This document shows positions 1 to 64,000 of a stretch of DNA of 64,000 bases, piece after piece. Location: positions 62,001 to 126,000 of the forward strand of contig JAIQFZ010000004.1 in the NCBI GenBank assembly GCA_020073015.1, read 5' to 3'. A model generated the notes under the pieces. That model made no database searches, had not been told where the DNA came from, and saw nothing but the letters and a program-made list of their open reading frames with translations. Both the position numbers and the translations under genes were made by a program. Origin of the DNA: Terriglobia bacterium. GTDB taxonomy: Bacteria; Acidobacteriota; Terriglobia; Terriglobales; Acidobacteriaceae. Every line of letters begins with the position of its first letter. The first letter of the stretch is position 1.

Positions 1-611
1 TCGACGATGTGCTCGCCGTAGGTGATTTCCGGATACTCCTTGGAGACCTGGCGCGAGCAGCGCAGAAACAAGCCGTCCGACATCTTCATGATGTTGGCTT
101 TGTGGATACAGTGAATCTTTTTCCGTTTGTTCTGGCGGGCATATTCGAAAGCGAAACGCGAGACGCGGGTGGACGCCTTCTCGGTAATGATCTTCAGGCT
201 TTCCACGACGCCGGGCACTACTTCGTGCTCGATTCCCGAGTACAGGCCCTCGGTGTTTTCGCGCACAATGATCAGGTCAACATCGGGATACCGCGTTGGA
301 ATGTGAGGCAAATTCCGGATGGGGCGGAAGTTGGCAAAAAGTTCGAAGCGCTTGCGCAATTCTACGTTGATGCTCGAAAAGCCGCCGCCAATAGGCGTTG
401 TCACCGGGCCCTTGAGTCCGACCCGTGTGCGCTCGATCGACTCCGTCAGCTCTTTTGGGATGTACTCCTTGTATTTTTCGAAGGCTTCGGCGCCGGCAGC
501 GAAGGTCTCCCACTCGAACTTCACGCCGGTCGCTTCCAGGATGCGAACGGTGGCCTTCGTGACTTCCGGGCCAATGCCGTCGCCAGGGATGAGAGTAATT
601 CTATGTGTCAT
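1..611 (-). CDS. icd: NAD-type isocitrate dehydrogenase, 3' part missing
   Basis: TCA-cycle enzyme that oxidatively decarboxylates isocitrate to 2-oxoglutarate in the cytoplasm. The minus-strand frame starts at an ATG at 609-611 and is open to the left edge, so about 203 of an expected 335-340 residues are present. Visible family motifs are the N-terminal IPGDGIGPEV, the substrate-loop stretch TPIGGGFSSINVELRKRF, the ENTEGLYSGIEHEV block and HKANIMK with the catalytic Lys. The ENTEGLYSGIEHE form favours NAD-dependent isocitrate dehydrogenase over isopropylmalate dehydrogenase, but without the C-terminus this is not final. It lies downstream of nrdR on the same strand, separated by a two-hairpin repeat. 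Confidence 0.88.
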   Translation of the reverse strand, partial: MTHRITLIPGDGIGPEVTKATVRILEATGVKFEWETFAAGAEAFEKYKEYIPKELTESIERTRVGLKGPVTTPIGGGFSSINVELRKRFELFANFRPIRNLPHIPTRYPDVDLIIVRENTEGLYSGIEHEVVPGVVESLKIITEKASTRVSRFAFEYARQNKRKKIHCIHKANIMKMSDGLFLRCSRQVSKEYPEITYGEHIV

Positions 612-621
612 AAATGATTAC

Positions 622-664
622 GTGGGGACAGCCGCCCCGGCTGTCCGGCGGAGCGGACCTCCGC
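622..664. repeat. Two-hairpin palindromic repeat (reference copy)
   Basis: Two adjacent perfect stem-loops: a 9-bp stem GGACAGCCG/CGGCTGTCC with a 3-nt loop (626-646), then a 6-bp stem GCGGAG/CTCCGC with a 5-nt loop (648-664). The same order and flank (GTGGGGAC before the first stem) recurs inside carB at 61196-61240 on the opposite strand, and the order recurs at 55745-55783. It sits between nrdR and icd; there is no T-run, so terminator function is not evident. Confidence 0.8.
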
Positions 665-712
665 AGGAAGTCCTCTTGCGCTGCTACGCGGCTATGATCA
701 GCAGTTCCGAAA

Positions 713-1204
713 CTACCTCGTTCCGCCTTTACCCTTCGCTTCCGGAGAGTCCTTCGCCTTAAGCAGTTCCTTCAATTCCGCCATGAACTCCTGCACGTCT
801 TTGAAGTCCAGATAGACGGAAGCAAATCTCACGTAGGCAACCTTGTCGTAGCGGCGCAGGCGATTCATGATTAGTTCACCCAGTTCGCTGGTCTTGCGCT
901 CACGTTCCGGAGACTCGATGACGAAGGTCTCCGCTTCGTTCACGATCTGCTCCAGTCTGCTAATCGGCACGGGCCGCTTCTCGCAAGCGCGCATCAGGCC
1001 GTTCAGTATTTTCTGGCGGTCAAAACGCTCGCGGCGGCCGTCTTTTTTCACCACCATGTAGGGGATTTCGTCGATGCGCTCGTAGGTCGTGAAGCGTTTT
1101 TCACACTTCAGGCATTCGCGGCGGCGGCGGATCGAGTCCGCTTCCTTGCTCTCGCGCGAGTCGACCACTTTGTCATTTTCAAATCCGCAGAAGGGACACT
1201 TCAT
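713..1204 (-). CDS. nrdR: Transcriptional repressor NrdR
   Basis: Zinc- and nucleotide-binding repressor of ribonucleotide reductase genes, 163 residues, typical size. It has an N-terminal zinc ribbon with CPFC and CLKC pairs (residues 3-6 and about 31-34), the basic RRRREC stretch, and an ATP-cone domain from about residue 49 (VVKKDGRRERFDRQKI) to 140. The last 15-20 residues are a charged tail. The start ATG at 1202-1204 gives the canonical MKCPFCG terminus. No nrd genes are in the window, so its targets are elsewhere. It is followed at some distance by icd on the same strand. Confidence 0.95.
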   Translation of the reverse strand: MKCPFCGFENDKVVDSRESKEADSIRRRRECLKCEKRFTTYERIDEIPYMVVKKDGRRERFDRQKILNGLMRACEKRPVPISRLEQIVNEAETFVIESPERERKTSELGELIMNRLRRYDKVAYVRFASVYLDFKDVQEFMAELKELLKAKDSPEAKGKGGTR

Positions 1205-1276
1205 GGCGCTCAGTTCAGCTTTGGAGTAACGATGATTGTAGCAGGCGATATGACAAGGCCGCGGGCGGGAAGGGTT

Positions 1277-2347
1277 TCAAGGCACATTCTCCGCTGGCAC
1301 GACGTCCTCTGCCTTCGCACTTTCCGCGGAAAGCTTCCTTAACGAGAGCCGCTCCCAATGCGCCAGTAGCAGACCCAGCGGCACAACTGCCACGAACGTG
1401 ACCAACCAGAGCATGATTCCGCAGCTAACCGCGAGTTCCTTGGGGACAATATCGAAGACGTGGTCAAGCGCGCTGATAGTCGCCAGTTGCGAGCCGCCGC
1501 CGACACCTGGCAGTTGCACCATAGAGCCAACCATGCTGGAACCCATGAGAAGAAGAACCTTGGTGGTGCTCATGGCAGCCATGGGTGCGCCGTAGGCGTA
1601 GGTCACTTCTTTGTAAGCCACCGCGATAACCCACCACATCAACACCGACACGGCTGACAGTTGGAGAAATGCGAACGGACCGTGAATGGTGTTGAGCCCA
1701 ACCGTAAACTCACGAATTTTTTGAGCGATGCGATGGCCCAGATTCTCGGCCAGATGGGAAAAGCGGTCTTCGACCCACTGGGCGATCCGCTTTCCCCGGT
1801 AGGACATCAGCACAGCGGCGGCAAGAAGCCCAAGCACGAGCGCGATCAGACCGTAGCCTGTGAGATGAATCCAGTGCCTGACTTCGGGCGGGGCAGATTC
1901 CGCAAACGTACGCAGCTTCGAGGGCAGAAAAATAGCGGCCACCAGCAGAACCGTGAAACCGGCAATGTCAAAAATGCGTTCTACGGCCCAGACCGCCACT
2001 TGCGAGGCGAAGCTGAGGTTCTCACGGCGCGCGATCAGGTAGGGACGAATGAGTTCACCAGGACGGCCGAGTATCGCGAGCCCGGTAAATCCGATCACGG
2101 TGGGTGCGATCAGTCCAAGGATGGATGCCTGTTTGCGCACGGGGCGAAGAAAGATTTTCCATCGCACCGCCCGCAAGAAATAAGCGAGGTAGATGAGGGC
2201 CACCCCGTGAAGAACGTGGCGCCAATTCAGTCCGTACTGAAACAGCCGCGCCCAGTCGAAGTTCCGCCACGTCCGGAATTGGAGGTAGACCAGCACCGAC
2301 AGCACGACGAAAGCAACCGTGTACGCCAGGTATTTTTTGTTGTTCAT
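1277..2347 (-). CDS. Lysylphosphatidylglycerol synthase-like (UPF0104) integral membrane protein
   Basis: 356-residue polytopic membrane protein with about eight hydrophobic segments, beginning YLAYTVAFVVLSVLVYL near the N-terminus. It contains features of the LPG_synthase_TM/AglD family: an RAVRWKIFLRP loop near residue 60, the GRPGELIRPYLIARRE segment near residue 95, and a late PGVGGGSQLATI segment. The family is related to the flippase part of MprF, but this protein lacks the soluble aminoacyl-transfer domain, so a lipid transport role is only an inference. It is the last gene before nrdR on this strand and has no clear ribosome-binding site upstream of its ATG. Confidence 0.8.
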   Translation of the reverse strand: MNNKKYLAYTVAFVVLSVLVYLQFRTWRNFDWARLFQYGLNWRHVLHGVALIYLAYFLRAVRWKIFLRPVRKQASILGLIAPTVIGFTGLAILGRPGELIRPYLIARRENLSFASQVAVWAVERIFDIAGFTVLLVAAIFLPSKLRTFAESAPPEVRHWIHLTGYGLIALVLGLLAAAVLMSYRGKRIAQWVEDRFSHLAENLGHRIAQKIREFTVGLNTIHGPFAFLQLSAVSVLMWWVIAVAYKEVTYAYGAPMAAMSTTKVLLLMGSSMVGSMVQLPGVGGGSQLATISALDHVFDIVPKELAVSCGIMLWLVTFVAVVPLGLLLAHWERLSLRKLSAESAKAEDVVPAENVP

Positions 2348-2425
2348 GCGGTGCGAATCAGAGGACCGGCGCAGCTGTGCGGCGAGCGCGTCCCCACTTG
2401 AAGGTAAATGAGAGGGGAAGAAGGG

Positions 2426-3196
2426 TCAACGTTTTGGCTGCGATGCGGATGCGCTCGGGGCGGGTTGCTGCGTGGCCTTCGTCTTCCCACGTTCAGCCGC
2501 GGCCTGTTTTTCCTGCGCGATCTTTTTTCGATTGTATTCCCGCACGATTCTGGCCACGTAGGCGCGCGTTTCGCTGTAGGGCGGCACTCCCCGGTATTGC
2601 TCCACCCGCTTCGGTCCAGCGTTATACGCTGCTAGCGCCTTGATCAAGTCGAAGTTGTAGCGCTCCAGCAATTCCCGCAAGTAGCGGCTTCCGCCCGCGA
2701 CGTTCGACTGCGGATCAAACGCATTGGCAACGCCCAGCTTGCTTGCCGTGTCGGGCATCAGCTGCATCAAGCCTTGTGCCCCTTTGCGCGAGACAGCATG
2801 TGAGTTGAAACCACTCTCGGCGTGGATCACGCTGTTCACCAGGTCCGGATCAAGATGGTAGGCAGCGCTGGCCGAGTTCACGACCTGATTCAAGTCAGGA
2901 GCCGGGGTGGACGGCGGGGGCACTGTGGGCGCCGGTTTCGGAACCGCCGGTTGGGTCAGGTCTTTTTCAAAGCCTTCAATGTCGGCCGTGGGCACGTCGA
3001 TGAAGCTGGCGTTATCACCGTCGAAGAACAGCCGCGTGTTGTCTCCGATTACGATGCGATGCTCATGGCGAATGGTGAAACCGTTGTGCAGCACGGCCAC
3101 TTCCGCAGCCCATAACGAACCGCAGAGCAAGCTGACCACGAAGGCAAACAGGATTGCCGTACGTCGCCCAGCACGGGTTGGTCGCTCAGGATTCAT
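2426..3196 (-). CDS. Secreted lytic transglycosylase, SLT domain
   Basis: 256-residue exported murein hydrolase. The N-terminus has a basic stretch and hydrophobic core (RRTAILFAFVVSLLCGSLWA) typical of a Sec signal peptide. Residues 30-75 form a small beta-rich region, followed by a Pro-rich linker (near 85-100) and an SLT/goose-lysozyme-like domain from about 105 to 225 with the catalytic-Glu motif HAESGFNSHAVS, then GAQGLMQLMPDTA and AYNAGPKRVEQY. The C-terminal 30 residues are charged and low complexity. Its start overlaps the end of the upstream HAD phosphatase by 11 bp, so the two are probably translationally coupled. Confidence 0.9.
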   Translation of the reverse strand: MNPERPTRAGRRTAILFAFVVSLLCGSLWAAEVAVLHNGFTIRHEHRIVIGDNTRLFFDGDNASFIDVPTADIEGFEKDLTQPAVPKPAPTVPPPSTPAPDLNQVVNSASAAYHLDPDLVNSVIHAESGFNSHAVSRKGAQGLMQLMPDTASKLGVANAFDPQSNVAGGSRYLRELLERYNFDLIKALAAYNAGPKRVEQYRGVPPYSETRAYVARIVREYNRKKIAQEKQAAAERGKTKATQQPAPSASASQPKR

Positions 3197-4079
3197 TCAC
3201 GTTGCCGACTATGGCCGGTTCGAGCGCCGTTCCGTTGAGAACATGCTGGATGGCGGCCGCCACGCCGCTTTCCGCGTTCGAGCGAGTAAGCGTCCACCCC
3301 CGTCCGCGCAGCTCTGCCGACGCATTTCCCATGATAAAGGGACGCCCGGCAAAGGCAAGCATTTCGATGTCGTTATAGTTGTCACCAACGGCCATGACCT
3401 GGTCGCGGGTGATGTTCCGGTACTGGGTCCAACGCTCCAGCGCATGGCCTTTGGAGCACCCGGCGTTCAGCACGTCCACAATCGAGAGATCGCGCCCCGG
3501 ATATTCCGTGCGCAGCACCGTGATGGGCAGCCCGCAACTCCCGAGCACGTGCAGGACCTGTTGCATCAGGGCCAGGGGCCCACAAAACATAGCCTGCACC
3601 GGGTCGGTCGTCAGCGCGTTTTCGATCGGAATGACGAAATCGATGTAGTCCAGGTTCTTCTCCAGCCAGCGCTGAATGCTCGCTTCCAGTTCCTGCAGAT
3701 GCTCGACAATGATCGTGCCTTTGCCTTCGCGGTCAAAGGTTAGAACGGTCTGGCCGCGGAATTCTTGCATCACGCCGCACAGGCTGCGGCAGGTCTGCTG
3801 GGGCAGCAAGTCGCGGTGAAAGGTTTCTCCGGCGAGCGACCGGGTAATGGCTCCGTTTGAGCTGATCAGCCACAAATCGAACCCCAGTTGCTGCGCAATC
3901 GGCAGAGCAAACGCGTGCCGCCGTCCGGTAACCAGGATGACCTCGATCCCCTCGGCATGGGCGTGCCGGAGCGCCGCCAGATCGGGCTCGGAAATCTGGA
4001 ATTGCGGGTTGAGGAGGGTGCCATCGATATCGACAGCAATCAGGCGGATAGGAACAGCGGCCACAAGGGATTTTAGCAC
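3186..4079 (-). CDS. Cof-type HAD-superfamily phosphatase
   Basis: 297-residue cytoplasmic phosphatase of the HAD IIB (Cof/YbiV) group. HAD motif I is DIDGTLLN near residue 18, motif II lies in LVTGRR (about residue 50) with SSNGA following, and motif IV is GDNYNDIEML near residue 237. The cap domain occupies roughly residues 85-190. Substrates in this family are sugar phosphates, nucleotides or flavin/B6 phosphates; none can be chosen from sequence alone. The gene overlaps the following lytic transglycosylase gene by 11 bp. Confidence 0.88.
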   Translation of the reverse strand: MLKSLVAAVPIRLIAVDIDGTLLNPQFQISEPDLAALRHAHAEGIEVILVTGRRHAFALPIAQQLGFDLWLISSNGAITRSLAGETFHRDLLPQQTCRSLCGVMQEFRGQTVLTFDREGKGTIIVEHLQELEASIQRWLEKNLDYIDFVIPIENALTTDPVQAMFCGPLALMQQVLHVLGSCGLPITVLRTEYPGRDLSIVDVLNAGCSKGHALERWTQYRNITRDQVMAVGDNYNDIEMLAFAGRPFIMGNASAELRGRGWTLTRSNAESGVAAAIQHVLNGTALEPAIVGNVNES

Positions 4080-4108
4080 TCTCGCATGGTGACGGGGCTG
4101 CCGGCAGT

Positions 4109-4130
4109 GGGCGGACAGGAGTGTCCGCCC
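4109..4130. repeat. GGCGGACA/TGTCCGCC palindromic repeat
   Basis: Perfect 9-bp stem GGGCGGACA/TGTCCGCCC with GGAG loop, between divergent genes. It belongs to the same short palindrome family as the copies at 8153-8180, 10100-10119 and 10168-10188. There is no terminator T-run. Confidence 0.75.
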
Positions 4131-4184
4131 TACACGTTTTCGAGCAGCCAGATGTGCGACAATCCCTCCCTACGGAGACGATCC

Positions 4185-4616
4185 ATGAAATTGCGATTCC
4201 TACTGCTGCTTCTCACCCTGCTTCCTGTGTCTCTCCCGGCCCAGTCCGCACCGGAAACGGGCAAGCCGTTCGTGGTCGAATACTATTACAAGGCGAAATG
4301 GGGTTATGCCGATGAGTTTCTGCAGCTTTTTAAGAAGAACCATTATCCGCTGCTGAAGAAGCAGGTTGAGATGGGCCGGATGCTCAAAGTCTGGATGGAC
4401 CAGCCGCGCTACCACACAACTGAAGATGGCCGCTGGGACTACCGCGTCACCATCGTGTTCAAGAACTCCGCGGCGGCCAACGAACCCTTCGACGAAGAGA
4501 GCCTGAAGAAGCAGCTCTATCCCGACCAGGCTGCGTACCAGAAAGAAGAGCAGCGCCGGTTTGCGATCCTCGACGGGCACTGGGACGTGCCCATCAAGAG
4601 CGTAGATCTACCGTAG
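4185..4616 (+). CDS. Secreted hypothetical protein, possible dimeric alpha-beta barrel
   Basis: 143-residue protein. I chose the ATG at 4185 because it gives a clean signal peptide (MKLRFLLLLLTLLPVSLPAQ) and is preceded by GGAGACG; the longer frame from 4086 runs through a palindromic repeat. The mature part is rich in aromatic and charged residues (EYYYKAKWGYADEFLQLFKKN, WMDQPRYHT, WDYRVTIVFKN). A single EYY/WDYRVTIVF beta pattern around a helix resembles small dimeric alpha-beta barrel proteins, but I do not recognise a named family. The gene stands alone, downstream of a divergent HAD phosphatase. Confidence 0.7.
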   Translation: MKLRFLLLLLTLLPVSLPAQSAPETGKPFVVEYYYKAKWGYADEFLQLFKKNHYPLLKKQVEMGRMLKVWMDQPRYHTTEDGRWDYRVTIVFKNSAAANEPFDEESLKKQLYPDQAAYQKEEQRRFAILDGHWDVPIKSVDLP

Positions 4617-4719
4617 ATTTTCGGGGCGGTATGAGGGGGCGTGCCCGCTTTGACAGCCACCAGGGAATCACTGTAATTTTGGTCGCCAGAGGTGTCTAAT
4701 TGTTCTGGGAGGAATTGCC

Positions 4720-4860
4720 ATGACACCCTTGGTGCACGCCAAACATCGCCACGTCAACTATTTTCATGGCCACCCACTGCATGGCATGTTCTCGCTGATT
4801 GCCAGCCTCATCCTGACGGGGCTGATCGTGATCACGCTTCTGGTGACCACGGCGCGCTGA
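4720..4860 (+). CDS. Small single-span membrane protein (46 aa)
   Basis: ATG at 4720 is preceded by GGGAGGAATTGCC, a strong Shine-Dalgarno at good spacing. The product has a His-rich N-terminal half (HAKHRHVNYFHGHPLHG) and one hydrophobic segment (SLIASLILTGLIVITLLV) ending VTTAR. The His-rich stretch before the helix could bind metal, but nothing proves it. It lies about 100 bp after the secreted protein and 207 bp before the GAF-ANTAR gene. The strong ribosome-binding site and continuous transmembrane segment are the support; there is no homology call. Confidence 0.55.
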   Translation: MTPLVHAKHRHVNYFHGHPLHGMFSLIASLILTGLIVITLLVTTAR

Positions 4861-5067
4861 CGCGGCTCCGACCCTGGCTGCAATAGCGTTCTTCCAGCGA
4901 CCGTCTGCTTTGCGGCGGGCGGGACGCGGGCATTGCGTAGTCGGCCACGCGATGCAGCAACTCTGAAAAAGATGTAAAAGGACGATTATTTCCGAGCGGG
5001 AAATTCTTTATCCGAGCCATCAGAATTTGGAATTAGACGCAAAGCCGAACTGCCGATACGCTGGCTC

Positions 5068-5793
5068 ATGCATAGCTCGAATCGTGTTGAAGACCTACGC
5101 GTGGATGCACTGCACGAGATCGGCACGCGCCTGGCAACGGCCGATGGATTTCACGAAGTACTCACACGCGTCGTAGAGTTCGCCTCGGCGCTGGTGAAGT
5201 GCGATTCCTGTTTAATTTATGTGCTGGATGGCGAGGACCTCGTCCTGCGGGCCTCGAAGAACCCGCACCCCGAAGTGGTGGATCGGCTGAAACTGCGTGT
5301 AGGACAGGGAATCACGGGATGGGTGGCGGAGCACCACGAAGCGGTGGCGATTTCCGAGAAGGCGGCGCGCGATCTGCGCTTTCAGTTTTTCCATGAATTG
5401 CCCGAGGACAGCTACGACGCATTCCTGTCGGTACCGTTGACGTCGCGCGGCCGCGTCGTGGGTGTGATCAACCTACAGCACCGGTTGCCCCATCACTACA
5501 ACCGGCGGCAGATTCAGTTGATCTCGGCCATCGGCTTTCTGGTGGGCGCCGAGATTGAACTGGCGCGACTGGAAGAGGCCAATTCCAACCTCTCCGAACA
5601 ACTGCAAACGCGAAAGGTCGTAGAGCGCGCGAAAGGCATTCTGCAGCGCGACCTGGGACTGAGCGAAGAGCAAGCTTACCTGGCTCTGCAGCGCCAGAGC
5701 CGGCAGAAGCGCATGGCGATGAAAGATATTGCGGAAGCGATCGTGCTCAGCGATGAGGTGAAGGGCGGAGTTAAGGTGTCGAATCCATCGTGA
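5068..5793 (+). CDS. GAF-ANTAR putative transcription antitermination regulator
   Basis: 241-residue cytoplasmic regulator. Residues about 10-165 form a GAF sensory domain (LITRVVEFASALVKCDSCLIYVL-type core, GQGITGWVAEH, SVPLTSRGRVVGVINLQH). Residues about 176-228 form an ANTAR domain (VVERAKGILQRDLGLSEEQA, then MKDIAEAI). ANTAR proteins bind paired small RNA stem-loops in leader transcripts and prevent termination, usually on a signal from the sensory domain or a partner kinase. No receiver domain, kinase or obvious nitrate/ethanolamine genes are adjacent, so ligand and targets are unknown. A Cys pair near residue 52 (KCDSC has two Cys) could sense redox or metal, which is speculation. Confidence 0.88.
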   Translation: MHSSNRVEDLRVDALHEIGTRLATADGFHEVLTRVVEFASALVKCDSCLIYVLDGEDLVLRASKNPHPEVVDRLKLRVGQGITGWVAEHHEAVAISEKAARDLRFQFFHELPEDSYDAFLSVPLTSRGRVVGVINLQHRLPHHYNRRQIQLISAIGFLVGAEIELARLEEANSNLSEQLQTRKVVERAKGILQRDLGLSEEQAYLALQRQSRQKRMAMKDIAEAIVLSDEVKGGVKVSNPS

Positions 5794-5908
5794 GCGGAGG
5801 AGCGTCAAGCGAACATCTTTTGCTCCGCTCAGAACGACAACGAAATCCAGCAAGAGGTGAATCTGGGAGCAGAGTGTGGGTCTCCGCTCCCGGATCGTCA
5901 CGGCGGAA

Positions 5909-6337
5909 CTACTTGCCGGACGCGGTGGCGTCGACTGTATTCGCTCGCGCCACAACCGAGGTCCCCGCCGGCACCTTGAAGTGGAGTGTCACGCCGAATT
6001 CGGGAAGCTCCATACGTTCAACAAAACTCCCGGCCGGCCTTGACACCAGGACGAGACGGCTGAGGTCGGTGGATTCGGACGGCGTTAGATCCTGAACCAG
6101 CAAAATGTAGCCAGCCCGATCTCCGCTGAGTTTACGGATCGTCAGCAACTCCGAAGGCCCCTCTTCTCCCATGGAAAATTGATAGTCTCCGGCGGGAAGA
6201 ACGGCATCCTGCCAGTGCACTTCGTGGGTCAGACTGAAGCGTCCCTGGGCGGCTTCCGCAGAGGCGGGCCGGACGGCGAGGCTCAAACTGCTCAAGGTGA
6301 AGACAGCGGCAAAGACGAATCTGCGAATGGATTTCAT
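5909..6337 (-). CDS. Secreted hypothetical protein
   Basis: 142 residues from the ATG at 6337, which has AGGAGA seven bases upstream. An upstream in-frame start exists but would place extra charged residues before the signal peptide. The N-terminus MKSIRRFVFAAVFTLSSLSL is a Sec signal ending near AEA. The mature part is a predicted beta-rich domain (GRFSLTHEVHWQDAVLPAGDY, LPEFGVTLHFKVPAGTSV). Similar short secreted proteins of unknown role are common in Acidobacteriota, as I recall; no function can be assigned. Nearest neighbours are divergent or unrelated. Confidence 0.7.
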   Translation of the reverse strand: MKSIRRFVFAAVFTLSSLSLAVRPASAEAAQGRFSLTHEVHWQDAVLPAGDYQFSMGEEGPSELLTIRKLSGDRAGYILLVQDLTPSESTDLSRLVLVSRPAGSFVERMELPEFGVTLHFKVPAGTSVVARANTVDATASGK

Positions 6338-6373
6338 GGAATCTCCTGTTCTGAGTCTGGTGAGCGCACGCAT

Positions 6374-6759
6374 CGGCGGACGAGTGCCCCCGATACGGCG
6401 TGGGCTCAGTTGTGGCTGAGAACAACGAGGTCAGAAGGAATTGCGTGCCGCAACAGAGCTGGCAGGCAAATAGCAGGCTTCGCAGAATCCGCAACAGAGC
6501 GAGGTACGAAGCAATTTCACTATGCCGAGAACCAGCCCAGGAGTCCAATTGAAAAAATCGATAAGTGCGATCAACGAGCGATCGAGACCGTCGACGGTAA
6601 GCAGTAGTGATCCAGCAACTTTCCAATCAATGCATCGCTGGCCCCGTTGAGGCGAGTTTCTGCGCGTTTGACCGTGTGGATTTGCCAAAGTCCTGCTGGA
6701 TACGAGAACATAGTTGGTTTGTACATACCCCACAGTTGTAATAAGGATGCAGCCAAATT
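6374..6759. other. Intergenic region upstream of inositol-phosphate synthase
   Basis: 386 bp between divergent genes. Apart from a possible promoter at 6714-6742 I see no coding frame with a ribosome-binding site, no strong hairpin and no repeat shared with the rest of the window. Confidence 0.5.
6714..6742 (+). promoter_or_regulatory. Possible sigma-70 type promoter for inositol-phosphate synthase
   Basis: TTGGTT (6714-6719) and TGTAAT (6737-6742) are separated by exactly 17 bp and end 17 bp before the ATG at 6760. Both boxes are imperfect, so this is a weak prediction. Confidence 0.35.
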
Positions 6760-8145
6760 ATGGCGACAGGGAAGCAGTCCCCAAAGCGCGCAGCCGCAAG
6801 CGCGGAAGTGAAGCCTGAGAAGCAGTCTCATAATTCCAACATTCAACCCGCCAAGGGCAAACTCGGCGTGATGATCCCCGGCATGGGGGCCGTCGCAACG
6901 ACCTTCGTTGCGGGAGTGGAAGCTGTACGCAAAGGGATCGCATCTCCGATCGGCTCGCTCACGCAGATGGGAACGATTCGCCTTGGCAAGCGGACCGAGG
7001 GTCGGTCTCCCAAAATCAAGGAATTTCTTCCGCTGGCCGGGCTCGATGACTTGGTCTTCACCGGCTGGGACATCTTCGAAGACGACATGCACGCGGCCGC
7101 TTCAAAAGCCGGCGTGCTCGAGCGCGACTTGCTCGACAAAGTGAAGGACCGGCTAAGTTCGATCAAGCCGCTCAAGGCCGTGTTCGACCATAACTACGTC
7201 AAGAAGATCGACGGGCCGAACGTCAAGAAAGGGAAGAACAAGCTGGAACTGGCAGAGCAGTTGCGCCAGGACATCCGCGACTTCAGGAAGTCGAGCGGGG
7301 CCGCTCGCCTGATCACCATCTGGTGCGCCTCGACGGAATCGTTCATCGAGCCGACGGCTGCTCATCAGAGCCTGAAATCGCTCGAGAAAGCGATGAAGGA
7401 GAACGACGAATCGATCGCGCCCTCGATGGTCTACGCCTACGCGTCCCTGATGGAGGGAGTGCCCTTCGCCAATGGCGCACCGAATTTGACCGTGGACGTC
7501 CCTGCCATGATCGAACTGGCTCACGAACGCGAAGTTCCGATTTGCGGCAAGGATTTCAAAACCGGCCAGACCCTGCTCAAGACCGTTTTGGCGCCTGCCT
7601 TCAAGGCGCGCCTGCTCGGGTTAAGCGGATGGTACTCGACCAACATTCTCGGCAACCGCGATGGAGAAGTGCTCGACGATCCCGGGTCGTTCAAGACCAA
7701 GGAAGAGTCGAAGCTGGGCGCGCTGGAACACATTCTTCAGCCCCAGCTTTACCCCGAACTCTACGGCAATATTTTCCACAAAGTTCGCATTAACTATTAC
7801 CCGCCACGTGGCGACAACAAAGAGGGCTGGGACAACATCGATATCTTCGGATGGCTCGGCTATCCGATGCAGATCAAAGTCGATTTCCTCTGCCGCGATT
7901 CCATCTTGGCTGCGCCGATCGTGCTCGATCTGGTCCTGTTCCTTGACCTGGCGCAACGCACGCCAGAACTGCGACGCCTCGGCATCCAGGAATGGCTCAG
8001 TTTCTACTTCAAGTCGCCGATGACCGCGCCCGGGCTTTATCCCGAGCACGACCTGTTCATCCAGTTAATGAAGTTGAAGAACACGCTTCGCCATCTGAAG
8101 GGCGAAGAACTGATCACGCACCTGGGGCTGGAATACTACGACTAG
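6760..8145 (+). CDS. Inositol-3-phosphate synthase
   Basis: Converts glucose 6-phosphate to 1L-myo-inositol 1-phosphate using NAD; product feeds inositol lipids or compatible solutes. 461 residues. After a 30-residue Lys-rich tail it has the NAD-binding start KLGVMIPGMGAVATTFVAGV, then the substrate and NAD segments LITIWCASTE, the characteristic GKDFKTGQTLLKTVLAPAFK near residue 265 and GWYSTNILGNRDGE near 290, and LVLFLDLAQR near the end. These match the bacterial/eukaryotic Ino1 family. The gene is monocistronic in appearance, followed by a 12-bp-stem palindrome and a convergent aquaporin gene. Confidence 0.93.
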   Translation: MATGKQSPKRAAASAEVKPEKQSHNSNIQPAKGKLGVMIPGMGAVATTFVAGVEAVRKGIASPIGSLTQMGTIRLGKRTEGRSPKIKEFLPLAGLDDLVFTGWDIFEDDMHAAASKAGVLERDLLDKVKDRLSSIKPLKAVFDHNYVKKIDGPNVKKGKNKLELAEQLRQDIRDFRKSSGAARLITIWCASTESFIEPTAAHQSLKSLEKAMKENDESIAPSMVYAYASLMEGVPFANGAPNLTVDVPAMIELAHEREVPICGKDFKTGQTLLKTVLAPAFKARLLGLSGWYSTNILGNRDGEVLDDPGSFKTKEESKLGALEHILQPQLYPELYGNIFHKVRINYYPPRGDNKEGWDNIDIFGWLGYPMQIKVDFLCRDSILAAPIVLDLVLFLDLAQRTPELRRLGIQEWLSFYFKSPMTAPGLYPEHDLFIQLMKLKNTLRHLKGEELITHLGLEYYD

Positions 8146-8152
8146 GGATTGT

Positions 8153-8180
8153 GTGGGGCGGACATTCCTGTCCGCCCCAC
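8153..8180. terminator. GGCGGACA-family palindrome between convergent genes
   Basis: Perfect 12-bp stem GTGGGGCGGACA/TGTCCGCCCCAC with TTCC loop, eight bases after the stop of the inositol-phosphate synthase gene and eleven before the stop of the convergent aquaporin gene. It is a member of the repeat family seen at 4109 and 10100. It could end transcription from both sides but lacks a clean U-tract. Confidence 0.6.
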
Positions 8181-8190
8181 GACCCACGGG

Positions 8191-8889
8191 TTACACATAC
8201 TCGCTGAAAACCGCGTTATAAACAACTCCCGCCGCCGCGGCTCCAACGATCGGAGCGACCCAGAACAACCACAGCTGACCGATGGCCCACCCGCCCACAA
8301 AGATCGCGGGGCCCGTGCTGCGCGCTGGATTCACTGATAGGTTGGTCACCGGAATGCCGATGAGATGAATCAACGTGAGTCCGAGGCCGATCGCGATTGG
8401 CGCGAAGCCCTGGGGCGCGCGCTTGTCAGTCGAGCCCAGAATGATCATCAGGAAGAAGAACGTCAGAACAATCTCGGCCACCAGGCAGGCGCCCAGCGAG
8501 TATCCGCCGGGCGAATGTGCGGCGTAGCCGTTGGAGGCAAAACCCGCGGTCACGTCGAATCCATCGCGGCCGCTGGCGATCACGTACAACACTCCGGCGC
8601 CCGCGAGACCGCCCAGCACCTGCGCAATAACGTAGGGCAGAAGTTCGGAGGCCGGAAAACGCCTTCCCACAACCAGCCCAACCGACACGGCGGGATTGAG
8701 ATGGCACCCCGAAATGTGTCCAATGGCGTAGGCCATGGTGAGCACCGTGAGGCCAAAGGCGAGCGCCACGCCCGCGAAGCCAATGCCAAGCCCCGGAAAG
8801 GCCGCTGCCAGCACGGCAGCGCCGCAGCCTCCGAAAACCAGCCAGAACGTTCCAAAGAATTCCGCCACTGATCTTTTTCGTATGGACAT
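8191..8889 (-). CDS. aqpZ: Aquaporin Z-type water channel
   Basis: 232-residue inner-membrane channel of the MIP family with six transmembrane helices and two half-helices. The two signature motifs are present: HLNPAVS (NPA at 65-67) and SVNPARS (NPA at 187-189). Length and the first helix ([20 protein letters not shown]) match AqpZ rather than the longer glyceroporin GlpF, so water is the likely substrate. It stands alone, convergent with the inositol-phosphate synthase gene; both could relate to osmotic balance, which is inference. Confidence 0.93.
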
Positions 8890-8925
8890 CGTGGTTTCCT
8901 CTCTGAGTTATGAAATTGTGCATCT

Positions 8926-9555
8926 TTACTTCGCATCCATCTCATACGCCATCTTCAGCCAGCGTTTCAACTCGTCATCAATGTCAGCCTTCGATTTGAC
9001 TTCGATCCGGCGTGTAATCCGGTCTTTCTTCTCATATCCGCCGGTATCGATCAGCCGTTTCGGCGTCTTCATGTTGCCGAACGCAAAACCAAAGTCAATC
9101 CGGGTATTCGTCGAAGCCTTGATCTGGGCAAACACATGGTTCCGATACAGCGCCACAATCGTTTTCCCCGGACACGCCTTCACATCTTTGCCCAGCGCGA
9201 GCGCCAATTTGAGTAGTTGGTCGTACAACGGACGTAGAGCCGCCCGCGACCCGGAGAACATGGCGTCCACCCACTGCTCGGCCGCCTCAAGATACGCTTC
9301 GGGCGAGTCCTCCTCGGTGCCCTTGCCGTCGGCTCGCTCGGCAATCCACCACGCCGTGTTGGTCCCGAGCTTGTACTCTTTCTTCAGCCACTCGCGTCGC
9401 TCTTTCTCGGTGGGCGGTCCGGACTTCCTCACAAGCGCAATCCAGTCGTCGAGCGACCGCCCGGTCTTGGCCGGCAACTCGTTCTTCCACTTCTCGACCA
9501 TGCCGAGACCCGGGTGAGCGCTATAGAGACCAGAGGGTGATTTTGCAGCAGGCAT
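8926..9555 (-). CDS. DUF4287/DUF5655-type protein
   Basis: 209-residue soluble protein. The first 70 residues (SLDDWIALVRKSGPPTEKER, LKKEYKLGTNTAWWIAER) look like DUF4287, and residues about 95-205 (FSGSRAALRPLYDQLLKL, CPGKTIVALYRNHVFAQIK, KDRITRRIEV) look like DUF5655, a combination I recall in uncharacterised bacterial proteins sometimes placed near DNA-glycosylase-like sequences. No catalytic residue can be named. It is 37 bp upstream of the aquaporin gene on the same strand. Confidence 0.72.
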   Translation of the reverse strand: MPAAKSPSGLYSAHPGLGMVEKWKNELPAKTGRSLDDWIALVRKSGPPTEKERREWLKKEYKLGTNTAWWIAERADGKGTEEDSPEAYLEAAEQWVDAMFSGSRAALRPLYDQLLKLALALGKDVKACPGKTIVALYRNHVFAQIKASTNTRIDFGFAFGNMKTPKRLIDTGGYEKKDRITRRIEVKSKADIDDELKRWLKMAYEMDAK

Positions 9556-9618
9556 GGGTACCTCCTGAGCCCGCCATCATATCCAATCTGAGCAGAGACT
9601 CACGATAGAATCATCCCA

Positions 9619-10089
9619 ATGGCCCGCAAAAGAATAACTGGCGCTCACAACACCCGTTTCGTCCAACTCCAGAAAAATTACTGCTTCGCCTGCGGCAAGA
9701 ACAATCCCGAGGGCATGCGCCTGCGCTTCACCTACGACGAAGAGCGTGACTGCTTCATCAGCCGCTTTCGGTTAGGCAAGCGCTACACCGGGCCACCTGG
9801 ACACTGCCATGGGGGCATCATTGCGACCATCCTCGACGAAGCCATGGGTAAGGTAAACAAGCTGCGCCACGTCATTGCGTTAACCTCAGAAATCACCGTT
9901 CACTACCTGAAACCCGTTCCGCTGAACAAGCCGCTGCGGGTCGAATCGCGCGAAGTGAAAGTGACGGGCAGGCAGCACGTCAACATGGCCGAGATTCTGA
10001 ACCGGAAAGGCGAAGTCCTGGCGCGCGGTCGCGGCGTGTTCATCGCCATCGATCCACAAAAGATGTTTGCCAAGTTCGTAGACCGCTAA
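9619..10089 (+). CDS. PaaI-family hotdog thioesterase
   Basis: 156-residue cytoplasmic acyl-CoA thioesterase-like protein. The region FACGKNNPEGMRLRF followed by GPPGHCHGGIIATILDEAMG (about residues 57-76) is the hotdog-fold catalytic segment, where an Asp or Glu and the HGG turn act in thioester hydrolysis. The later part (ITVHYLKPVPLNKPLRVE, VLARGRGVFIAI) completes the fold. The substrate is unknown. It stands alone, convergent with pdxR. Confidence 0.87.
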   Translation: MARKRITGAHNTRFVQLQKNYCFACGKNNPEGMRLRFTYDEERDCFISRFRLGKRYTGPPGHCHGGIIATILDEAMGKVNKLRHVIALTSEITVHYLKPVPLNKPLRVESREVKVTGRQHVNMAEILNRKGEVLARGRGVFIAIDPQKMFAKFVDR

Positions 10090-10099
10090 GTTCGTGTAG

Positions 10100-10188
10100 G
10101 GCGGACACTCTTGTCCGCCGAACGTTGTGCGCTGGTAATCCTGCCGGCAGTCTTGCCGCATTCGGCAGGCGGACAGGAATGTCCGTCC
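10100..10188. repeat. Inverted pair of GGCGGACA palindromes
   Basis: Two copies of the short palindrome: 10100-10119 (8-bp stem, CTCT loop) and 10168-10188 (8-bp stem with one G-T pair, GGAA loop). The loops show that the two copies are in opposite orientation, giving a paired arrangement like REP/BIME elements of enterobacteria. They fill the space between the convergent thioesterase and pdxR genes and may end transcription from both. Confidence 0.7.
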
Positions 10189-10198
10189 GACACTCACA

Positions 10199-11689
10199 TC
10201 AGGCCCGCAGCACAGACGCCAACTCCTCCACGCCCCGGCGTAACTCCCTCGGTTCCACCGCCGCGAATCCCAGCACGATCCCATTGCCTCGCGCTCGGCC
10301 AAAAGCGTACCGGCTGAGGGGCACGACCTCGACATTCCTTTCTGCCGCGGCTCGGGCCAATTCCTCTGCGCTGATCTTTCGTCGCAACCAGCCAATCGTC
10401 TGCAGTCCCGCTTCCACGTTCGAGATCTCAACCGCTCCTTCCAGTTGTTCCCGCGCCGCCTTGAGTAGAACATTCAGCCGTTCCGCGTAGACCTCGCGCA
10501 TCCGCCGGATATGCCGCGCGAAATGCCCTTCGCTGATGAAATCGCAGAGCACGGCCTGTCCCAGCAGCGGCGGATGATGCGTGCTGACCGACTGGGCGGC
10601 CGCGAAGACATCCACCATCTCCGGTGGCACGACCAGGTATCCCAGGCGCATGGCAGGAAACATCACCGCGCTGAAGCTGCCGCCAAAGATTACGACCCCT
10701 GCGCGATCCAATCCCTGCAAAGCGGGCACTGGGCGCCCTGAATAGCGGTATTCGCTGTCGTAGTCGTCTTCGAAGATCATCACCCCCGCCTTGCGCGCCC
10801 ATTCGAGTAGCGTGAGCCGCCGCCGTAAGCTCATCGTGACACCCAATGGGAACTGGTGTGCGGGGGTCACATACATCAGTTTAGGAGCAGGCCATCGGTG
10901 AACTCCACGCTGCGAATCCAATCCTTCGGCGTCGACTGGGACTCCACAGATCTTTGCCCCCACTGCCCGCAGAACTGCCGCCGCCCCCGGATATCCCGGT
11001 TCTTCCATCCACGCCGGTTCGCCGGGATTCAAAAGCAGCCGCGCCGTGCGATCGAGTCCTTCCTGCGCGCCGGAAACAATCAGCACCTGTTCTGGCGTGC
11101 ATCTCACGCCACGCGATGTGTTCAGGTATTCCGCGACCGCTTCGCGCAGCGGACGGTATCCCAGCGTTTCTCCTCCCGCAAGAAGTTTCGTGGAGGCGCG
11201 CCGCAACCGGCGGGCCGCGACCTGCGCCCATAGCGCGGTCGGAAAGAGGTCAAGCGCCGGCTGGTTCGCGCGGAACGCCCGCACGGGCTGCGCCGGACGC
11301 GACCGAAACGGCTGCAGGCGTTTCGCATACGCCGAGAGCGAAATGCGCCGGTGCGGCAATCGGCCTTCCGCGCGCAATCCACCCGCGTGCAGCAACTGCT
11401 CCGGCAGAACCTTGCTGACGTACGTGCCAGAACCAGTCCGACCCTCAACATAGCCCTCGGATTTCAACTGCTCAAAAGCCGTAACGACGGTGGCTCGCGA
11501 TAGCCGGTACATCTCTCCCACATCGCGGGTCGCGGGAAGACGCGCTCCCGGGTACAAGCGCCCTTCCAGAATCGCGACCCGCAACTGCTCATAGAGCCAC
11601 CGATAGAGGGGAACCCCCTCGGCCGGACCAGGCAGATTCAGGGGCAGGGAAGTAGTTTCGCGGGCCACGGGAAAGTGGTATGCCTCCAT
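10199..11689 (-). CDS. pdxR: MocR/GntR-type regulator of vitamin B6 synthesis (PdxR-like)
   Basis: 496 residues. Residues about 27-95 are a GntR winged helix (LYRWLYEQLRVAILEGRLYPG, ATVVTAFEQLKSEGYV); residues about 130-490 are a fold-type-I aminotransferase domain (VLIVSGAQEGLDRTARLLL, FEDDYDSEYRY). It is divergent from pdxS-pdxT, the classic PdxR arrangement, so it probably senses PLP and controls that operon. Two oddities: the segment normally SFSK, which carries the PLP-binding Lys, reads GSFSAVMFPAMRLGY, with Ala at residue 341 (codon 10667-10669); and the predicted operator overlaps the first codons. The GTG at codon 8 is an alternative start that would free the operator. Confidence 0.87.
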   Translation of the reverse strand: MEAYHFPVARETTSLPLNLPGPAEGVPLYRWLYEQLRVAILEGRLYPGARLPATRDVGEMYRLSRATVVTAFEQLKSEGYVEGRTGSGTYVSKVLPEQLLHAGGLRAEGRLPHRRISLSAYAKRLQPFRSRPAQPVRAFRANQPALDLFPTALWAQVAARRLRRASTKLLAGGETLGYRPLREAVAEYLNTSRGVRCTPEQVLIVSGAQEGLDRTARLLLNPGEPAWMEEPGYPGAAAVLRAVGAKICGVPVDAEGLDSQRGVHRWPAPKLMYVTPAHQFPLGVTMSLRRRLTLLEWARKAGVMIFEDDYDSEYRYSGRPVPALQGLDRAGVVIFGGSFSAVMFPAMRLGYLVVPPEMVDVFAAAQSVSTHHPPLLGQAVLCDFISEGHFARHIRRMREVYAERLNVLLKAAREQLEGAVEISNVEAGLQTIGWLRRKISAEELARAAAERNVEVVPLSRYAFGRARGNGIVLGFAAVEPRELRRGVEELASVLRA

Positions 11690-11720
11690 TGTTATAAATG
11701 GACATCATGAGAATACCACT
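11672..11720. promoter_or_regulatory. Putative PdxR operator between pdxR and pdxS
   Basis: Inverted 8-bp repeats AGTGGTAT (11674-11681) and ATACCACT (11713-11720), centre to centre 39 bp. With neighbours they read AAAGTGGTAT and, on the other strand, AGAGTGGTAT, which resembles the AAAGTGG half-site I recall for PdxR in Actinobacteria and Firmicutes. The left half lies inside the first codons of the annotated pdxR; the right half is 40 bp before the pdxS start. A TATAAAT box (11693-11699) lies between them. Confidence 0.6.
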
Positions 11721-11760
11721 CTTCGTATATCCTGTTGGCGTACTAAAGGGAGATGCAACG

Positions 11761-12684
11761 ATGTCACAAGACAATGGACACAACACCACCAGCCTCCGCT
11801 TGAAGACGGGCCTCGCCGAAATGCTTAAGGGCGGCGTCATCATGGACGTCACCGACGCCAAGCAAGCCGAGATTGCCGAAAGGGCCGGCGCGGTCGCCGT
11901 GATGGCGCTGGAGCGAGTGCCGGCGCAGATCCGCGCCGAAGGCGGGGTCGCCCGCATGGCATCACCGAAAAAAATTCGCGAAATCATGAGCACCGTGGAC
12001 ATCCCGGTCATGGCCAAGTGCCGCATCGGACACTTTGCCGAGGCGCAGATTCTCCAGGAACTGGGCGTCGACTACATCGACGAGTCCGAAGTCCTGACGC
12101 CCGCCGATGAAGCCCATCACGTCGACAAGCACGCGTTTACCGTGCCGTTCGTCTGCGGCGCGCGCAATCTGGGAGAAGCGCTGCGGCGCATCGCCGAGGG
12201 CGCAGCCATGATCCGCACCAAGGGTGAGGCGGGCACGGGCGACGTCGTGCACGCGGTGAAGCACATCCGCCAAATCGTGCAGGAGATGAAGATCCTCACG
12301 GTGCTCGGGGAAGAGGAACTCTATGCGAAGGCCAAAGAACACCAGGCTCCGTACGAACTGGTGAGGATGGTGGCGCGCGACGGTAAACTGCCCGTGCCGA
12401 ACTTCTCGGCGGGCGGGATTGCCACTCCGGCCGACGCGTCGCTCGTCATGCAGTTGGGCGCCGAGGCTGTCTTTGTTGGCTCAGGGATCTTCATGAAGAA
12501 CTCGACCGAGTTTGCCGATCCGTTAGAAGCCGAGAAGCGCGCGAAGGCCATCGTGAAAGCTGCAACCCACTTCAACGACCCTAAAGTGTTACTTGAAGTC
12601 AGCGAAGATCTCATTGGGGCGATGAAAGGACTGGCTGTCTCCGCCCTCGACGAAGCCCACATGCTGCAGACGCGAGGATGGTAG
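11761..12684 (+). CDS. pdxS: Pyridoxal 5'-phosphate synthase lyase subunit PdxS
   Basis: Synthase subunit of the DXP-independent B6 route: makes PLP from ribose 5-phosphate, glyceraldehyde 3-phosphate and ammonia supplied by PdxT. 307 residues from the ATG at 11761, which has GGGAGA upstream; the open frame extends further up through the operator region. Catalytic Lys residues are visible in VMAKCRIGH (K86) and [12 protein letters not shown] (K about 155). Other family segments are [13 protein letters not shown] and [16 protein letters not shown]. pdxT follows after a 94-bp repeat-bearing gap. Regulation is probably by the divergent PdxR. Confidence 0.96.
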
Positions 12685-12693
12685 GAAAAGGAC

Positions 12694-12770
12694 TGAACCA
12701 CAGAGGGCACAGGGCTGCACAGAGGGAGAGCCGGTTTCCTCTGTGTTCCTCTGTGCCCCCTGCGGTTGAG
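12694..12770. repeat. CACAGAGG-type inverted repeat between pdxS and pdxT
   Basis: Left arm ACCACAGAGGGCACAG and right arm CTGTGCCCCCTGCGGT pair at 14 of 16 positions; inside them CACAGAGGGA and TTCCTCTGTG pair again. The gap between the two subunit genes is filled by this long imperfect hairpin. It may act as an RNA processing or attenuation element, or simply be a mobile repeat. Confidence 0.65.
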
Positions 12771-12778
12771 AGGTCAGA

Positions 12779-13348
12779 ATGAAGATCGGGGTACTGGCGT
12801 TACAGGGCGATTTCGACGCCCACCGCAAGCGCCTTCAAGAACTCGGCGCAGAAGTTGTGCTCGTCAAAAAGCCCGAGCAGCTCGATGACCTGGACGGCCT
12901 TGTGATCCCCGGCGGAGAGTCCGGGACGTTTCTGAAACTGCTGGGCGAAGAAGGGTTCGCGAAGCTGCGGGATTTCGTCCGTTCGAAGCCGACCTTCGGC
13001 ACCTGCGCGGGAGCGATTCTACTCGCCTCTGAAGTTGAGAATCCGAAACAGGCCGGACTCGGCGCGCTCGACATCACTGTCCGCCGCAACGCCTACGGCC
13101 GCCAGATTGACAGTTCCATCCGCGAGGGCCGCTTTCTGAACCATCCGATTGAGATGGTCTTCATTCGCGCGCCCAAGATCGAGCGCGTCGGCAGGGAAGT
13201 GGAAGTGATCGCGACGGAGGGCAAAGACCCGGTGTTTGTCCGCAAGGGCAAGACGCTGGCCGCCACGTTCCACCCCGAGCTCAGTCATGACCGCCGCATT
13301 CACCAGTACTTTCTGGACCTGATCGAAAACACCCAGCCCTCGTACTAG
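12779..13348 (+). CDS. pdxT: Pyridoxal 5'-phosphate synthase glutaminase subunit PdxT
   Basis: Class-I glutamine amidotransferase that releases ammonia from glutamine and channels it to PdxS. 189 residues. It starts IGVLALQGDFDAH, has the oxyanion-loop motif PGGESGTF (44-51), the nucleophile Cys76 in FGTCAGAILL, and the late His-Glu pair in FHPELSHD. The overall length and motifs are typical. It is the last gene of the pdxS-pdxT operon. No terminator with a T-run is visible in the 124 bp that follow. Confidence 0.95.
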   Translation: MKIGVLALQGDFDAHRKRLQELGAEVVLVKKPEQLDDLDGLVIPGGESGTFLKLLGEEGFAKLRDFVRSKPTFGTCAGAILLASEVENPKQAGLGALDITVRRNAYGRQIDSSIREGRFLNHPIEMVFIRAPKIERVGREVEVIATEGKDPVFVRKGKTLAATFHPELSHDRRIHQYFLDLIENTQPSY

Positions 13349-13435
13349 GCGACGAACAATCCGGTGTGCAGGACCAGAGCGTCTCCCGCGTCTCCCGCGG
13401 CTGCCGGCCGTCCGCAAAAAAATGAAATGTACCTC

Positions 13436-13492
13436 TTGACAGGATAAACGTGTAACCGTATAGTTACGCATTATGCGGAACCGATCGGTTAC
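13436..13492 (+). promoter_or_regulatory. Promoter with overlapping GTAAC operators for the ArsR-family gene
   Basis: A near-consensus promoter: TTGACA (13436-13441), 17 bp, TATAGT (13459-13464). The -10 box is embedded in the inverted repeat GTAAC-N6-GTTAC (13452-13467). A second, longer pairing GTAACCG (13452-13458) with CGGTTAC (13486-13492) extends into the gene. A start site about 7 bp past the -10 box falls at 13471, two bases before the ATG at 13473, so the mRNA is predicted to be nearly leaderless; no Shine-Dalgarno is present. Confidence 0.75.
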
Positions 13493-13838
13493 ATATTCGG
13501 CGGAAGCTACGTTCCACGCGCTCTCCGATCCGACCCGCCGCGCCGTCCTCGACCTGCTGCGGAAGGGCGCTCAGCCCGCCGGCCAGATCGCCGGAGCGTT
13601 CCCCGTATCGCGTCCCGCCATTTCGAAGCACCTGCGCCAGCTTCGTCAGGCGCGTCTGGTCATCGAGCACCGTCGTGGGCGTCACCGCTTCTACCAGCTC
13701 AATGCCGAGCCCCTCAAAGCGGTAGACTCATGGCTCGAACGCTACCGCAGTTTCTGGCAGGCGAATCTGGCGAACCTGAAAGCATTTGTGGAAGAGGAGT
13801 ACGCCCGAGAAACGGGCAGGGAACCCGGCAAGAAATAA
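13473..13838 (+). CDS. ArsR-family winged-helix regulator
   Basis: 121-residue DNA-binding protein with a single winged-helix domain (FHALSDPTRRAVLDLLRKGA, then the recognition helix VSRPAISKHLRQLRQARLV, residues about 50-68). It has no metal-binding CxC, so it is not an arsenic sensor; it belongs to the group that is commonly adjacent to AHSA1/SRPBCC genes. It probably represses its own promoter through the GTAAC sites that overlap the -10 box. Downstream are a secreted protein and three AHSA1 genes, closely spaced and co-directional, so they likely form one operon. Confidence 0.88.
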   Translation: MRNRSVTYSAEATFHALSDPTRRAVLDLLRKGAQPAGQIAGAFPVSRPAISKHLRQLRQARLVIEHRRGRHRFYQLNAEPLKAVDSWLERYRSFWQANLANLKAFVEEEYARETGREPGKK

Positions 13839-13860
13839 ATCATCCTTTGGAGAGTGATCT

Positions 13861-14355
13861 ATGAAGGCATTTCGCTGCGCCGTTACCATCGCGATCGTCC
13901 TGTGTGCCGGCTGTGCGCTGGCGCAGTCGAACACCCAAAAGACGTTTGATTCGCTGAAAGCGCTCGCGGGCAACTGGGAAGGGAAGAACAGCCAGGGGCA
14001 AACGCTTCGCGTCACGTTTCGTGAGACTGCCGGCGGTTCCGCGCTGCTGAGCGAGATTCACGGTCAGGGCCCGGAGAACATGATCTCGATGATCCACCTG
14101 GATGGGGATCGTCTTCTGATGACACATTACTGCGGGGCCGGCAACCAGCCGCGCATGAAAGCGACCCTTGCCCCGGACGGCAAAAGCGTGATCTTCGACT
14201 TCATTGACGCCACCAACCTGGCCAGCGCCGACGCGGGACACATGCACCACGTCGTCTTCGCGATGCCCGACGCCGATCACCACACCGAAGAGTGGACGTT
14301 CCTCGATCACGGCAAGGAACTGAAGGAACTGTTCACGCTGCAGCGCGCGAAGTAA
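13861..14355 (+). CDS. Secreted DUF6265-like protein
   Basis: 164 residues with a signal peptide (AFRCAVTIAIVLCAGCALAQ). The mature domain is a small beta barrel (LKALAGNWEGKNSQGQTLRV, MISMIHLDGDRLLMTHYC, EEWTFLDHGKELKEL). This pattern is like DUF6265/lipocalin-type secreted proteins that I recall near AHSA1 genes. The gene follows the ArsR regulator by 22 bp with GGAG near its start and is probably in the same operon. Function unknown; a periplasmic ligand-binding role is possible. Confidence 0.72.
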   Translation: MKAFRCAVTIAIVLCAGCALAQSNTQKTFDSLKALAGNWEGKNSQGQTLRVTFRETAGGSALLSEIHGQGPENMISMIHLDGDRLLMTHYCGAGNQPRMKATLAPDGKSVIFDFIDATNLASADAGHMHHVVFAMPDADHHTEEWTFLDHGKELKELFTLQRAK

Positions 14356-14389
14356 ATCATCTCGGTAAAGCCGCGATCAGGAGCCGACC

Positions 14390-14878
14390 ATGAGTTCCAT
14401 GCCTCAAACCATCGTTACCTCCGACCAGGACGCCGTGATCAGCGAGGTGCAGATCGCCGCGCCTCCGGAGCGCATCTTCCAGGCTCTCACCTCCAGTGAT
14501 CTCCTTATGCGCTGGTGGAATGGAGAGGGCGGGCCCTGCCGGGTCAAGGTGTGGGAGATCGAACCGCGCCTCGGCGGCCGTATGCGGCACGTGGTGGAAG
14601 ATCCGAGCCGGACGATGCTCCCCAGTGGCGAGGGCGTGATCACGGGCCAGATCGTGGAGTTTGATCCTCCGCGCACGCTCGTATACACGTGGTTGTCAAG
14701 CTTCCACTCCAAGCCCGAGGTCGTCACGCTCGTGCGATGGGATCTTGTCCCTAACCAGGGAGGCACGCTGGTCAAGATGACACACAGCGGTCTGAAGCCT
14801 TTGCCCGAGGGCGCAAGTTACGCCGAGGGATGGCCCGGTGTCATCAATTGGCTGAAGAGCTTCGCCGAGACTCACTGA
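14390..14878 (+). CDS. AHSA1/SRPBCC-domain protein (first of three)
   Basis: 162-residue single-domain START-like protein: QIAAPPERIFQALTSSDLL at 20-38, GGRMRHVVED, EFDPPRTLVYTW, VKMTHSGLKPL. The SRPBCC fold holds a hydrophobic ligand pocket; AHSA1 members are related to the C-terminal part of the Hsp90 activator Aha1, but single-domain bacterial versions have no known common role. Its product is similar to the next two genes, so the trio arose by local duplication. The ATG is preceded by GGAGCCGACC. Confidence 0.85.
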   Translation: MSSMPQTIVTSDQDAVISEVQIAAPPERIFQALTSSDLLMRWWNGEGGPCRVKVWEIEPRLGGRMRHVVEDPSRTMLPSGEGVITGQIVEFDPPRTLVYTWLSSFHSKPEVVTLVRWDLVPNQGGTLVKMTHSGLKPLPEGASYAEGWPGVINWLKSFAETH

Positions 14879-14887
14879 GGAGATGCC

Positions 14888-15373
14888 ATGACTACCACCA
14901 TCGTTACGCCCGATCTGGACGCCGTCGTGTCGGAGATCGACACGGCCGCACCGCCCGATCGTGTCTTTCAGGCTCTGACGGATTCGAAGCAGCTCGCGCG
15001 CTGGTTTACCGACGCGAGTTGTCCAGTCAAGTTCTGGCATATGGACGCCCGCCAGGGTGGCCGCTACAGCTACGCGACCGAGAAAGGGAATTTCGAGATT
15101 AATGGGGTGAGCGAGTTCGAGTGCCACGGCGAGATAATCGAATTTGATCCGCCGCGCCTCCTCGCCTATACCTGGATCGGCAACTGGCATGCCGATAAAC
15201 AGCGAACAACAATCGTGCGCTGGGAGTTGACGCCGAGTGGTACCGGCACGCACGTGAAAGTCACGCACAGCGGACTTGCCCCGGAACAGACGGCTCGCGA
15301 GGACTATCGCGGCGGCTGGTCGGGTGTGATGGAAAAGCTCAAACAGTTTGTGGAGAAGCAGAGCACAACATAA
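14888..15373 (+). CDS. AHSA1/SRPBCC-domain protein (second of three)
   Basis: 161 residues, nine bases after the previous gene with GAGGAG overlapping its stop region. Motifs: DTAAPPDRVFQALTDSKQLARW, GGRYSYATEKG, EFDPPRLLAYTWIG, VKVTHSGLAPE, and a C-terminal helix GWSGVMEKLKQFVEK. Clearly paralogous to its neighbours over the whole length. Likely binds a hydrophobic ligand; no substrate can be named. Confidence 0.85.
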   Translation: MTTTIVTPDLDAVVSEIDTAAPPDRVFQALTDSKQLARWFTDASCPVKFWHMDARQGGRYSYATEKGNFEINGVSEFECHGEIIEFDPPRLLAYTWIGNWHADKQRTTIVRWELTPSGTGTHVKVTHSGLAPEQTAREDYRGGWSGVMEKLKQFVEKQSTT

Positions 15374-15403
15374 GTCTTCAACCAAAAAATCAAGGAGGCC
15401 ACC

Positions 15404-15937
15404 GTGGTAACTGCCACAATCACTCCCGACCAGAACGTTATCGTTGCCGAGATTTTCATCGCCGCGCCTCCGACAAGAGTTTTCGAGGCAATCACCGACC
15501 CACGCCAAGCGCCCCGGTGGTGGGGCCAGGAGGGCATGTATCGCATCACGGAGTGGAAGGGGGATGTTCGCCGTGGCGGCAAATGGTCGAGCCTCGGGGT
15601 CGGAGCTGATGGCACGTCGTTTCAAGTGGAGGGTGAATATCTGGAAGTGGATCCGCCCCGCCTGCTGGTCCATACTTGGGTCGCCAGTTGGAGCGGCCCG
15701 CTCAAGACCGTAGTGCGATGGGAACTCGAGCCGACGGATGTGCACGGATTGCACGCCAGCGGCCCGCGCAGGGCTGGCACGGGCACACTGGTGAAACTCC
15801 GTCACGAGGGATTTGCGACTGCTCCTGCAGCTGCGCTCAGCCACGCCGAAGGTTGGAAGCGCGTGCTTGGGTGGTTGCAGGGGTTTGTGGAGAAAGGCGA
15901 GACTGCGGACACGCGCAAGGAAACCACCAACGCCTAA
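15404..15937 (+). CDS. AHSA1/SRPBCC-domain protein (third of three)
   Basis: 177 residues from a GTG at 15404 with AAGGAGG at good spacing. Motifs: IFIAAPPTRVFEAITDPRQA, WKGDVRRGGKW, EVDPPRLLVHTWVAS, VKLRHEGFATAP. Compared with the two paralogues it has about 15 extra residues (around TDVHGLHASGPRRAG) between the strands near residue 115, an insertion that I could not tie to a repeat family. It is the last gene of the ArsR operon, 35 bp before miaB. Confidence 0.83.
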   Translation: MVTATITPDQNVIVAEIFIAAPPTRVFEAITDPRQAPRWWGQEGMYRITEWKGDVRRGGKWSSLGVGADGTSFQVEGEYLEVDPPRLLVHTWVASWSGPLKTVVRWELEPTDVHGLHASGPRRAGTGTLVKLRHEGFATAPAAALSHAEGWKRVLGWLQGFVEKGETADTRKETTNA

Positions 15938-15972
15938 CCTGCGCGGTTGCGCCCTGCTTTATACTGGGAGGG

Positions 15973-17285
15973 ATGTCGGGGACCACGGACAAAACGTTCT
16001 ACCTCGAAACCTTCGGCTGCCAGATGAATGTGCACGACTCCGAAAAGGTGATCGGCACACTCCTGCAGGAAGGGTATCGGCAGGTTCCGACCGTCGAAGA
16101 AGCGGGTTTGATTCTTTACAACACTTGCTCGATTCGGGACAAGGCGGAGCAGAAGGTTTTTCACCGGCTGGCCGATTACAAGAAACTGCAGGCGCAAGGC
16201 AAGAAGTTTGGGGTACTGGGCTGCGTGGCCCAGCAGGAAGGCGAAAAGATTTTTGAACGCGCACCGCATGTCTCCATGGTGTGCGGCTCGGCTTCGTACC
16301 GGAACTTGCCGGAGATGCTGGTGCAGATCGAGGCAGGGAACCGCTCGACCGGGCTCGACGACCGCGCGACCGACCACTGTTTCGAGACCGAATACACCGC
16401 CCGCACCAACCCACATCGCGGCTACATCACGATCATTGAGGGTTGCGATAAATTCTGCGCTTACTGCGTCGTCCCGTTCACTCGCGGCAAGGAACGGAGC
16501 CGCACGTCTTTCTCGGTGCTGGCTGAGGCACGCCAGCTCGCCGACCTCGGATACACGGAGATTCAACTCCTCGGGCAAAACGTGAACTCTTACCGCGATC
16601 CTGATGGAAAGAAGAGCTTTGCCGAATTGCTGGCAGCCGTGGCCGAGGTGGCCGGAATCAGCCGCGTCCGGTTTACGACTTTGTCGACGTGCTCGATGCC
16701 GTGCCCACGCTCTGCGACCACGTGCATCTACCCGTGCAGAGCGGTTCCACGCGCGTGCTCGACGCCATGCAGCGCCTGTACTCGCGTGACCAGTATCTGG
16801 AGCGCATCTCGTGGATCCATGGGGCACAACGCGACCTCTCGATTACGACCGATCTGATCGTGGGCTTCCCGGGCGAAACCGAGCACGAATTCGAACAGAC
16901 TCTCTCCCTGCTGGATGAAGTCGGCTACGATAGCGCTTTCACATTTAAGTATTCGCCGCGTCCCAACACCCCGGCCATCAGCCTGGACGACGCCATCCCC
17001 GATGAGGAGAAGGTGCGGCGCCTGGCGGTTGTGAACGAGAAACAGAAGCAGATTTCGTCGCATCGGAATAAAAGACACCTTGGGCAGACCATCGAGGTCA
17101 TGGTAGAAGGGAAGAACGCAGCCCGCGGACAGTGGATCGGCCGGACCTCGCAAATCAAGGTGCTGAACTTTACCGTGCCCGAGGGTGTAGAACTGAAGAC
17201 CGGAAGCTATGTGAACGTGCGGGTTACGGCGAGTTTTTCCAATAGCCTGGTGGGAGAAATGGTTTCTGGTCCTCGAGGTTCCTGA
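15973..17285 (+). pseudogene. miaB: miaB, tRNA methylthiotransferase, frameshifted
   Basis: MiaB adds the 2-methylthio group to i6A37 of tRNAs. The first part (15973 to about 16680) reads KTFYLETFGCQMNVHDSEK, with UPF0004 Cys residues and the radical-SAM cluster CDKFCAYCVVPFTRG. At RVRFTT the frame breaks; homology continues in the -1 frame from DFVDVLDAV (16677 on) through CDHVHLPVQSGS, IVGFPGET and a C-terminal TRAM domain to the TGA at 17283-17285. Known homologues have TTSHPxxF at the break, so about 16 nt (or another 3n+1 number) seem missing, with the bases CGAC at the junction. The start ATG is placed directly after GGGAGG, unusually close. A real lesion or an assembly error are both possible. 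Confidence 0.8.
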
Positions 17286-17770
17286 TGGAAGTCGAAATGA
17301 AAATTCGCGGCTTGATGATGGATCCAGTCACCAACATGCCGATTGTGTTGCTCAAGGACGTCGGCAGCGACACGGTGCTTCCCATCTGGGTGGGCGTTTA
17401 CGAAGCCAACGCCATCGCGCTCGAAATTGAGAAAGTCACCACCCCACGCCCCATGACGCACGACCTCATCAAGAATGTTCTGACCGGGCTCGACACGCTG
17501 GTGCACAAGATCGTGGTCACCGAACTCAAGGACGATACTTTCTACGCCGTCATCTGGCTGGAGAAGGAAGGACACATCGTCAGCATCGATTCGCGTCCCT
17601 CCGATGCACTGGCTCTGGCCCTGCGGATGGACTGCCCCATCTTCGTCGACGACCAGGTCTTGAAGAACTCAAAGCAGGCGGCGAATCTCTCCGATCGCGT
17701 GACCAGCGACGAACTTCGCAAATGGCTCGAAGGCCTGGGCGACGATGATCTTGGCAAGTACAAGATGTAA
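17285..17770 (+). CDS. Bifunctional nuclease (BFN, DUF151) family protein
   Basis: 161-residue protein with the BFN domain over residues 5-135: MKIRGLMMDPVTNMPIVLL, LPIWVGVYEANAIALEIE, RPMTHDLIKNVL and SIDSRPSDALALALRM. The family was named for nuclease activity in plants; in bacteria its role is unclear and it is often next to miaB. Its ATG overlaps the miaB stop by one base (TGATG), so it is probably translated by coupling with miaB. If miaB is truly broken, translation of this gene may be affected. Confidence 0.88.
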   Translation: MEVEMKIRGLMMDPVTNMPIVLLKDVGSDTVLPIWVGVYEANAIALEIEKVTTPRPMTHDLIKNVLTGLDTLVHKIVVTELKDDTFYAVIWLEKEGHIVSIDSRPSDALALALRMDCPIFVDDQVLKNSKQAANLSDRVTSDELRKWLEGLGDDDLGKYKM

Positions 17771-17777
17771 GCCTGGG

Positions 17778-18842
17778 ATGAGGCCGCTTGCCATTACCGC
17801 TTTGTTGTTCCTGGCTGTCGCCGTGAGCGTGGCACAAGTCAATTCGGCGGCGCCAACGCCTGCGGCCAACGGTCCCGTTCCACCTTCTGCCCTAGCCCTG
17901 CAGGAATCGAGCCGCAAGAACATCGTCTCCGAAATGGGCGGGGCCTTCATGGGCTCTTCGAAGTGTGACGCGGACGGTAATCTCTACATCCGCAAGTATG
18001 CGGCGGACCGTCCTCTTCTTGGCCCGGTAGTGAAGATCGATGCCGATGGCAAGCGCGCCGCGCTGTTTGACCCGGTTACGTTTTCGCAGTTGGAACTGGA
18101 CCGTGCCGATGCGTTCTCTCCTGCGTCGGACGGCGGGCTTTATCAGATCGCGCAGCATGGAGTGGTGAAGCCGCACATTTACGTGCTGCATTTTTCGTCC
18201 GATGGCTCGCCTTCATCGCCCATCCGACTGGACGCTGATTTTGAGGTGTATTCCTTCGCGGCTTTCCTAAACGGAAACTTATTGGTGTCCGGCTTCGAGC
18301 GCGATGTGCAGAATCCCAAGGACGCTGGCCGCGCTGTGACCGAAGTCTTTTCCGCCGACGGCCGGGTGCTGGCGCAGCTGTCGTTGGATCCGCCGACGGA
18401 GTCGGCAAAAACAGCAGGGAAGCCGGGAGCTAAGGCGGTTGACGGAGCGGGGAAATCGGCTCCCACGCTTGATTTGGCCGATGCCGAAGTAGGCGTCGAC
18501 GGCAACCTCTATGCCATGCGCAACTCCTCGCCGGCGCTGATTTATGTGATCTCTCCGGCGGGCAAGGTGGTGCGAACGCTCAAGGTCAACGCTCCGGTCG
18601 CGGGCGCCTTGCCCGGTACTTTCCACGTCTCAAAAAATCAGCTGGCAGTTTCGTTCCGGAATGACGGGAACCAACTACTGGTTGTAGCCGATGCACAGAC
18701 GGGCCGCAGGATCGCGACTTACGTCGATCCGGGCACCTTGGGAACGTCGTTCGCTTGTTATTCGGCGGACGACGGAGTTTTCACGTTTCTGACCCTGGGA
18801 GAAGGGAACGCGCTTGAGGTCGTCCGGGCTGAGGCACGGTGA
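17778..18842 (+). CDS. Secreted beta-propeller-like hypothetical protein
   Basis: 354 residues from the ATG at 17778, giving a signal peptide (MRPLAITALLFLAVAVSVAQ). The rest shows repeating strands with Asp/Gly turns such as KCDADGNLYIRKYA, DGGLYQIAQHG, GVDGNLYAMRNSSPALIYVI and KVVRTLKVNAPV, as in NHL or SMP-30-like propellers. No catalytic residue is evident. Its last four bases overlap the start of the next gene, so the two probably form a unit, seven bases after the BFN gene. Confidence 0.75.
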   Translation: MRPLAITALLFLAVAVSVAQVNSAAPTPAANGPVPPSALALQESSRKNIVSEMGGAFMGSSKCDADGNLYIRKYAADRPLLGPVVKIDADGKRAALFDPVTFSQLELDRADAFSPASDGGLYQIAQHGVVKPHIYVLHFSSDGSPSSPIRLDADFEVYSFAAFLNGNLLVSGFERDVQNPKDAGRAVTEVFSADGRVLAQLSLDPPTESAKTAGKPGAKAVDGAGKSAPTLDLADAEVGVDGNLYAMRNSSPALIYVISPAGKVVRTLKVNAPVAGALPGTFHVSKNQLAVSFRNDGNQLLVVADAQTGRRIATYVDPGTLGTSFACYSADDGVFTFLTLGEGNALEVVRAEAR

Positions 18843-19162
18843 ATCAGAGCACGCCTATGGATTCCGCTGAACAACTCCAGCGCATCTACCTGGCAGGATT
18901 CGAGCTCCAGACCTTCGACCGATATCCCAAATGCGTCGGCGTGATTCGAGACAACTGCATCGCTTTGCTGGTCCCGGGCGTGGACGGTCTGCAGGTTCTG
19001 GGCACCCCAGGCTGGCGCATGGGCGAAGTCATGGGTGTTCTGACGGAACGGGAAGGGCGGCAGTTGTTCCAGGCTAAATCAGAGATTGTGGAAGCGACGC
19101 CCGAGAAGCTGGCGACCTTGCAGAGGTTCCGGCGGGACCTCACGAAGCTATTGGGCGGTTAG
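18839..19162 (+). CDS. Conserved-looking hypothetical protein (107 aa)
   Basis: Starts at a GTG that overlaps the previous stop (GTGA); an ATG at 18857 is the alternative. The product is soluble and small: LQRIYLAGFELQTFDRYPKC, NCIALLVPGVDGLQVLGTPG, and a helix-rich end EATPEKLATLQRFRRDLTKLL. I do not recognise a family. The tight overlap with the secreted propeller-like protein suggests co-translation, but no shared function can be read from the sequence. Confidence 0.65.
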   Translation: MNQSTPMDSAEQLQRIYLAGFELQTFDRYPKCVGVIRDNCIALLVPGVDGLQVLGTPGWRMGEVMGVLTEREGRQLFQAKSEIVEATPEKLATLQRFRRDLTKLLGG

Positions 19163-19237
19163 ACATGCACCATGTTCTCCCTGAAACTGCGCAAGTCCTT
19201 GGATGCGTGTGCCTTGCATTCTCAGCCAAAAGTAATC

Positions 19238-19266
19238 TTGACATGTGACTGTCAATTCAGTAATTT
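19238..19266 (+). promoter_or_regulatory. Promoter with palindrome for the GbsR-type regulator
   Basis: TTGACA (19238-19243), 17 bp, TAATTT (19261-19266). The -35 box is one arm of a perfect palindrome TTGACA-N6-TGTCAA (19238-19255), a good candidate for autoregulation by the MarR/GbsR protein whose ATG is at 19283. Confidence 0.6.
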
Positions 19267-19282
19267 CTGTTATGAGAGAAAT

Positions 19283-19828
19283 ATGCCGCAGTTGAGTGCA
19301 GCCAAGAAGCAGTTCGTCCTCCACTGGGGAGAGATGGGAACTCGCTGGGGAATCAACAGGACAGTGGCCCAGATCCACGCGCTTCTACACGTTTCTGCGA
19401 CGCCGCTTACGGCCGAGGAAATTGCAGGAACCCTGAGCGTTGCCCGCTCAAACGTGAGTACCAGTATTCGCGAACTGCAAGGATGGGGCCTGGTTCGTCC
19501 CGTACATGTCTTAGGCGACCGGCGGCAGCATTTTGAGTCCATGAAGGACGTCTGGGAGATGTTCCGTATCATCATTGACCAACGAAAGCGCCGCGAGATT
19601 GATCCGACTTTGGAGGTGCTGCGGCTATGCATTTCGGAGGTGGACAAGAGTGATACGAAGGACGATTACACCAAGGAGCGATTGCGGGAAATCTATGAGT
19701 TCTTCGGAGACGTGGAGGCGCTCTATGCGGATATCCGGCAGTTTCCAGTCTCGACCATCCGGGGAATCGTAAAAGCCCGTGGCGCTGTCCGCAAACTCTT
19801 GTCCATGTCCATGAAGGGGCGCCGTTGA
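19283..19828 (+). CDS. GbsR/MarR-family transcriptional regulator
   Basis: 181 residues from the ATG at 19283; the open frame extends upstream across the promoter and is not used. A winged helix is visible: MGTRWGINRTVAQIHALLHV, LTAEEIAGTLSVARSNVSTSIRELQGWGLV. The LHWGEMGTRWG start is typical of GbsR-like MarR proteins. The C-terminal half is helical and may dimerise. Two genes downstream on the same strand (membrane protein, NAD-binding epimerase) probably form its operon. The ligand is unknown. Confidence 0.82.
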   Translation: MPQLSAAKKQFVLHWGEMGTRWGINRTVAQIHALLHVSATPLTAEEIAGTLSVARSNVSTSIRELQGWGLVRPVHVLGDRRQHFESMKDVWEMFRIIIDQRKRREIDPTLEVLRLCISEVDKSDTKDDYTKERLREIYEFFGDVEALYADIRQFPVSTIRGIVKARGAVRKLLSMSMKGRR

Positions 19829-19899
19829 CGGATTTTTTTGCTCCATAGATTCAGTGTATTCAGAATTATCAGACACAACTGTTGAAAAGGAGTAGTCCA

Positions 19900-20268
19900 A
19901 TGACCGCTTCGTTTTTGTTTCTGGTGGGCCTCGGGTTGACCCTGGTCACAGCGTTTGCAATCGTTGCCTACATGCGATCGCCGCTGCACAGCATCCTGGT
20001 GGAGCTTTGCGGGACGCGTGAGCGTGCTGCGTTCTGGGTTTCGTTCTCGAATGTGACTATCACCCTCGTGCCGTTGATTTTCGCGATGCACTACACCCCC
20101 GACTTGAAAGCGGGAAATGCTGCAGTACTCGAACTAGCCACACAACTCAAGTGGGCGCTGGCGGGTTTGCTTTTCGCCGTGCTGATTCTTGGCTGGGTGC
20201 TGAGTAGCTTTATGCGTCGGCAGTCCGGCCAGTTTGCGACAAAACAAGCACCTGCGGCGGCGCTTTAG
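19900..20268 (+). CDS. Small membrane protein with three predicted helices
   Basis: 122 residues from the ATG at 19900 with AAAGGAG upstream at eight bases; a TTG 18 bases earlier is less likely. Hydrophobic segments: SFLFLVGLGLTLVTAFAIVA, VSFSNVTITLVPLIFAM and WALAGLLFAVLILGWVLSSF. It has no recognised domain. Lying between the GbsR-type regulator and an epimerase, it could help transport or protect against a membrane-active compound; that is inference. Confidence 0.72.
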   Translation: MTASFLFLVGLGLTLVTAFAIVAYMRSPLHSILVELCGTRERAAFWVSFSNVTITLVPLIFAMHYTPDLKAGNAAVLELATQLKWALAGLLFAVLILGWVLSSFMRRQSGQFATKQAPAAAL

Positions 20269-20294
20269 TTCGATCGACAGCAGAGGGAGGCTAT

Positions 20295-21269
20295 ATGGAG
20301 TCTGAACCAGAAGGCGCTCCGGCTGAGGCAACTACAAGTGTTGTGACCGGCGCATTTGGGTTCAGTGGGCAGCAAATTGCGAAGAGATTACTGCTCCGCG
20401 GCGAGAAAGTTCGAACGCTAACGAATCATCCCCAACCCGCGTCACCGCTATTTGGTCGAATTCAGGTGTCTCCGCTTGACTTTGGTGCCACGGCACAACT
20501 CACCGAATCAATGAGGGGTGCAAGCGTTCTTTACAACACCTATTGGGTCCGGTTCTCCTATGGCGGCTTGAGCCATGAACGCGCAGTAGAAAACACGAAC
20601 GCCCTGATCCATGCCGCCGAGGCGGCGCGAGTGCAGAGAATCGTTCATGTCAGCATCACAAATCCCTCGATCGATTCTCCGCTGCCGTATTTCAAAGGTA
20701 AGGCCGAGTTGGAGCAAGCGATTCAGTCATCCTCCCTGTCTTATGCAATTCTCCGGCCAGCTGTGCTGTTCGGAGAGGGCGACATTCTGATCAACAACAT
20801 CGCCTTCATCTTGAAGCGGTTTCCGGTCTTCGCCATCCCAGGAAGGGGTGAGTACCACATTCAGCCCATCTTTGTGGACGACCTGGCAGAGCTAGCGGTC
20901 GAGGGCGGACAGCGATCGGACAGCTACACCGCGGACGCGGTCGGCCCTGAAACTTACACCTACACAGAACTGGTGAACATGATCAGGACGGCTATCGGAA
21001 GCAAGTCGTCGGTTGTTCATTTACCGCCCGTCATCATCCGGCTTGCTTCTGGAGTTTTGGGGATGATCCTCAAGGACGTCGTTCTTACGGAGGACGAGAT
21101 TAAAGGACTGATGGCCGACCTCCTCGTCTCCCACAGGCCGCCGACCGGGCGAACGAGCTTGGAAACGTGGATCAAGTCCCACGCCCAGACGATCGGGGGC
21201 ACCTATGCGTCGGAACTCGCGCGCCACTATCTTTCGCGAGGCTCGGGGAAGGATTCGGGCTCGGCGTAG
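20295..21269 (+). CDS. NmrA/NAD-dependent epimerase-like oxidoreductase
   Basis: 324 residues, short-chain dehydrogenase fold. The Rossmann motif is VVTGAFGFSGQQIAKRLL near residue 17; further on are the ASVLYNTYWVRFSYGG segment, IVHVSITNPSIDSPLPYFKGKAE with the YxxxK-like YFKGK, and a C-terminal substrate region. It resembles the atypical SDR5/NmrA-like group (NDUFA9-like). The substrate is unknown. Last gene of the GbsR-type operon, 26 bp after the membrane protein with GGGAGG upstream. Confidence 0.82.
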   Translation: MESEPEGAPAEATTSVVTGAFGFSGQQIAKRLLLRGEKVRTLTNHPQPASPLFGRIQVSPLDFGATAQLTESMRGASVLYNTYWVRFSYGGLSHERAVENTNALIHAAEAARVQRIVHVSITNPSIDSPLPYFKGKAELEQAIQSSSLSYAILRPAVLFGEGDILINNIAFILKRFPVFAIPGRGEYHIQPIFVDDLAELAVEGGQRSDSYTADAVGPETYTYTELVNMIRTAIGSKSSVVHLPPVIIRLASGVLGMILKDVVLTEDEIKGLMADLLVSHRPPTGRTSLETWIKSHAQTIGGTYASELARHYLSRGSGKDSGSA

Positions 21270-21363
21270 CGTGTTTTGGTTCGGCTTCGCGGATTTACAT
21301 AATACCTGTTATCGGACATTACATATCCATCGATACCGTGCTCACACCCGGCGGTCTCGCCCG

Positions 21364-22263
21364 TTAGTCGCTTCCACCTGGAAACACAATTCCCGCGTGG
21401 AACAGCGTTCCTGCCACCCGCGTGGCGATCGCAATCAACTCGCGCTGGCCGCGGAAGACCTTCACCAGTGGCGCCCGCGACATTTCCGGCAGGTTTACGG
21501 CGCGTCCGGCGCGGATCAGCGCCACGTTTTCGTCGGTCGCCGTCACAGAGGGGAACTGCGAGAGCAGTTTTCTGGGATGGACAAAAATATCCTCGGCACT
21601 TCCCTGCTGGGTGGCTTGTTCCAATTCTTCCAGCGTGTGCGCATCTTCTATCACAAACTCGGCGACCGCAGTCCGGCGCAGCGATGCTAGGTGCGCGCCG
21701 CAACCCAGCCTCTGGCCCATGTCGTGGGCCAGCGACCGCATGTAGGTCCCGGAGGTGACGCGCGCACGAAAGCGGGCTCGATCAGCGTTCACCTCATGGT
21801 CAGCCGCTACGATTTCGAGTTCCTTGATTTCCACCTTCACCGGCTTCAGCGTGACTTCCTGCTTCTTGCGAGCGAGTTTGTAGGCGGGCACGCCGGCGAT
21901 TTTTTTGGCGGAAAACGGCGGCGGTACCTGCTCCATTACTCCCCGGAAGTCCGCCGCCAGCGCTCGCAGTTGTTCGACGTCCAAACGCACATCGCACGCT
22001 GCGGTGGTCGGTTCGCCATCTGCGTCGTAGGTGTCGGTGGCAAAGCCAAACCGGATGACCCCTTCGTAAACCTTCTCGGAATGGGTGTAGAACTGCGCCA
22101 GGCGCGTGAAATTTCCGGTCACAATCGGCAGAACCCCGGTGGCCGAGGGGTCGAGCGTTCCGAGGTGGCCGACCGAGCGTTGCCCCAGAATGCGGCGCAC
22201 GCGGTTGACCACGTCATGCGACGTCAGGCCTTGCGGTTTGTCGATGACTACGACGCCGTTCAT
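21364..22263 (-). CDS. truB: tRNA pseudouridine(55) synthase TruB
   Basis: Makes pseudouridine 55 in the T loop of tRNAs. 299 residues from the ATG at 22261-22263, giving MNGVVVIDKPQGLTSHDVV; the open frame extends upstream only through an AT-rich repeat. The catalytic Asp38 is in GHLGTLDPSATGVLPI. Later motifs GVPAYKLARKKQ and SGTYMRSLAHDMGQRL fit the family, and the C-terminus has a PUA-like region (GRAVNLPEMSRAPLV). It is divergent from the rhomboid gene across a repeat-rich spacer. Confidence 0.94.
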   Translation of the reverse strand: MNGVVVIDKPQGLTSHDVVNRVRRILGQRSVGHLGTLDPSATGVLPIVTGNFTRLAQFYTHSEKVYEGVIRFGFATDTYDADGEPTTAACDVRLDVEQLRALAADFRGVMEQVPPPFSAKKIAGVPAYKLARKKQEVTLKPVKVEIKELEIVAADHEVNADRARFRARVTSGTYMRSLAHDMGQRLGCGAHLASLRRTAVAEFVIEDAHTLEELEQATQQGSAEDIFVHPRKLLSQFPSVTATDENVALIRAGRAVNLPEMSRAPLVKVFRGQRELIAIATRVAGTLFHAGIVFPGGSD

Positions 22264-22382
22264 GAAATTGTGTAATTTGGTAATTTGTAATTTGGCAATT
22301 TGCAGGTGATCCCTGGGGCTGGCGTCCTCATCGGTTCTCTTACACATTACCAAATTACAAATTACGCAATTACCAATTCCTC
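22264..22382. repeat. AATTTGGTAATT-type inverted repeats
   Basis: Left cluster 22266-22303 contains GTAATTTGGTAATTTG units in tandem; right cluster 22344-22378 has the complementary order (ACCAAATTACAAATTACG). They form a long AT-rich hairpin spanning the divergent truB and rhomboid starts, very different in composition from the flanking GC-rich genes. Confidence 0.7.
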
Positions 22383-23075
22383 ATGATTCCTCTGCGCGAC
22401 GACCAGCCCAGCTTCTCCGTGCCCTTCATCAATTATTTTCTGATCGTCACAAACGTGCTGGTCTACCTGTGGGAATTCTCTGTCGGCATACAGAACCCCC
22501 GCGCACTCAGCGCCTTTGTGGGTCAATTCGCGCTCGTGCCCCAGCACACGGTCGCGGTTCTCACCGGACACTCCTATGGCAGCCCGGCCTCCGGCATTCT
22601 CCCCTTGTTCACTTCGATGTTTCTGCACGCGGGATTCTTGCATGTGGCTGGAAACATGCTTTTTCTTTGGATCTTCGGCGACAATATCGAGGACTACCTC
22701 GGGCACTTCCGATACCTGGTGTTCTATTTGGGCAGTGGCATCGCAGCCGGCCTGACCCACCTTGTGCTCAACATCAATTCCCGTGCGCCCACGGTGGGGG
22801 CGAGCGGAGCCATCGCAGGCGTCATGGGCGCGTACTTCATCCTCTATCCAAGCGCTCGAGTTCTAACCTGGTTTCCACCCATCTTCCTGTTCCATGTTCC
22901 GGCCTGGCTGATACTGGGCTACTGGTTTCTCATGCAGTTTTTCATCGGCACTGCGACCGCGGCGGCTCAAAGCGGGATCGCGGTCTGGGCACATATCGGA
23001 GGCTTTGTGACGGGCGTTCTGATCATCAAACTGTTTTCCGAGCGCCCACACCGGTATCGCTACGGAACCTGGTAG
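22383..23075 (+). CDS. Rhomboid-family intramembrane serine protease
   Basis: 230-residue inner-membrane protease with six or seven helices. The N-terminal MIPLRDDQPS is common in bacterial rhomboids. Family motifs: HAGFLHVAGNMLFLWIFG (His-Asn near residue 82-90), the catalytic Ser in VGASGAIAGVMGAYF (about residue 142) and the catalytic His in WAHIGGFVTGVL (about residue 206). It would cut transmembrane segments of other proteins. Substrates unknown. Single gene, convergent with the receiver/PEP-binding gene. Confidence 0.93.
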   Translation: MIPLRDDQPSFSVPFINYFLIVTNVLVYLWEFSVGIQNPRALSAFVGQFALVPQHTVAVLTGHSYGSPASGILPLFTSMFLHAGFLHVAGNMLFLWIFGDNIEDYLGHFRYLVFYLGSGIAAGLTHLVLNINSRAPTVGASGAIAGVMGAYFILYPSARVLTWFPPIFLFHVPAWLILGYWFLMQFFIGTATAAAQSGIAVWAHIGGFVTGVLIIKLFSERPHRYRYGTW

Positions 23076-23102
23076 CTGGCGGCCGTGGCGGAGTCGAAAT
23101 CC

Positions 23103-26100
23103 TCACTTCGCGTTCTTCCCCGGTCCGAACCCGGGTTTGAAGATCATGCCTTCGCGCGCCTTCCCATTCATGATCACCAGCAGTGGGTCTTCAAAACGAA
23201 GGTGGCGCACGCACGCCTGCTCTTCAATCGCTGGTTGCTCACCCAGCCAGGGCCAGTCAACCGATCCTTCTCCCGCATCCGGGTTCACTGTAAAGTAGCC
23301 GACCTGAAACGCCATCAAATTTTGAAAGAAGTGGCTACCCTGCGAGGGGATCACTCGAAAATCGCGGAACCCAGCTTCCACAATCACGCGCGCCCCTGAG
23401 ATCTCATCCCATTCCACAGGGATCCCAAGCCATGGGTCGTTCGAGCCCAACCGGCCCACTCCGATCAGCAAATAGGGACGGTTCTCCAATCCCAGCTGCG
23501 CGTTGAAATGAGCCACAGCCTCGGCCACTTCCTGGCTGCGGCCGCGTTCGAAGCGATGAAAATCGACGACCACGACATCCTGCAGATTCTGGATTCGCCC
23601 ATTGCCCAGCACCATCGAGCTCCGGCAGACCAAGCCTGCGGGATCCACATCCCCCATGCGCAACTCGTCGCCTTCGCGGGACATCACCAGCGGCCGAATC
23701 TGCAGGAAGCCGAATTCAGCAGCTTCGTCCGAGCGCCGCGCCAGACGCACCGCGAACTCGATCTCCACCGGCTGCCCGAGCGCATCCTCGCCGACCCGGG
23801 ACAGTTGGTCCAGGACCGAAGCCAGCGGGAAAACCCCGTGTTTCAGAACCGGCGCAAAGCTCACAATGCGAGCTCCGGGCCGGCTCAGTCCGTCATACAC
23901 CGCGTCGTTATCGCGGCTGTAGGTGGAACCGACGGCCTGCAGCGTGCCGTCCTCCTCTGCCGTCCTCAGGGTAAAGCGGGCCTCGCGCAATCCCTCCAGC
24001 GGGTCTTCGTGTTGGAAATGATTCATTTCCAGCGCCCAGAATTCCGATTGCGAGTTCGTGAGGATGTCTTTCACCGACGAAAACTGCACCAGGTTCCGCG
24101 GATAGCGCGGGCAAAAAGTCAGGCATTTTCCCCCCTCGACCACTTCCCTGCCCATGCCCAGCGCAACCGCCGCCACCCCATCCTCCGATGCCATCGGCGG
24201 CACCGGATAGAAATTGCGCGAGCGGACCACGCCCGAAAAGTCTGGATAAAAGCGTTCGCCGTGAACCGTCCCCACCACCTGCTGGAGGATGACCGCCATC
24301 TTCTCTTCTTCGGTCCGGTACGGGGTGGCGCGCACGTAGGCCTTGGCATGCTGGCTGAAGGTCGAAGCATAGATACGCTTGATCGCCTCGGTCAGTCGTT
24401 CCACCCGCTCCTGCAGGTCCGGTTGATGATTACTCAACATGAAGGTCTCATATACGCCGGTGAAGGGTTGATACTGGGAGTCCTCCAGCAAGCTCGAGGA
24501 GCGCACCGCCAGTGGGTATTTCACTTCGCGGAGAAACGCCGTGAGATCTTCCAGCAGATGCGCGGGCAGCGAAGCGGCCAGAAACCTGTGCTCGATTTCG
24601 GCGTCGTCGTTGCAGTGAATTGCGAACTCCTGCAGGTTGTTCTCGGTCAGGAAGCGGTCAAACACGTCTGTGCTGATCACGACGGCTGGGGGAACGGTGA
24701 CCTTGACGCCGGGAAAACGGCGAGAAAAACGCCGCTTGTACAAGAGATGACGCACAAAGGCCAGGCCCCGCGCCTTGCCCCCGAGCGACCCCGCCCCAAT
24801 CCGGAGGAAAAAGGCATCGCCCGGCTTGAACGTGCCAGCATCGAAGTCCCCGATCAGGAATTCGCTCTGTTCCCGGCGATAGTCGTTGATCGAGTCGATC
24901 AGGTCGTTCCGCAGCACTTCCAGCGTCGCAAAATCGGAAACTTTGCGAGGCCGAAGCTTCTGCGCGACGGCAAACTCGGTTCTGGCCGTCAGCCAGCGCG
25001 AAAAATGGTTCCGCTGGCTGTGGTAGGCAATACTCTCCGCCGGCACCGTGTGCAGTTGCGCCTCGAGCGCTTGCATGTCGCTGGCGCGGGCGACTTCCGT
25101 TCCATCCGGCATGCGGAATACGAAATCGCCGAAAGAGCACTGCTGGGTCAGCAGCTTGCGAAAATCGCGCAGGAAGGTGGGCGAGCGTTTCTGCAGGAAT
25201 GCGAATCCCTCGGCATAGGCGCGCGACCGGTATTCTGTGTGGCTGGAATGCAAAACAATGGGAACGTCCGGGACCGAGTCCCGGATCACCCGGGCCAGTT
25301 CGAATCCAGCATCCGCATCGGGCGCGCCACCGCGCGGAAATTGCACATCGGAGACCACTGCCAGCAGGTTCTCGCGATACTCCATCGCCTGTTTCGCAGC
25401 ATCCTCGTAATCGGAGCACAGCAGGATCTTCGGCCGCGCCCGCTGCCGCACCAGCTTGTGCGCGACGTTGATTCCTTCTCGAATCACGCGCCGCGACTGG
25501 CTGATGAGTTCGGTATAGATCACCGGGAGAATCGAAGAGTAGTAGCGGATGTTATCTTCCACGACCAGCAAGACCGGGACACCAACGGCCTGGGTGTCGT
25601 GGCGGACGTTGCGCTTGTCCTCGATGTATTTCACGATTGCGATCAGGATGCGCGCGTTCCCCTGCCACATGAAGATGCGATCGATCTCGGTCACCGGGTT
25701 CCGGGCAATGAAATTCTTGACCTCCCGGTAGTCATACGCCAGCACCACTACCGGCACGTCCCGGCCGGACTTGCGAATCTCCCGCGCCAACTGGGCCGCA
25801 TTCATCTCGCCCACCGCAAGGTTGGTCACGATCAGGTTGAAGCGGGTCTGGGAGCGAGCTAAGTCGAGTGCCTGGGTACAATTGGAAACGTGGGTGATCC
25901 CCGGAATCTGCTGCAAGTTCAGTTCGCGCGACTCGCCGATGAGCAGTTCGTTGAGCCGTCCATCTTCCCGCAGAATGAAGGAATCATACAGGTTGGAGAC
26001 GAGCAGAATATCGTGCACGCGGAACGGCATCAGCCGGTCGAAGCCTTCAAACGCTTCTTCCGCATCGAGGAACGGATCGATTTCGCCGAGACCGGTCATA

Positions 26101-26141
26101 GCGTTGCCGTCGATTCCATGGGAAAGATCAGAGGTGTGCAA
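23103..26141 (-). CDS. Receiver-domain / PEP-pyruvate-binding ATP-grasp fusion protein
   Basis: 1012 residues with unusual architecture. Residues about 43-165 resemble a receiver domain lacking the phospho-acceptor Asp (the expected strand reads LIVTNLAVGE, Asn107). Residues about 188-330 form a second receiver with VEDN (194-197) and Asp265 in VVSDVQFPRGG. Residues about 440-810 match the PPDK/PEP synthase N-terminal ATP-grasp domain (GSLGGKARGLAF, LAVRSSSLLEDSQ, QQVVGTVHGERFYPDFSGV). There is no phosphohistidine swivelling domain (no TSHAAI-like motif) and no PEP-binding barrel, so a full PEP synthase reaction is unlikely. An alternative ATG is at codon 15. Role unknown; maybe phosphotransfer signalling tied to PEP or pyruvate level. 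Confidence 0.8.
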   Translation of the reverse strand: MHTSDLSHGIDGNAMTGLGEIDPFLDAEEAFEGFDRLMPFRVHDILLVSNLYDSFILREDGRLNELLIGESRELNLQQIPGITHVSNCTQALDLARSQTRFNLIVTNLAVGEMNAAQLAREIRKSGRDVPVVVLAYDYREVKNFIARNPVTEIDRIFMWQGNARILIAIVKYIEDKRNVRHDTQAVGVPVLLVVEDNIRYYSSILPVIYTELISQSRRVIREGINVAHKLVRQRARPKILLCSDYEDAAKQAMEYRENLLAVVSDVQFPRGGAPDADAGFELARVIRDSVPDVPIVLHSSHTEYRSRAYAEGFAFLQKRSPTFLRDFRKLLTQQCSFGDFVFRMPDGTEVARASDMQALEAQLHTVPAESIAYHSQRNHFSRWLTARTEFAVAQKLRPRKVSDFATLEVLRNDLIDSINDYRREQSEFLIGDFDAGTFKPGDAFFLRIGAGSLGGKARGLAFVRHLLYKRRFSRRFPGVKVTVPPAVVISTDVFDRFLTENNLQEFAIHCNDDAEIEHRFLAASLPAHLLEDLTAFLREVKYPLAVRSSSLLEDSQYQPFTGVYETFMLSNHQPDLQERVERLTEAIKRIYASTFSQHAKAYVRATPYRTEEEKMAVILQQVVGTVHGERFYPDFSGVVRSRNFYPVPPMASEDGVAAVALGMGREVVEGGKCLTFCPRYPRNLVQFSSVKDILTNSQSEFWALEMNHFQHEDPLEGLREARFTLRTAEEDGTLQAVGSTYSRDNDAVYDGLSRPGARIVSFAPVLKHGVFPLASVLDQLSRVGEDALGQPVEIEFAVRLARRSDEAAEFGFLQIRPLVMSREGDELRMGDVDPAGLVCRSSMVLGNGRIQNLQDVVVVDFHRFERGRSQEVAEAVAHFNAQLGLENRPYLLIGVGRLGSNDPWLGIPVEWDEISGARVIVEAGFRDFRVIPSQGSHFFQNLMAFQVGYFTVNPDAGEGSVDWPWLGEQPAIEEQACVRHLRFEDPLLVIMNGKAREGMIFKPGFGPGKNAK

Positions 26142-26191
26142 ATTGTAGCAAGCCGGCGATCATCAACGCCGTGATCCCCTCCGGCGCTGGC

Positions 26192-26653
26192 CTACCGGGA
26201 AACTGGCTTTCTGGTCAGATTGGTGTGACTGGCCACGCACTGCCACTGACCTCCGGATAAAATCCACGTATCGGTGAAGCGGCCGTAATGATCGAACGGT
26301 TTCCCCTTATTGATGCCCTTGGTATGGTAGGCCCCGGTCACCACTGCAACACCCGGGTAAAAGTACACATCGACTCCGTCGTTCGAGACTGAGGTTGTCT
26401 TCACAGAGGGATCTTTGCTGTCGGCAATGAACGTCGCCTTGTTCATCACCGTGCCGTCCCAGTCGGTATAGACAAACGTATCCGCGACCAGTGTGTTCAG
26501 GGCTTCTCCATCGCGATGAATCTGCGCCTGGTTCCAGGCGTTTTCGAGCGCGATGAGCTTGCTCTTTTCGGTTTTGGGGTCCTGAATCGCAACCTGCGCG
26601 ACGACCATCAGATTGCACGCCAACAGCACAACCGTGACCGCTCGCAACTTCAT
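26192..26653 (-). CDS. Secreted DUF4440 / NTF2-like protein
   Basis: 153 residues with a signal peptide (LRAVTVVLLACNLMVVAQVA). The mature domain is SnoaL/NTF2-like: LIALENAWNQAQIHRDGEAL, FVYTDWDGTVMNKATFIAD, VAVVTGAYHTKG, HYGRFTDTWILSGGQWQCVASH. Such domains form a cone-shaped pocket and are often in secreted hypothetical proteins. No catalytic residue can be assigned. Neighbours are the PEP-binding fusion and an alpha/beta hydrolase on the same strand, 50 and 63 bp away. Confidence 0.8.
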   Translation of the reverse strand: MKLRAVTVVLLACNLMVVAQVAIQDPKTEKSKLIALENAWNQAQIHRDGEALNTLVADTFVYTDWDGTVMNKATFIADSKDPSVKTTSVSNDGVDVYFYPGVAVVTGAYHTKGINKGKPFDHYGRFTDTWILSGGQWQCVASHTNLTRKPVSR

Positions 26654-26716
26654 GTTCGGCTCCTGATTCCCGGCGAGTGCGCATACTAAAACGCCGGATC
26701 GTCCATTCCAATGCGA

Positions 26717-27484
26717 CTACCCCAAGGCGGAGAGCACCGCAGCCGTTACTTGCTTGAAAGCTGCTGAGCCCGGGTCGATCAGTTCAAAATGCCCGCACCG
26801 GGTAATCTCGATCAACTGAACCGACTCGCTGCTCTTCTTCTGTTCGACATAGTTGCGGCTGAACTCCACGGGAACGGTGTCGTCATCCGTGCCGTGGATG
26901 AGCCATTGCCGCGCCTGCGGAATCTTGAGTTCCATCGGATCGGCCTCCCGGTAGTGCTCCGGCACCGCTTCCGGTGTGCCGCCCAGGAACTCCACCACCG
27001 CATCGTGGCTGAGATGCAGCGCAAATGCCTTCCTCAGATCCACCACGCCGGCGAGTGCCATTACCCTCCGCAGCGAAGTCTCGTGCGCCGCCAGGCAAAG
27101 TGCCAACTGGCCCCCGGCGGAGTGGCCCATTACTACCAACCGCTTCCGATCCAGTTGAAATCGGGCGGCTTCCTGCCGGACATACCGATAAGCCGATCGC
27201 ACGTCGGCAAAGGTTCCCGGCCAGCCTCCGCCCTGGTCGCCGACTCGCCGGTACTCCGCATTGAAGGTCGCGATGCCCGCTGCCCGCAGCGCCTCACACA
27301 AGTGTCCCGCATGCGCCAGGTCGTACTTCGCGCGCCAGTAGCCACCGTGCAGGTTCAGCAGGACCGGGTACGGCCCCTTGCCCCGGGGAAGGCGCAGTTC
27401 GACAAACTGATTCGAGTCGCTTCCGTACGCCTCCCGCCTGTCCGGAGGCAGTTGCGGCCGGCTTAGAATGTCCACGGTTGACAC
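26717..27484 (-). CDS. Alpha/beta hydrolase (BD-FAE/esterase-like)
   Basis: 255-residue cytoplasmic serine hydrolase. The oxyanion motif LLNLHGGYWRAKYD lies near residue 42-55 and the nucleophile motif GHSAGGQLALCLA near 122 (Ser of GHSAG). The acid and His are in HGTDDDTVPVEF and CGHFELIDP. The HGGYW form is seen in the kynurenine-formamidase and BD-FAE esterase groups, so an ester or formamide substrate is likely. No tryptophan genes are adjacent. Confidence 0.87.
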   Translation of the reverse strand: MSTVDILSRPQLPPDRREAYGSDSNQFVELRLPRGKGPYPVLLNLHGGYWRAKYDLAHAGHLCEALRAAGIATFNAEYRRVGDQGGGWPGTFADVRSAYRYVRQEAARFQLDRKRLVVMGHSAGGQLALCLAAHETSLRRVMALAGVVDLRKAFALHLSHDAVVEFLGGTPEAVPEHYREADPMELKIPQARQWLIHGTDDDTVPVEFSRNYVEQKKSSESVQLIEITRCGHFELIDPGSAAFKQVTAAVLSALG

Positions 27485-27502
27485 GAACGACCCTGCGCCA
27501 GG

Positions 27503-27751
27503 CTACCCCTGTTTAAGCTTCAGCTTGCCCTTATTGTCTTCAAGAAACACTTGAAGATCGGGCGCGACCTCCAGCAACCGCTTCCACTGCTCATAATAGA
27601 GTGTCACTGGAAAGCGTCCGAGCCCATACACGCTCACGCCTCCCTTTTCACTGACACGAAACTCCATAGCGCCGCTGCGCTTCTTTGTATCCACCTGTTT
27701 TTCAAGATCGGCTAAACGGGCCTTTAATTCTTCATAGGTTGGTTCTGTCAT
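27503..27751 (-). CDS. Small hypothetical protein (82 aa)
   Basis: The N-terminal helix EELKARLADLEKQVDTKK could form a short coiled coil; the rest (FRVSEKGGVSVYGLGRFPVT, LYYEQWKRLLEVAPDLQVFL) looks like a compact beta-alpha domain. I recall similar small proteins of unknown function in many bacteria. It lies 18 bp upstream of the hydrolase gene and may be in the same unit. Moderate support from codon use and a good length. Confidence 0.7.
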   Translation of the reverse strand: MTEPTYEELKARLADLEKQVDTKKRSGAMEFRVSEKGGVSVYGLGRFPVTLYYEQWKRLLEVAPDLQVFLEDNKGKLKLKQG

Positions 27752-27780
27752 GACAAGACCTCGAACGATTTTGTTTCATC

Positions 27781-28200
27781 TTACCGCCTGGGCGTGTGTT
27801 CGAACGGCAGTTTCGCATAGCGAGCCTTATCGACTTCAATAAACAGCGCGATTCTCCCTTCCGGTGTGCGGAACGGGAACGGCTTCCCGGTGTACTTGAC
27901 CGAGATCGGATCCATAATTGTCAACTGCGGGTCTGGACGCCGCTCCACGACTCTTCCTCGCAACTGAACCTCTTCATAGGGATTCGTGCCACTGACCACC
28001 GACAGTGCCACGCGGGCGTCCCGAAGCGTGTTTCTAGCCTTTAACGAGCCTTCTCCGGTGCAGACAATGATTCTCTCTCCATCGCGACCGATCCACACCG
28101 GAACCGATTGTGGCGAGCCGTCTGGCATCAGCGTTGCCAGATGCGCGAAGTTTGGTCCGTCTAGCAATTCTTTCACTTCCCCAGGGATGACAATGCCCAT
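27781..28200 (-). CDS. Pyridoxamine-5'-phosphate-oxidase-like flavin/F420 protein (PPOX class)
   Basis: 139 residues, split-barrel fold. Motifs: ELLDGPNFAHLATLMPDGSPQSVPVWI at the start, then NTLRDARVALSVVSGTNPYEEVQLRGRV. The ATLMPDGSPQSVPVW pattern is that of the PPOX F420/FMN-dependent family rather than true PdxH, which is longer. Likely an FMN- or F420-binding reductase of unknown substrate. Thirty bases upstream of the 82-residue gene on the same strand. Confidence 0.85.
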   Translation of the reverse strand: MGIVIPGEVKELLDGPNFAHLATLMPDGSPQSVPVWIGRDGERIIVCTGEGSLKARNTLRDARVALSVVSGTNPYEEVQLRGRVVERRPDPQLTIMDPISVKYTGKPFPFRTPEGRIALFIEVDKARYAKLPFEHTPRR

Positions 28201-28317
28201 AGATCTCCTATTGGTACGCGCTCTGCCATAAAGACTTGTGACTGAAATGATGACTTACAACAACGTCGAATAGTATATGGCTTCAGCGCAGTTTGCACTC
28301 CTCGCCCGCCCGCGATC

Positions 28318-30525
28318 TCAGAAGAATTTACCCACTTTGAAATAGAATTTGCGATGCTGCGTGTCTCCCAGGCTGCCTCCGAAAAACATCGGCCCAAACA
28401 CCGTCTGGAACAATACTCCGATCGTCCCATTCTGCTGGATCCTCGGCACGCCCGTGGGCTGACCATAGGCTTTTCCCGCTTCGTACATCGAGAACAGATA
28501 CAGATTCTGCTTCAGCAGCGGTGAAAGTTCGCGCAACCGGTAAAGAAGCGCGGGTTGAAACAGGAAGTACTGGTTGGTTAACAACTCGTTTGTCCCATAA
28601 GCTCCCAGACGCAGCGGTCCTCCCAGGCTGAAGGGCGGGAAACCTACATTCTTGGTCGAAAACGCCGTCCCGCCGGATGCAAAGAACAACACGGACGACC
28701 GCTCGCTTGTTCGTTGCGCCAAGCCGAATCGCAATTCTTCGGTCGGCACCACGTCCGCGGTCCCCGGATTCGCATCGTAGAACTTGAAGGTGGATTCCAC
28801 CCGCACCCCGCTGCGCGGGATCACCGGATCATCGAAACGCTCCAATCGGTACCGTAAGGATGTAATCCCAAACCGGCCGTGCACAGCCGGCGTCACCGGC
28901 ACGCCAATATCCTCGCTCACCTTCTGATATCCAGCCTGATACCCGACTCGCAGTTCCCCGCTTCGCCCGAACGCATAGCCGAGGTCGACTCCGCCGCCCA
29001 TGCGCCGGTTACGGTACTCGCCCAGCACTCGATTGCGCTGATAGACGTTGAAAGGGCTGCTATCCGCCATCCCGTACATCGAGATAAACCAGTGGGTGTA
29101 GGCAGTGAACGGATGATAATACTCGGTGCTCAGCCCGTACTCGGAGCCTGCCACAAAGTCATTGCGCCACTCCGATCCAAATCCGCCAAAATCGAGAAAG
29201 GTGATCCGGCCGCCCACCTGAAACAGCACATTCTTGTAGTCCGATCCGTCGATCAAAAGCTGTGGATGGACGGTCGGTGGCGCGTACTCCTTTTCCTCCG
29301 CATCGACCGCCAATCCCGGTTGTCCGTTCTGCTCTCGAATGGCATACCCCGCCCGGGAAAAGCGTCCCAGCCCCGTGATATTCATCATCTGCTGATCGAC
29401 GGCGTCCTCTTTGACGGGCTCGCCGGCCAGTCCTGCCAACCGGTGCTCCAGCCCTCTCGCGATGGAATCACTGGCGCCGGTGACGTCCACGAACTGCGGC
29501 GTTGGTACTTGCCGACGCCTCTTTGTTAGCGCTGTCTGCAACTGCTGCCACTCGTCCGCGCCAATTTGCAGACCGGCCAGCACCGCATGCTTTTCCTGCG
29601 CGGCTCTATAGCCTTCGGCTTCGATTTCGGCAAATCGCGGGTAGTCGGCCGCGTCAAAGTTTCCCATATCGGCCGTCAGCACAATATCTGCCTTCTCCAT
29701 ACTGCGCAGTTCGTTGATGGCAATCGTAACGCTTGCCGAGCGCTGCAGCACGCCCACCGATGACATCGGTTCCTTCGGGTTCACCGGCTTTGTCTTCAAG
29801 TGGACCGCAATCACAATGTCCGCACCCATCTGCCGCGCGACGTCGACCGGCAGATTATCCAGCAGTCCACCGTCCACCAGGACGCGATCGCCGTCCCGCA
29901 CCGGACTGAAGAAGGCTGGCAGTGACATCGTAGCCCGCAGTGCCAACGCGAGCGACCCGTGGTCGAAGACATACGCCTTCTGAGCTACCAGATCGGTAGC
30001 CACGCACCGGAACGGAATCGGCAGATCGTCAAAGCTCCGCATCTCCGAATACGGCAATCCCACGCGGTCCAGAATCAATCCCACTTGCTGGCCGGAACTG
30101 AACCCGCTTGGAAATTGCGCGCCGTGCTTCAACCCGAACTCGAACGCATTGGGATACTCCCGCCGGTCTTCCTTCCTCCGAAATGACAGGTTCTTGTACG
30201 GCGTTACTCCACGCAGGACTTCGTTCCACTTGATGCCTCGGATCATTTTGCGAATCTGATCCGGAGGCTCTCCCGTCGCATAGACTCCTCCGATCAGGCC
30301 GCCCATACTGGTGCCCGCGATCACATCCACCGGGATGCGATTCTCCTCCAGCCACTGGAGCACTCCCACGTGCGCCAAGCCGAGCGCTCCACCACCTTCG
30401 AGCACCAGTCCGATGCGCGGCCGGTGTCTTACCGGTGCTCCTTCCTGCCGCGTGTGAGGGGCGTTCTCCTGCGCACAAACGCTTGCTGCCAGCAGTACTA
30501 CAACTGCAACTCCGTCCAGTTTCAT
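28318..30525 (-). CDS. Patatin-like phospholipase with C-terminal outer-membrane barrel (PlpD-like)
   Basis: 735 residues from the ATG at 30525, which follows GGAGACGCC and yields a signal peptide (KLDGVAVVVLLAASVCAQ); the longer frame is rejected. Residues about 38-235 are a patatin domain: GGGALG oxyanion loop (44-49), nucleophile Ser73 in GTSMGG, and the Asp dyad in LVDGGLLDNLP. Then a POTRA-like linker (LAGLQIGADEWQ onward), and from about 430 a beta-barrel of the BamA/Omp85 type ending in Phe. The layout is that of type Vd autotransporters (PlpD). It probably acts on lipids at the cell surface. Confidence 0.88.
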   Translation of the reverse strand: MKLDGVAVVVLLAASVCAQENAPHTRQEGAPVRHRPRIGLVLEGGGALGLAHVGVLQWLEENRIPVDVIAGTSMGGLIGGVYATGEPPDQIRKMIRGIKWNEVLRGVTPYKNLSFRRKEDRREYPNAFEFGLKHGAQFPSGFSSGQQVGLILDRVGLPYSEMRSFDDLPIPFRCVATDLVAQKAYVFDHGSLALALRATMSLPAFFSPVRDGDRVLVDGGLLDNLPVDVARQMGADIVIAVHLKTKPVNPKEPMSSVGVLQRSASVTIAINELRSMEKADIVLTADMGNFDAADYPRFAEIEAEGYRAAQEKHAVLAGLQIGADEWQQLQTALTKRRRQVPTPQFVDVTGASDSIARGLEHRLAGLAGEPVKEDAVDQQMMNITGLGRFSRAGYAIREQNGQPGLAVDAEEKEYAPPTVHPQLLIDGSDYKNVLFQVGGRITFLDFGGFGSEWRNDFVAGSEYGLSTEYYHPFTAYTHWFISMYGMADSSPFNVYQRNRVLGEYRNRRMGGGVDLGYAFGRSGELRVGYQAGYQKVSEDIGVPVTPAVHGRFGITSLRYRLERFDDPVIPRSGVRVESTFKFYDANPGTADVVPTEELRFGLAQRTSERSSVLFFASGGTAFSTKNVGFPPFSLGGPLRLGAYGTNELLTNQYFLFQPALLYRLRELSPLLKQNLYLFSMYEAGKAYGQPTGVPRIQQNGTIGVLFQTVFGPMFFGGSLGDTQHRKFYFKVGKFF

Positions 30526-30583
30526 GGCGTCTCCAAAGCCAAAGGATAAGTTTAGGCCCGTCATCCCGGTCCCAGAAACACAG

Positions 30584-30614
30584 AGAGGCTGACGAAGAAT
30601 GTTCGCCAGCCTCT
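30584..30614. other. Hairpin upstream of the patatin gene
   Basis: AGAGGCTG/CAGCCTCT and CGAA/TTCG pair around a GAATG loop with one A-C mismatch, giving a 12-bp stem. It lies 60 bp before the patatin start, between it and a divergent small gene. Could be an RNA leader structure or a protein site; no T-run. Confidence 0.45.
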
Positions 30615-30751
30615 TGGCGTCGCTGCTCGCTCGCGCGACCTTAGGCTCCCCTCCTGCCGCCACCAGCCCTTGCAGCACTGTACGTAGGCAGCGGATGGTA
30701 CGGTCGGTGCTAAACTCTGCTCAGGAATGACTCCGGTGCAGGAGACGGTCG

Positions 30752-30892
30752 ATGGCAAAACACAGGTTTTCAATCATTGAAAGCGTGCCCATTCTGATTC
30801 TGCTGGGATTGCTCGCGGGCGCTGTGGGAGGCCTTGGAATTGGTCTGATCCAGCAGAAGGCTGCGTCCTCGAGTGCCAGCGCTTCCCGATAG
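30752..30892 (+). CDS. Small single-span membrane protein (46 aa)
   Basis: ATG at 30752 follows AGGAGACGGTCG, a good ribosome-binding site. The product is MAKHRFSIIESVPILILLGL, continuing with a Gly-rich hydrophobic segment (AGAVGGLGIGLIQQK) and a Ser/Ala tail ending SASR. The GxxxG-like pattern suggests helix packing in the membrane. Divergent from the patatin gene. No homology is recognised; support is the ribosome-binding site and the clean membrane segment. Confidence 0.5.
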   Translation: MAKHRFSIIESVPILILLGLLAGAVGGLGIGLIQQKAASSSASASR

Positions 30893-31218
30893 ACTCCACT
30901 TCCAGGTCTGCAAGTTTGGGGTCCGCCTCGCGACACAGAAGACAGGGTTTTGTTGGGCTGGATCGCAGAATGCAAAACGGGAAGCGGGGAACCAGTGACG
31001 TATCAACGACCTTTGACGCTCTCCTGCAAGGACGAGGCGAATCAACGGGGAGCCGATAAACCGCCACAAGTCAGCGGCTTCAACCGGGCTCGGCTGCTAT
31101 GCTGCTTTGCGCACGAGTAGCAAAACGCGCCGCTCTGCAGGCTTAACTGGGGCTCGGTCAATTAGTTGAACCTATATCGTGAAACCTCCACGTCAGGGAC
31201 CAGAAATCAAGACTGCCT
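30893..31218. other. Intergenic spacer, nothing recognised
   Basis: 326 bp between the 46-residue gene and the parA partner gene. I see no ribosome-binding-site-supported frame, no strong hairpin and no repeat shared with the rest of the window. Confidence 0.4.
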
Positions 31219-31641
31219 CTACTGCGGCAGACGTGGTCGTTTCTTTGACCTCGACATCTGGCGCAACTTGACGAGAGCCATCTCCAAACCGGACCTGGCT
31301 ATGTCGGAGAGATCCAGATCAAACTCTTTGGCTAGGGTTCGAAATTCCCTGTCCATACTGATGGGGATGCGAAATGTGTAAGGCAGCCCGCGTTCCTTTT
31401 CGGCTGCAGTCACGAGCCTAGTCAAGGGATCGGCTTCCAGCTCAACAGCGCTCTCGGGAGCTACCGCTTCCCTGCTTTCGGTGTGATTAACCGGTTGCGG
31501 CTCCTCGACGAGAAGGGCAACCTCCATCGCCGTTGGCAGATCGAGATCGGCGCCTTTCAGAATTGGACGTTCGCGTAGCTCGCTGAAGTCTGCTCCGAAG
31601 TTAATACCGCCGCTGCCCTCTCGCTTGTTGATGCTAGCCAT
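31219..31641 (-). CDS. Small partner gene of ParA, ribbon-helix-helix-like C-terminus
   Basis: 140 residues. Its ATG at 31641 has a very strong ribosome-binding site (GGGAGGAG, eight bases away) although it lies inside the last 85 bp of parA in another frame. The N-terminal part is acidic and probably disordered (up to about residue 90). The C-terminal part, LPYTFRIPISMDREFRTLAK followed by EFDLDLSDIARSGLEMALVK, resembles a ribbon-helix-helix or small helix-turn-helix DNA-binding module. A short acidic protein with a DNA-binding end encoded after ParA fits a ParB/ParG-type centromere-binding adaptor, by analogy only. Confidence 0.65.
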   Translation of the reverse strand: MASINKREGSGGINFGADFSELRERPILKGADLDLPTAMEVALLVEEPQPVNHTESREAVAPESAVELEADPLTRLVTAAEKERGLPYTFRIPISMDREFRTLAKEFDLDLSDIARSGLEMALVKLRQMSRSKKRPRLPQ

Positions 31642-32306
31642 TTCAGAATCTCCTCCCTCAAAGAGATGTACTCGACTGCTCCTTTACTGTTCTGTGCAAT
31701 TTCAAAGATCGTCAGCCCCGCATCAGCTGTCCGGCGGATGTCCTCCCGATGTGCAATTGAGGTTTCCAGAACACGGATCGGTAAACCGGCGAGGTTCAAT
31801 ACAAGCTGGGTCCTGGCCCCCTTGGCCGAGTTCGTTCGGACATCGCGATTGTTGATGAACGCCAGAAGTTCGAGGTCTGGTTTTGTGGTTTCGCGAATGG
31901 CTAAGAGCCACTGCAGAAACCCGACGAGCGCCCGCAGGTCGTGTCCGGATGGCACAACGGGTATCAGAACGGCGTTTGACACCAAGACCGCATTCCGCAA
32001 CACTTCCCCATCCTTTTCGCCAGGGTCCCGCGGCGGGCAATCAATGAGCACAACATCGTAAGGATCGACCGCCAATGCGGCTTTCAGGAAATTCCGTACG
32101 TTCGTGGACTGCAAGCCCAGGACTTCGTACGAACAGCCAGACCCTTCTCCGGTTCTTCGCCACGAGTAAGCGCTGGCTTGACTACCGTCGGCATCCACAA
32201 TCAAGGTCCGATAACCTCTAGCCACAAAGGCGCCCGCTAGATTGGTAGCGGTAGTGGTTTTCCCGCTGCCACCCTTTTTGTTTGCAACCGCTATGATCGT
32301 CGCCAT
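31557..32306 (-). CDS. parA: ParA-family partition ATPase
   Basis: 249 residues. Deviant Walker A KKGGSGKTTTATNLAG (residues 10-25) with the signature Lys, Walker A' DADGSQASAYSWRR near 40-53, and Walker B VVLIDCPPRDPGEKDG near 83-98. It lacks an N-terminal helix-turn-helix, so it is the small type Ib ParA of plasmids and integrated elements rather than the chromosomal Soj. The C-terminus overlaps the partner gene by 85 bp. Repeats resembling a centromere lie just upstream. Chromosomal ParA would normally sit near parB/gidA; none is here, pointing to an acquired element. Confidence 0.87.
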   Translation of the reverse strand: MATIIAVANKKGGSGKTTTATNLAGAFVARGYRTLIVDADGSQASAYSWRRTGEGSGCSYEVLGLQSTNVRNFLKAALAVDPYDVVLIDCPPRDPGEKDGEVLRNAVLVSNAVLIPVVPSGHDLRALVGFLQWLLAIRETTKPDLELLAFINNRDVRTNSAKGARTQLVLNLAGLPIRVLETSIAHREDIRRTADAGLTIFEIAQNSKGAVEYISLREEILKWLASTSERAAAVLTSEQTSASYANVQF

Positions 32307-32360
32307 ACGTCGCAGCCTACCCCTATGGCGCTCATGCGTGGAGTAACTATTATGGTTCTG

Positions 32361-32500
32361 CGGACAGGACAGGCGTACCTACTGTCTGTCAACCCGACAA
32401 CACGTACGCGGAAACATCTGATTTAAGACGGCTAACTCGTATTACACACTGTCTGACAGACCGTAAGACAGACACGCTGACAGACCTGCGGACTGACCCG
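32361..32500. repeat. CTGACAGACC repeats upstream of parA, possible parS-like centromere
   Basis: Direct repeats CTGACAGACC at 32453-32462 and 32477-32486 (24 bp apart), GACAGAC at 32467-32473, the palindrome GTCTG-A-CAGAC at 32451-32461, and CTGTCTGTC at 32382-32390. They lie 60-180 bp upstream of the parA start. Clusters of such units upstream of a small parA are typical of partition sites; no binding is shown. Confidence 0.55.
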
Positions 32501-33458
32501 TCCGTCATTCGCCACGTCCTACCCTCTCCGAAACCGTGCGCTGCGTGTTCCGCGTATAGCACCGAATGCGTGATGATAAGTGTGCACTCCCGCCGTGCGC
32601 GCGCAGGAATGCGTGCCGGGCCGGGCCGCGGCTCCCTTCTAACGACGGCAATCGTAGGGCCGCGGCGTGCCTCGTCTCCCTTCTCAGTACCGCAGATGGC
32701 CCCTCCCATCCGCGATCGATCCACCTGGCTTGTCGGCCATCCGTCGCCTGCGCCTCTTGTCGCTGAAGTCTTAGCGAAGGTTTGTCCCCGCGCAAGAACG
32801 CGGGACGCATCAACTCTGCGCAGGCCGATCGCTATGTTCCGTCGGAACGATCCCTTTTGCTTCGATGGATGGCTGATTTTGCCAACCGAGCGACCTTACC
32901 GGGGAGTCTTCCCCACAGCCTTAACCCAGGATGCCGCTAAGGCGTGGAAAGTCTGGATGTTTCTGCGTACCGGTGCACCGTCCATCTAATAGTTAAAGGA
33001 AGTATGGGGCTTGGGAATTTGACGGGTAAATAGCATTAAAGATCGCTAAATCAATCACATAGACGCTCACACCTAAAGTTGCATGCCGCGCGTAAAACAA
33101 CATCTTGTGTTTACTATTCAGTAACTACACATGCCATGTGTACTTAATAGTTAATACCCCTGCTCCAGTATTTTGTGGTTTTGCGATGCCACCATATGTT
33201 GGGGGTGGCCCCAATGCGGTTCGAGCAGTACTTGAACTGCAGTGCAAGGTGAAGTATTGCTTGAAGGGGACTCTCAGGGCTTACATGAAGAACGCTTCCC
33301 TGTTGCCCCGTTGGCTCAGCAGACAATCGTCAGGAGTAAAGGTGAAGCACCGCTTTAGGAGAGCCTTGAAGCATTACTCGAATGGCGATTCCCGAGGGGT
33401 CGGATCAGGTGCAGAAGACAATCGGAGCCACAGCTGGTCTCAAGATGATTCGAAAAAA
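32501..33458. other. Poorly coding region between parA and tRNA-Gly
   Basis: About 960 bp. The first half is GC-rich with three overlapping frames of poor quality and no ribosome-binding site; the second half (from about 32985) is clearly lower in GC, with direct copies of TAATAGTTAA at 32987-32996 and 33145-33154 and a 17-bp palindrome at 33126-33142. Composition and the tRNA at its end suggest the rest of an integrated element. I find no integrase and no duplicated tRNA end. Confidence 0.5.
33126..33142. promoter_or_regulatory. 17-bp palindrome TACACATG-C-CATGTGTA
   Basis: Perfect 8-bp arms around one base. It lies in AT-richer DNA with no gene nearby; the length and symmetry fit a binding site for a dimeric protein. 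Confidence 0.45.
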
Positions 33459-33533
33459 TGGAGCGGGAGACGGGGATCGAACCCGTGACATCCAGCTTGG
33501 GAAGCTGGCGTTCTACCGCTGAACTACTCCCGC
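33459..33533 (-). tRNA. tRNA-Gly (anticodon CCC)
   Basis: Minus-strand cloverleaf: acceptor GCGGGAG/CTCCCGC, D arm with AGCGGTAGA, anticodon stem CCAGC/GCTGG with loop TTCCCAA (anticodon CCC, reads GGG), T arm with GGTTCGATCC, discriminator T and an encoded CCA at 33459-33461. It lies at the end of the parA-associated region and could have been the attachment site of an integrating element. Confidence 0.95.
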
Positions 33534-33669
33534 CCAAGCCTGGTTAGATTATCACCCCACTCGCTCCGAGACAACGTTGCCCCCTGCTCCCATTTGCCAT
33601 CGCCTCGCGCTCTCCCTTAAGATGCCCCGTCGGGCGGGCACCGATCTTTCCCGCCCCGCAGGAGCGCCG

Positions 33670-35310
33670 ATGCCCAGTCCTTCGAAGTCCAACTCTCGCC
33701 GCAATTTTCTTCGCGCTTCCATCGCTACCACCGTGGCGGCTGCCGCGTATCCCGCACTCGGGTCCGCGGCCGGCGCGGACCTTCCTCCCGAACCGACCTC
33801 AACTCCCAGGGACTTCGAACTCGACGAACTCACCCTGGACGACTTCCAGAAGGCCCTGCAATCGGGCCCATTGACGTCACACTCGCTGACCGAGAAGTAT
33901 CTCGCCCGCATCCAGGAGATCGACAAAGCCGGCCCCCGGATCAACGCCATCATCGAAGTGAATCCGGAAGCGCTCGAGATCGCTGCCGCGCTCGACAAAG
34001 AGCGCAAAGAGAAAGGTCCGCGTGGCCCGCTGCACGGGGTTCCGGTTCTGATCAAAGACAACATCGACACCGCCGACCGCATGAGCACCACCGCCGGTTC
34101 CCTCGCCCTGCTCGACTCGCGCCCCTCCAAAGACGCCTTCGTCGCGGCGCAGTTGCGCAAAGCCGGCGCTGTAATCATGGGTAAGACAAACCTGAGCGAG
34201 TGGGCCAACATTCGTTCCAGCCATTCCACCAGCGGATGGAGCGGACGCGGCGGACTCACGCGCAATCCCTACGCGCTCGATCGCAATCCCTGCGGCTCCA
34301 GTTCCGGCACGGGCGCCGCCATCTCAGCGAACCTCGCCGCCGTCGGAGTCGGCACCGAGACCGACGGATCCGTGGTCTGCCCATCCTCCGCCAATGGCAT
34401 TGCCGGACTCAAACCGACCGTAGGACTCGTCAGCCGCAGCGGCATCATCCCCATCTCGCACAGCCAGGACACGCCTGGCCCGATGGCGCGCACGGTTCGT
34501 GACGTTGCTATTCTGCTCAGCGCGATGGCCGGCATCGACCCGGAAGATCGCGCCACGGCCGCCAGCGCCGGCAACTCCCATCCCGACTACACCAAGTTTC
34601 TGGACGCCGACGGACTCAAAGGCGCGCGCCTGGGCGTCGTGCGCAAATATTTCGGCTTCAACGACGCGGTCGACGAACTCATGAACAAGCTCATCGGCGA
34701 GATGAAGCAAGCCGGCGCCCAGATTGTCGATCCAGCTGACATTCCAACGATCGGCAAATTCGACGACAGTGAAATGACCGTGTTCCTCTACGAACTCAAA
34801 GCCGACCTCGCCGCCTATCTGGCGCGGATCGGCCCCTCGGCACCCATGAAATCGCTGCAAGACGTGATTGAATTCAACGACCGCAATCGCGACAAGGAGA
34901 TGCCCTATTTCGGTCAGGACATTTTTCTGAAGTCGGAAAAGAAAGGTCCGCTCACTGCAAAGGAATATCTGGATGCGCTCGCAAAGAATCATCGCCTTAC
35001 CCGCACCCAGGGCATTGATTTCGTCATGAACAAGTTCAAACTGGACGCGCTGGTCGCTCCCACCGGCGGTCCCGCGTGGCTTACGGATCTGATCAATGGC
35101 GATCATGCCGCCGGCGGAAGTTCAAGCGCTGCGGCGGTGGCGGGCTATCCCAACATCAATGTCACGGCCGGATTCATCTCGGGACTGCCGGTCGGCATTT
35201 CATTCTTCGGACGCGCCTGGAGCGAACCAACTCTGCTCAAGATCGCCTACGGGTTTGAGCAACTGACGAAGGCGCGCCAGAAACCCCAGTTTCTCCCAAC
35301 TGTTTCATAA
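33670..35310 (+). CDS. Exported amidase-signature-family enzyme
   Basis: 546 residues from the ATG at 33670, preceded by AGGAG; the longer frame starts in the spacer after the tRNA. The N-terminus has a twin-arginine motif (SRRNFLRAS) and hydrophobic segment, so it is likely exported folded by Tat. The amidase core carries the Ser-Ser-Lys triad: Lys in GVPVLIKDNIDTA, cis-Ser in NPCGSSSGTGAA and nucleophile Ser in ETDGSVVCPSS. It hydrolyses an amide, possibly a peptide amide or aryl amide. Convergent with gamma-glutamyltransferase. Confidence 0.93.
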   Translation: MPSPSKSNSRRNFLRASIATTVAAAAYPALGSAAGADLPPEPTSTPRDFELDELTLDDFQKALQSGPLTSHSLTEKYLARIQEIDKAGPRINAIIEVNPEALEIAAALDKERKEKGPRGPLHGVPVLIKDNIDTADRMSTTAGSLALLDSRPSKDAFVAAQLRKAGAVIMGKTNLSEWANIRSSHSTSGWSGRGGLTRNPYALDRNPCGSSSGTGAAISANLAAVGVGTETDGSVVCPSSANGIAGLKPTVGLVSRSGIIPISHSQDTPGPMARTVRDVAILLSAMAGIDPEDRATAASAGNSHPDYTKFLDADGLKGARLGVVRKYFGFNDAVDELMNKLIGEMKQAGAQIVDPADIPTIGKFDDSEMTVFLYELKADLAAYLARIGPSAPMKSLQDVIEFNDRNRDKEMPYFGQDIFLKSEKKGPLTAKEYLDALAKNHRLTRTQGIDFVMNKFKLDALVAPTGGPAWLTDLINGDHAAGGSSSAAAVAGYPNINVTAGFISGLPVGISFFGRAWSEPTLLKIAYGFEQLTKARQKPQFLPTVS

Positions 35311-35343
35311 GGGATGCGCAGCCGCCGGCAGGCCGAACCTGAG

Positions 35344-37011
35344 CTACCACTCCACCGGCGGAGGCTCCGGTTCGGCAGCGCCGTCGGCGCGCGCGTCCGA
35401 AGCTCCATAGTTCACCTTCGCCCTGGTATCGTGGAGCACTGCCTGCCCGCGGCCCATCGCGGTCGAATACTCGCGGTCGACCCGAAACTTGTGGCCCATG
35501 GCCGTCAGCTTGTCGCGAACTTCAGAGCTCACTCGCGACTCAATCACGATGTTGCAGCCGCGCTGCGGACTCACCGTAAAGCGGGCCGTTTCGAGCGCGG
35601 CCTGGATGTTCATTCCGTAATCCACCACGTTCGACACGAACTGCGCATGCGCCAGCGGCTGATTCGCCCCGCCCATGATCCCGAATCCGATGTGCTGATC
35701 GCCCCGCTCCATGAATGCAGGAATAATCGTGTGAAACGGCCGTTTGCGCGGTACGAGTGCGTTCGGATGAGACGGATCGAGTGAGAAGAGTGCGCCGCGG
35801 TTCTGGAGCGCGAAACCCATGCCGCGAACCGTGATCCCCGAACCGAACTCGGCGTAGTTGCTTTGGATCAGCGACACAATATTTCCTTCCCGGTCGACCG
35901 CCGACAGATAAGTCGTTTCGCTGGTGGCGGGAGTACCCGGCGAGGCTTCGCAATTGGCCTTGGCGGGATCGATGTGCTGAGCCCTCTCCTTCGCGTAGTC
36001 TTTCGAGAGCAATCCCTCGACGGGAACCTTTGCAAAGCGTGGATCTGCGTTGTAGCGGCCAAGATCCGCGTACGCCAGCTTCATTGCTTCGATCTTCTTG
36101 TGCAGTTCTGCGGCGCTCAGCGGCCCGTCAGCGGAAGCGGCCGATGTTTCCATGATGTTGAGCATCTCAAGCGCGGCCATGCCTTGCCCGTTCGGAGGCA
36201 GTTCATAGATCGTCCAGCCGCGATACGTGGTGGAGATTGGCTCGACCCACTCGGGCGCAAATTGCGCCAGGTCCTCGGCCGACATGGTTCCTCCGAGCCC
36301 CTTTGACGTCTCGAGAATCGCGCGCGCAATTTCGCCCCGGTAGAACGCTTTCGGACCCTCCGTCGCAATCGCACGGAGAGCCTTGGCCAGATCCGCGTTG
36401 TGAAAGATTGCGCCCACCGCCGGAACCTGCCCGCCGGGCAGATAGACTCGCCGGCTCTCTGCATCTGTGAGGTCAGTCGCATCCTCCCAGAAAGCATGGA
36501 TCAGTTCGGGCACGGGATAGCCCCGATCTGCGTAGAAAATTGCCGGTTGGAAAATCTCCTTCCACGGCAGACGGCCAAAGCGCTGGTGCAGTTGATCCCA
36601 CCCCGCGACCGCTCCCGGTACCGTGACCGTATCAATGCCCGACTGCGGCATCGAGGTAGCACCCTTTGCCGCAAGATGCGCGATCGTGAGCGCCTGCGGC
36701 GCCCAGCCGCTGGCATTGAGTCCATAGAGCTTGCCGGTTTTGGCGTCCCAATAGAGGGCGAAGAGGTCGCCGCCGATTCCGTTCATCATGGGCTCGGTAA
36801 CGCCCAGCACGGCGTTGGCAGCAATCGCGGCATCGACCGCCGATCCACCGCGCGCCAGCACTTGCGCACCAGCCGTCGAAGCGAGCGCATGGCTGGTGGC
36901 CACGATCCCATAGCGCGTAATCACCATGGAACGCGCGTGAGAGCGGTCTTGGGCTGACATACTAGGGACTAGTAGAAATACACTGAACGTTAGCAGGACA
37001 ACAACTCGCAT
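35344..37011 (-). CDS. ggt: Gamma-glutamyltransferase
   Basis: 555-residue secreted Ntn-hydrolase that cleaves glutathione and other gamma-glutamyl compounds. The signal peptide is RVVVLLTFSVFLLVPSMSAQ. The autoprocessing site is in SETTYLSAVDREGN, with Thr366 the predicted nucleophile that becomes the start of the small subunit. Other motifs: VATSHALASTAGAQVLARGGSAVDA's core, NGIGGDLFALYWD, and IMGGANQPLAHAQ near the end. Length is a little under the E. coli enzyme (580). Single gene convergent with the amidase. Confidence 0.93.
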   Translation of the reverse strand: MRVVVLLTFSVFLLVPSMSAQDRSHARSMVITRYGIVATSHALASTAGAQVLARGGSAVDAAIAANAVLGVTEPMMNGIGGDLFALYWDAKTGKLYGLNASGWAPQALTIAHLAAKGATSMPQSGIDTVTVPGAVAGWDQLHQRFGRLPWKEIFQPAIFYADRGYPVPELIHAFWEDATDLTDAESRRVYLPGGQVPAVGAIFHNADLAKALRAIATEGPKAFYRGEIARAILETSKGLGGTMSAEDLAQFAPEWVEPISTTYRGWTIYELPPNGQGMAALEMLNIMETSAASADGPLSAAELHKKIEAMKLAYADLGRYNADPRFAKVPVEGLLSKDYAKERAQHIDPAKANCEASPGTPATSETTYLSAVDREGNIVSLIQSNYAEFGSGITVRGMGFALQNRGALFSLDPSHPNALVPRKRPFHTIIPAFMERGDQHIGFGIMGGANQPLAHAQFVSNVVDYGMNIQAALETARFTVSPQRGCNIVIESRVSSEVRDKLTAMGHKFRVDREYSTAMGRGQAVLHDTRAKVNYGASDARADGAAEPEPPPVEW

Positions 37012-37386
37012 GGGTGCACCTTCGCCCGGCCGATAGACGAATGCGCATTCTGGTGCGACAGAGAACGGTTGTCAAGCGGCCTTGGACAAGCACGCCTCCC
37101 CCGCGCCAGCCCCCCCTATTCCCGCCCCGCCGAGTCTTGCATCCCGACAAGCGGTGGACGCCCGAGCGTTTCAGCGCAAACAGAATCGCCCAACCAATCA
37201 ATCCGACGGCGTACGCACCCGCAAACATCAGCGCCACGGCTGGTAGGAACGTGAAATGCTCGGGCTAAATCGGGCCGACAGGTGGATGGATGTCAGGCAC
37301 CGAAGGTCGAATCGCCTGGGCCTTCTCGATGGCGAGCACAGTCCCCGCCAAATGTCCGTCCTGGCGTCCCAATCAGGGAGTCTCGG
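37012..37386. other. Spacer upstream of ggt
   Basis: 375 bp. A minus-strand frame from a GTG at 37237 begins MALMFAGAYAVGLIGWAILF, a convincing membrane segment, but continues in low-complexity Arg/Gly sequence and runs into ggt in another frame; there is no ribosome-binding site. It may be a decayed gene. Otherwise nothing is seen. Confidence 0.4.
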
Positions 37387-38310
37387 TTATCGCTGCGGCG
37401 GGTCGCTCGGAACTGCGGATTTGTCTTGGCTCGCTTTACTTGCGGTGTTGGGCGCGCTGCTAACGCCGGGGGCCTTCACGGGCGCACTCGGGGGTGGCTC
37501 CGGGCTGGGCAGCGCGAGCGGCGGAACTCCTGGCAATGTCTCGGGCAAGCTCGGCCCCTGCCCCGGCCGGATTCCCTTCGCTTCCACAATCGACCATCGC
37601 CAGTCTTCGTCCGCGCTCGGCGTGATCCCGATGTCCTCGCGGAAGATGGTCGTGCTGAACGGCTTGGCGGTAGCCTTGAGATGGTAAAGCAGCGTCATGT
37701 CCGATCGCCGCTCCACGGTAACCGAAGCAAAGTTCTGCGCTGCCGGAATCACGCGGGCGCGCGCTGCTACCTCGGCATTCCCTCCCGCCTTGCGCTCAAG
37801 CGTAATTCCCACCGTGATCTCGCGCAGTTCCCACTCGGTTCCGTTGAGCACTTCCAGTTGCAGAGTGTCGTCCTGAATCGAAGCCGGACCGTCCAGTTTC
37901 AACACCTCCGCCAGCGGCAGGTCCTCAATCAAAACCGGCTTGATCAGCAGCAAGTTGGCTCGACCGTTGAATGCCAGGCTGCAACTGATATCTGGCGATG
38001 TCAGTCGGAGATTCTTCCCGGAAGAATCGACGGAGAAGAGAATCTTCTCCGCGGACTTGAGTCGCCTGACGTCCTCCATCGCCTGCGCCAGGTTATCGTT
38101 GTCGATCACCGGAGGTGGCGGTTGCGGCTGAGCCTGCTCCACCTGCTGTTGCGCCTTGTTGCGCCGGAGATTGCGCGCCAGGTCTCCGAGCGACGGTTCA
38201 TCATCCTGGGCCATAAGCGCAGCCGGAGAGAGCAGCAGGCACAGAGCCACCACCCGCAGGGCGGAGCACTTGAGTCTCGGCAACCCGGAACCTGAAAGTT
38301 GCGATCGCAT
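37387..38310 (-). CDS. Secreted hypothetical protein with proline-rich tail
   Basis: 307 residues from the ATG at 38310; upstream GTG at 38364 is possible but adds a charged leader. A signal peptide ends near ALMAQDDEP. A Gln/Pro-rich linker lies near residues 50-70, then a beta-rich domain (SPDISCSLAFNGRANLLLI, DTLQLEVLNGTEWELREITV, SVTVERRSDMTLLYHL), and a Pro/Ala/Ser-rich C-terminus. No family is recognised. It may be periplasmic or surface-attached. Confidence 0.7.
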   Translation of the reverse strand: MRSQLSGSGLPRLKCSALRVVALCLLLSPAALMAQDDEPSLGDLARNLRRNKAQQQVEQAQPQPPPPVIDNDNLAQAMEDVRRLKSAEKILFSVDSSGKNLRLTSPDISCSLAFNGRANLLLIKPVLIEDLPLAEVLKLDGPASIQDDTLQLEVLNGTEWELREITVGITLERKAGGNAEVAARARVIPAAQNFASVTVERRSDMTLLYHLKATAKPFSTTIFREDIGITPSADEDWRWSIVEAKGIRPGQGPSLPETLPGVPPLALPSPEPPPSAPVKAPGVSSAPNTASKASQDKSAVPSDPPQR

Positions 38311-38544
38311 ACTTCTGCCTGAGCGCACGGGAAGACGCAGATCATCTTCCCGCCGTCGCTTCACAGTTAAATTCTAGGCGAGTGGTAACCGGATGGAAGT
38401 TACTTCAGGCAAACGATGGTACTAGTACCTTGGCGGAAAAAGGGGTTGGAGGGCTTGCCAATTCGACAGAAGAAGCAAGAAGGGCGCGCGATCGAAGCGA
38501 CGCGCAACGGGACGCGCCCCCTGCTTTTCGGCCAGATTAAAGTC

Positions 38545-38667
38545 TTACAGTAAACCCGACGTGCGCAAACGCGTGACCGGATCCGTTACAGGTACTGGCT
38601 GCCGCTTGAAAACCCAGCGGGCCACCGCAATCCCCAGAGCCGCGTAACAGAGATGCCAAAGTTTCAT
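38545..38667 (-). CDS. Small hydrophobic protein (40 aa)
   Basis: ATG at 38667 is preceded by GGGGAGGG at six bases, a strong ribosome-binding site. The product MKLWHLCYAALGIAVARWVF has one short membrane-type segment, then a basic and polar tail (KRQPVPVTDPV). It lies alone in a 770-bp gap. Support is the ribosome-binding site and the helix; there is no homology. Confidence 0.5.
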   Translation of the reverse strand: MKLWHLCYAALGIAVARWVFKRQPVPVTDPVTRLRTSGLL

Positions 38668-38952
38668 AGAAACCCTCCCCACGCCGGAACGTGACCTGGG
38701 GAGTGACAAGCATAAGGTCCCGTCGTGATTCCAACCTACCGCTAGCTTATCGGCCAGTCCAGACCACCAAAGTGCTATGAGCGTATCCAAGGAGTAATCG
38801 AAGGTAATCAGGAGAGATGGGGATCGTTCCTAGCCTCCAGTTGCTGGTTTCTAGTTGCAGGAACTGCTGGGCTTCAAAACTCGATTCCCGGTCGGGTAGG
38901 CGTCTGTGTCATAGCTCGTCGCGATGCGAAAGAGTGAGCGGAGCCGCTGACC

Positions 38953-39065
38953 TTAGCCGCGAAGCGGCGTAACAATACAGCCCACAGCGTCAGCTGTGGG
39001 TTTTAAATGGAAAATGAGCGAGCCCCGGAGTTGCGAAAGAGTACTCCCGCCAGTGAACTGGCGGG
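38953..39065. repeat. Three-hairpin repeat with GCGAAGCGGC core
   Basis: Three perfect stem-loops in a row: GCCGC/GCGGC (38956-38968), CCCACAGC/GCTGTGGG (38981-39000) and CCCGCCAGT/ACTGGCGGG (39046-39065). The 31-nt core at 38953-38983 recurs at 49178-49208 with three mismatches. Located downstream of mnmA on the minus strand and not associated with a coding frame. Confidence 0.7.
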
Positions 39066-39134
39066 CTATTTTCAGTGGTCCCTACGGGACCGACGGATGC
39101 TAGAAACCACCAACCAACAACTGGAAACGAGCAG

Positions 39135-40253
39135 CTAGGAACTGCTTTCGATCCAACCGCCGCCGACTACTACGTCCCCGTCGTAGAACACAGCTGCCTG
39201 TCCGGGACTGATGGCGCGCTGCGGGTCGTCAAAGGTCACCAGCACTTGGTCTGGCCCCTCAGATTCAATGACAGCCGGCGCGGGTTGGTGCTTATGGCGG
39301 ATCTTGACCGCGACCCGCATCGGTCCTGGTAGCTTGGCCACGGAGATCAGGTTGACGCGACGGGCGCGCAAAGTGCGCGAGTAAAGTTGCTCGTCCTTGC
39401 CCACGACAACTTGCCGCGTTTCGTTCTTGATCTGGATCACATAGAGCGGTGAACCCGTGGCGACACCGAGTCCCTTGCGCTGTCCGACAGTGAAATTATG
39501 AACGCCGCTGTGCTCGCCGAGCACGCGCCCGTCGGAAGTCACCATTTCACCAGCCGCATCCGGCAGCGCGCTTCCCTGCTCGGAAAGATAGGCGTCCAGA
39601 AAGGCCTTGTAGTCGCCGCCCGGAACAAAACAGATCTCCTGCGAGTCCGGCTTTTCGGCAATCACCAGCCCATGCTTCCGGGCGAGTTCGCGAACTTCAG
39701 GCTTGGTCATGCCACCCAGCGGGAATAAGGTCCGGCTCAACTGCTCCTGGGTCAGGCCAAAAAGAAAATAAGTTTGATCCTTCGCCTTGTCTGCCGGTCG
39801 CTTCAGCAGCCAGCGCGAATTCTGTTCACTCCACGCGACTTGGGCGTAGTGGCCGGTAGCAACCTTCTCCGCGCCAATCTGCCGCGCCACAATCAGAAGC
39901 TGATCAAACTTCAAGTGATTGTTACAGAGACTGCAGGGGATCGGAGTGCGCCCGGAAAGATACTCCTCCACGAACGGCCGCACCACTTCGCGCTCGAAAC
40001 GCTCCTCGTGATTGACCACGTAGTACGGAATGCCGATCGTTTCGGCCACGCGCCGTGCATCGTACACATCGTCGAGCGAGCAGCAGCGCCCCTGCACCGA
40101 CTCGGGCATGCCCTCGTGCCCGGCAAGTCGCCGCTGATTCCAAAGCTGCATCGTGAGTCCGATGACGTTGTGTCCCTCAGCGCGCAGCATAGCCGCAACG
40201 GTCGACGAGTCGACTCCTCCCGACATGGCAACGGCAATGGTCTCTGGAAACAA
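39135..40253 (-). CDS. mnmA: tRNA 2-thiouridylase MnmA
   Basis: Adds sulfur to U34 of tRNA-Lys, Glu and Gln using ATP and sulfur from a cysteine desulfurase. 372 residues. The PP-loop motif AMSGGVDSSTVAAML is at residues 9-23; catalytic Cys candidates are in TPIPCSLCN and SQEICFVPGG. The start is a TTG at 40251-40253, since the first ATG is inside the PP loop; an AGGAG eight bases upstream is supplied by a TAGCTCCTGGC-type intergenic repeat. The cysteine desulfurase gene is upstream on the same strand, fitting a sulfur-relay pair. Confidence 0.94.
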   Translation of the reverse strand: MFPETIAVAMSGGVDSSTVAAMLRAEGHNVIGLTMQLWNQRRLAGHEGMPESVQGRCCSLDDVYDARRVAETIGIPYYVVNHEERFEREVVRPFVEEYLSGRTPIPCSLCNNHLKFDQLLIVARQIGAEKVATGHYAQVAWSEQNSRWLLKRPADKAKDQTYFLFGLTQEQLSRTLFPLGGMTKPEVRELARKHGLVIAEKPDSQEICFVPGGDYKAFLDAYLSEQGSALPDAAGEMVTSDGRVLGEHSGVHNFTVGQRKGLGVATGSPLYVIQIKNETRQVVVGKDEQLYSRTLRARRVNLISVAKLPGPMRVAVKIRHKHQPAPAVIESEGPDQVLVTFDDPQRAISPGQAAVFYDGDVVVGGGWIESSS

Positions 40254-40468
40254 GCTCCTGGCTCCTAGCTTCTAGCTGCTAGCTGATAGTGTGCAGTCCC
40301 GCACGGTCGCGACATAAGTTCCTGTGTCATCCTGAGCGAAGCGAAGGACCTATGCATTTTGTCCGCAGTGTAGACGACCTTCGCGTCCCGCAAATCGGCC
40401 CTCCTGCGGTCTGCTGGCAAACACCTGCCAACTGACTCGCGCCCATTAGGAAAGCCAGAAGCCAGTAG
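40254..40468. repeat. Degenerate TAGCT/CTGGC repeats plus a CATCCTGAG repeat
   Basis: 40254-40288 holds tandem degenerate units (CTCCTGGCTCCTAGCTTCTA then GCTGCTAGCTG); 40445-40490 has similar units around the end of the desulfurase gene. Between them, 40324-40350 is a copy of the TGTCATCCTGAGCGAAGCGA-type repeat. These fill the gap between the cysteine desulfurase and mnmA. Confidence 0.6.
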
Positions 40469-41644
40469 CTAACGGCTAGTAGCTGCTCTCTGGTACACCG
40501 GCGACAACTCCCGTAAACGCGCGACCGTCTCCGGCACAAGGCCGATCGCGAACTCAACCTCGGCCGCCGTATTCTGCTTGCCCAAACTGAAGCGGATGCT
40601 GGATCGTGCTTGCTCTGGACGCAAACCCATGGCCGTCAACACGTGCGAGGGCTCGATGGCCCCCGACGAACACGCGGCTCCAGTCGAAACCGCCAAGCCC
40701 TTCAAGTCCAGTGCGATCACCAGCGCTTCGCCTTCGATCCCATCAAAATAGATGTTCGTCGTATTCGGCACGCGCGTTGGGTGGGAACTTGCAGCTGCGC
40801 CATTCACACCGCTCGACTCGATTGCCAGCAGTTCCCTTTCCAGGCGGTCGCGCATGGCGGCCATTTTCGTGTCGTCACCGCGCCGCAAGCCAACGCTCGC
40901 CAACTCGGCCGCTTTGCCCAGACCAACAATCCCCGGCACGTTCTCAGTTCCAGCGCGGCGTGAGCGCTCATGGCGGCCGCCGTACAGCATGGGCTCAAGC
41001 CGGGTTCCCTTGCGGACATACAGCGTGCCCACTCCCTGCGGCGCGTGCAGTTTGTGTCCCGAGATCGTCAGCAGATCACAACCGATCTGGTTCACATCGA
41101 TGGGGATCTTCCCGGCTGCCTGCACCGCATCCGTATGGAAGTGAACATCAGCCTCAGCCGCCACTTTTCCGATCTCCTCGACTGGCTGGACAACCCCGGT
41201 CTCGTTGTTGGCCATCATGATCGTGACCAGCTTCGTATTCGGCCGCAGCGCACGCCGGACGTCATCGGGATCAACCAGGCCGCGGCCGTCCACGGGAACG
41301 TACGTGACTTCGCATCCCTTCTCTTCCAGATGCTTCGCCCCGTTCAGAACGGCATGATGCTCGATCGTCGAAGTGATCACGTGATCGCCCGGCTGCGCTA
41401 ATCCGAAGATCGCCAGATTGTCGGCCTCCGTGCCGCCGCTGGTAAAAACGACTTCGGACGCGCGACACCCCAGCAACTGCGCCACCGACTCGCGGGCATG
41501 CTCAACCGCCGCCCGCGTCTCCTGTCCATGGTGGTGGATGGAAGAGGCGTTGCCAAAGTGCTCGCCGAAGTAAGGCCGCATGGCCTCGAAGACCTCGGGC
41601 AGCACGGGCGTGGTCGCGTTGTTGTCGAAATAAACCCGCTGCAT
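40469..41644 (-). CDS. Cysteine desulfurase (NifS/IscS family)
   Basis: 391 residues from the ATG at 41642-41644 (MQRVYFDNNATTPV). PLP enzyme that removes sulfur from cysteine as an enzyme-bound persulfide. Visible: FDNNATTPVLPEV near the start, THHHxxx-type segment TSTIEHHAVLNGAK, the PLP Lys in TISGHKLHAPQGVG, and the active Cys in STGAACSSGAIEPSHVL. The short loop with Cys fits group I (IscS/NifS). It precedes mnmA on the same strand and likely supplies its sulfur. No iscU or other cluster genes are nearby. Confidence 0.93.
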   Translation of the reverse strand: MQRVYFDNNATTPVLPEVFEAMRPYFGEHFGNASSIHHHGQETRAAVEHARESVAQLLGCRASEVVFTSGGTEADNLAIFGLAQPGDHVITSTIEHHAVLNGAKHLEEKGCEVTYVPVDGRGLVDPDDVRRALRPNTKLVTIMMANNETGVVQPVEEIGKVAAEADVHFHTDAVQAAGKIPIDVNQIGCDLLTISGHKLHAPQGVGTLYVRKGTRLEPMLYGGRHERSRRAGTENVPGIVGLGKAAELASVGLRRGDDTKMAAMRDRLERELLAIESSGVNGAAASSHPTRVPNTTNIYFDGIEGEALVIALDLKGLAVSTGAACSSGAIEPSHVLTAMGLRPEQARSSIRFSLGKQNTAAEVEFAIGLVPETVARLRELSPVYQRAATSR

Positions 41645-41814
41645 GGTGCTGATTCTATTGTACCGATTCGGCGCGAGTGGGAGAGGCCGCATGGAGGAGA
41701 CAGGTCACCGGTCACAGGAAAACCGGGCACGGTTGGGGAAATGTACCAACTCGGCCGTGATGCAAATCACTGACGCAGATTCAGTTAGTCTTGGAAGATC
41801 AGGAAGCGTGCAAT

Positions 41815-42207
41815 GTGAGCACAGACTACAAAGAGCTTGCCGCCTGGAAGCAAGCGATGGGGCTTGTGAAAGAGATCTACCGTTGCACGCGCTCGTTTCC
41901 GCGAGAAGAGCTGTTTGGCCTCAGGTCTCAAATGCAAAGGGCGGCGGTTTCGGTTCCGAGCAATATCGCCGAAGGGAAGGGGCGATATTCGCGAAAGGAA
42001 CTCGTCCAGTTCTTATACAAAGCTCGAGGCTCACTGATGGAACTTGAGACACAAGTCTGTATTGCCCGCGACCTTGGTTATATAGACGATTACACCGGTC
42101 GAGGTCTTTCGACAAAGGTCTTGGAAGTCGCGCGAATTCTGAACGGGCTGATTAACCGGTTTCAACAGGAAATTCAGGGGCAACCTCCTACGACCTGTCA
42201 CCCGTGA
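41815..42207 (+). CDS. Four-helix-bundle protein (S23/Avd-like)
   Basis: 130 residues from a GTG at 41815 with AGGAAG upstream; a TTG 24 bases earlier is less likely. The family motif is clear: LAAWKQAMGLVKEIYRCTRS, QMQRAAVSVPSNIAEGKGRY, ELVQFLYKARGSLMELETQV. These small proteins form pentamers like the Avd accessory protein of diversity-generating retroelements, and they occur also as intervening-sequence-encoded proteins in 23S rRNA genes. Here there is no reverse transcriptase or rRNA, so its role is unknown. Short degenerate repeats flank it. Confidence 0.9.
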   Translation: MSTDYKELAAWKQAMGLVKEIYRCTRSFPREELFGLRSQMQRAAVSVPSNIAEGKGRYSRKELVQFLYKARGSLMELETQVCIARDLGYIDDYTGRGLSTKVLEVARILNGLINRFQQEIQGQPPTTCHP

Positions 42208-42233
42208 CCTGTGGCCTCTTACCCGTAACCTTG

Positions 42234-43796
42234 TTATCCGTAGTACTGAAAATCCTTCCAGAATTCAGGCCAGCTCTGCCGTAGTCCTCGGCAGACGTAG
42301 ATGTCGGGATGATCACGAGTCTCTTCGTTCTCGATGCCGTAGGGGTTCGGCGTGTGCCCAGCCAACTCGCAGGCAGAAAAATTACGATCCAGAAAACCGC
42401 GCGAGATGCCCAGCACAATCAGCGTCTCCGGCGGCGGGTCGCCATAACCCCGCGCCCAAAACGAATTGATGCCGCTAATTGCTGACGGTAATCTGTAGCG
42501 CGGTCCATACAGATTGATCGCCCCCGCCTCCCCGTAGTTGCCCGCCAGGATGCCGACGCGGGCACGATCCTGCGCGGACAGCGAATCGCGAATCTGGGCA
42601 ACCTTCTCCGTCAGTTCGGGCCAGCCGAGTTCCTCGACCAGGTCACCATTGTTCTTGGCAGCAAATTCCCAGCGAGCGGAGTTGACCGGGGCCGAGGGCA
42701 GCGCAATGGCGGTAATCAGAATAATGTCGGCGGCCAGGGCAGTCCACGCCAGCCCTCTCACCACGGCTACCCAAGTGCGGCCGAGCGCCCTTAGTCGCTG
42801 CTCGCCCCACACCGCGCCCGCCGCATACAACATGGGATATGCGGCGGCAAGGTAATAGCCCCGCCCCTTCGCAAGGACGAACAATGCCAGGGGCACGACG
42901 TACATCCAGCCCAGCATGCGAAATCGACGGCCTGCCGCAGAAAGCAGGCAACAATAGAGCCCCGCGGTCCAGAGCGGGAAGGCGAGCAGCGTCATCTTGA
43001 GCTGGTCGGGCACGAAGTCCTTTGTGCGGCCCCAGCGAATATCCCGCTCGTGGATATGGCGCAGGAAATCGAGAGAAATGAAGTGGTGTTGTGCCTGCCA
43101 GACAAGGTTCGGCAAAAAAATCACGATCGACAACCCAACTCCCGCCCAAAGCCACTTGCTGGCAAAGTACCGCCGGGCATTGGTCGCCACCACCCCCACC
43201 ACGATTCCAATCACGAAGAAGCCCATGGTGTATTTCGTCATCATGCCGAGGCCAATGGCGCTGCCAATGGCCAGCCACCAACGAGGGTCGTCCGTCTTGA
43301 GCAGGCGAACGAGGCCATAGGCAGTCAAGACCCAGCACAGGTAGTCGAACGAGACGTACTGCATCAGCGCGCCCCCCGCCAGGGCAAACGGCACGGCGGC
43401 CGTCGCGGCGACCAACTGAGCGCCACGCCCTCCACCCAGTTCGCGGGCCATCAGTCCCGTCAGCAGAACCGCCACCCCTTGGGCCAGGGCCGCAAAGAAA
43501 CGGAAGCCGACTAGCGACGTTCCGAACAGCATCAATGACACGCGGCCAAAAAAAGGCGTAATCGGCGGATAAGCAACATAGCCCCACGCCAGGTGTCGTG
43601 CATCGTCCAGCGTAGCCAGTTCATCCCGATGAAATCCATAGCGCCCGCCGGTCAGCAGATGAACAACGACAGTAGCCAGGGCGAGGCACACGAGGGCAGT
43701 GGCGTTGCTCGAAGAAGCGGGGAGTTGCGGGCCTGAGGCCGGGTTGCCCGGCGCGGAACTGGCAAGGACGGCAATCTGCGGATTCGATTCCGGCAT
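42234..43796 (-). CDS. Glycosyltransferase family 39-like membrane protein
   Basis: 520 residues, about ten membrane helices. The N-terminal region after a 30-residue Ser/Ala-rich tail reads TGGRYGFHRDELATLDDARH, where the first periplasmic loop Asp-Glu is the predicted catalytic site of GT-C enzymes (ArnT/PMT). Further features: AYPPITPFFGRVSLMLFG and the LGLGMMTKYTMGFF helix. A soluble C-terminal part (about residues 390-520) is periplasmic. It would transfer a sugar from a polyprenyl-phosphate donor to lipid or protein. No pathway partners are adjacent. Confidence 0.88.
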   Translation of the reverse strand: MPESNPQIAVLASSAPGNPASGPQLPASSSNATALVCLALATVVVHLLTGGRYGFHRDELATLDDARHLAWGYVAYPPITPFFGRVSLMLFGTSLVGFRFFAALAQGVAVLLTGLMARELGGGRGAQLVAATAAVPFALAGGALMQYVSFDYLCWVLTAYGLVRLLKTDDPRWWLAIGSAIGLGMMTKYTMGFFVIGIVVGVVATNARRYFASKWLWAGVGLSIVIFLPNLVWQAQHHFISLDFLRHIHERDIRWGRTKDFVPDQLKMTLLAFPLWTAGLYCCLLSAAGRRFRMLGWMYVVPLALFVLAKGRGYYLAAAYPMLYAAGAVWGEQRLRALGRTWVAVVRGLAWTALAADIILITAIALPSAPVNSARWEFAAKNNGDLVEELGWPELTEKVAQIRDSLSAQDRARVGILAGNYGEAGAINLYGPRYRLPSAISGINSFWARGYGDPPPETLIVLGISRGFLDRNFSACELAGHTPNPYGIENEETRDHPDIYVCRGLRQSWPEFWKDFQYYG

Positions 43797-43966
43797 AGTA
43801 GTGATTTGACGTTGAACAAGAAGGGACGTTTATCGGACGAAAGGATACCAGCGAATGCGTCGCAGCGCGGGAGGAAATTGTCGTTTCAGGTGTGCGGGCT
43901 AGGACGCCCACACCCTTCGGCCTCGCTCACGGCAGCGCGAATCGGCGGGCCGCCGGCGCTACGGCT

Positions 43967-44800
43967 CTAGTGACCGGCGGGCATTTGCGGAGTGCGCTCA
44001 CCGAGCGTGAAATTCACCTCCACCGTCTTGCCAGCCGGCACGGTCACGTGCTTGCTCCACATCACGGGATCGGAAAATACCGGACGCTTCACCCGGAGCT
44101 GCGTCATCACGTCGTAGAGCGGGCTTTCGCCGACGACTCTCCATCCTTCATGCCAGGCCACGATTTCATAACTGCCAGAAGGGACCTGAGAAATCTCGAA
44201 GTCCCCGTTCTGGTCGGTGACCGCGTAATAGGGGTGAGGGGCGACGATCATCTCGCCGTTCATCCAGACATGTCCGGCGTTGCAGCGCAAATCGACCACG
44301 CCCGCGCGGGTCATGGGACGGTTGATCACCTGGTCCTTGAAGGTAAAGGGCAGGTTGTAGTCCGAGGCGCCCGACATGTGCACCGTGTGCAGCGTCGGAT
44401 CACTGCTCTTCACCTGGAGATTCCCGCCCACGGGCACCAGCAGAATATGGGGTTCGTAGCGGCAGTTTTTCTGATTGAGAGCCTGGCGTGCCTGCGGCAT
44501 GTCCATGGCCTTGCCATGAGTGATGTCCTTCAGAAAAATGACGGTGTTGGCGATGCCCCCGTCCTGTGCGACCAGAAGGCGCTCCAGGTCCCGCCGTTTT
44601 TGACCCTGCGGGTCACAAATTTGCGGATCTTTGTTGATTTCCGAGGGCACCAGGTGCGGCAATGGTCCCTGCCATTTCACGGTCCCCTTGATGGTTCCGC
44701 CGTCCACTACCGACACAACTTGATAACCGGATTGTGCCGCACAGACTTCTGCGGCGAAAGCGATCCCCACGACCGCAAGCAGTCCGCCAATCAGCTTCAT
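43967..44800 (-). CDS. Secreted cupredoxin-like protein with carboxypeptidase-regulatory-like domain
   Basis: 277 residues from the ATG at 44800 with AAGGTGG upstream. Signal peptide: KLIGGLLAVVGIAFAAEVCA. Residues about 30-130 contain YQVVSVVDGGTIKGTVKWQG, as in carboxypeptidase-regulatory beta domains. Residues about 125-185 look cupredoxin-like, with possible Cu ligands His in PTLHTVHMSG and Cys-His in LRCNAGHVWM. The C-terminal part (DQNGDFEISQVPSGSYEIVA) is another beta domain. Such proteins occur near respiratory complexes in Acidobacteriota and Planctomycetes, as I recall; none is next to it here. Confidence 0.75.
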   Translation of the reverse strand: MKLIGGLLAVVGIAFAAEVCAAQSGYQVVSVVDGGTIKGTVKWQGPLPHLVPSEINKDPQICDPQGQKRRDLERLLVAQDGGIANTVIFLKDITHGKAMDMPQARQALNQKNCRYEPHILLVPVGGNLQVKSSDPTLHTVHMSGASDYNLPFTFKDQVINRPMTRAGVVDLRCNAGHVWMNGEMIVAPHPYYAVTDQNGDFEISQVPSGSYEIVAWHEGWRVVGESPLYDVMTQLRVKRPVFSDPVMWSKHVTVPAGKTVEVNFTLGERTPQMPAGH

Positions 44801-45108
44801 AGACACCACCTTCTAGGGGATCCCAGGGGGAAGGAGACGCCCGCACTCAGCACAGGTGGAGAAACACTCCCCGGGGCGGAGACGTCCACCGGCCGGTTTC
44901 CAGGTCGTTCCTTGTCGCGGTTCCCCACATCACCGCACTGCTTCACTCAAAAAGATAGGTCGGGAGATAACTGGTGGCAAATGACTGAAGTAACGGTGAC
45001 GATTGTGAGCCTGGGAGGCTCATCGCGCTGAAACGCTTGGATTTACAGCCACGGACTGACACTTGCACAGAGCTCAACACTTAGCAAAAGGTCGCGCTCC
45101 GCCCAACC
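44801..45108. other. Spacer between citrate synthase and the cupredoxin-like gene
   Basis: 308 bp, GC-rich. No coding frame with a ribosome-binding site, no strong hairpin and no shared repeat is evident. Confidence 0.4.
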
Positions 45109-46251
45109 CTAGCGCTTGTCCATGCCCACGTACTTCTGCGGATACACTGGCCCCATGTACTCCGCGCGCGGACGGATCAGCCGGTTGTCGTCCAGTTGCT
45201 CGATCACGTGTGCCGTCCAGCCGCTAACGCGCGACACGGCAAAGATGGGCGTAAACAAGTCCACCTCAATGCCCAGTGTGTGGTAGGTGGAAGCGGAGTA
45301 GAAATCGACATTGGCGTTGAGTTTCTTGTCGGCCTTGACGAACTCTTCGATCTTGCTCGAATACTCGAACCACTTCGGATTGCCGCTCGAGTTGCCCAGA
45401 TCGCGCGACATCTGCCGCAGGTGGGTGGCCCGCGGATCTTCCGTGTGGTAAACGCGATGGCCAAACCCTGGAATTTTCTTCTTCTGCGCCAGCATGCCTT
45501 TCACGTAATCCACCGGATCGGCGCCGTTGTCGTCGATTTCTCTGAGAATTTTGAAAACGGCCTCGTTGGCGCCGCCGTGCAGTGATCCCTTGAGCGTGCC
45601 CACCGCCGAGGTGACGGCGGAGTGCATATCCGAGAGCGTGGCCGCGGTCACCCGGGCGGCAAAGGTCGAGGCGTTCAGTTCGTGATCGGCGTGCAGGATA
45701 AGGGCGATGTCGAACGCCCGCTCGGCGGTGGGCGAGGGCGCCTTGCCGTTCAGCATCAGCAGGAAATTGGCCGCGTGGGAAAGTTCCCGGTCGGGCTCCA
45801 CCATCGGCTTTCCTTTTCGGATCCGGTCATAGTTCGCCACGATCATAGCGATCTGCGACGTCAGGCGGATCGCCTTGTCGACGTTGGCATCGCGGTCGTT
45901 TTTGTTGTATTCGGGATCGTAAAAGGAAAGGGTGGACACCATGGTGCGCAACACGTCCATCGGGAGCGCATGCTTGGGCACCAGTTGCAGACGGTAGAAA
46001 ATCGAGGCATCCAGCTTGCGCTCTTCCGCCATGCGCCATTTCAGCGCCTTCAGTTCTTCCGGCTTGGGCAGACGCCCATACCACAGCAAATAGCAGACTT
46101 CCTCAAACGTCGAGTGGTCCGCCAAGTCGTGGATATCGTACCCGCGATAGGCGAGCACTCCCTGTTCGCCGTCGATGTAGCAAATGCTGGAGGTGGTGGC
46201 GACGACCCCCTCCAGTCCTTTCGAAGCGTGCGTGCTGGTTACGCTGGACAT
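45109..46251 (-). CDS. gltA: Citrate synthase
   Basis: Condenses acetyl-CoA and oxaloacetate in the TCA cycle. 380 residues from the ATG at 46249-46251, preceded by GAGGA; the longer frame is not used. Motifs: ICYIDGEQGVLAYRGYDI near residue 24, LILHADHELNASTFAARV with catalytic His near 190, GSLHGGANEAVFKIL, IPGFGHRVYHTEDPRA with His near 230-240, and SGWTAHVIEQLDDNRLIRPR with the Arg of the active site. The short form fits the type I archaeal/Gram-positive-like enzyme. It stands alone. Confidence 0.95.
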   Translation of the reverse strand: MSSVTSTHASKGLEGVVATTSSICYIDGEQGVLAYRGYDIHDLADHSTFEEVCYLLWYGRLPKPEELKALKWRMAEERKLDASIFYRLQLVPKHALPMDVLRTMVSTLSFYDPEYNKNDRDANVDKAIRLTSQIAMIVANYDRIRKGKPMVEPDRELSHAANFLLMLNGKAPSPTAERAFDIALILHADHELNASTFAARVTAATLSDMHSAVTSAVGTLKGSLHGGANEAVFKILREIDDNGADPVDYVKGMLAQKKKIPGFGHRVYHTEDPRATHLRQMSRDLGNSSGNPKWFEYSSKIEEFVKADKKLNANVDFYSASTYHTLGIEVDLFTPIFAVSRVSGWTAHVIEQLDDNRLIRPRAEYMGPVYPQKYVGMDKR

Positions 46252-46467
46252 GATTCCTCGCTCAAGTGGCGGATAGTAGTTTTGATGCTCCTCCGGGCAG
46301 AAGCACAGAGGCAACCTTCTTTTATACGATAAACTCAGGCGCCTTGCCACCGCGCTGCTTGGCCCGCGAGAATCCGGGGCGTATAGTTAGGAGTTTGCTT
46401 CCTGCGGTTGAGAGTTCCATATTCCTGGGCCGGCAAGTCTGGCCCCAATTAAATCCCGGAGACATTC

Positions 46468-48585
46468 ATGAGAACGAAATCGCTTCTTTTCGCCTTAATC
46501 CTCGCCCTCGCCGTACCCCTCGCTTTCGCCGACGAAGGCATGTGGCTGTATAACGCGTTTCCCAAAGACCGTGTCAAAGCGCAGTACGGTTTTCTGCCCA
46601 CGCAGGACTGGCTCGACCACCTGCGGCTTTCCTCCGTGCGGTTCAACAACGGCGGTTCAGGTTCGTTTGTGTCGGCGGACGGCCTGGCGTTTACCAACCA
46701 TCACGTCGGCGCCGACTGCATCCAGAAACTTAGCAAGGCAAGCACCGACTACATGAAGAACGGCTTCTACGCGAAAACGCAAGCGGAAGAAGGCAAGTGT
46801 CCCGATCTTGAACTCAACGTGCTGGTTAAGATTGACGATGTCACCGCCAAAGTGAAAGCTGCGGTGACTGCCGGCATGTCCACCGCCCAGGGCGGTCAGG
46901 CTGAGCGTGCCGCCATGAGCGCCATCGAGAAAGATTGCACAGTTTCCACCAGCTTGCGCTGCGACGTGGTCACGCTCTATTCAGGCGAGGTCTACAACCT
47001 CTATCAATACAAGAAGTACACCGATGTGCGTCTGGTGTTCTCACCCGAATTCGAAATCGCGTTCTTCGGGGGCGATCCCGACAACTTTACTTTTCCCCGG
47101 TATGACCTCGACATCACCTTCTTTCGCATCTATGAAAACGACAAACCGGTCCATCTTGAGCACTACCTGCAATGGTCGAAAGGCGGCGTAAAGGATGGCG
47201 AATTGATCTTCGTCTCCGGCCATCCGGGCAATACCGATCGCTTGAAGACGGTGGCCCAGATGCAATTCCTGAAGGATGTCGATTATCCGGCCCGGCTCAC
47301 CAGCTTCAAGGAGCGCATCGATCTGCTGAAGAAGTTCAGCGCGGAGTCGGCGGAAAACGCGCGCATTGCGCAGAAGGACATCTTCGGCTTGGAGAATTCG
47401 CAGAAGGCGGTCACCGGTTATCTCGCGGGAGTCCGGGACCTGGCCGCCATGTCGCAGAAGAATCTGGCGGAGCGCGAACAGGAGAAGCAATACCTGGAAA
47501 AGAATCCCGGTGCCCCGAACCCGTGGGAAGAAATCGCCGGTGCGGTGAAAGTGGACCGCGAGATCTACAACCAGCTGACCTACGTCGAGCGGACGCGCGG
47601 CTTCTACTCAAATCTGTCGGCCATCGCCCGCAATCTGGTCCGCGCGGCTGCGGAGAAACCAAAGCCAAACGGGGAGCGCCTGCGCGAGTACCGCGATTCG
47701 GCGCTGCGCTCGCTCGAACAGCGATTGTTCAGCAGCGCTCCCGTCTACAAGAACCTGGAAACCGTGACCTTGGCGGAATCGTTTGCCCAGATGCAGGAAG
47801 CCCTGGGAGCCGACGATCCGGCGGTCAAGGCAGCGCTGAACGGCAAGTCGCCGCAGAAAGCTGCGCGAGAACTGATCAGCGGGACCAAGCTCGAGGATGT
47901 TGCGGTTCGCAAGCAGCTCTACGAAGGCGGACAGGCGGCGATCGAGGCGAGCACGGATCCCCTGATTGTTCTGATGCGGAACGTGGATCCGCTGGCACGG
48001 GCGGTCCGGAGACGCTTTGATGACGAAGTCGATGCGGTGGAGCGGCGCAATGGTGCGCTCATTGCCAGGGCGCGGTTCGCGCAGAGCGGTTTCAATCAGC
48101 CTCCCGACGCCACCTTCACGCTGCGTCTGACCTACGGGCCGGTGAAGGGGTACAGCGAGAATGGGAAGAAGATCCCCTACTTCACCACCCTCGGTGGCGC
48201 CTACCAGCATGCGGCGGAGAACGGCAGCAAGCCTCCCTACGCATTGCCGGAGAGCTGGGTCAAGGCGAAATCGAAACTGAGCCTGACCACGCCCTTCAAT
48301 TACGTTTCGACTGCGGACATTATCGGCGGAAACTCCGGCAGTCCGACCGTGAACAAGGCCGCTGAAGTGGTGGGGATTATTTTCGACGGCAATATCCAGT
48401 CGCTGGCCAACAACTTCTTCTACGACGATGTGCAACAGCGAGCCGTCCACGTGGACTCGCGTGGCATCCTCGAGGCTCTGCGCAAGATCTACGGCGCGGA
48501 TGCCTTGGCGGATGAACTGGTGGGCGCGGCCGCTCCCGGCGGCAAGAAAGCGGCAGCGAAGGCGAAAACAACCGCGAAACCTTGA
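46468..48585 (+). CDS. S46-family dipeptidyl-peptidase
   Basis: 705 residues, secreted (signal KSLLFALILALAVPLAFADE). S46 enzymes (DPP7, DPP11) remove dipeptides from peptide N-termini outside the cytoplasm. Triad: His78/79 in LAFTNHHVGAD, Asp in FGGDPDNFTFPRYDLD near residue 200-215, and Ser in IIGGNSGSPTVN near 620. The long helical insert (residues about 260-540) that caps the site is present. A Lys/Ala-rich C-terminal tail is unusual. It starts 200 bp after a divergent citrate synthase and is monocistronic in appearance. Confidence 0.93.
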   Translation: MRTKSLLFALILALAVPLAFADEGMWLYNAFPKDRVKAQYGFLPTQDWLDHLRLSSVRFNNGGSGSFVSADGLAFTNHHVGADCIQKLSKASTDYMKNGFYAKTQAEEGKCPDLELNVLVKIDDVTAKVKAAVTAGMSTAQGGQAERAAMSAIEKDCTVSTSLRCDVVTLYSGEVYNLYQYKKYTDVRLVFSPEFEIAFFGGDPDNFTFPRYDLDITFFRIYENDKPVHLEHYLQWSKGGVKDGELIFVSGHPGNTDRLKTVAQMQFLKDVDYPARLTSFKERIDLLKKFSAESAENARIAQKDIFGLENSQKAVTGYLAGVRDLAAMSQKNLAEREQEKQYLEKNPGAPNPWEEIAGAVKVDREIYNQLTYVERTRGFYSNLSAIARNLVRAAAEKPKPNGERLREYRDSALRSLEQRLFSSAPVYKNLETVTLAESFAQMQEALGADDPAVKAALNGKSPQKAARELISGTKLEDVAVRKQLYEGGQAAIEASTDPLIVLMRNVDPLARAVRRRFDDEVDAVERRNGALIARARFAQSGFNQPPDATFTLRLTYGPVKGYSENGKKIPYFTTLGGAYQHAAENGSKPPYALPESWVKAKSKLSLTTPFNYVSTADIIGGNSGSPTVNKAAEVVGIIFDGNIQSLANNFFYDDVQQRAVHVDSRGILEALRKIYGADALADELVGAAAPGGKKAAAKAKTTAKP

Positions 48586-48676
48586 ATCCTTCCCCGCGAG
48601 GGCATAGAAGACGTAGCGCCGCCGGCATGGCCGAGGAGTGCCGACACTACTGCCGCAAGGATAGTATTATTTTCTG

Positions 48677-49093
48677 GTGCCGCAACTTCTCCATGACGAC
48701 ACCTTCCGTCGGATCTGTCGCGGACGTGACCTCCTCGCCGCCGAGCACCAATCCCGTGTTCTGCTCGAGCAGGCGGCGCGCGAGGCATGCCTTTCCGAAT
48801 TTCATTTCCATCGCCTGTTTCGTTCCACTTTCGGCGAGACCCCGCATGATTTTCTCACTCGCCTGCGCATGGACCGCGCCAGGCAGCTACTCGCCTCTGA
48901 GCGCAGCGTGACGGAAGTCTGTTTCGAGATCGGCTACGGAAGCTTGGGATCGTTTTCCAGCAAATTCCGCGCGCAGTTCGGCCGCAGTCCCGCCCAATTT
49001 CAGCGTGAGGTCCGCCGCATCTTCGGATACAGTGCTCCCTGGCGCGTGCTGATGGTGCCCGGATGCTTTCTGCAGGCCTGGGCCATCGAATAG
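48677..49093 (+). CDS. AraC-family helix-turn-helix regulator, DNA-binding domain only
   Basis: 138 residues from a GTG at 48677. Two helix-turn-helix units: LLEQAAREACLSEFHFHRLF and SVTEVCFEIGYGSLGSFSSK, then FRAQFGRSPAQFQRE; no ligand-binding domain is present. TATTAT at 48665-48670 would place a start of transcription at the GTG itself, so the mRNA may be leaderless; no Shine-Dalgarno is visible. The glyoxalase-like gene 228 bp downstream is a usual partner of such stand-alone AraC proteins. Confidence 0.83.
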   Translation: MPQLLHDDTFRRICRGRDLLAAEHQSRVLLEQAAREACLSEFHFHRLFRSTFGETPHDFLTRLRMDRARQLLASERSVTEVCFEIGYGSLGSFSSKFRAQFGRSPAQFQREVRRIFGYSAPWRVLMVPGCFLQAWAIE

Positions 49094-49097
49094 CGTT

Positions 49098-49235
49098 AGT
49101 TTTTGGGTGGCGCAGCGCTTCAGTGTGTGCGTGAGAACTCGCATTCGACCATTGTGGTGGAACCGAATTGCCGCTTCTTAGCTGCGAAGCGGCGCAAGAA
49201 TACAGCCCGCTGGCTTTAACCGCTGAGGTTCGCGT
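49098..49235. repeat. Fragments of two repeat families
   Basis: 49103-49127 carries TTTTGGGTGGCGCAGCGCTT, the core of the elements at 52580 and 54322. 49178-49208 matches the core of the repeat at 38953-38983 in 28 of 31 positions. Ends are decayed; the rest of the 228-bp spacer between the AraC and glyoxalase-like genes shows nothing else. Confidence 0.6.
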
Positions 49236-49321
49236 GTTGGCGCGGAATACACTAAATAGCAAGAATTGAGAAGCACTGCCTGCCTCGAATTCGCTAGTCT
49301 CTCCTGCGAAGGAGAACAATC

Positions 49322-49771
49322 ATGATCCAAAGGATGTCACACGCAACCATTTATGTGCTTGATCAGGACCAGGCCAAGGACTTCTACGTTGGCAAGCTGG
49401 GCTTTGAAGTCAAGGTGGATCAGTCCCTGCCCAGCGGCTTCCGCTGGCTGACCGTCGCTCCCAAAGGACAGTCTGACCTGGAGATCATCCTGATGAAAGT
49501 CGGCAGCGGCGGCGACTTCGTCAAGATGAAGGGCGGGAACTCCGAAGAAAGTGCAAAGAAGGACATTGACGCCATGGCAGCATTGTTGAAGAAAGGCTGG
49601 TTCAGCGCCGGCGCCTTCCGCACCGCCGATTGCCGCAAGACCTTTGCAGAACTGAAAGCCAAAGGCGTGGAATTCGTCTCCGAACCGAAAGATCAGTTCT
49701 ACGGCGTGGAAGCGGTGTTCAAAGATCCCTTCGGGAATTGGTTCAGTTTGACCCAGCCGAAGAATTACTGA
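49322..49771 (+). CDS. VOC/glyoxalase-family protein
   Basis: 149 residues with two beta-alpha-beta modules: MSHATIYVLDQDQAKDFYVGKLGFEV at the start and KGVEFVSEPKDQFYGVEAVFKDPFGNWFSL at the end. Likely metal ligands are His in the first strand and Glu in VEAVFKDP. The ATG follows AAGGAGAA. This type often goes with an AraC regulator, as here. Substrate unknown; members include resistance proteins and dioxygenase-like enzymes. Confidence 0.87.
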   Translation: MIQRMSHATIYVLDQDQAKDFYVGKLGFEVKVDQSLPSGFRWLTVAPKGQSDLEIILMKVGSGGDFVKMKGGNSEESAKKDIDAMAALLKKGWFSAGAFRTADCRKTFAELKAKGVEFVSEPKDQFYGVEAVFKDPFGNWFSLTQPKNY

Positions 49772-49781
49772 TGACGGGTGT

Positions 49782-49832
49782 GAGCTACGAGTCATGGGTA
49801 TGTGGCCTTACTCATGACTCAGGCTCATAGCT
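49782..49832. terminator. Imperfect hairpin between convergent genes
   Basis: GAGCTACGAGTCATGGGTA and TACTCATGACTCAGGCTCAT plus AGCTC pair over about 19 bases around a TGTGGCCT loop. It lies between the convergent VOC and SIR2 genes and could act as a bidirectional terminator. The arms also look like the degenerate short repeats seen elsewhere. Confidence 0.45.
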
Positions 49833-49897
49833 CATCCGCGGAGAGTCCCGCCCCAGCAGAGCTTGGACGGGGCACCCCTCGAGATCAAATTTTGCGA

Positions 49898-50944
49898 TTA
49901 GTTTGGGCCACCCGCCCATAGAAAATGGTCTATTTCCCGCCTTGTGAGTCCCTGTGAAAATCCACCCTGGCAGTTGTTGAAGATTCCCCCGATACCCTCC
50001 GCCTTCAAATTGCTCTCGACCCTATCTGCATCCGAGCGACTACCCGCAACTACTATTACTTGCTTTGGCATTTGCGTCAGATTGTCCTTGAGCAGCTTCA
50101 GAAAATGTTTTTCAGTTCCCCGCCATCCAATTGTCAGTATTCGATTGACCTTCGGGATCGCTTCGCGCAGGGCTTTCAGATGCGACTCCGGACATTCAAA
50201 GGCAGTCTTTGTAATGACAGGAATTGCTATCGCCGGGAACAATCCAACTACCCTGACAGGGCTCACCGCTTGCACCGCCATCTCGGCCGAGGATATAACG
50301 TCGAAATCATTACTCAGTGTCGTCCCCATTCCCGCATTATTTATCATGTGCTGGATCATGGCATCATCCGTCATCGCGGTTTGAGGGTCCCGGATTGCAT
50401 TGGACGGGTGCACCCAATCAACAGATCCATGTATTTTGATCAGCTTGTAATTTCTAGGAGCGACGTAGTCCTCAAGAGAATTGCAGGTAACGCCCAGTAC
50501 CGATAGCGCTGATTCGAGCATTTTGTCGTAGTTGAAGGTTACCAGACAGATTTCTTCGTTATTCTCCGAGCGCCATCGTTCAAGATCATCGAGTAGAGTC
50601 TTGTAGTTTGTCACGCCAAGATGTCTGTTGGTCCAAGCCGTTTCGACCTCCCAAATTATGGTGCGTATGTAAAAGCGAATAGCGGCTAATTGCTGATGCC
50701 TTGCTGGGTGTTTCCCGGCTTCTGATTGGGCCTGTTCCAACTGTTCTTCCAATGAAGTCTCGGAATTACTTAAACGTGTGACCAATGGCTGGCATTGATG
50801 GAATCTCGCCAGTGTTTCTCTGAACGACCGTCGGTTTTCGAAAAGTTGGTTCGCAAGGGGTGGGCGCGCATCGTCGTGGCCTCCTGGGGGATAGTCTGCT
50901 ACGGAATCAAAGGAGGCTCCTGCTCCGAAAATGACTAGCAACAT
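49898..50944 (-). CDS. Solitary SIR2-like domain protein
   Basis: 348 residues. SIR2 NAD-binding features: FGAGAS (6-11), the TFNYDK motif (136-141) with Asn138, and IHGSVDWVHP with His172 as the predicted catalytic base. The layout is that of the SIR2_2 group found in anti-phage NADases (ThsA, DSR-type), without an extra sensor or helicase domain that I can see. Codon use and lower GC contrast with flanking genes, suggesting transfer. No partner gene (SLOG, HerA, Argonaute) is adjacent. Function as a defence NADase is inference. Confidence 0.82.
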   Translation of the reverse strand: MLLVIFGAGASFDSVADYPPGGHDDARPPLANQLFENRRSFRETLARFHQCQPLVTRLSNSETSLEEQLEQAQSEAGKHPARHQQLAAIRFYIRTIIWEVETAWTNRHLGVTNYKTLLDDLERWRSENNEEICLVTFNYDKMLESALSVLGVTCNSLEDYVAPRNYKLIKIHGSVDWVHPSNAIRDPQTAMTDDAMIQHMINNAGMGTTLSNDFDVISSAEMAVQAVSPVRVVGLFPAIAIPVITKTAFECPESHLKALREAIPKVNRILTIGWRGTEKHFLKLLKDNLTQMPKQVIVVAGSRSDADRVESNLKAEGIGGIFNNCQGGFSQGLTRREIDHFLWAGGPN

Positions 50945-51119
50945 TTGGGCTAATCTAACATGAAAGACGGGCTGGGAGGGTGTCCCAGGGTTTCGACAGT
51001 GCGGACGCTAATCGAGACTCGGTCTGTACTGAGTCGGAGATCCGGGCCACCCTGCATCATCGGTAGGAGGGGCAGGTTGCCGGCCTCCACACGACTGGTA
51101 CCCATTTAAAATAGAAGTT

Positions 51120-51566
51120 ATGTTCACCTCGCAGCCGATTGGAGTTGTGAGTAGTCCGTACAAAGACGCAAGCGAGATTCCCAAGGGTCTTGGCGCGAAA
51201 CACGAGGCGGATGGTGTGCTCAAGATCCTGCCCGAGTTTGAGCCCGGGCTCACCGACATCGAGGGCTTCTCGCATCTCATCGTCATCTGGGAGTTCGATC
51301 GCTCCCAAGGGTTTGAATTGCTCGTTACACCGCCCTCCGACAATCGGCCGCATGGTGTGTTTGCGACCCGATCTCCGCGACGTCCGAACCCAATTGGCTT
51401 GACCATCGTCGAGCTGCGTCGCCGCGAAGGCATCGAGCTGCACGTTCGGGGCGTCGATATGCTACATGGGACCCCTATTCTCGATATCAAACCCTACCTG
51501 TCTAGCATCTCGTCCGCAACGCTACGCCGCGGGTGGCTAGCCGAAGCTGAGGCACGACAGAGGTGA
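51120..51566 (+). CDS. trmO: tRNA t6A37 methyltransferase TrmO (TsaA-like)
   Basis: 148-residue single-domain beta barrel. Motifs: PIGVVSSPYKDASEIPKGL, GLTDIEGFSHLIVIWEFDRS, and HGVFATRSPRRPNPIGLTIV, the latter being the SAM-binding signature of the family. It N6-methylates t6A37 in tRNA-Thr. The E. coli enzyme has an extra C-terminal domain absent here, as in many bacterial members. Single gene, divergent from the SIR2 gene. Confidence 0.9.
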   Translation: MFTSQPIGVVSSPYKDASEIPKGLGAKHEADGVLKILPEFEPGLTDIEGFSHLIVIWEFDRSQGFELLVTPPSDNRPHGVFATRSPRRPNPIGLTIVELRRREGIELHVRGVDMLHGTPILDIKPYLSSISSATLRRGWLAEAEARQR

Positions 51567-51675
51567 TGAGGTTGCAGTAGCGGGTACCCCACTCATCGCG
51601 GTTCTTGCGATGAGTGGGCTCGTCTCCGCAAGAGGTCAGAGGTGTGAGGCGCTTTGCCAAGCAGCCGCGGCAAGT

Positions 51676-52518
51676 TCATTCCGGCCAGAGGCTGGCGGCG
51701 GTCGTCTCGAGAATCTGTTTTCTTGTCTCTTCGCTCATCGGCAGAGCCTTGAATTGATCGAGGACCTGCTTGATATCAGGGACGCCGGGGCCGGGCCAGT
51801 CTGTGCCGAACACGGTTTTGTGAGCAATCTCGTCAAGCCGCGGAAAGTGCCGCAGCAGGCTTTTCGGCGGGATGCCGCTGATGTCGAGATAGACATTCGG
51901 GTGGCGGCGGATCAGGAAGAACGCCGTATCCATCCAGAGCGGCCGGCCCCCGTGCGCCAGCAAAATCTTCAGCTTCGGGAAATCGACCGCCACATCGTCC
52001 ACGTAGATCGGGTCGCCGTACTTGTTGCGCGCGCCCGGGAACACGGACGTTCCGGTGTGAAACATCACCGGGATGCCGTTGCCTTCAGCGGCGCGGTAAA
52101 TGATTTCGAGTTCCTTCATACCGCTCAGGTAATCGTTCGGGTACAGCAACTGGTGGGGCGGATGGATTTTGACCATGCGGATGCCAAGCCGCAGGATGTG
52201 CTCGACGTCCGCCAGAATGTTGCTGGTATGCCGCGGATGCACGCTGCCGCACGGGATCAGGCGCTTGGGATCTTCTTTGACGTAGTCGGCCACGAACTGG
52301 TTGACCTCGGCGGTGAACCCGAGGACCTCAGGCGCAACATAGTTGATGAGGACGGCGCGGTCGACACCACAACGATCAAGATAACCTAGGAAGGCTTTTG
52401 GCGAGCGGGTGTAGGAGACGATTTCTTCAAAGTTGGCGCGCTTCTTCCTGATCAGTTCCAGCGCAGCCGGTTTCAACATTTCGAAGGGTTCGATGTGGAT
52501 GTGGCAGTCGGTGATCAA
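51676..52518 (-). CDS. Metal-dependent amidohydrolase family protein (amidohydrolase 2)
   Basis: 280-residue TIM-barrel hydrolase or decarboxylase. The start is a TTG at 52516-52518, needed to include the first metal ligands HIH in ITDCHIHIEP. Further motifs: CGSVHPRHTSN, KIHPPHQLLYPN, MFHTGTSVFPG, LLAHGGRPLWMD and FGTDWPGPG with the terminal Asp ligand. It resembles the aminocarboxymuconate-decarboxylase-like group. It lies after the TetR/epoxidase cluster on the same strand, so a role in ring-cleavage product metabolism is possible but unproven. Confidence 0.87.
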   Translation of the reverse strand: MITDCHIHIEPFEMLKPAALELIRKKRANFEEIVSYTRSPKAFLGYLDRCGVDRAVLINYVAPEVLGFTAEVNQFVADYVKEDPKRLIPCGSVHPRHTSNILADVEHILRLGIRMVKIHPPHQLLYPNDYLSGMKELEIIYRAAEGNGIPVMFHTGTSVFPGARNKYGDPIYVDDVAVDFPKLKILLAHGGRPLWMDTAFFLIRRHPNVYLDISGIPPKSLLRHFPRLDEIAHKTVFGTDWPGPGVPDIKQVLDQFKALPMSEETRKQILETTAASLWPE

Positions 52519-52579
52519 GTCAATAGCCGGTAGTCAGTAGTCAGTGCCCGCGAACTACTTTCAAAAAATGGCTTTGAGA

Positions 52580-52729
52580 AGGGGCACGGCTTTAACAGGC
52601 TGCGGAAAAAGTCTGGTTATGGGTGGCGCAGCGCTTTAGCCCTGCGATAAGCCTTTTGTTACCATCGGCGGCTTTAGCCACTGAGGGCCCCGATTCGACT
52701 TTTTCCGCAGCCTCTTTAAGGCTGTGCCG
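52580..52729. mobile_element. MITE-like element with inverted-repeat ends
   Basis: AGGCTGCGGAAAAAGTC (52597-52613) is perfectly repeated in inverse at 52697-52713; outside it GGCACGGCTTTAA and TTAAGGCTGTGCC extend the pairing to about 31 bp. The interior includes TGGGTGGCGCAGCGCTTTAG and a GGCGGCTTTAGCC segment, shared with 54322-54446. No coding capacity, about 150 bp. Looks like a non-autonomous inverted-repeat element; no transposase is present. Confidence 0.65.
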
Positions 52730-52755
52730 CCTTGCTCGTGGCCCGTACTCGAAGC

Positions 52756-53079
52756 CTAGTACAACGGCACCTTCGGATCCACCGTGCGTGCCCACCCGTC
52801 AATCCCGCCGCGCATGGACTGAGCCTTTTCGAACCCTTGCTGACGGAGCCAGTTCGTGACCGTCAACGAACGTACGCCATGATGACACACGACGATGATG
52901 TGGTCCTCAGGGTCCAGTTCCTGGTGCGCCCGCGTGGGCACATCACCCATAGGGATCTGTTTCGATCCTTCGATGCGCGCCTTCTCCCACTCCGATGGTT
53001 CCCGGACATCGAGGAGCGTGAAGGTCTCACCGCGCTTCTGAAGCGATTTGACTTGGCCGGCAGAGATTTCGAAGTCCAT
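52756..53079 (-). CDS. Rhodanese-domain protein
   Basis: 107-residue single rhodanese domain. FTLLDVREPSEWEKARIEGS is the first conserved block; the active-site loop VVCHHGVRS carries Cys about residue 65; GIDGWARTVDP is near the end. GlpE-like size. It transfers sulfur from thiosulfate or a persulfide to a cyanide-like or thiol acceptor. It lies at the end of the epoxidase cluster, 15 bp after a membrane protein gene, so may be co-transcribed. Confidence 0.9.
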   Translation of the reverse strand: MDFEISAGQVKSLQKRGETFTLLDVREPSEWEKARIEGSKQIPMGDVPTRAHQELDPEDHIIVVCHHGVRSLTVTNWLRQQGFEKAQSMRGGIDGWARTVDPKVPLY

Positions 53080-53094
53080 AATTCAGCGTCAAGT

Positions 53095-53544
53095 TCAGCC
53101 GTCAGCACGTGGTGCGCGGGATTTGGCCCCCGAGTTGTGCAGTGTGGTCAGGCTTAAGAGAGCAGCCAGAGCCCACAGCGCGCCCGTGCCGATTCTGGCG
53201 GCGCGAACATCCGCCGCCGGAATGGTTCTCCAGAGCGTTAGCCCACATCCGATCACGAAGTTAACCACCAGCACGCCGAAGAACAAGCGCTCGCGCAGAC
53301 ATCGGGTGTCAAACACCAGGCCGGTGAGCAGAATGATCCAGACAATATAGGTCGCTGCCGTCCAAGCGTCGTGCGGCCAGTCATATTCACCGCGCGTGAT
53401 ATGACTGAACGAGATCCAGGCAAAATAGCCGCAGCCGAGAAATCCACCGATGCCCCACAACGCGGCCCGGCACATCACGTGGCGGGGCGCCTTCGACGGG
53501 TCCGGCTTGCTAGCGGTGTGGGTCGCTTCTACTTGCCTGTCCAT
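53095..53544 (-). CDS. Four-helix membrane protein of unknown function
   Basis: 149 residues. Hydrophobic segments: AALWGIGGFLGCGYFAWISF, ATYIVWIILLTGLVF, RLFFGVLVVNFVIGCGLTLW, and GTGALWALAALLSL. The N-terminus is polar. Its start overlaps the end of the enoyl-CoA hydratase gene by 16 bp, in another frame, so it is probably translated with it. No recognised family. Confidence 0.7.
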   Translation of the reverse strand: MDRQVEATHTASKPDPSKAPRHVMCRAALWGIGGFLGCGYFAWISFSHITRGEYDWPHDAWTAATYIVWIILLTGLVFDTRCLRERLFFGVLVVNFVIGCGLTLWRTIPAADVRAARIGTGALWALAALLSLTTLHNSGAKSRAPRADG

Positions 53545-54305
53545 TTCGGAGGACGCTTCTCAAGAAAAGCAATAATACCTTCGCGCGCGTCCTCCGTCGA
53601 GACGAGTTCCTCGAAATAGATCTTCTCTGCCCGCGCCAATCCCTTGTCAAAGTGAATCGCGTCCCACGCGTAAACCGCCTTCTTGGCGTGGGCCAGGGCC
53701 GCCGGGCTGAGTCGCTGGAGCTCTGTAAGCGTCTGCTGCACGAGGGCGTCGAGTTCCTCTGCGCGGGCAGAGCGATTGGCTAGGCCGATCGCAACGGCTT
53801 CATCCCCGCTGATCTGGCGTCCGGTGAGAATCAGCTCGGCCGCACGCTTCTGGCCCACCAGCGCCGGCAGTGCAACGGCCGCCACCGGAGGATAACAACC
53901 TAGCTTGATCTCAGGAAATCCCCAGGTGGCGTCGCGCGCGGTGTAAACCATGTCGCAGACGGCCGCCAGTTCCGCGCCTCCGCCGAGGCAGGCACCCTGG
54001 ACGGCGGCGATGGTGATTTTGCGGGAGGCGACGATAGCCCGGATCACGGCATGAAAGCTGGTCAGCATCTCGTGGACCTGATCGGGGAGGTGGGCCTTGA
54101 TGTCTACGCCGGCAGAGAAAGCGCGGGAATCGCCTTCGAAGACAATGACGGAGATGTCGGGCCGGGAGTCAAGGTCGGACACGATCGTCGTGAGCGACCG
54201 CGCCAGTGATAAGTCAATGACATTGAGCGGAGGATGGACAAGCTTCACGCGGGCCACGGGCGGCGCAACCTCGGTCTCAAGTCGGACTGTGGAGGCAGTG
54301 GTCAC
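53529..54305 (-). CDS. Enoyl-CoA hydratase/isomerase family, cyclohexadienecarbonyl-CoA hydratase-like
   Basis: 258-residue crotonase-fold enzyme. Oxyanion-hole segments: FSAGVDIKAHLPDQVHEML and VQGACLGGGAELAAVCD. The general acid/base region TWGFPEIKLGCYPPVAAVAL has Glu in the PEIKLG loop. The PPLNVIDLSLARSL start and the SAGVDIxxH pattern are like the cyclohexa-1,5-diene-carbonyl-CoA hydratase group, as I recall. It could act after an epoxidase on ring products. It lies 246 bp after the epoxidase gene; a MITE-like element sits between them. Confidence 0.85.
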   Translation of the reverse strand: MTTASTVRLETEVAPPVARVKLVHPPLNVIDLSLARSLTTIVSDLDSRPDISVIVFEGDSRAFSAGVDIKAHLPDQVHEMLTSFHAVIRAIVASRKITIAAVQGACLGGGAELAAVCDMVYTARDATWGFPEIKLGCYPPVAAVALPALVGQKRAAELILTGRQISGDEAVAIGLANRSARAEELDALVQQTLTELQRLSPAALAHAKKAVYAWDAIHFDKGLARAEKIYFEELVSTEDAREGIIAFLEKRPPKWTGK

Positions 54306-54321
54306 CGTTCTTTGTTCTTCC

Positions 54322-54446
54322 CTAGCAGGCTGCGCATAGAGTCTGGTTTTGGGTGGCGCAGCGCTTTCAGCGCTGCGATCAGGCCTTCGTTTCCGTCGGC
54401 GGCTTTAGCCGAGGTCGCCGATTCAATTTCTTCCCCAGCTTGCTAG
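54322..54446. mobile_element. MITE-like element, second copy
   Basis: 125 bp. Ends are CTAGCAGGCTGCG (54322) and CAGCTTGCTAG (to 54446), decayed versions of an inverted repeat. The inner segment GTCTGGTTTTGGGTGGCGCA and following CAGCGCT-TTCAG-CGCTG palindrome, then GGCGGCTTTAGCC, match the 52580 element. It separates the hydratase and epoxidase genes. No coding capacity. Confidence 0.65.
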
Positions 54447-54551
54447 AATGCAGCCCAACCCGTTACGGGTGAATTACTTCCAGCCATTTCGCTTATATTA
54501 CAGTACGTACAATAGTGTTACTGCAAAGTGTTCCACGTGGAACATTTCTCG

Positions 54552-55727
54552 CTATAAGTTGATCGCCGACTTGCGCGGCTCGCCAATCGTGGCCAGCGGG
54601 TCGCGGGCGCCTTCCTTTTCTCTAATCCACTTCTTTTCGTTGCGAAGAATGTCCAACAACGCCTGCTTGTCTTTTGTGCCCGGCAGGTACTCTTCGCAGT
54701 GCGGCTGATAGGCGTGATCATCGAGCGGCTCGCCGGTCTCGCAGTGGAACCTCTGCCCTGCCCAGCGTCCAATGCCGCGGTTGAAGCGGATGTCAGGTGT
54801 ATAGAACTTCTTTCCGCCCGGCTTCAGGAACGCATTCAGGCGCTCGATCAATCCCGCGACTTCTTGCCGGTACAGGTGACGGCTATAGTCATTCAGGTCG
54901 TCGAGGTCGGCGGCCTTGTCGTTCTGCGGTTCGTCGTAGCGGCCTTTGATGCCCCAAACGTAGGCCCAGTGCGCCGAGGACGAGTGGTCCGTGCCGAACA
55001 GGTCATAGGAACTCGAGATCCATTTGTTCAGATACTTCTGAATCAGCCACTGCGGGATGACTCCGGCTTCGACGATGCGGCGCAGGCCATCGTTGCCGGT
55101 GCCCATGTGGAAGGCTTCTTCGCGCAGCATGTACGACGTGGAGCGGCCGAGAGGCGCGAAGGCCGAGTACTTCAGCATCTGGAGCTGAAATTTGCCATCG
55201 CGATCCACGAAGTCAGTGTAGGTGAAGAAGTCGAGCCAGTTATCGATATCGACGTTGAAGGTGCCGAGCAGGCGCTGGTTTTCAAACGCCCGGCGCTCGA
55301 GCATCTTCTGCGCTTCGACCTTGCCGGAGTAGCCGAAGAAGTCGATGAGCAGGGCGCACATCTGCCAGCCGTGACGCATCTCTTCGATCATCACGCGAGT
55401 GAGCGCGCGGCGGTCCCAGTCGGTGGGCGCGGTTTCGAACAGGTTGCGCTGCTGCTCGACGCTGGCGAACTCGGTGTCGCCCTGATAGACGATCATGTTC
55501 ATGAGCGCGTCGCGCATCTGCTGGGTTGGGACCTGGCGCAGGTTCTCCCACTTCTTGCGGCCCTTGTAGGAGCCGAACTGGATGTCGTCGGTTTCGATCG
55601 CGCCGTAGAGGGTGTCGAAATGGAAGGATGAGACGTCATCCTGATTGACGCCGATGTCCTGGCGCCACTCGTTGAACAGGCCGACCCAATCGCTGAAGCT
55701 TCCGATCTTGGCTACTTTGCCTGGCAT
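54552..55727 (-). CDS. BoxB/PaaA-like di-iron epoxidase subunit
   Basis: 391-residue ferritin-like oxygenase. It resembles benzoyl-CoA 2,3-epoxidase BoxB in QGDTEFASVEQQRNLF, in LTRVMIEEMRHGWQMCALLI (iron ligands EE..RH), in DWLDFFTYTDFVDRDGKFQL and in YMLREEAFHMGTGNDG (EE..H). Known BoxB is about 475 residues, so this is a shorter, divergent member lying between BoxB and PaaA. It would need a reductase partner (BoxA or PaaE) and a hydrolase (BoxC or PaaZ); none is in the window. The substrate is probably an aryl-CoA thioester. Between two enoyl-CoA hydratase genes. Confidence 0.82.
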   Translation of the reverse strand: MPGKVAKIGSFSDWVGLFNEWRQDIGVNQDDVSSFHFDTLYGAIETDDIQFGSYKGRKKWENLRQVPTQQMRDALMNMIVYQGDTEFASVEQQRNLFETAPTDWDRRALTRVMIEEMRHGWQMCALLIDFFGYSGKVEAQKMLERRAFENQRLLGTFNVDIDNWLDFFTYTDFVDRDGKFQLQMLKYSAFAPLGRSTSYMLREEAFHMGTGNDGLRRIVEAGVIPQWLIQKYLNKWISSSYDLFGTDHSSSAHWAYVWGIKGRYDEPQNDKAADLDDLNDYSRHLYRQEVAGLIERLNAFLKPGGKKFYTPDIRFNRGIGRWAGQRFHCETGEPLDDHAYQPHCEEYLPGTKDKQALLDILRNEKKWIREKEGARDPLATIGEPRKSAINL

Positions 55728-55744
55728 AAGACCTCAAGATTCTT

Positions 55745-55783
55745 AGCGGAGCTTCGCTCCGCTCGCGGACAGGAGTGTCCGCG
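55745..55783. repeat. Two-hairpin repeat between epoxidase and hydratase genes
   Basis: Adjacent perfect stems AGCGGAGC/GCTCCGCT (55745-55763, TTC loop) and CGCGGACA/TGTCCGCG (55764-55783, GGAG loop). On the other strand the order matches the copies at 622-664 and in carB. The outer flank CGCCACAC touches the stop of the hydratase gene. Confidence 0.75.
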
Positions 55784-55788
55784 CCACA

Positions 55789-56610
55789 CTACTTCGCTGT
55801 GAACGTGGCTGGGCGCTTCTCGACGTACGCCGCCAGCCCTTCTTTTGCGTCTTCGCTTTGAAACAGGAGTTGCTGATTCTCGCGCTCCACGGCCAACGCG
55901 GATTCGAGCGGGATCTCCCAGCCGGTTTGCACTGCGCGCTTGATGCGGCCCACAGCCTTGGCGGCCTTGTTGGGCGGGCAGAACTGGCGCGCGTACTCCA
56001 TGATGTTTTCCATGAAGCCGTCGCGCTCGAAGATGTCGTTGATGATGTTCAGCTCTTTGGCTTCTTCGAAGGAAAACGTGTTGCCGGTGATCATCAGTTC
56101 AATGGCCTTGCTCTTCCCCACCAGGCGCGAGAGGCGCTGCGTTCCGCCGGTCCCGGGGAGCACGCCGAGGTTGACTTCCGGCAGCCCGATCTTGCCCGCG
56201 TCTTTGCGGGCGATGCGGAGGTCGGCAGCCATGGCGATTTCGAGTCCGCCGCCGACGCAGTGCCCGTTGAGCGCTGCAATGACGAGCTTGGGGGTTTGCT
56301 CGAAGCGCAGCAGCGTCTCGTTGGCGTGCAGGCAGAAGTAGTACTTGAAGGTCGGGTCCACGCTCGCCAGCATCTTGATGTTGGCGCCGGCCGAGAAAAA
56401 CTTGTCGCCCGCGCCGGTCAGGACCATCACATGGACGTCGTTATCCATGCGTGCTTTCAGGATGGCGTCGTCGAGCTGGCGATTCATCTCGTAGGTGTAG
56501 GTGTTGGCGGGCGGATCGTTCATTTCGATCACGGCAACGCCCGCATCGGTGCGGTAATTGATGAGCTGCTTGGTTGTGTCGCCAGTGGCGGGCTGCAGAG
56601 TGGTGGCCAT
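55789..56610 (-). CDS. Enoyl-CoA hydratase/isomerase family protein
   Basis: 273 residues of crotonase fold: VAVIEMNDPPANTYTYEMNR, FFSAGANIKMLASVDP, LNGHCVGGGLEIAMAADLRI and IGLPEVNLGVLPGTGGTQRL, where Glu in LPEVNLG and the GTGG loop are typical. True hydratases carry two Glu; here the first oxyanion loop and the Glu of LPEV are clear. It is the first gene of the TetR-controlled cluster, 22 bp after tetR. Role is likely hydration or isomerisation of a CoA intermediate. Confidence 0.88.
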   Translation of the reverse strand: MATTLQPATGDTTKQLINYRTDAGVAVIEMNDPPANTYTYEMNRQLDDAILKARMDNDVHVMVLTGAGDKFFSAGANIKMLASVDPTFKYYFCLHANETLLRFEQTPKLVIAALNGHCVGGGLEIAMAADLRIARKDAGKIGLPEVNLGVLPGTGGTQRLSRLVGKSKAIELMITGNTFSFEEAKELNIINDIFERDGFMENIMEYARQFCPPNKAAKAVGRIKRAVQTGWEIPLESALAVERENQQLLFQSEDAKEGLAAYVEKRPATFTAK

Positions 56611-56631
56611 GGTTGCTCCTTCTAGTTTTCT

Positions 56632-57402
56632 TTAGCCGGCCGCATTCGTGCGCCGGCGAACTGCAGATCCCTCGCTCGCCCCTTCGACTGCGCTCAGGGC
56701 AGGCTCCCGGCTGCGCCCGCGGACGGCTCGGGATGACATACTGAGATGCTTCCTGGAGGGGACAACGCGGCGTCCCACCCCACCCAGGAAAATGTCGCCC
56801 ATCTGGCGGGCAAGGTCCGCGGCGCTGCCGTCGACGCGCGGGTTATACCAGGTATAGATCCAGTTGATCATGCCGAACAGGCTCATGACGGCAGTGCGCG
56901 AGTTGAAGTCGAGAGCGCGCTCGCGCTTCAGGTCCTCCATGAGGCCGAGGCAGATGCGGTAGTATGCGCGCTTGATGCCCGAGATTTCGGAGCTGAAGCC
57001 ATTCTTCAGCGCCTCATCCTCGTGGGCTAGGACCTTCAACCCGCTCTGGTTGGTCACGAAGTAGTCCAGATGATTCTGGATAAAAACGCGAATGCATTGC
57101 TCGGGGTCGGTGATACCTTTCAGTCGTTCTTTCAGGTGTTCGACGATGGTGGTAAAGGCGTGCTTCTGGATGAGGTACAACAGGCGCTCTTTGGAATGGA
57201 AGTAGTGATACAGTCCCGCGAGCGACATGCCGCTGGCGCGAGAGAGGTCGCGCATGGAAGCGCCTTCGTAACCCTTGTCGCAGAAGACCTCGGTGGCGTG
57301 GTCGAGGATTTCGCTCAGGCGCCGGTCGAAGCGAGTTTCGGCGGGCGCAGGGGCGGCTTTGCGGAGCTTTGCGGAGGCTCGGATTGCCGGGAAAGCCTTC
57401 AT
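56632..57402 (-). CDS. TetR-family regulator with repeat-derived C-terminal tail
   Basis: 256 residues from the ATG at 57402; an upstream ATG at 57426 would place the operator in the coding region. Helix-turn-helix: ILDHATEVFCDKGYEGASMR, DLSRASGMSLAGLYHYFHSK. The ligand-binding domain runs to about residue 210 (GDIFLGGVGRR). The last 35 residues (from about 222) are encoded by repeat DNA at 56661-56738 and read EPALSAVEGASEGS, so they are unlikely to be functional. It likely controls the hydratase-epoxidase genes downstream, and resembles FadR/PaaR-type regulators that sense acyl-CoA. Confidence 0.82.
   Translation of the reverse strand: MKAFPAIRASAKLRKAAPAPAETRFDRRLSEILDHATEVFCDKGYEGASMRDLSRASGMSLAGLYHYFHSKERLLYLIQKHAFTTIVEHLKERLKGITDPEQCIRVFIQNHLDYFVTNQSGLKVLAHEDEALKNGFSSEISGIKRAYYRICLGLMEDLKRERALDFNSRTAVMSLFGMINWIYTWYNPRVDGSAADLARQMGDIFLGGVGRRVVPSRKHLSMSSRAVRGRSREPALSAVEGASEGSAVRRRTNAAG
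56661..56738. repeat. Nested repeat at the end of the TetR gene
   Basis: The outer repeat (CTGCAGATCCCTCGCTC at 56661-56677 and GCTCGGGATGACA at 56726-56738) is the same 31-bp repeat found intact at 63863-63893. It is interrupted by 48 bp whose first 27 bases (56678-56704) are identical to 58487-58513. So one repeat has inserted into another. Confidence 0.75.
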
Positions 57403-57406
57403 AGTT

Positions 57407-57450
57407 CGAACGTTCGTTCTAATCATAACGCGGAGTGATCTGAATCACAA
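57407..57450 (-). promoter_or_regulatory. tetR promoter with TetR palindrome and CRP-like site
   Basis: On the minus strand: TTGTGA (57445-57450), 17 bp, TATGAT (57422-57427). A CRP-type site TGTGA-N6-TCACT (57434-57449) overlaps the -35 box. A 10-bp palindrome CGAACGTTCG (57407-57416) lies just before the ATG at 57402 and is a good autoregulatory operator candidate. The 5' leader would be about 12 nt without a Shine-Dalgarno. Confidence 0.65.
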
Positions 57451-57559
57451 GAGAATGTGACGACCCCTGGAAGCTGTATTCCCTTCGGAGATCCGGAGAA
57501 AGGCAGAAGCCGCGGCTCGATCCACCGCGAACAGCTCGATTGCCGTTTCTGTCCTTGCT

Positions 57560-58405
57560 TCACTGGTGCTGAGTCTGAGACTTTGCGGTTGGGATCGCTT
57601 TCGCGGGCGTTTCCACTGCGGGTACAGGCTGGCTCACGATCCGTTCGACCAGGAACATCTTGCTGACGCGATTGCGGTCGAGCTTCTGATCTATACCGTC
57701 CACGCGAATCGTGATCGAGTCGATGGTCATCGAGAGGACATCTCCGCTCAGGCTGGATCCATCCCGCAGCAATAGCACGTCGTTGGGCAGGCCGCCCAAG
57801 GTGACCTTGATACTGCCACCGGGGGCTTCGTCCGGAGCGACATCGAACGGGGTGGTGGTCAAGGCGAACCCTTCTTTTCGGAGTTCGAGAGTGTGTTTGC
57901 CGACGGTCAGGTAGACCGTCGCCGGAGTCAGTCCCTGATCTTTGCCATCGACCTTGAGGCTGGCTCCCGCCGGCTCCGAAACCACCTGGAGCGGAATCGT
58001 CTTCAACGAAGTGGGGGTCCCGCCATTGTTCTTTCCAGAGATCGAGAGCGTGGCCGGAACGCCTACCGATTGACACCGGAAGAGTACCTTAGCCGATTCT
58101 CCGGGGCTAAGGTCGCTGACTACCAGAAGTCCCTGGCCGATTCGAACGTGATCCTTGTCGAGCAACGAGACGGTCAAGGACGCCTGCGGCATTACTTTCG
58201 GCGAAAGATTCTGCACGATGACATCGGACACGAGCGTCATCTGGCCGGCGTAGGAACCCTCGTTGTGGAAACGCCCGAAGGTAAGCTTCAGAGTTGGATT
58301 GTCTTTGTCTGGCCAGAGCATGACCAAGCCGGAGTCTTCGGCGGCGGAGGGAAGGACGACCAGGATGACAACGAGTAGGAGCAAGCAGAATCGGCGCCCG
58401 GACAT
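57560..58405 (-). CDS. Secreted PEGA-domain protein
   Basis: 281 residues from the ATG at 58405 (signal GRRFCLLLLVVILVVLPSAAE). The longer frame begins in repeat DNA (reading CPERSRRG) and is rejected. Residues about 30-130 form a beta domain (SLTVSLLDKDHVRIGQGLLV). A PEGA domain follows: LQVVSEPAGASLKVDGKDQG, TPATVYLTVGKHTLELRKEG. The end is Pro/Ala rich. PEGA modules are surface or cell-wall-linked; no partner is visible. Lies between tetR and the DapA-like gene. Confidence 0.8.
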   Translation of the reverse strand: MSGRRFCLLLLVVILVVLPSAAEDSGLVMLWPDKDNPTLKLTFGRFHNEGSYAGQMTLVSDVIVQNLSPKVMPQASLTVSLLDKDHVRIGQGLLVVSDLSPGESAKVLFRCQSVGVPATLSISGKNNGGTPTSLKTIPLQVVSEPAGASLKVDGKDQGLTPATVYLTVGKHTLELRKEGFALTTTPFDVAPDEAPGGSIKVTLGGLPNDVLLLRDGSSLSGDVLSMTIDSITIRVDGIDQKLDRNRVSKMFLVERIVSQPVPAVETPAKAIPTAKSQTQHQ

Positions 58406-58486
58406 GCGCGAAATTGTTGCATAGGGAGGTTCAAAGAGCAACGGTTGATCTGCGGGAGGAAGGTGCCAAGTTACGCGAGCGAGGGT

Positions 58487-58524
58487 GCCCCTTCGACTGC
58501 GCTCAGGGCAGGCCCGCGCCACAC
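58487..58524. repeat. Joined repeat: CCCTTCGACTGCGCTCAGGG type plus CCGCGCCACACT
   Basis: 58487-58513 is identical over 27 bases to 56678-56704; directly after it is the CCGCGCCACACT end of the two-hairpin family. It lies just past the stop of the DapA-like gene. Confidence 0.7.
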
Positions 58525-58527
58525 TTA

Positions 58528-59637
58528 CTAACTCTTGATGGCGGACATTAGTTTCTCAATTTCGGCTTTCTGATCGCCGTTGAGCGGCAGAAACGGCAGG
58601 CGAGATGGGCCTCCGTAGTAACCGTTGAGGTCCATGGAGTACTTGACTCCGGGGACACCCAGATCGCCGACTACGCGCTGGGCGGGAAGTTTGACGCGTT
58701 CCTGCTTTTCGCGGGCGAGCGCGTGGTCTCCGTCTTTGAGGGCGGCGTAGATTTCGTAGCAGGCGGTGGGCGCGGGGCAGGCGAAGGCGAGGATGGCACC
58801 TACGGCTCCGATTTCCAGCGACGGTTCGAGTTGGTGGGCGGCTCCGACCATCACCTGGAAGCCGACTTCTTTCTGGCGGGTCTTGAGACTGCCGACAACA
58901 CTCACAGCCGCGGATGAGGGTTTCGGGGCGTCGCCGTGGCGGGCAAGGATGTCCGCGCCACACTCGGAACCCCCTAACGCTTCGACGCTGACCAATTCCC
59001 TGCTCTCTCTAGTACTGTCGGTCGCGGCGGCTTTCAGCATGCGCGGGGTGACGGCTTCGAAGGTTTCGGTCACAGTAGCCTGGCGCTTCACGTGCCGGGT
59101 GCCGTCCACCATCTTCTTCACTTTTTCGAGATTGCCGCTGGATTCCTTGATGGCGGCGATGTTGGGGTGATCGGCAAGTTCGATGACCACTTCGGCGGGG
59201 ATGTCGTATCCGGTGGCCTGGGGGAAGTTGTAGATGACGATGGGCAGGGGGGAGCGGTCGGCGACGGTGCGGTAGAAGGCGAGCAGGTTGGCGGGCAACA
59301 TCTGCTTCTTGTAGTAGTGCGGGGTACGGACCATGGCAGCGTCGTAACCGAGCGAGGCGGCGTACTCGGTAAGGCGCAGGGTCTCAATCGCGGATTCGAT
59401 GCCGGTGCCGGCGATCATCACCTTGTTGGGCGCGGCGGCGGCGATTGCGGTCTTGAAGACGTCGCGGCGCTCCTGGTCGGAGAGCAAGATGGCCTCGCCA
59501 GTCGAGCCCTGGACGACGATGCCGGCGACGGGCGTGCGCGAGTAGCGCTCGACGTTGGCTTCGAGCTTCTTGTGGTAGACCGCTCCGTCGGGATAGAAGG
59601 GCGTAGTGATGGGCGGGAAGATTCCGGAGAGAAGCAT
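58528..59637 (-). CDS. DapA-family lyase with long linker insert
   Basis: 369 residues, against about 290-300 for typical dihydrodipicolinate synthases. Core: GIFPPITTPFYPDGAVYHKK, VVQGSTGEAILLS, YNFPQATGYDIPAEV with catalytic Tyr, and IAAIKESSGNLEK with the Schiff-base Lys about 164. A 50-residue segment (about 204-255) is inserted between TFEAVTPRMLK and KEVGFQVMVGAA. Part of it may be family-specific; within it is a copy of the GCGGACA-type repeat (58938-58963). Function could be lysine synthesis or a related aldol reaction; no lysine genes are adjacent. Confidence 0.85.
   Translation of the reverse strand: MLLSGIFPPITTPFYPDGAVYHKKLEANVERYSRTPVAGIVVQGSTGEAILLSDQERRDVFKTAIAAAAPNKVMIAGTGIESAIETLRLTEYAASLGYDAAMVRTPHYYKKQMLPANLLAFYRTVADRSPLPIVIYNFPQATGYDIPAEVVIELADHPNIAAIKESSGNLEKVKKMVDGTRHVKRQATVTETFEAVTPRMLKAAATDSTRESRELVSVEALGGSECGADILARHGDAPKPSSAAVSVVGSLKTRQKEVGFQVMVGAAHQLEPSLEIGAVGAILAFACPAPTACYEIYAALKDGDHALAREKQERVKLPAQRVVGDLGVPGVKYSMDLNGYYGGPSRLPFLPLNGDQKAEIEKLMSAIKS
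58938..58963. repeat. Repeat core inside the DapA-family gene
   Basis: GGCGGGCAAGGATGTCCGCG then CCACAC, against GCGGACAGGAGTGTCCGCGC at 55765: the last 14 bases (TGTCCGCGCCACAC) are identical. Read in frame on the minus strand it encodes ECGADILARHG in the extra linker. Confidence 0.65.
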
Positions 59638-59640
59638 GGT

Positions 59641-59700
59641 TCAGCTCCTGGCCACTAGCTACTGGCTTCTAGCTCTTGGCTCCTGGCTTTTAGCTTAGCA
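59641..59700. repeat. Degenerate TAGCT/CTGGC tandem repeats
   Basis: Units of the type CTCCTGGC, CTACTGGC, CTTCTAGCT, CTCTTGGCT and CTTTTAGCT in tandem, upstream of the DapA-like gene start. Similar to 40254-40288 and 40445-40490. Confidence 0.65.
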
Positions 59701-59774
59701 GTTTTTTTAGATGGATTCGTTCCTCACTCGCACCCGGGCGCGTTCTTGCCGGTGGGGTCGACTTCGTGGCGGTA

Positions 59775-60203
59775 CTAGTCTTCGGTGCCGACGAAGAAAC
59801 GCGCGAAGGGCTTGCCGGTGCGGTCGTCGAACATGGTTCCTAATCCCCAGATCATTCCGCCCTTGCAGACTCCGGCGTTCGAGAGCGGGGTGCGTCCGGT
59901 TGCGGAGTCGGCGAAGAATTCGTCTTTGCCGTGGCCGGGGCGGGGGTCGGACGAGGTTTGGAGCGTCCCTTGGGCGTTTAGTTTGAGCAGGCGGCGGCCG
60001 TCTTCGATGGGAAGCGCGGGCGCGCCAGGCTGGTGGAAGTCGATGCGGACCCAGCCGGTGTATCCGGCGGGGATCAAGTAGCGCTCGGGCGGACGGCGGC
60101 GGATGACGAGATCGAGCGCGGAGGGGCCGAAGACGGCGGCCGCGACGAAGATGGGGAGGCCGAGGATGAGGAGGATAATGGCGCGTGCGGTCTGGTTCGG
60201 CAT
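59775..60203 (-). CDS. Membrane-anchored protein, DUF6843-like
   Basis: 142 residues. One N-terminal helix (AIILLILGLPIFVAAAVFGPSA) then a small soluble domain: PERYLIPAGYTGWVRIDFHQPGA, EDGRRLLKLNAQGTLQTSSD, GMIWGLGTMFDDRTGKPFARFF. The IPAGYTGWVRIDF pattern is like DUF6843, as I recall. Likely periplasmic facing. No function known. Between the DapA-like gene and carB on the same strand. Confidence 0.7.
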   Translation of the reverse strand: MPNQTARAIILLILGLPIFVAAAVFGPSALDLVIRRRPPERYLIPAGYTGWVRIDFHQPGAPALPIEDGRRLLKLNAQGTLQTSSDPRPGHGKDEFFADSATGRTPLSNAGVCKGGMIWGLGTMFDDRTGKPFARFFVGTED

Positions 60204-60296
60204 GCGATTTTGAAATTATGCGCCGGAGACGCGGGTTGTGTCATGCCGTATCGGGAGAATGCCTTGACGCGTCATTGGCGGTTCGAGAGGGTACGG

Positions 60297-60356
60297 GCCC
60301 TTCGACTCCGCGGCATCTTCTCGGTTCGCGAGAAGATGCTGCTCCGCTCAGGGTAA
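60297..60356. repeat. Repeat with inserted 11-bp hairpin, downstream of carB
   Basis: The outer repeat CCCTTCGACTCCGC...GCTCAGGG is split by an insert with a perfect 11-bp stem GCATCTTCTCG/CGAGAAGATGC and a GTTCG loop (60313-60339). This makes the second nested repeat of the window. It may also serve as terminator for carB, though without a T-run. Confidence 0.65.
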
Positions 60357-60418
60357 CTCCTTAATAAACAGATCACGGGCACCCTCAATAGCCGGGGTTC
60401 TCCGGCCTGTATTAAAAC

Positions 60419-63793
<3,375 letters not shown>

Positions 63794-63806
63794 TCAGAAC
63801 CAGTTG

Positions 63807-64000
63807 TCAGTTCTTGGTTTTGGCTTCTGCTGTCGAATATAGTTCTTGCCCCTCTACAGAATTGTCATCCCGAGCGGAGCGAGGGATCTGCAGTTTGATT
63901 GGCTCGCCCCTGCCTTCGGCCAAGTCCTGCCAAGTTGGATTCATGGTCTTGATCAGGGCCAAGCGCTTCGCGCGCGTCCAGGCCTTGATTTGCTTTTCGC
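63807..64000 (-). CDS. GIY-YIG-family nuclease, C-terminal fragment with repeat-derived tail
   Basis: Partial gene cut by the right edge; 64 residues visible. The start EKQIKAWTRAKRLALIKTMN then PTWQDLAEG is the typical C-terminal end of small GIY-YIG (UPF0213-like) proteins. After it the frame continues through the repeat at 63863-63893, reading LQIPRSARDDNS, and then about 17 more residues to the TGA at 63807-63809. The extra tail of about 30 residues is thus repeat derived. Located 13 bp upstream of carB but probably unrelated to it. Confidence 0.75.
   Translation of the reverse strand, partial: EKQIKAWTRAKRLALIKTMNPTWQDLAEGRGEPIKLQIPRSARDDNSVEGQELYSTAEAKTKN
63863..63893. repeat. 31-bp TGTCATCCCGAG...GGGATCTGCAG repeat
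   Basis: Intact copy of the repeat whose interrupted copy is at 56661-56738; related to 40324-40350. It is inside the reading frame of the GIY-YIG fragment. Confidence 0.75.

Follow-up and report, generated by a model that had tools for sequence, protein, structure and literature searches.

Genes for proteins that join receiver domains to a PPDK_N-type ATP-grasp domain (REC-PPDK_N proteins) often lie beside genes for glutamate dehydrogenase (GDH), which suggests an unrecognised GDH switch. One such gene lies in the window analysed here, a stretch of 64,000 nucleotides of Terriglobia DNA. The REC-PPDK architecture is already published, and its association with GDH, to which our literature search found no link, is the main new result. 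The gene link is strong, and from the domains involved we infer that the action on GDH is a phosphorylation. Specifically, we give about an even chance to the reading that the REC-PPDK_N protein is a receiver-controlled, ATP-dependent phosphotransferase regulating its cognate GDH, the likeliest means being a covalent modification that can be reversed.

The open reading frame at 23103-26141 on the minus strand is real and encodes 1012 amino acids counted from a TTG at 26141. The ATG at 26099 (Met15) is the likelier start, because most aligned homologues begin close to Met15. Relatives at 40-95% identity align over almost the full length, except for copies truncated at contig ends, and the gene and its architecture are therefore not due to chance. 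Full-length relatives at 38-40% identity are found in Parabacteroides, Prevotella and Phocaeicola; by record title, the relatives as a whole come from Acidobacteriota, Bacteroidota, Desulfobacterota, Gemmatimonadota, Planctomycetota and others, human gut commensals included. The protein consists of a pseudo-receiver, an intact receiver, a DUF5752-like domain, an intact PPDK_N ATP-grasp domain and a C-terminal domain, in this order:

23103..26099, minus strand: whole gene, from Met15 (ATG at 26099)
25587..26018, minus strand: receiver-like domain 1 (pseudo-receiver), residues ~42-185, from Pfam Response_reg, column counts and an AF2 model
25821-25823, minus strand: Asn107 of receiver 1, in the phosphorylation-site column
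25125..25586, minus strand: receiver domain 2, residues ~186-339, from column counts and VIA-align
25347-25349, minus strand: Asp265 of receiver 2
24858..25088, minus strand: DUF5752-like helical domain, residues 352-428, from Pfam PF19027
23673..24854, minus strand: PPDK_N-type ATP-grasp domain, residues ~430-823, from Pfam PF01326
24774-24776, minus strand: Lys456 of the ATP-grasp domain
23130..23669, minus strand: C-terminal domain, residues ~825-1004, a probable divergent swivelling phospho-His domain
23331-23333, minus strand: His937, within the S-x-G-[ST]-His937-F-F block

Residue conservation was counted by column over 56 aligned sequences. Pfam Response_reg matches two stretches of the window protein, and the earlier note's division into a degenerate receiver with Asn at the site and a second receiver with a conserved Asp is borne out. 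In receiver 1, the phosphorylation-site column holds T, M, N, S, A or L in 56/56 sequences and Asp in none, the acidic pair is absent and an invariant Trp159 stands where the usual Lys would be, so that it fails as a phosphorylatable receiver. Receiver 2, on the other hand, has the acidic pair, Asp, Ser/Thr and Lys of response regulators: Glu195 (56/56), Asp196 (54/56), Asp265 (56/56), Ser/Thr299 (56/56) and Lys318 (55/56, the remaining one being a gap). VIA-align places residues 172-326 of the model with receiver structures at Z of about 13-15. The DUF5752-like domain, immediately preceded by a conserved FGDFVFR, scores 28.1 bits with PF19027 (cut-off 23) in a scan of the isolated piece and 20.4 bits within the whole protein. 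A full DUF5752 protein is encoded elsewhere in the genome, behind trehalose synthesis genes. A literature search for the term DUF5752 returned no paper, and a paper on pseudo-receivers (PMC12632262) lacks the terms pyruvate, PPDK and GDH.

The assignment of a PEP-synthase-type ATP-grasp domain to the same chain also holds, with PF01326 matching residues 452-824 at 1.7e-39 (136.5 bits against a cut-off of 27). VIA-align gives Z 25.1 to rifampin phosphotransferase and 24.8 to PEP synthase. Loss of the ATP-binding residues, named beforehand as a sign of a pseudo-enzyme, was looked for and did not occur: Lys456, Arg547, Glu793, Glu795, Gln814 and Arg816, which we take to match the PPDK-numbered ATP-site residues, are each present in 56/56 sequences. 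The role first proposed, that of a signalling enzyme whose receiver governs the transfer of phosphate from ATP, is likely.

The C-terminal domain (about residues 825-1004) went unmentioned in the earlier note. Its approximately 180 unannotated residues contain two strongly conserved blocks, GRWGS...LGIPV (GRLGS in the window copy) and S-x-G-[ST]-His937-F-F. His937 is invariant (56/56), is placed at the start of a helix in the model and has an equivalent in the four aligned paralogues. In VIA-align, the best nine rows for the AlphaFold model of this domain, which represent about five different proteins, are all swivelling phospho-His or PEP-utilizer-type domains at Z 5.9-7.2, values that may reflect only a common arrangement. 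Foldseek alone returned no match below E 0.001 for this model, its top rows looking unrelated, and a Pfam scan of the piece found no family at E up to 10, PF00391 (PEP-utilizers) included. An hhalign comparison of 60 rows of the domain with 23 PPDK His domains gave a probability of 0.2; this is a weak negative because the PPDK profile is narrow (Neff 1.9), and it still counts against homology. The statement that the chain is without a phospho-His domain is doubtful, because the C-terminal model is nearest to swivelling phospho-His domains and His937 is invariant, although sequence profiles do not bear this out. We regard the domain as a probable divergent member of that type on the strength of its predicted fold. 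No Pfam family of PEP/pyruvate-binding barrels was found in the whole protein at E up to 1.

Apart from members of the family itself, no neighbour of these genes recurs nearly as often as GDH, which forms the largest shared neighbour group (39 loci); a first clustering by single linkage had lumped all genes together and masked it, and a second one yielded the group. A GDH gene lies within 300 bp in 39/77 distinct copies and within 2.5 kb in 49/77; where both flanks are covered for 2.9 kb or more, one is near 21/34. In 27/77 copies the covered flanks contain none. The window copy and its relatives L027-L029 have no GDH nearby in 6 kb flanks, and Prevotella L108 has none within 8 kb. Around paralogues and family members, 8 of 20 regions are without GDH, of which at least L133 ends at a contig end. 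Where present, GDH is upstream on the same strand in 27 cases, downstream on the same strand in 16 and on the opposite strand in six, and several gene pairs overlap or almost touch. Since the arrangements vary, the pair has probably been re-linked more than once. At one locus (L064) the order alternates, GDH, REC-PPDK_N gene, GDH, REC-PPDK_N gene, GDH, and at another (L135) two GDH types each have their own PPDK_N protein type. Further glutamate genes recur in these neighbourhoods, in keeping with a role at GDH: an NADPH-dependent glutamate synthase cluster (TIGR01316 over cut-off) at eight loci, GDH being absent from three of these, and a gene with a Glu_synthase domain (PF01645) at ten.

Genome content gives the same picture, with the GDH and PPDK_N classes and their thresholds set by score. 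Among 149 Acidobacteriota genomes, NADP-type GDH is present in 42/46 with the REC-PPDK_N type versus 17/103 without it, kinship being ignored; the exceptions are four genomes with the REC-PPDK_N type that lack this GDH and 17 with that GDH only. For 35/49 copies in these genomes, no more than 5.5 kb separates NADP-type GDH from the C-terminal domain. Another GDH, the P0003 type, goes with a paralogous PPDK_N type: it is present in 18/21 genomes that have this paralogue versus 0/59 without it (again ignoring kinship), and the two genes adjoin in 15/21. We dropped the label 'NAD-type' for P0003, which reaches no NCBIfam cut-off and scores best with GdhA_Arch. Some copies of this paralogous type also have a nucleotidyltransferase domain, with which one paralogue ends (PF01909, scoring 24.9 bits against a cut-off of 21). 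A short paralogue of about 600 residues (L113, L135) keeps the core and the GDH link and has no Pfam receiver match. For the paralogue front end, 'GAF' was replaced by 'GAF-like', L134 scoring 18.1 against a cut-off of 22.4 and L113 not at all.

In the mechanism that we envisage, a kinase would phosphorylate Asp265 of receiver 2 and thereby alter how receiver 1 and the DUF5752-like and ATP-grasp domains pack together. The ATP-grasp domain would then take a phosphate from ATP and place it on His937, in the swivelling C-terminal domain, as its counterparts do in PEP synthase, PPDK and rifampin phosphotransferase, a step suggested by the conserved residues and the predicted fold. Finally, the phospho-His would be handed to the cognate GDH, which would stand in for the missing third (substrate) domain and have its activity switched by the phosphate.

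The same gene linkage also fits regulation by binding, in which the core would sense ATP, AMP or a nitrogen signal together with receiver state and dock on the GDH hexamer without phosphate transfer. A comparison of 53 coupled with four uncoupled GDH sequences (leaving out a fifth uncoupled one, L178, 91% identical to the genome's own GDH) singled out seven positions (97, 129, 199, 251, 395, 443 and 446 in P0002 numbering), among which no convincing phospho-acceptor stands out; nor was a third substrate domain or a sequence link to phospho-His domains found. Mere binding would hardly require the invariance of the six ATP-site residues and His937, whose equivalent is also retained in the four aligned paralogues, and we consider regulation by binding unlikely. 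It is less probable again that the enzyme phosphorylates the substrate or product of GDH (2-oxoglutarate, glutamate) or another 2-oxo acid, as PEP synthase does with pyruvate, GDH being a metabolic neighbour instead of the target. Enzymes with this ATP-grasp type (PEP synthase, PPDK, rifampin phosphotransferase) do act on small molecules, and 2-oxoacid:ferredoxin oxidoreductase-type genes (near L040, L043 and L087) and the glutamate-synthase genes (near other loci) occur in the neighbourhoods; but Pfam finds no substrate-binding domain, and the receiver front end and the pairing of distinct GDH types with distinct PPDK_N types are regulator-like. We think still less of a self-contained phosphorelay, an unusual histidine kinase in which phosphate from ATP would pass by way of His937 to Asp265, in its own receiver or in that of another protein, with GDH or its flux as input. 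In its favour, one chain holds both an invariant candidate for the phospho-His and a receiver with its Asp intact, and the neighbour groups shared by at least three loci, read by eye, include no histidine kinase, though an NtrC-like regulator is common to three loci; against it, the short paralogue, which has the core and is linked to GDH, shows no Pfam receiver match. That GDH proximity is incidental, a matter of a shared housekeeping region, and the protein a PEP-synthase-like orphan with some unrelated function, is very improbable despite the window copy and the 27 copies without GDH, given varied gene orders over many phyla, the 39 close pairs and the matched paralogue types.

Returning to covalent control of GDH, we tentatively extend it, at somewhat less than even confidence in the joint claim, to a phylum-spanning class of switch enzymes, each with its own GDH type. 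In its members, a PPDK-type ATP-grasp domain and a swivelling phospho-His domain of cryptic kind would form the core; the front end would be interchangeable, consisting of two receivers or a GAF-like region or lacking altogether, and some members would also carry a nucleotidyltransferase. They would modify GDH covalently, by phosphate or otherwise; a trans-acting factor of Bacteroides may be an example. To go by the title of a 1996 report, GDH activity in Bacteroides is reportedly altered by genes near gdhA, which the proposed switch, if real, might explain. GDH connects carbon with nitrogen metabolism, and such a switch would open a new branch of nitrogen control, on a par with the regulation of glutamine synthetase, and would put PEP-synthase machinery to a new use.

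Among known systems, Bacteroides-like REC-PPDK response regulators (PMC5847659, in excerpt) and aspartate-less receivers with PPDK (PMC4395418, in excerpt) have been described. The former share the architecture class of the window protein, and the excerpts of both papers give neither a function nor a GDH link; the earlier note's remark that no function is assigned to the architecture was incomplete. In the Desulfovibrio nitrate cluster, the receiver gene of the pair DVU0247/DVU0246 adjoins a PPDK_N gene with an annotated mobile domain, a likeness drawn from the description in an excerpt of PMC4001038. Rifampin phosphotransferase of Listeria (Rph; PDB 5hv1/5fbs) resembles the window protein in its ATP-grasp domain (Z 25.1), and the C-terminal model matches its swivel phospho-His domain (chain residues 755-867) at Z 6.8; an excerpt of PMC4844700 gives that domain as 767-865 with His825. 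The window protein differs in its two receivers and DUF5752-like domain in front and in a C-terminal domain unrelated by sequence, and its family in having GDH as a gene neighbour; the window protein scores 25.1 bits with NCBIfam RIF_Ptrans_rph, below the cut-off of 999. The short HpeI of Rhodococcus (9goj, entered in the structure file as 'Phosphoenolpyruvate synthase') matches the ATP-grasp domain at Z 18.6, but the match stops with that domain (model 412-809), and the aligned range includes neither receivers nor such a C-terminal domain. PEP synthase and PPDK share the PPDK_N domain with its ATP residues, and the phosphoryl-carrier domain of PPDK (2fm4) superposes on the C-terminal model at Z 6.9. 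Unlike them, the window protein has no Pfam-detectable PEP-utilizers domain or PEP/pyruvate-binding barrel. GlnE/GlnD-type systems control glutamine synthetase. Their catalytic core and target are different, and the analogy that we propose is that of a dedicated enzyme modifying an enzyme of nitrogen assimilation, one paralogue here also carrying a nucleotidyltransferase end.

The two-receiver architecture, in which two receivers and a DUF5752-like domain precede a PPDK_N ATP-grasp domain and a C-terminal domain, is real and widespread, since near-full-length relatives occur across many phyla. A scan of genome contigs found relatives encoded in 193 stretches (80 loci kept), with best segments that are 40-95 % identical and mostly span nearly the whole length; by record title they belong to Acidobacteria, Gemmatimonadetes, Ignavibacteriae, Planctomycetota, Bacteroidetes, Desulfobacterales, Myxococcota and others. 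Two genes serve as reference points for the two types discussed here:

23103-26141, minus strand: the studied gene, read from a TTG start, 1012 residues
L113 7520-11176, minus strand: a paralogue-type gene beside a glutamate dehydrogenase (GDH) like P0003, the second GDH type of the window's genome

Residues are numbered from the TTG, although most aligned homologues begin near Met15 and the gene therefore more likely occupies 23103-26099. Pfam places PPDK_N at residues 452-824 (1.7e-39) and matches Response_reg in two stretches; DUF5752 scores 20.4 bits in the whole protein, below its cut-off, and 28.1 against 23 for the piece scanned alone. NCBIfam matched parts of the models for PEP synthase, PigC, RedH and rifampin phosphotransferase (Rph), as well as some response-regulator models, all far under their cut-offs. 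A full-length DUF5752 protein of the same genome (L111 1274-2059, minus strand) immediately follows genes of trehalose-phosphatase and of glycosyltransferase family 20, which suggests that the DUF5752-like domain may be a shared sensory module. A rhomboid gene (PF01694; 22383-23075 in the window) converges on the studied gene, with 27 bp separating the stops.

Residue counts from an alignment of 56 sequences agree with the earlier note in describing a degenerate receiver followed by one with a conserved Asp265. The phosphorylation-site column of receiver 1 holds Thr (23), Met (18), Asn (8), Ser (4), Ala (2) and Leu (1), and Asp in none of the 56; because its acidic pair is missing as well and Trp159 occupies the usual Lys place (56/56), receiver 1 is, judged by its residues, a pseudo-receiver. 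Receiver 2 retains Glu195, Asp265 and Ser/Thr299 (each 56/56), Asp196 (54/56) and Lys318 (55/56, with one gap). The ATP-binding residues, checked for loss on the same alignment, are all kept: Lys456, Arg547, Glu553, Asp554, Glu613, Glu793, Glu795, Gln814 and Arg816 are each present in 56/56. We take them to be the equivalents of the catalytic residues of pyruvate phosphate dikinase (PPDK) and Rph. The equating was aided by PMC4844700, which names Lys22 and His825 for Rph.

The C-terminal domain (residues 825-1004) has no match in Pfam, but its sequence includes GRWGS, LGIPV and S-x-G-[ST]-His937-F-F, all three strongly conserved. His937 is kept in 56/56 sequences and in 60/60 with the four paralogues of alignment A2. 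Among 24 further loci (L118-L137, L107, L108, L161 and L113), a pattern scan found the His motif in all except L130, reading it as SRGNHFF in L132 and likewise missing the two-receiver copy of L131. AlphaFold2 modelled the whole chain with pLDDT 86 and pTM 0.78, and this domain alone with pLDDT 89 and pTM 0.88. For the latter, each of the top nine VIA-align rows is a swivelling phospho-His domain or one of PEP-utilizer type, with about five proteins represented and with Z scores below 8, which can reflect no more than a common arrangement: pyruvate kinase C-terminal domains, presumably akin to PEP-utilizers (7.2 and 7.1), the PPDK phosphoryl-carrier domain 2fm4, residues 384-511 (6.9), Rph residues 755-867 (6.8, 6.8, 6.5 and 5.9) and C4-type PPDK (6.4 and 6.3); the tenth is a 131-residue aconitase X chain (5.5). 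For the whole chain, PPDK rows extend from the ATP-grasp to model residue 988, equal to PPDK residue 505. In the model, His937 opens the helix that follows a central strand, which we assume to be the topological place of the catalytic His of PPDK and Rph. Foldseek alone gave no significant match for the C-terminal model and hhalign of the domain gave none; with Z below 8, a swivelling phospho-His domain is therefore probable and not proven. The earlier statement that the chain lacks a phospho-His domain is doubtful in view of the modelled fold and the invariant His937, although it agrees with the absence of a Pfam match and the empty hhalign result.

Three GDH proteins were searched against all loci of relatives, which had not been picked for GDH, as the query of the contig scan contained none. 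They hold 81 gene copies, 77 of them distinct, and GDH lies within 300 bp of 39, within 2.5 kb of 49 and anywhere in the flanks of 50; among the 49, GDH shares the gene's strand and lies upstream in 27, shares it and lies downstream in 16, and is on the opposite strand in 6. Where the flanks extend for 2.9 kb or more on each side, 21 of 34 copies have GDH within 2.5 kb. No GDH was found in the flanks of the other 27; many of these flanks are cut, but those of L027, L028, L029, L044, L063, L070, L078, L079, L092 and L102 span about 6 kb on both sides. GDH is likewise absent within 8 kb at Prevotella L108 and anywhere within the window, whose genome has its three GDHs on other contigs. The REC-PPDK_N gene is flanked by two annotated NADP-specific GDH genes in Parabacteroides distasonis and likewise lies between GDH genes in Phocaeicola massiliensis (tblastn).

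Several loci have further features. Nuclease-family, nucleotidyltransferase-family and RapZ-like genes separate the Parabacteroides gene from the second GDH (L107 10988-14199); the RapZ-like protein has no tblastn match in Phocaeicola L161. Cluster L064 alternates three different GDH genes with two REC-REC-PPDK_N copies, and L088 and L091, titled Euryarchaeota archaeon, carry a full-length gene with GDH about 2.3 kb off on the opposite strand. An NADPH-dependent glutamate synthase (gltA-type) gene is common to L033, L037, L039, L040, L041, L043, L044 (TIGR01316, 555.7 bits against 471.75) and L084; the copies in L037, L041 and L044 lack GDH. A Glu_synthase-domain gene (PF01645 in L093, 56.8 bits against 20.4) is common to ten Desulfobacterales or Deltaproteobacteria loci. 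At L089, L090, L093, L094, L096-L098, L100, L103 and L105 it lies upstream and GDH downstream of the REC-PPDK_N gene, forming a three-gene glutamate cluster.

The association extends to the paralogue type, which joins a GAF-like region (under the Pfam cut-off) to PPDK_N and the same C-terminal domain, with a PF01909 nucleotidyltransferase in some copies. The window's genome encodes the P0003 GDH, then a PPDK_N protein of about 600 residues, then a longer one with PF01909. GDH occurs in 12 of 20 regions fetched around paralogues and family members: in L119, L120, L121, L126, L127, L134, L135 and L136 the second type adjoins a P0003-like GDH (68-77 %), in L122 and L128 a more distant GDH (~50 %) lies 2 to 6 kb off, and in L125, L131 and L135 an NADP-type GDH adjoins the two-receiver type, so that L135 holds both modules side by side. 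None was found in the fetched regions L118, L123, L124, L129, L130, L132, L133 and L137. In L121 (8820-11298), the second-type gene is followed by two further, more distant GDH-like genes, at ~33 % to P0003-type GDH.

A C-terminal-domain profile matched 64 of 149 evenly drawn Acidobacteriota genomes, with types assigned by E-value and frame length and checked by tblastn in the 20 fetched regions only. The two-receiver type occurs in 46 genomes and amounts to 49 copies, to which G071 and G072 each contribute a second copy and G122, a genome outside the 46, contributes a short frame. NADP-type GDH (E <= 1e-80 to P0002, an enzyme of the window's own genome that scores above the cut-off of the NCBIfam model for NADP-specific GDH) is present in 42/46 of these genomes against 17/103 others (Fisher one-sided 1e-18, phylogeny ignored) and lies within 5.5 kb of 35/49 copies. 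Counting one of two G075 matches and excluding weak G122 fragments, the second type is found in 21 of the first 80 genomes of the draw. P0003-close GDH (E <= 1e-180) accompanies it in 18/21, against 0/59 without it, and is adjacent in 15/21.

The core of ATP-grasp and C-terminal domain is constant; the front ends differ, and the type of GDH changes along with them. Read most simply, the protein would be a GDH regulator with an active phosphotransferase core: a signal would reach Asp265 of receiver 2, ATP would pass phosphate to His937, and the phosphate would go on to GDH itself or to an acceptor bound to it. We hold with high confidence that GDH, or the reaction it catalyses, is the functional partner; catalysis by phosphoryl transfer is about an even call. 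The earlier remark that this architecture has no assigned function is incomplete. The architecture itself is already mentioned in PMC5847659 and PMC4395418; a search of open-licence full-text literature found no paper that links it to GDH, a scope that does not prove novelty.

According to a 1996 title cited in PMC4539542, genes near gdhA alter GDH activity in Bacteroides thetaiotaomicron, which would fit a GDH regulator, but in Parabacteroides other genes separate the REC-PPDK_N gene from the second GDH. In B. fragilis, GDH is said to be reversibly inactivated, a finding attributed to Yamamoto in 1987.
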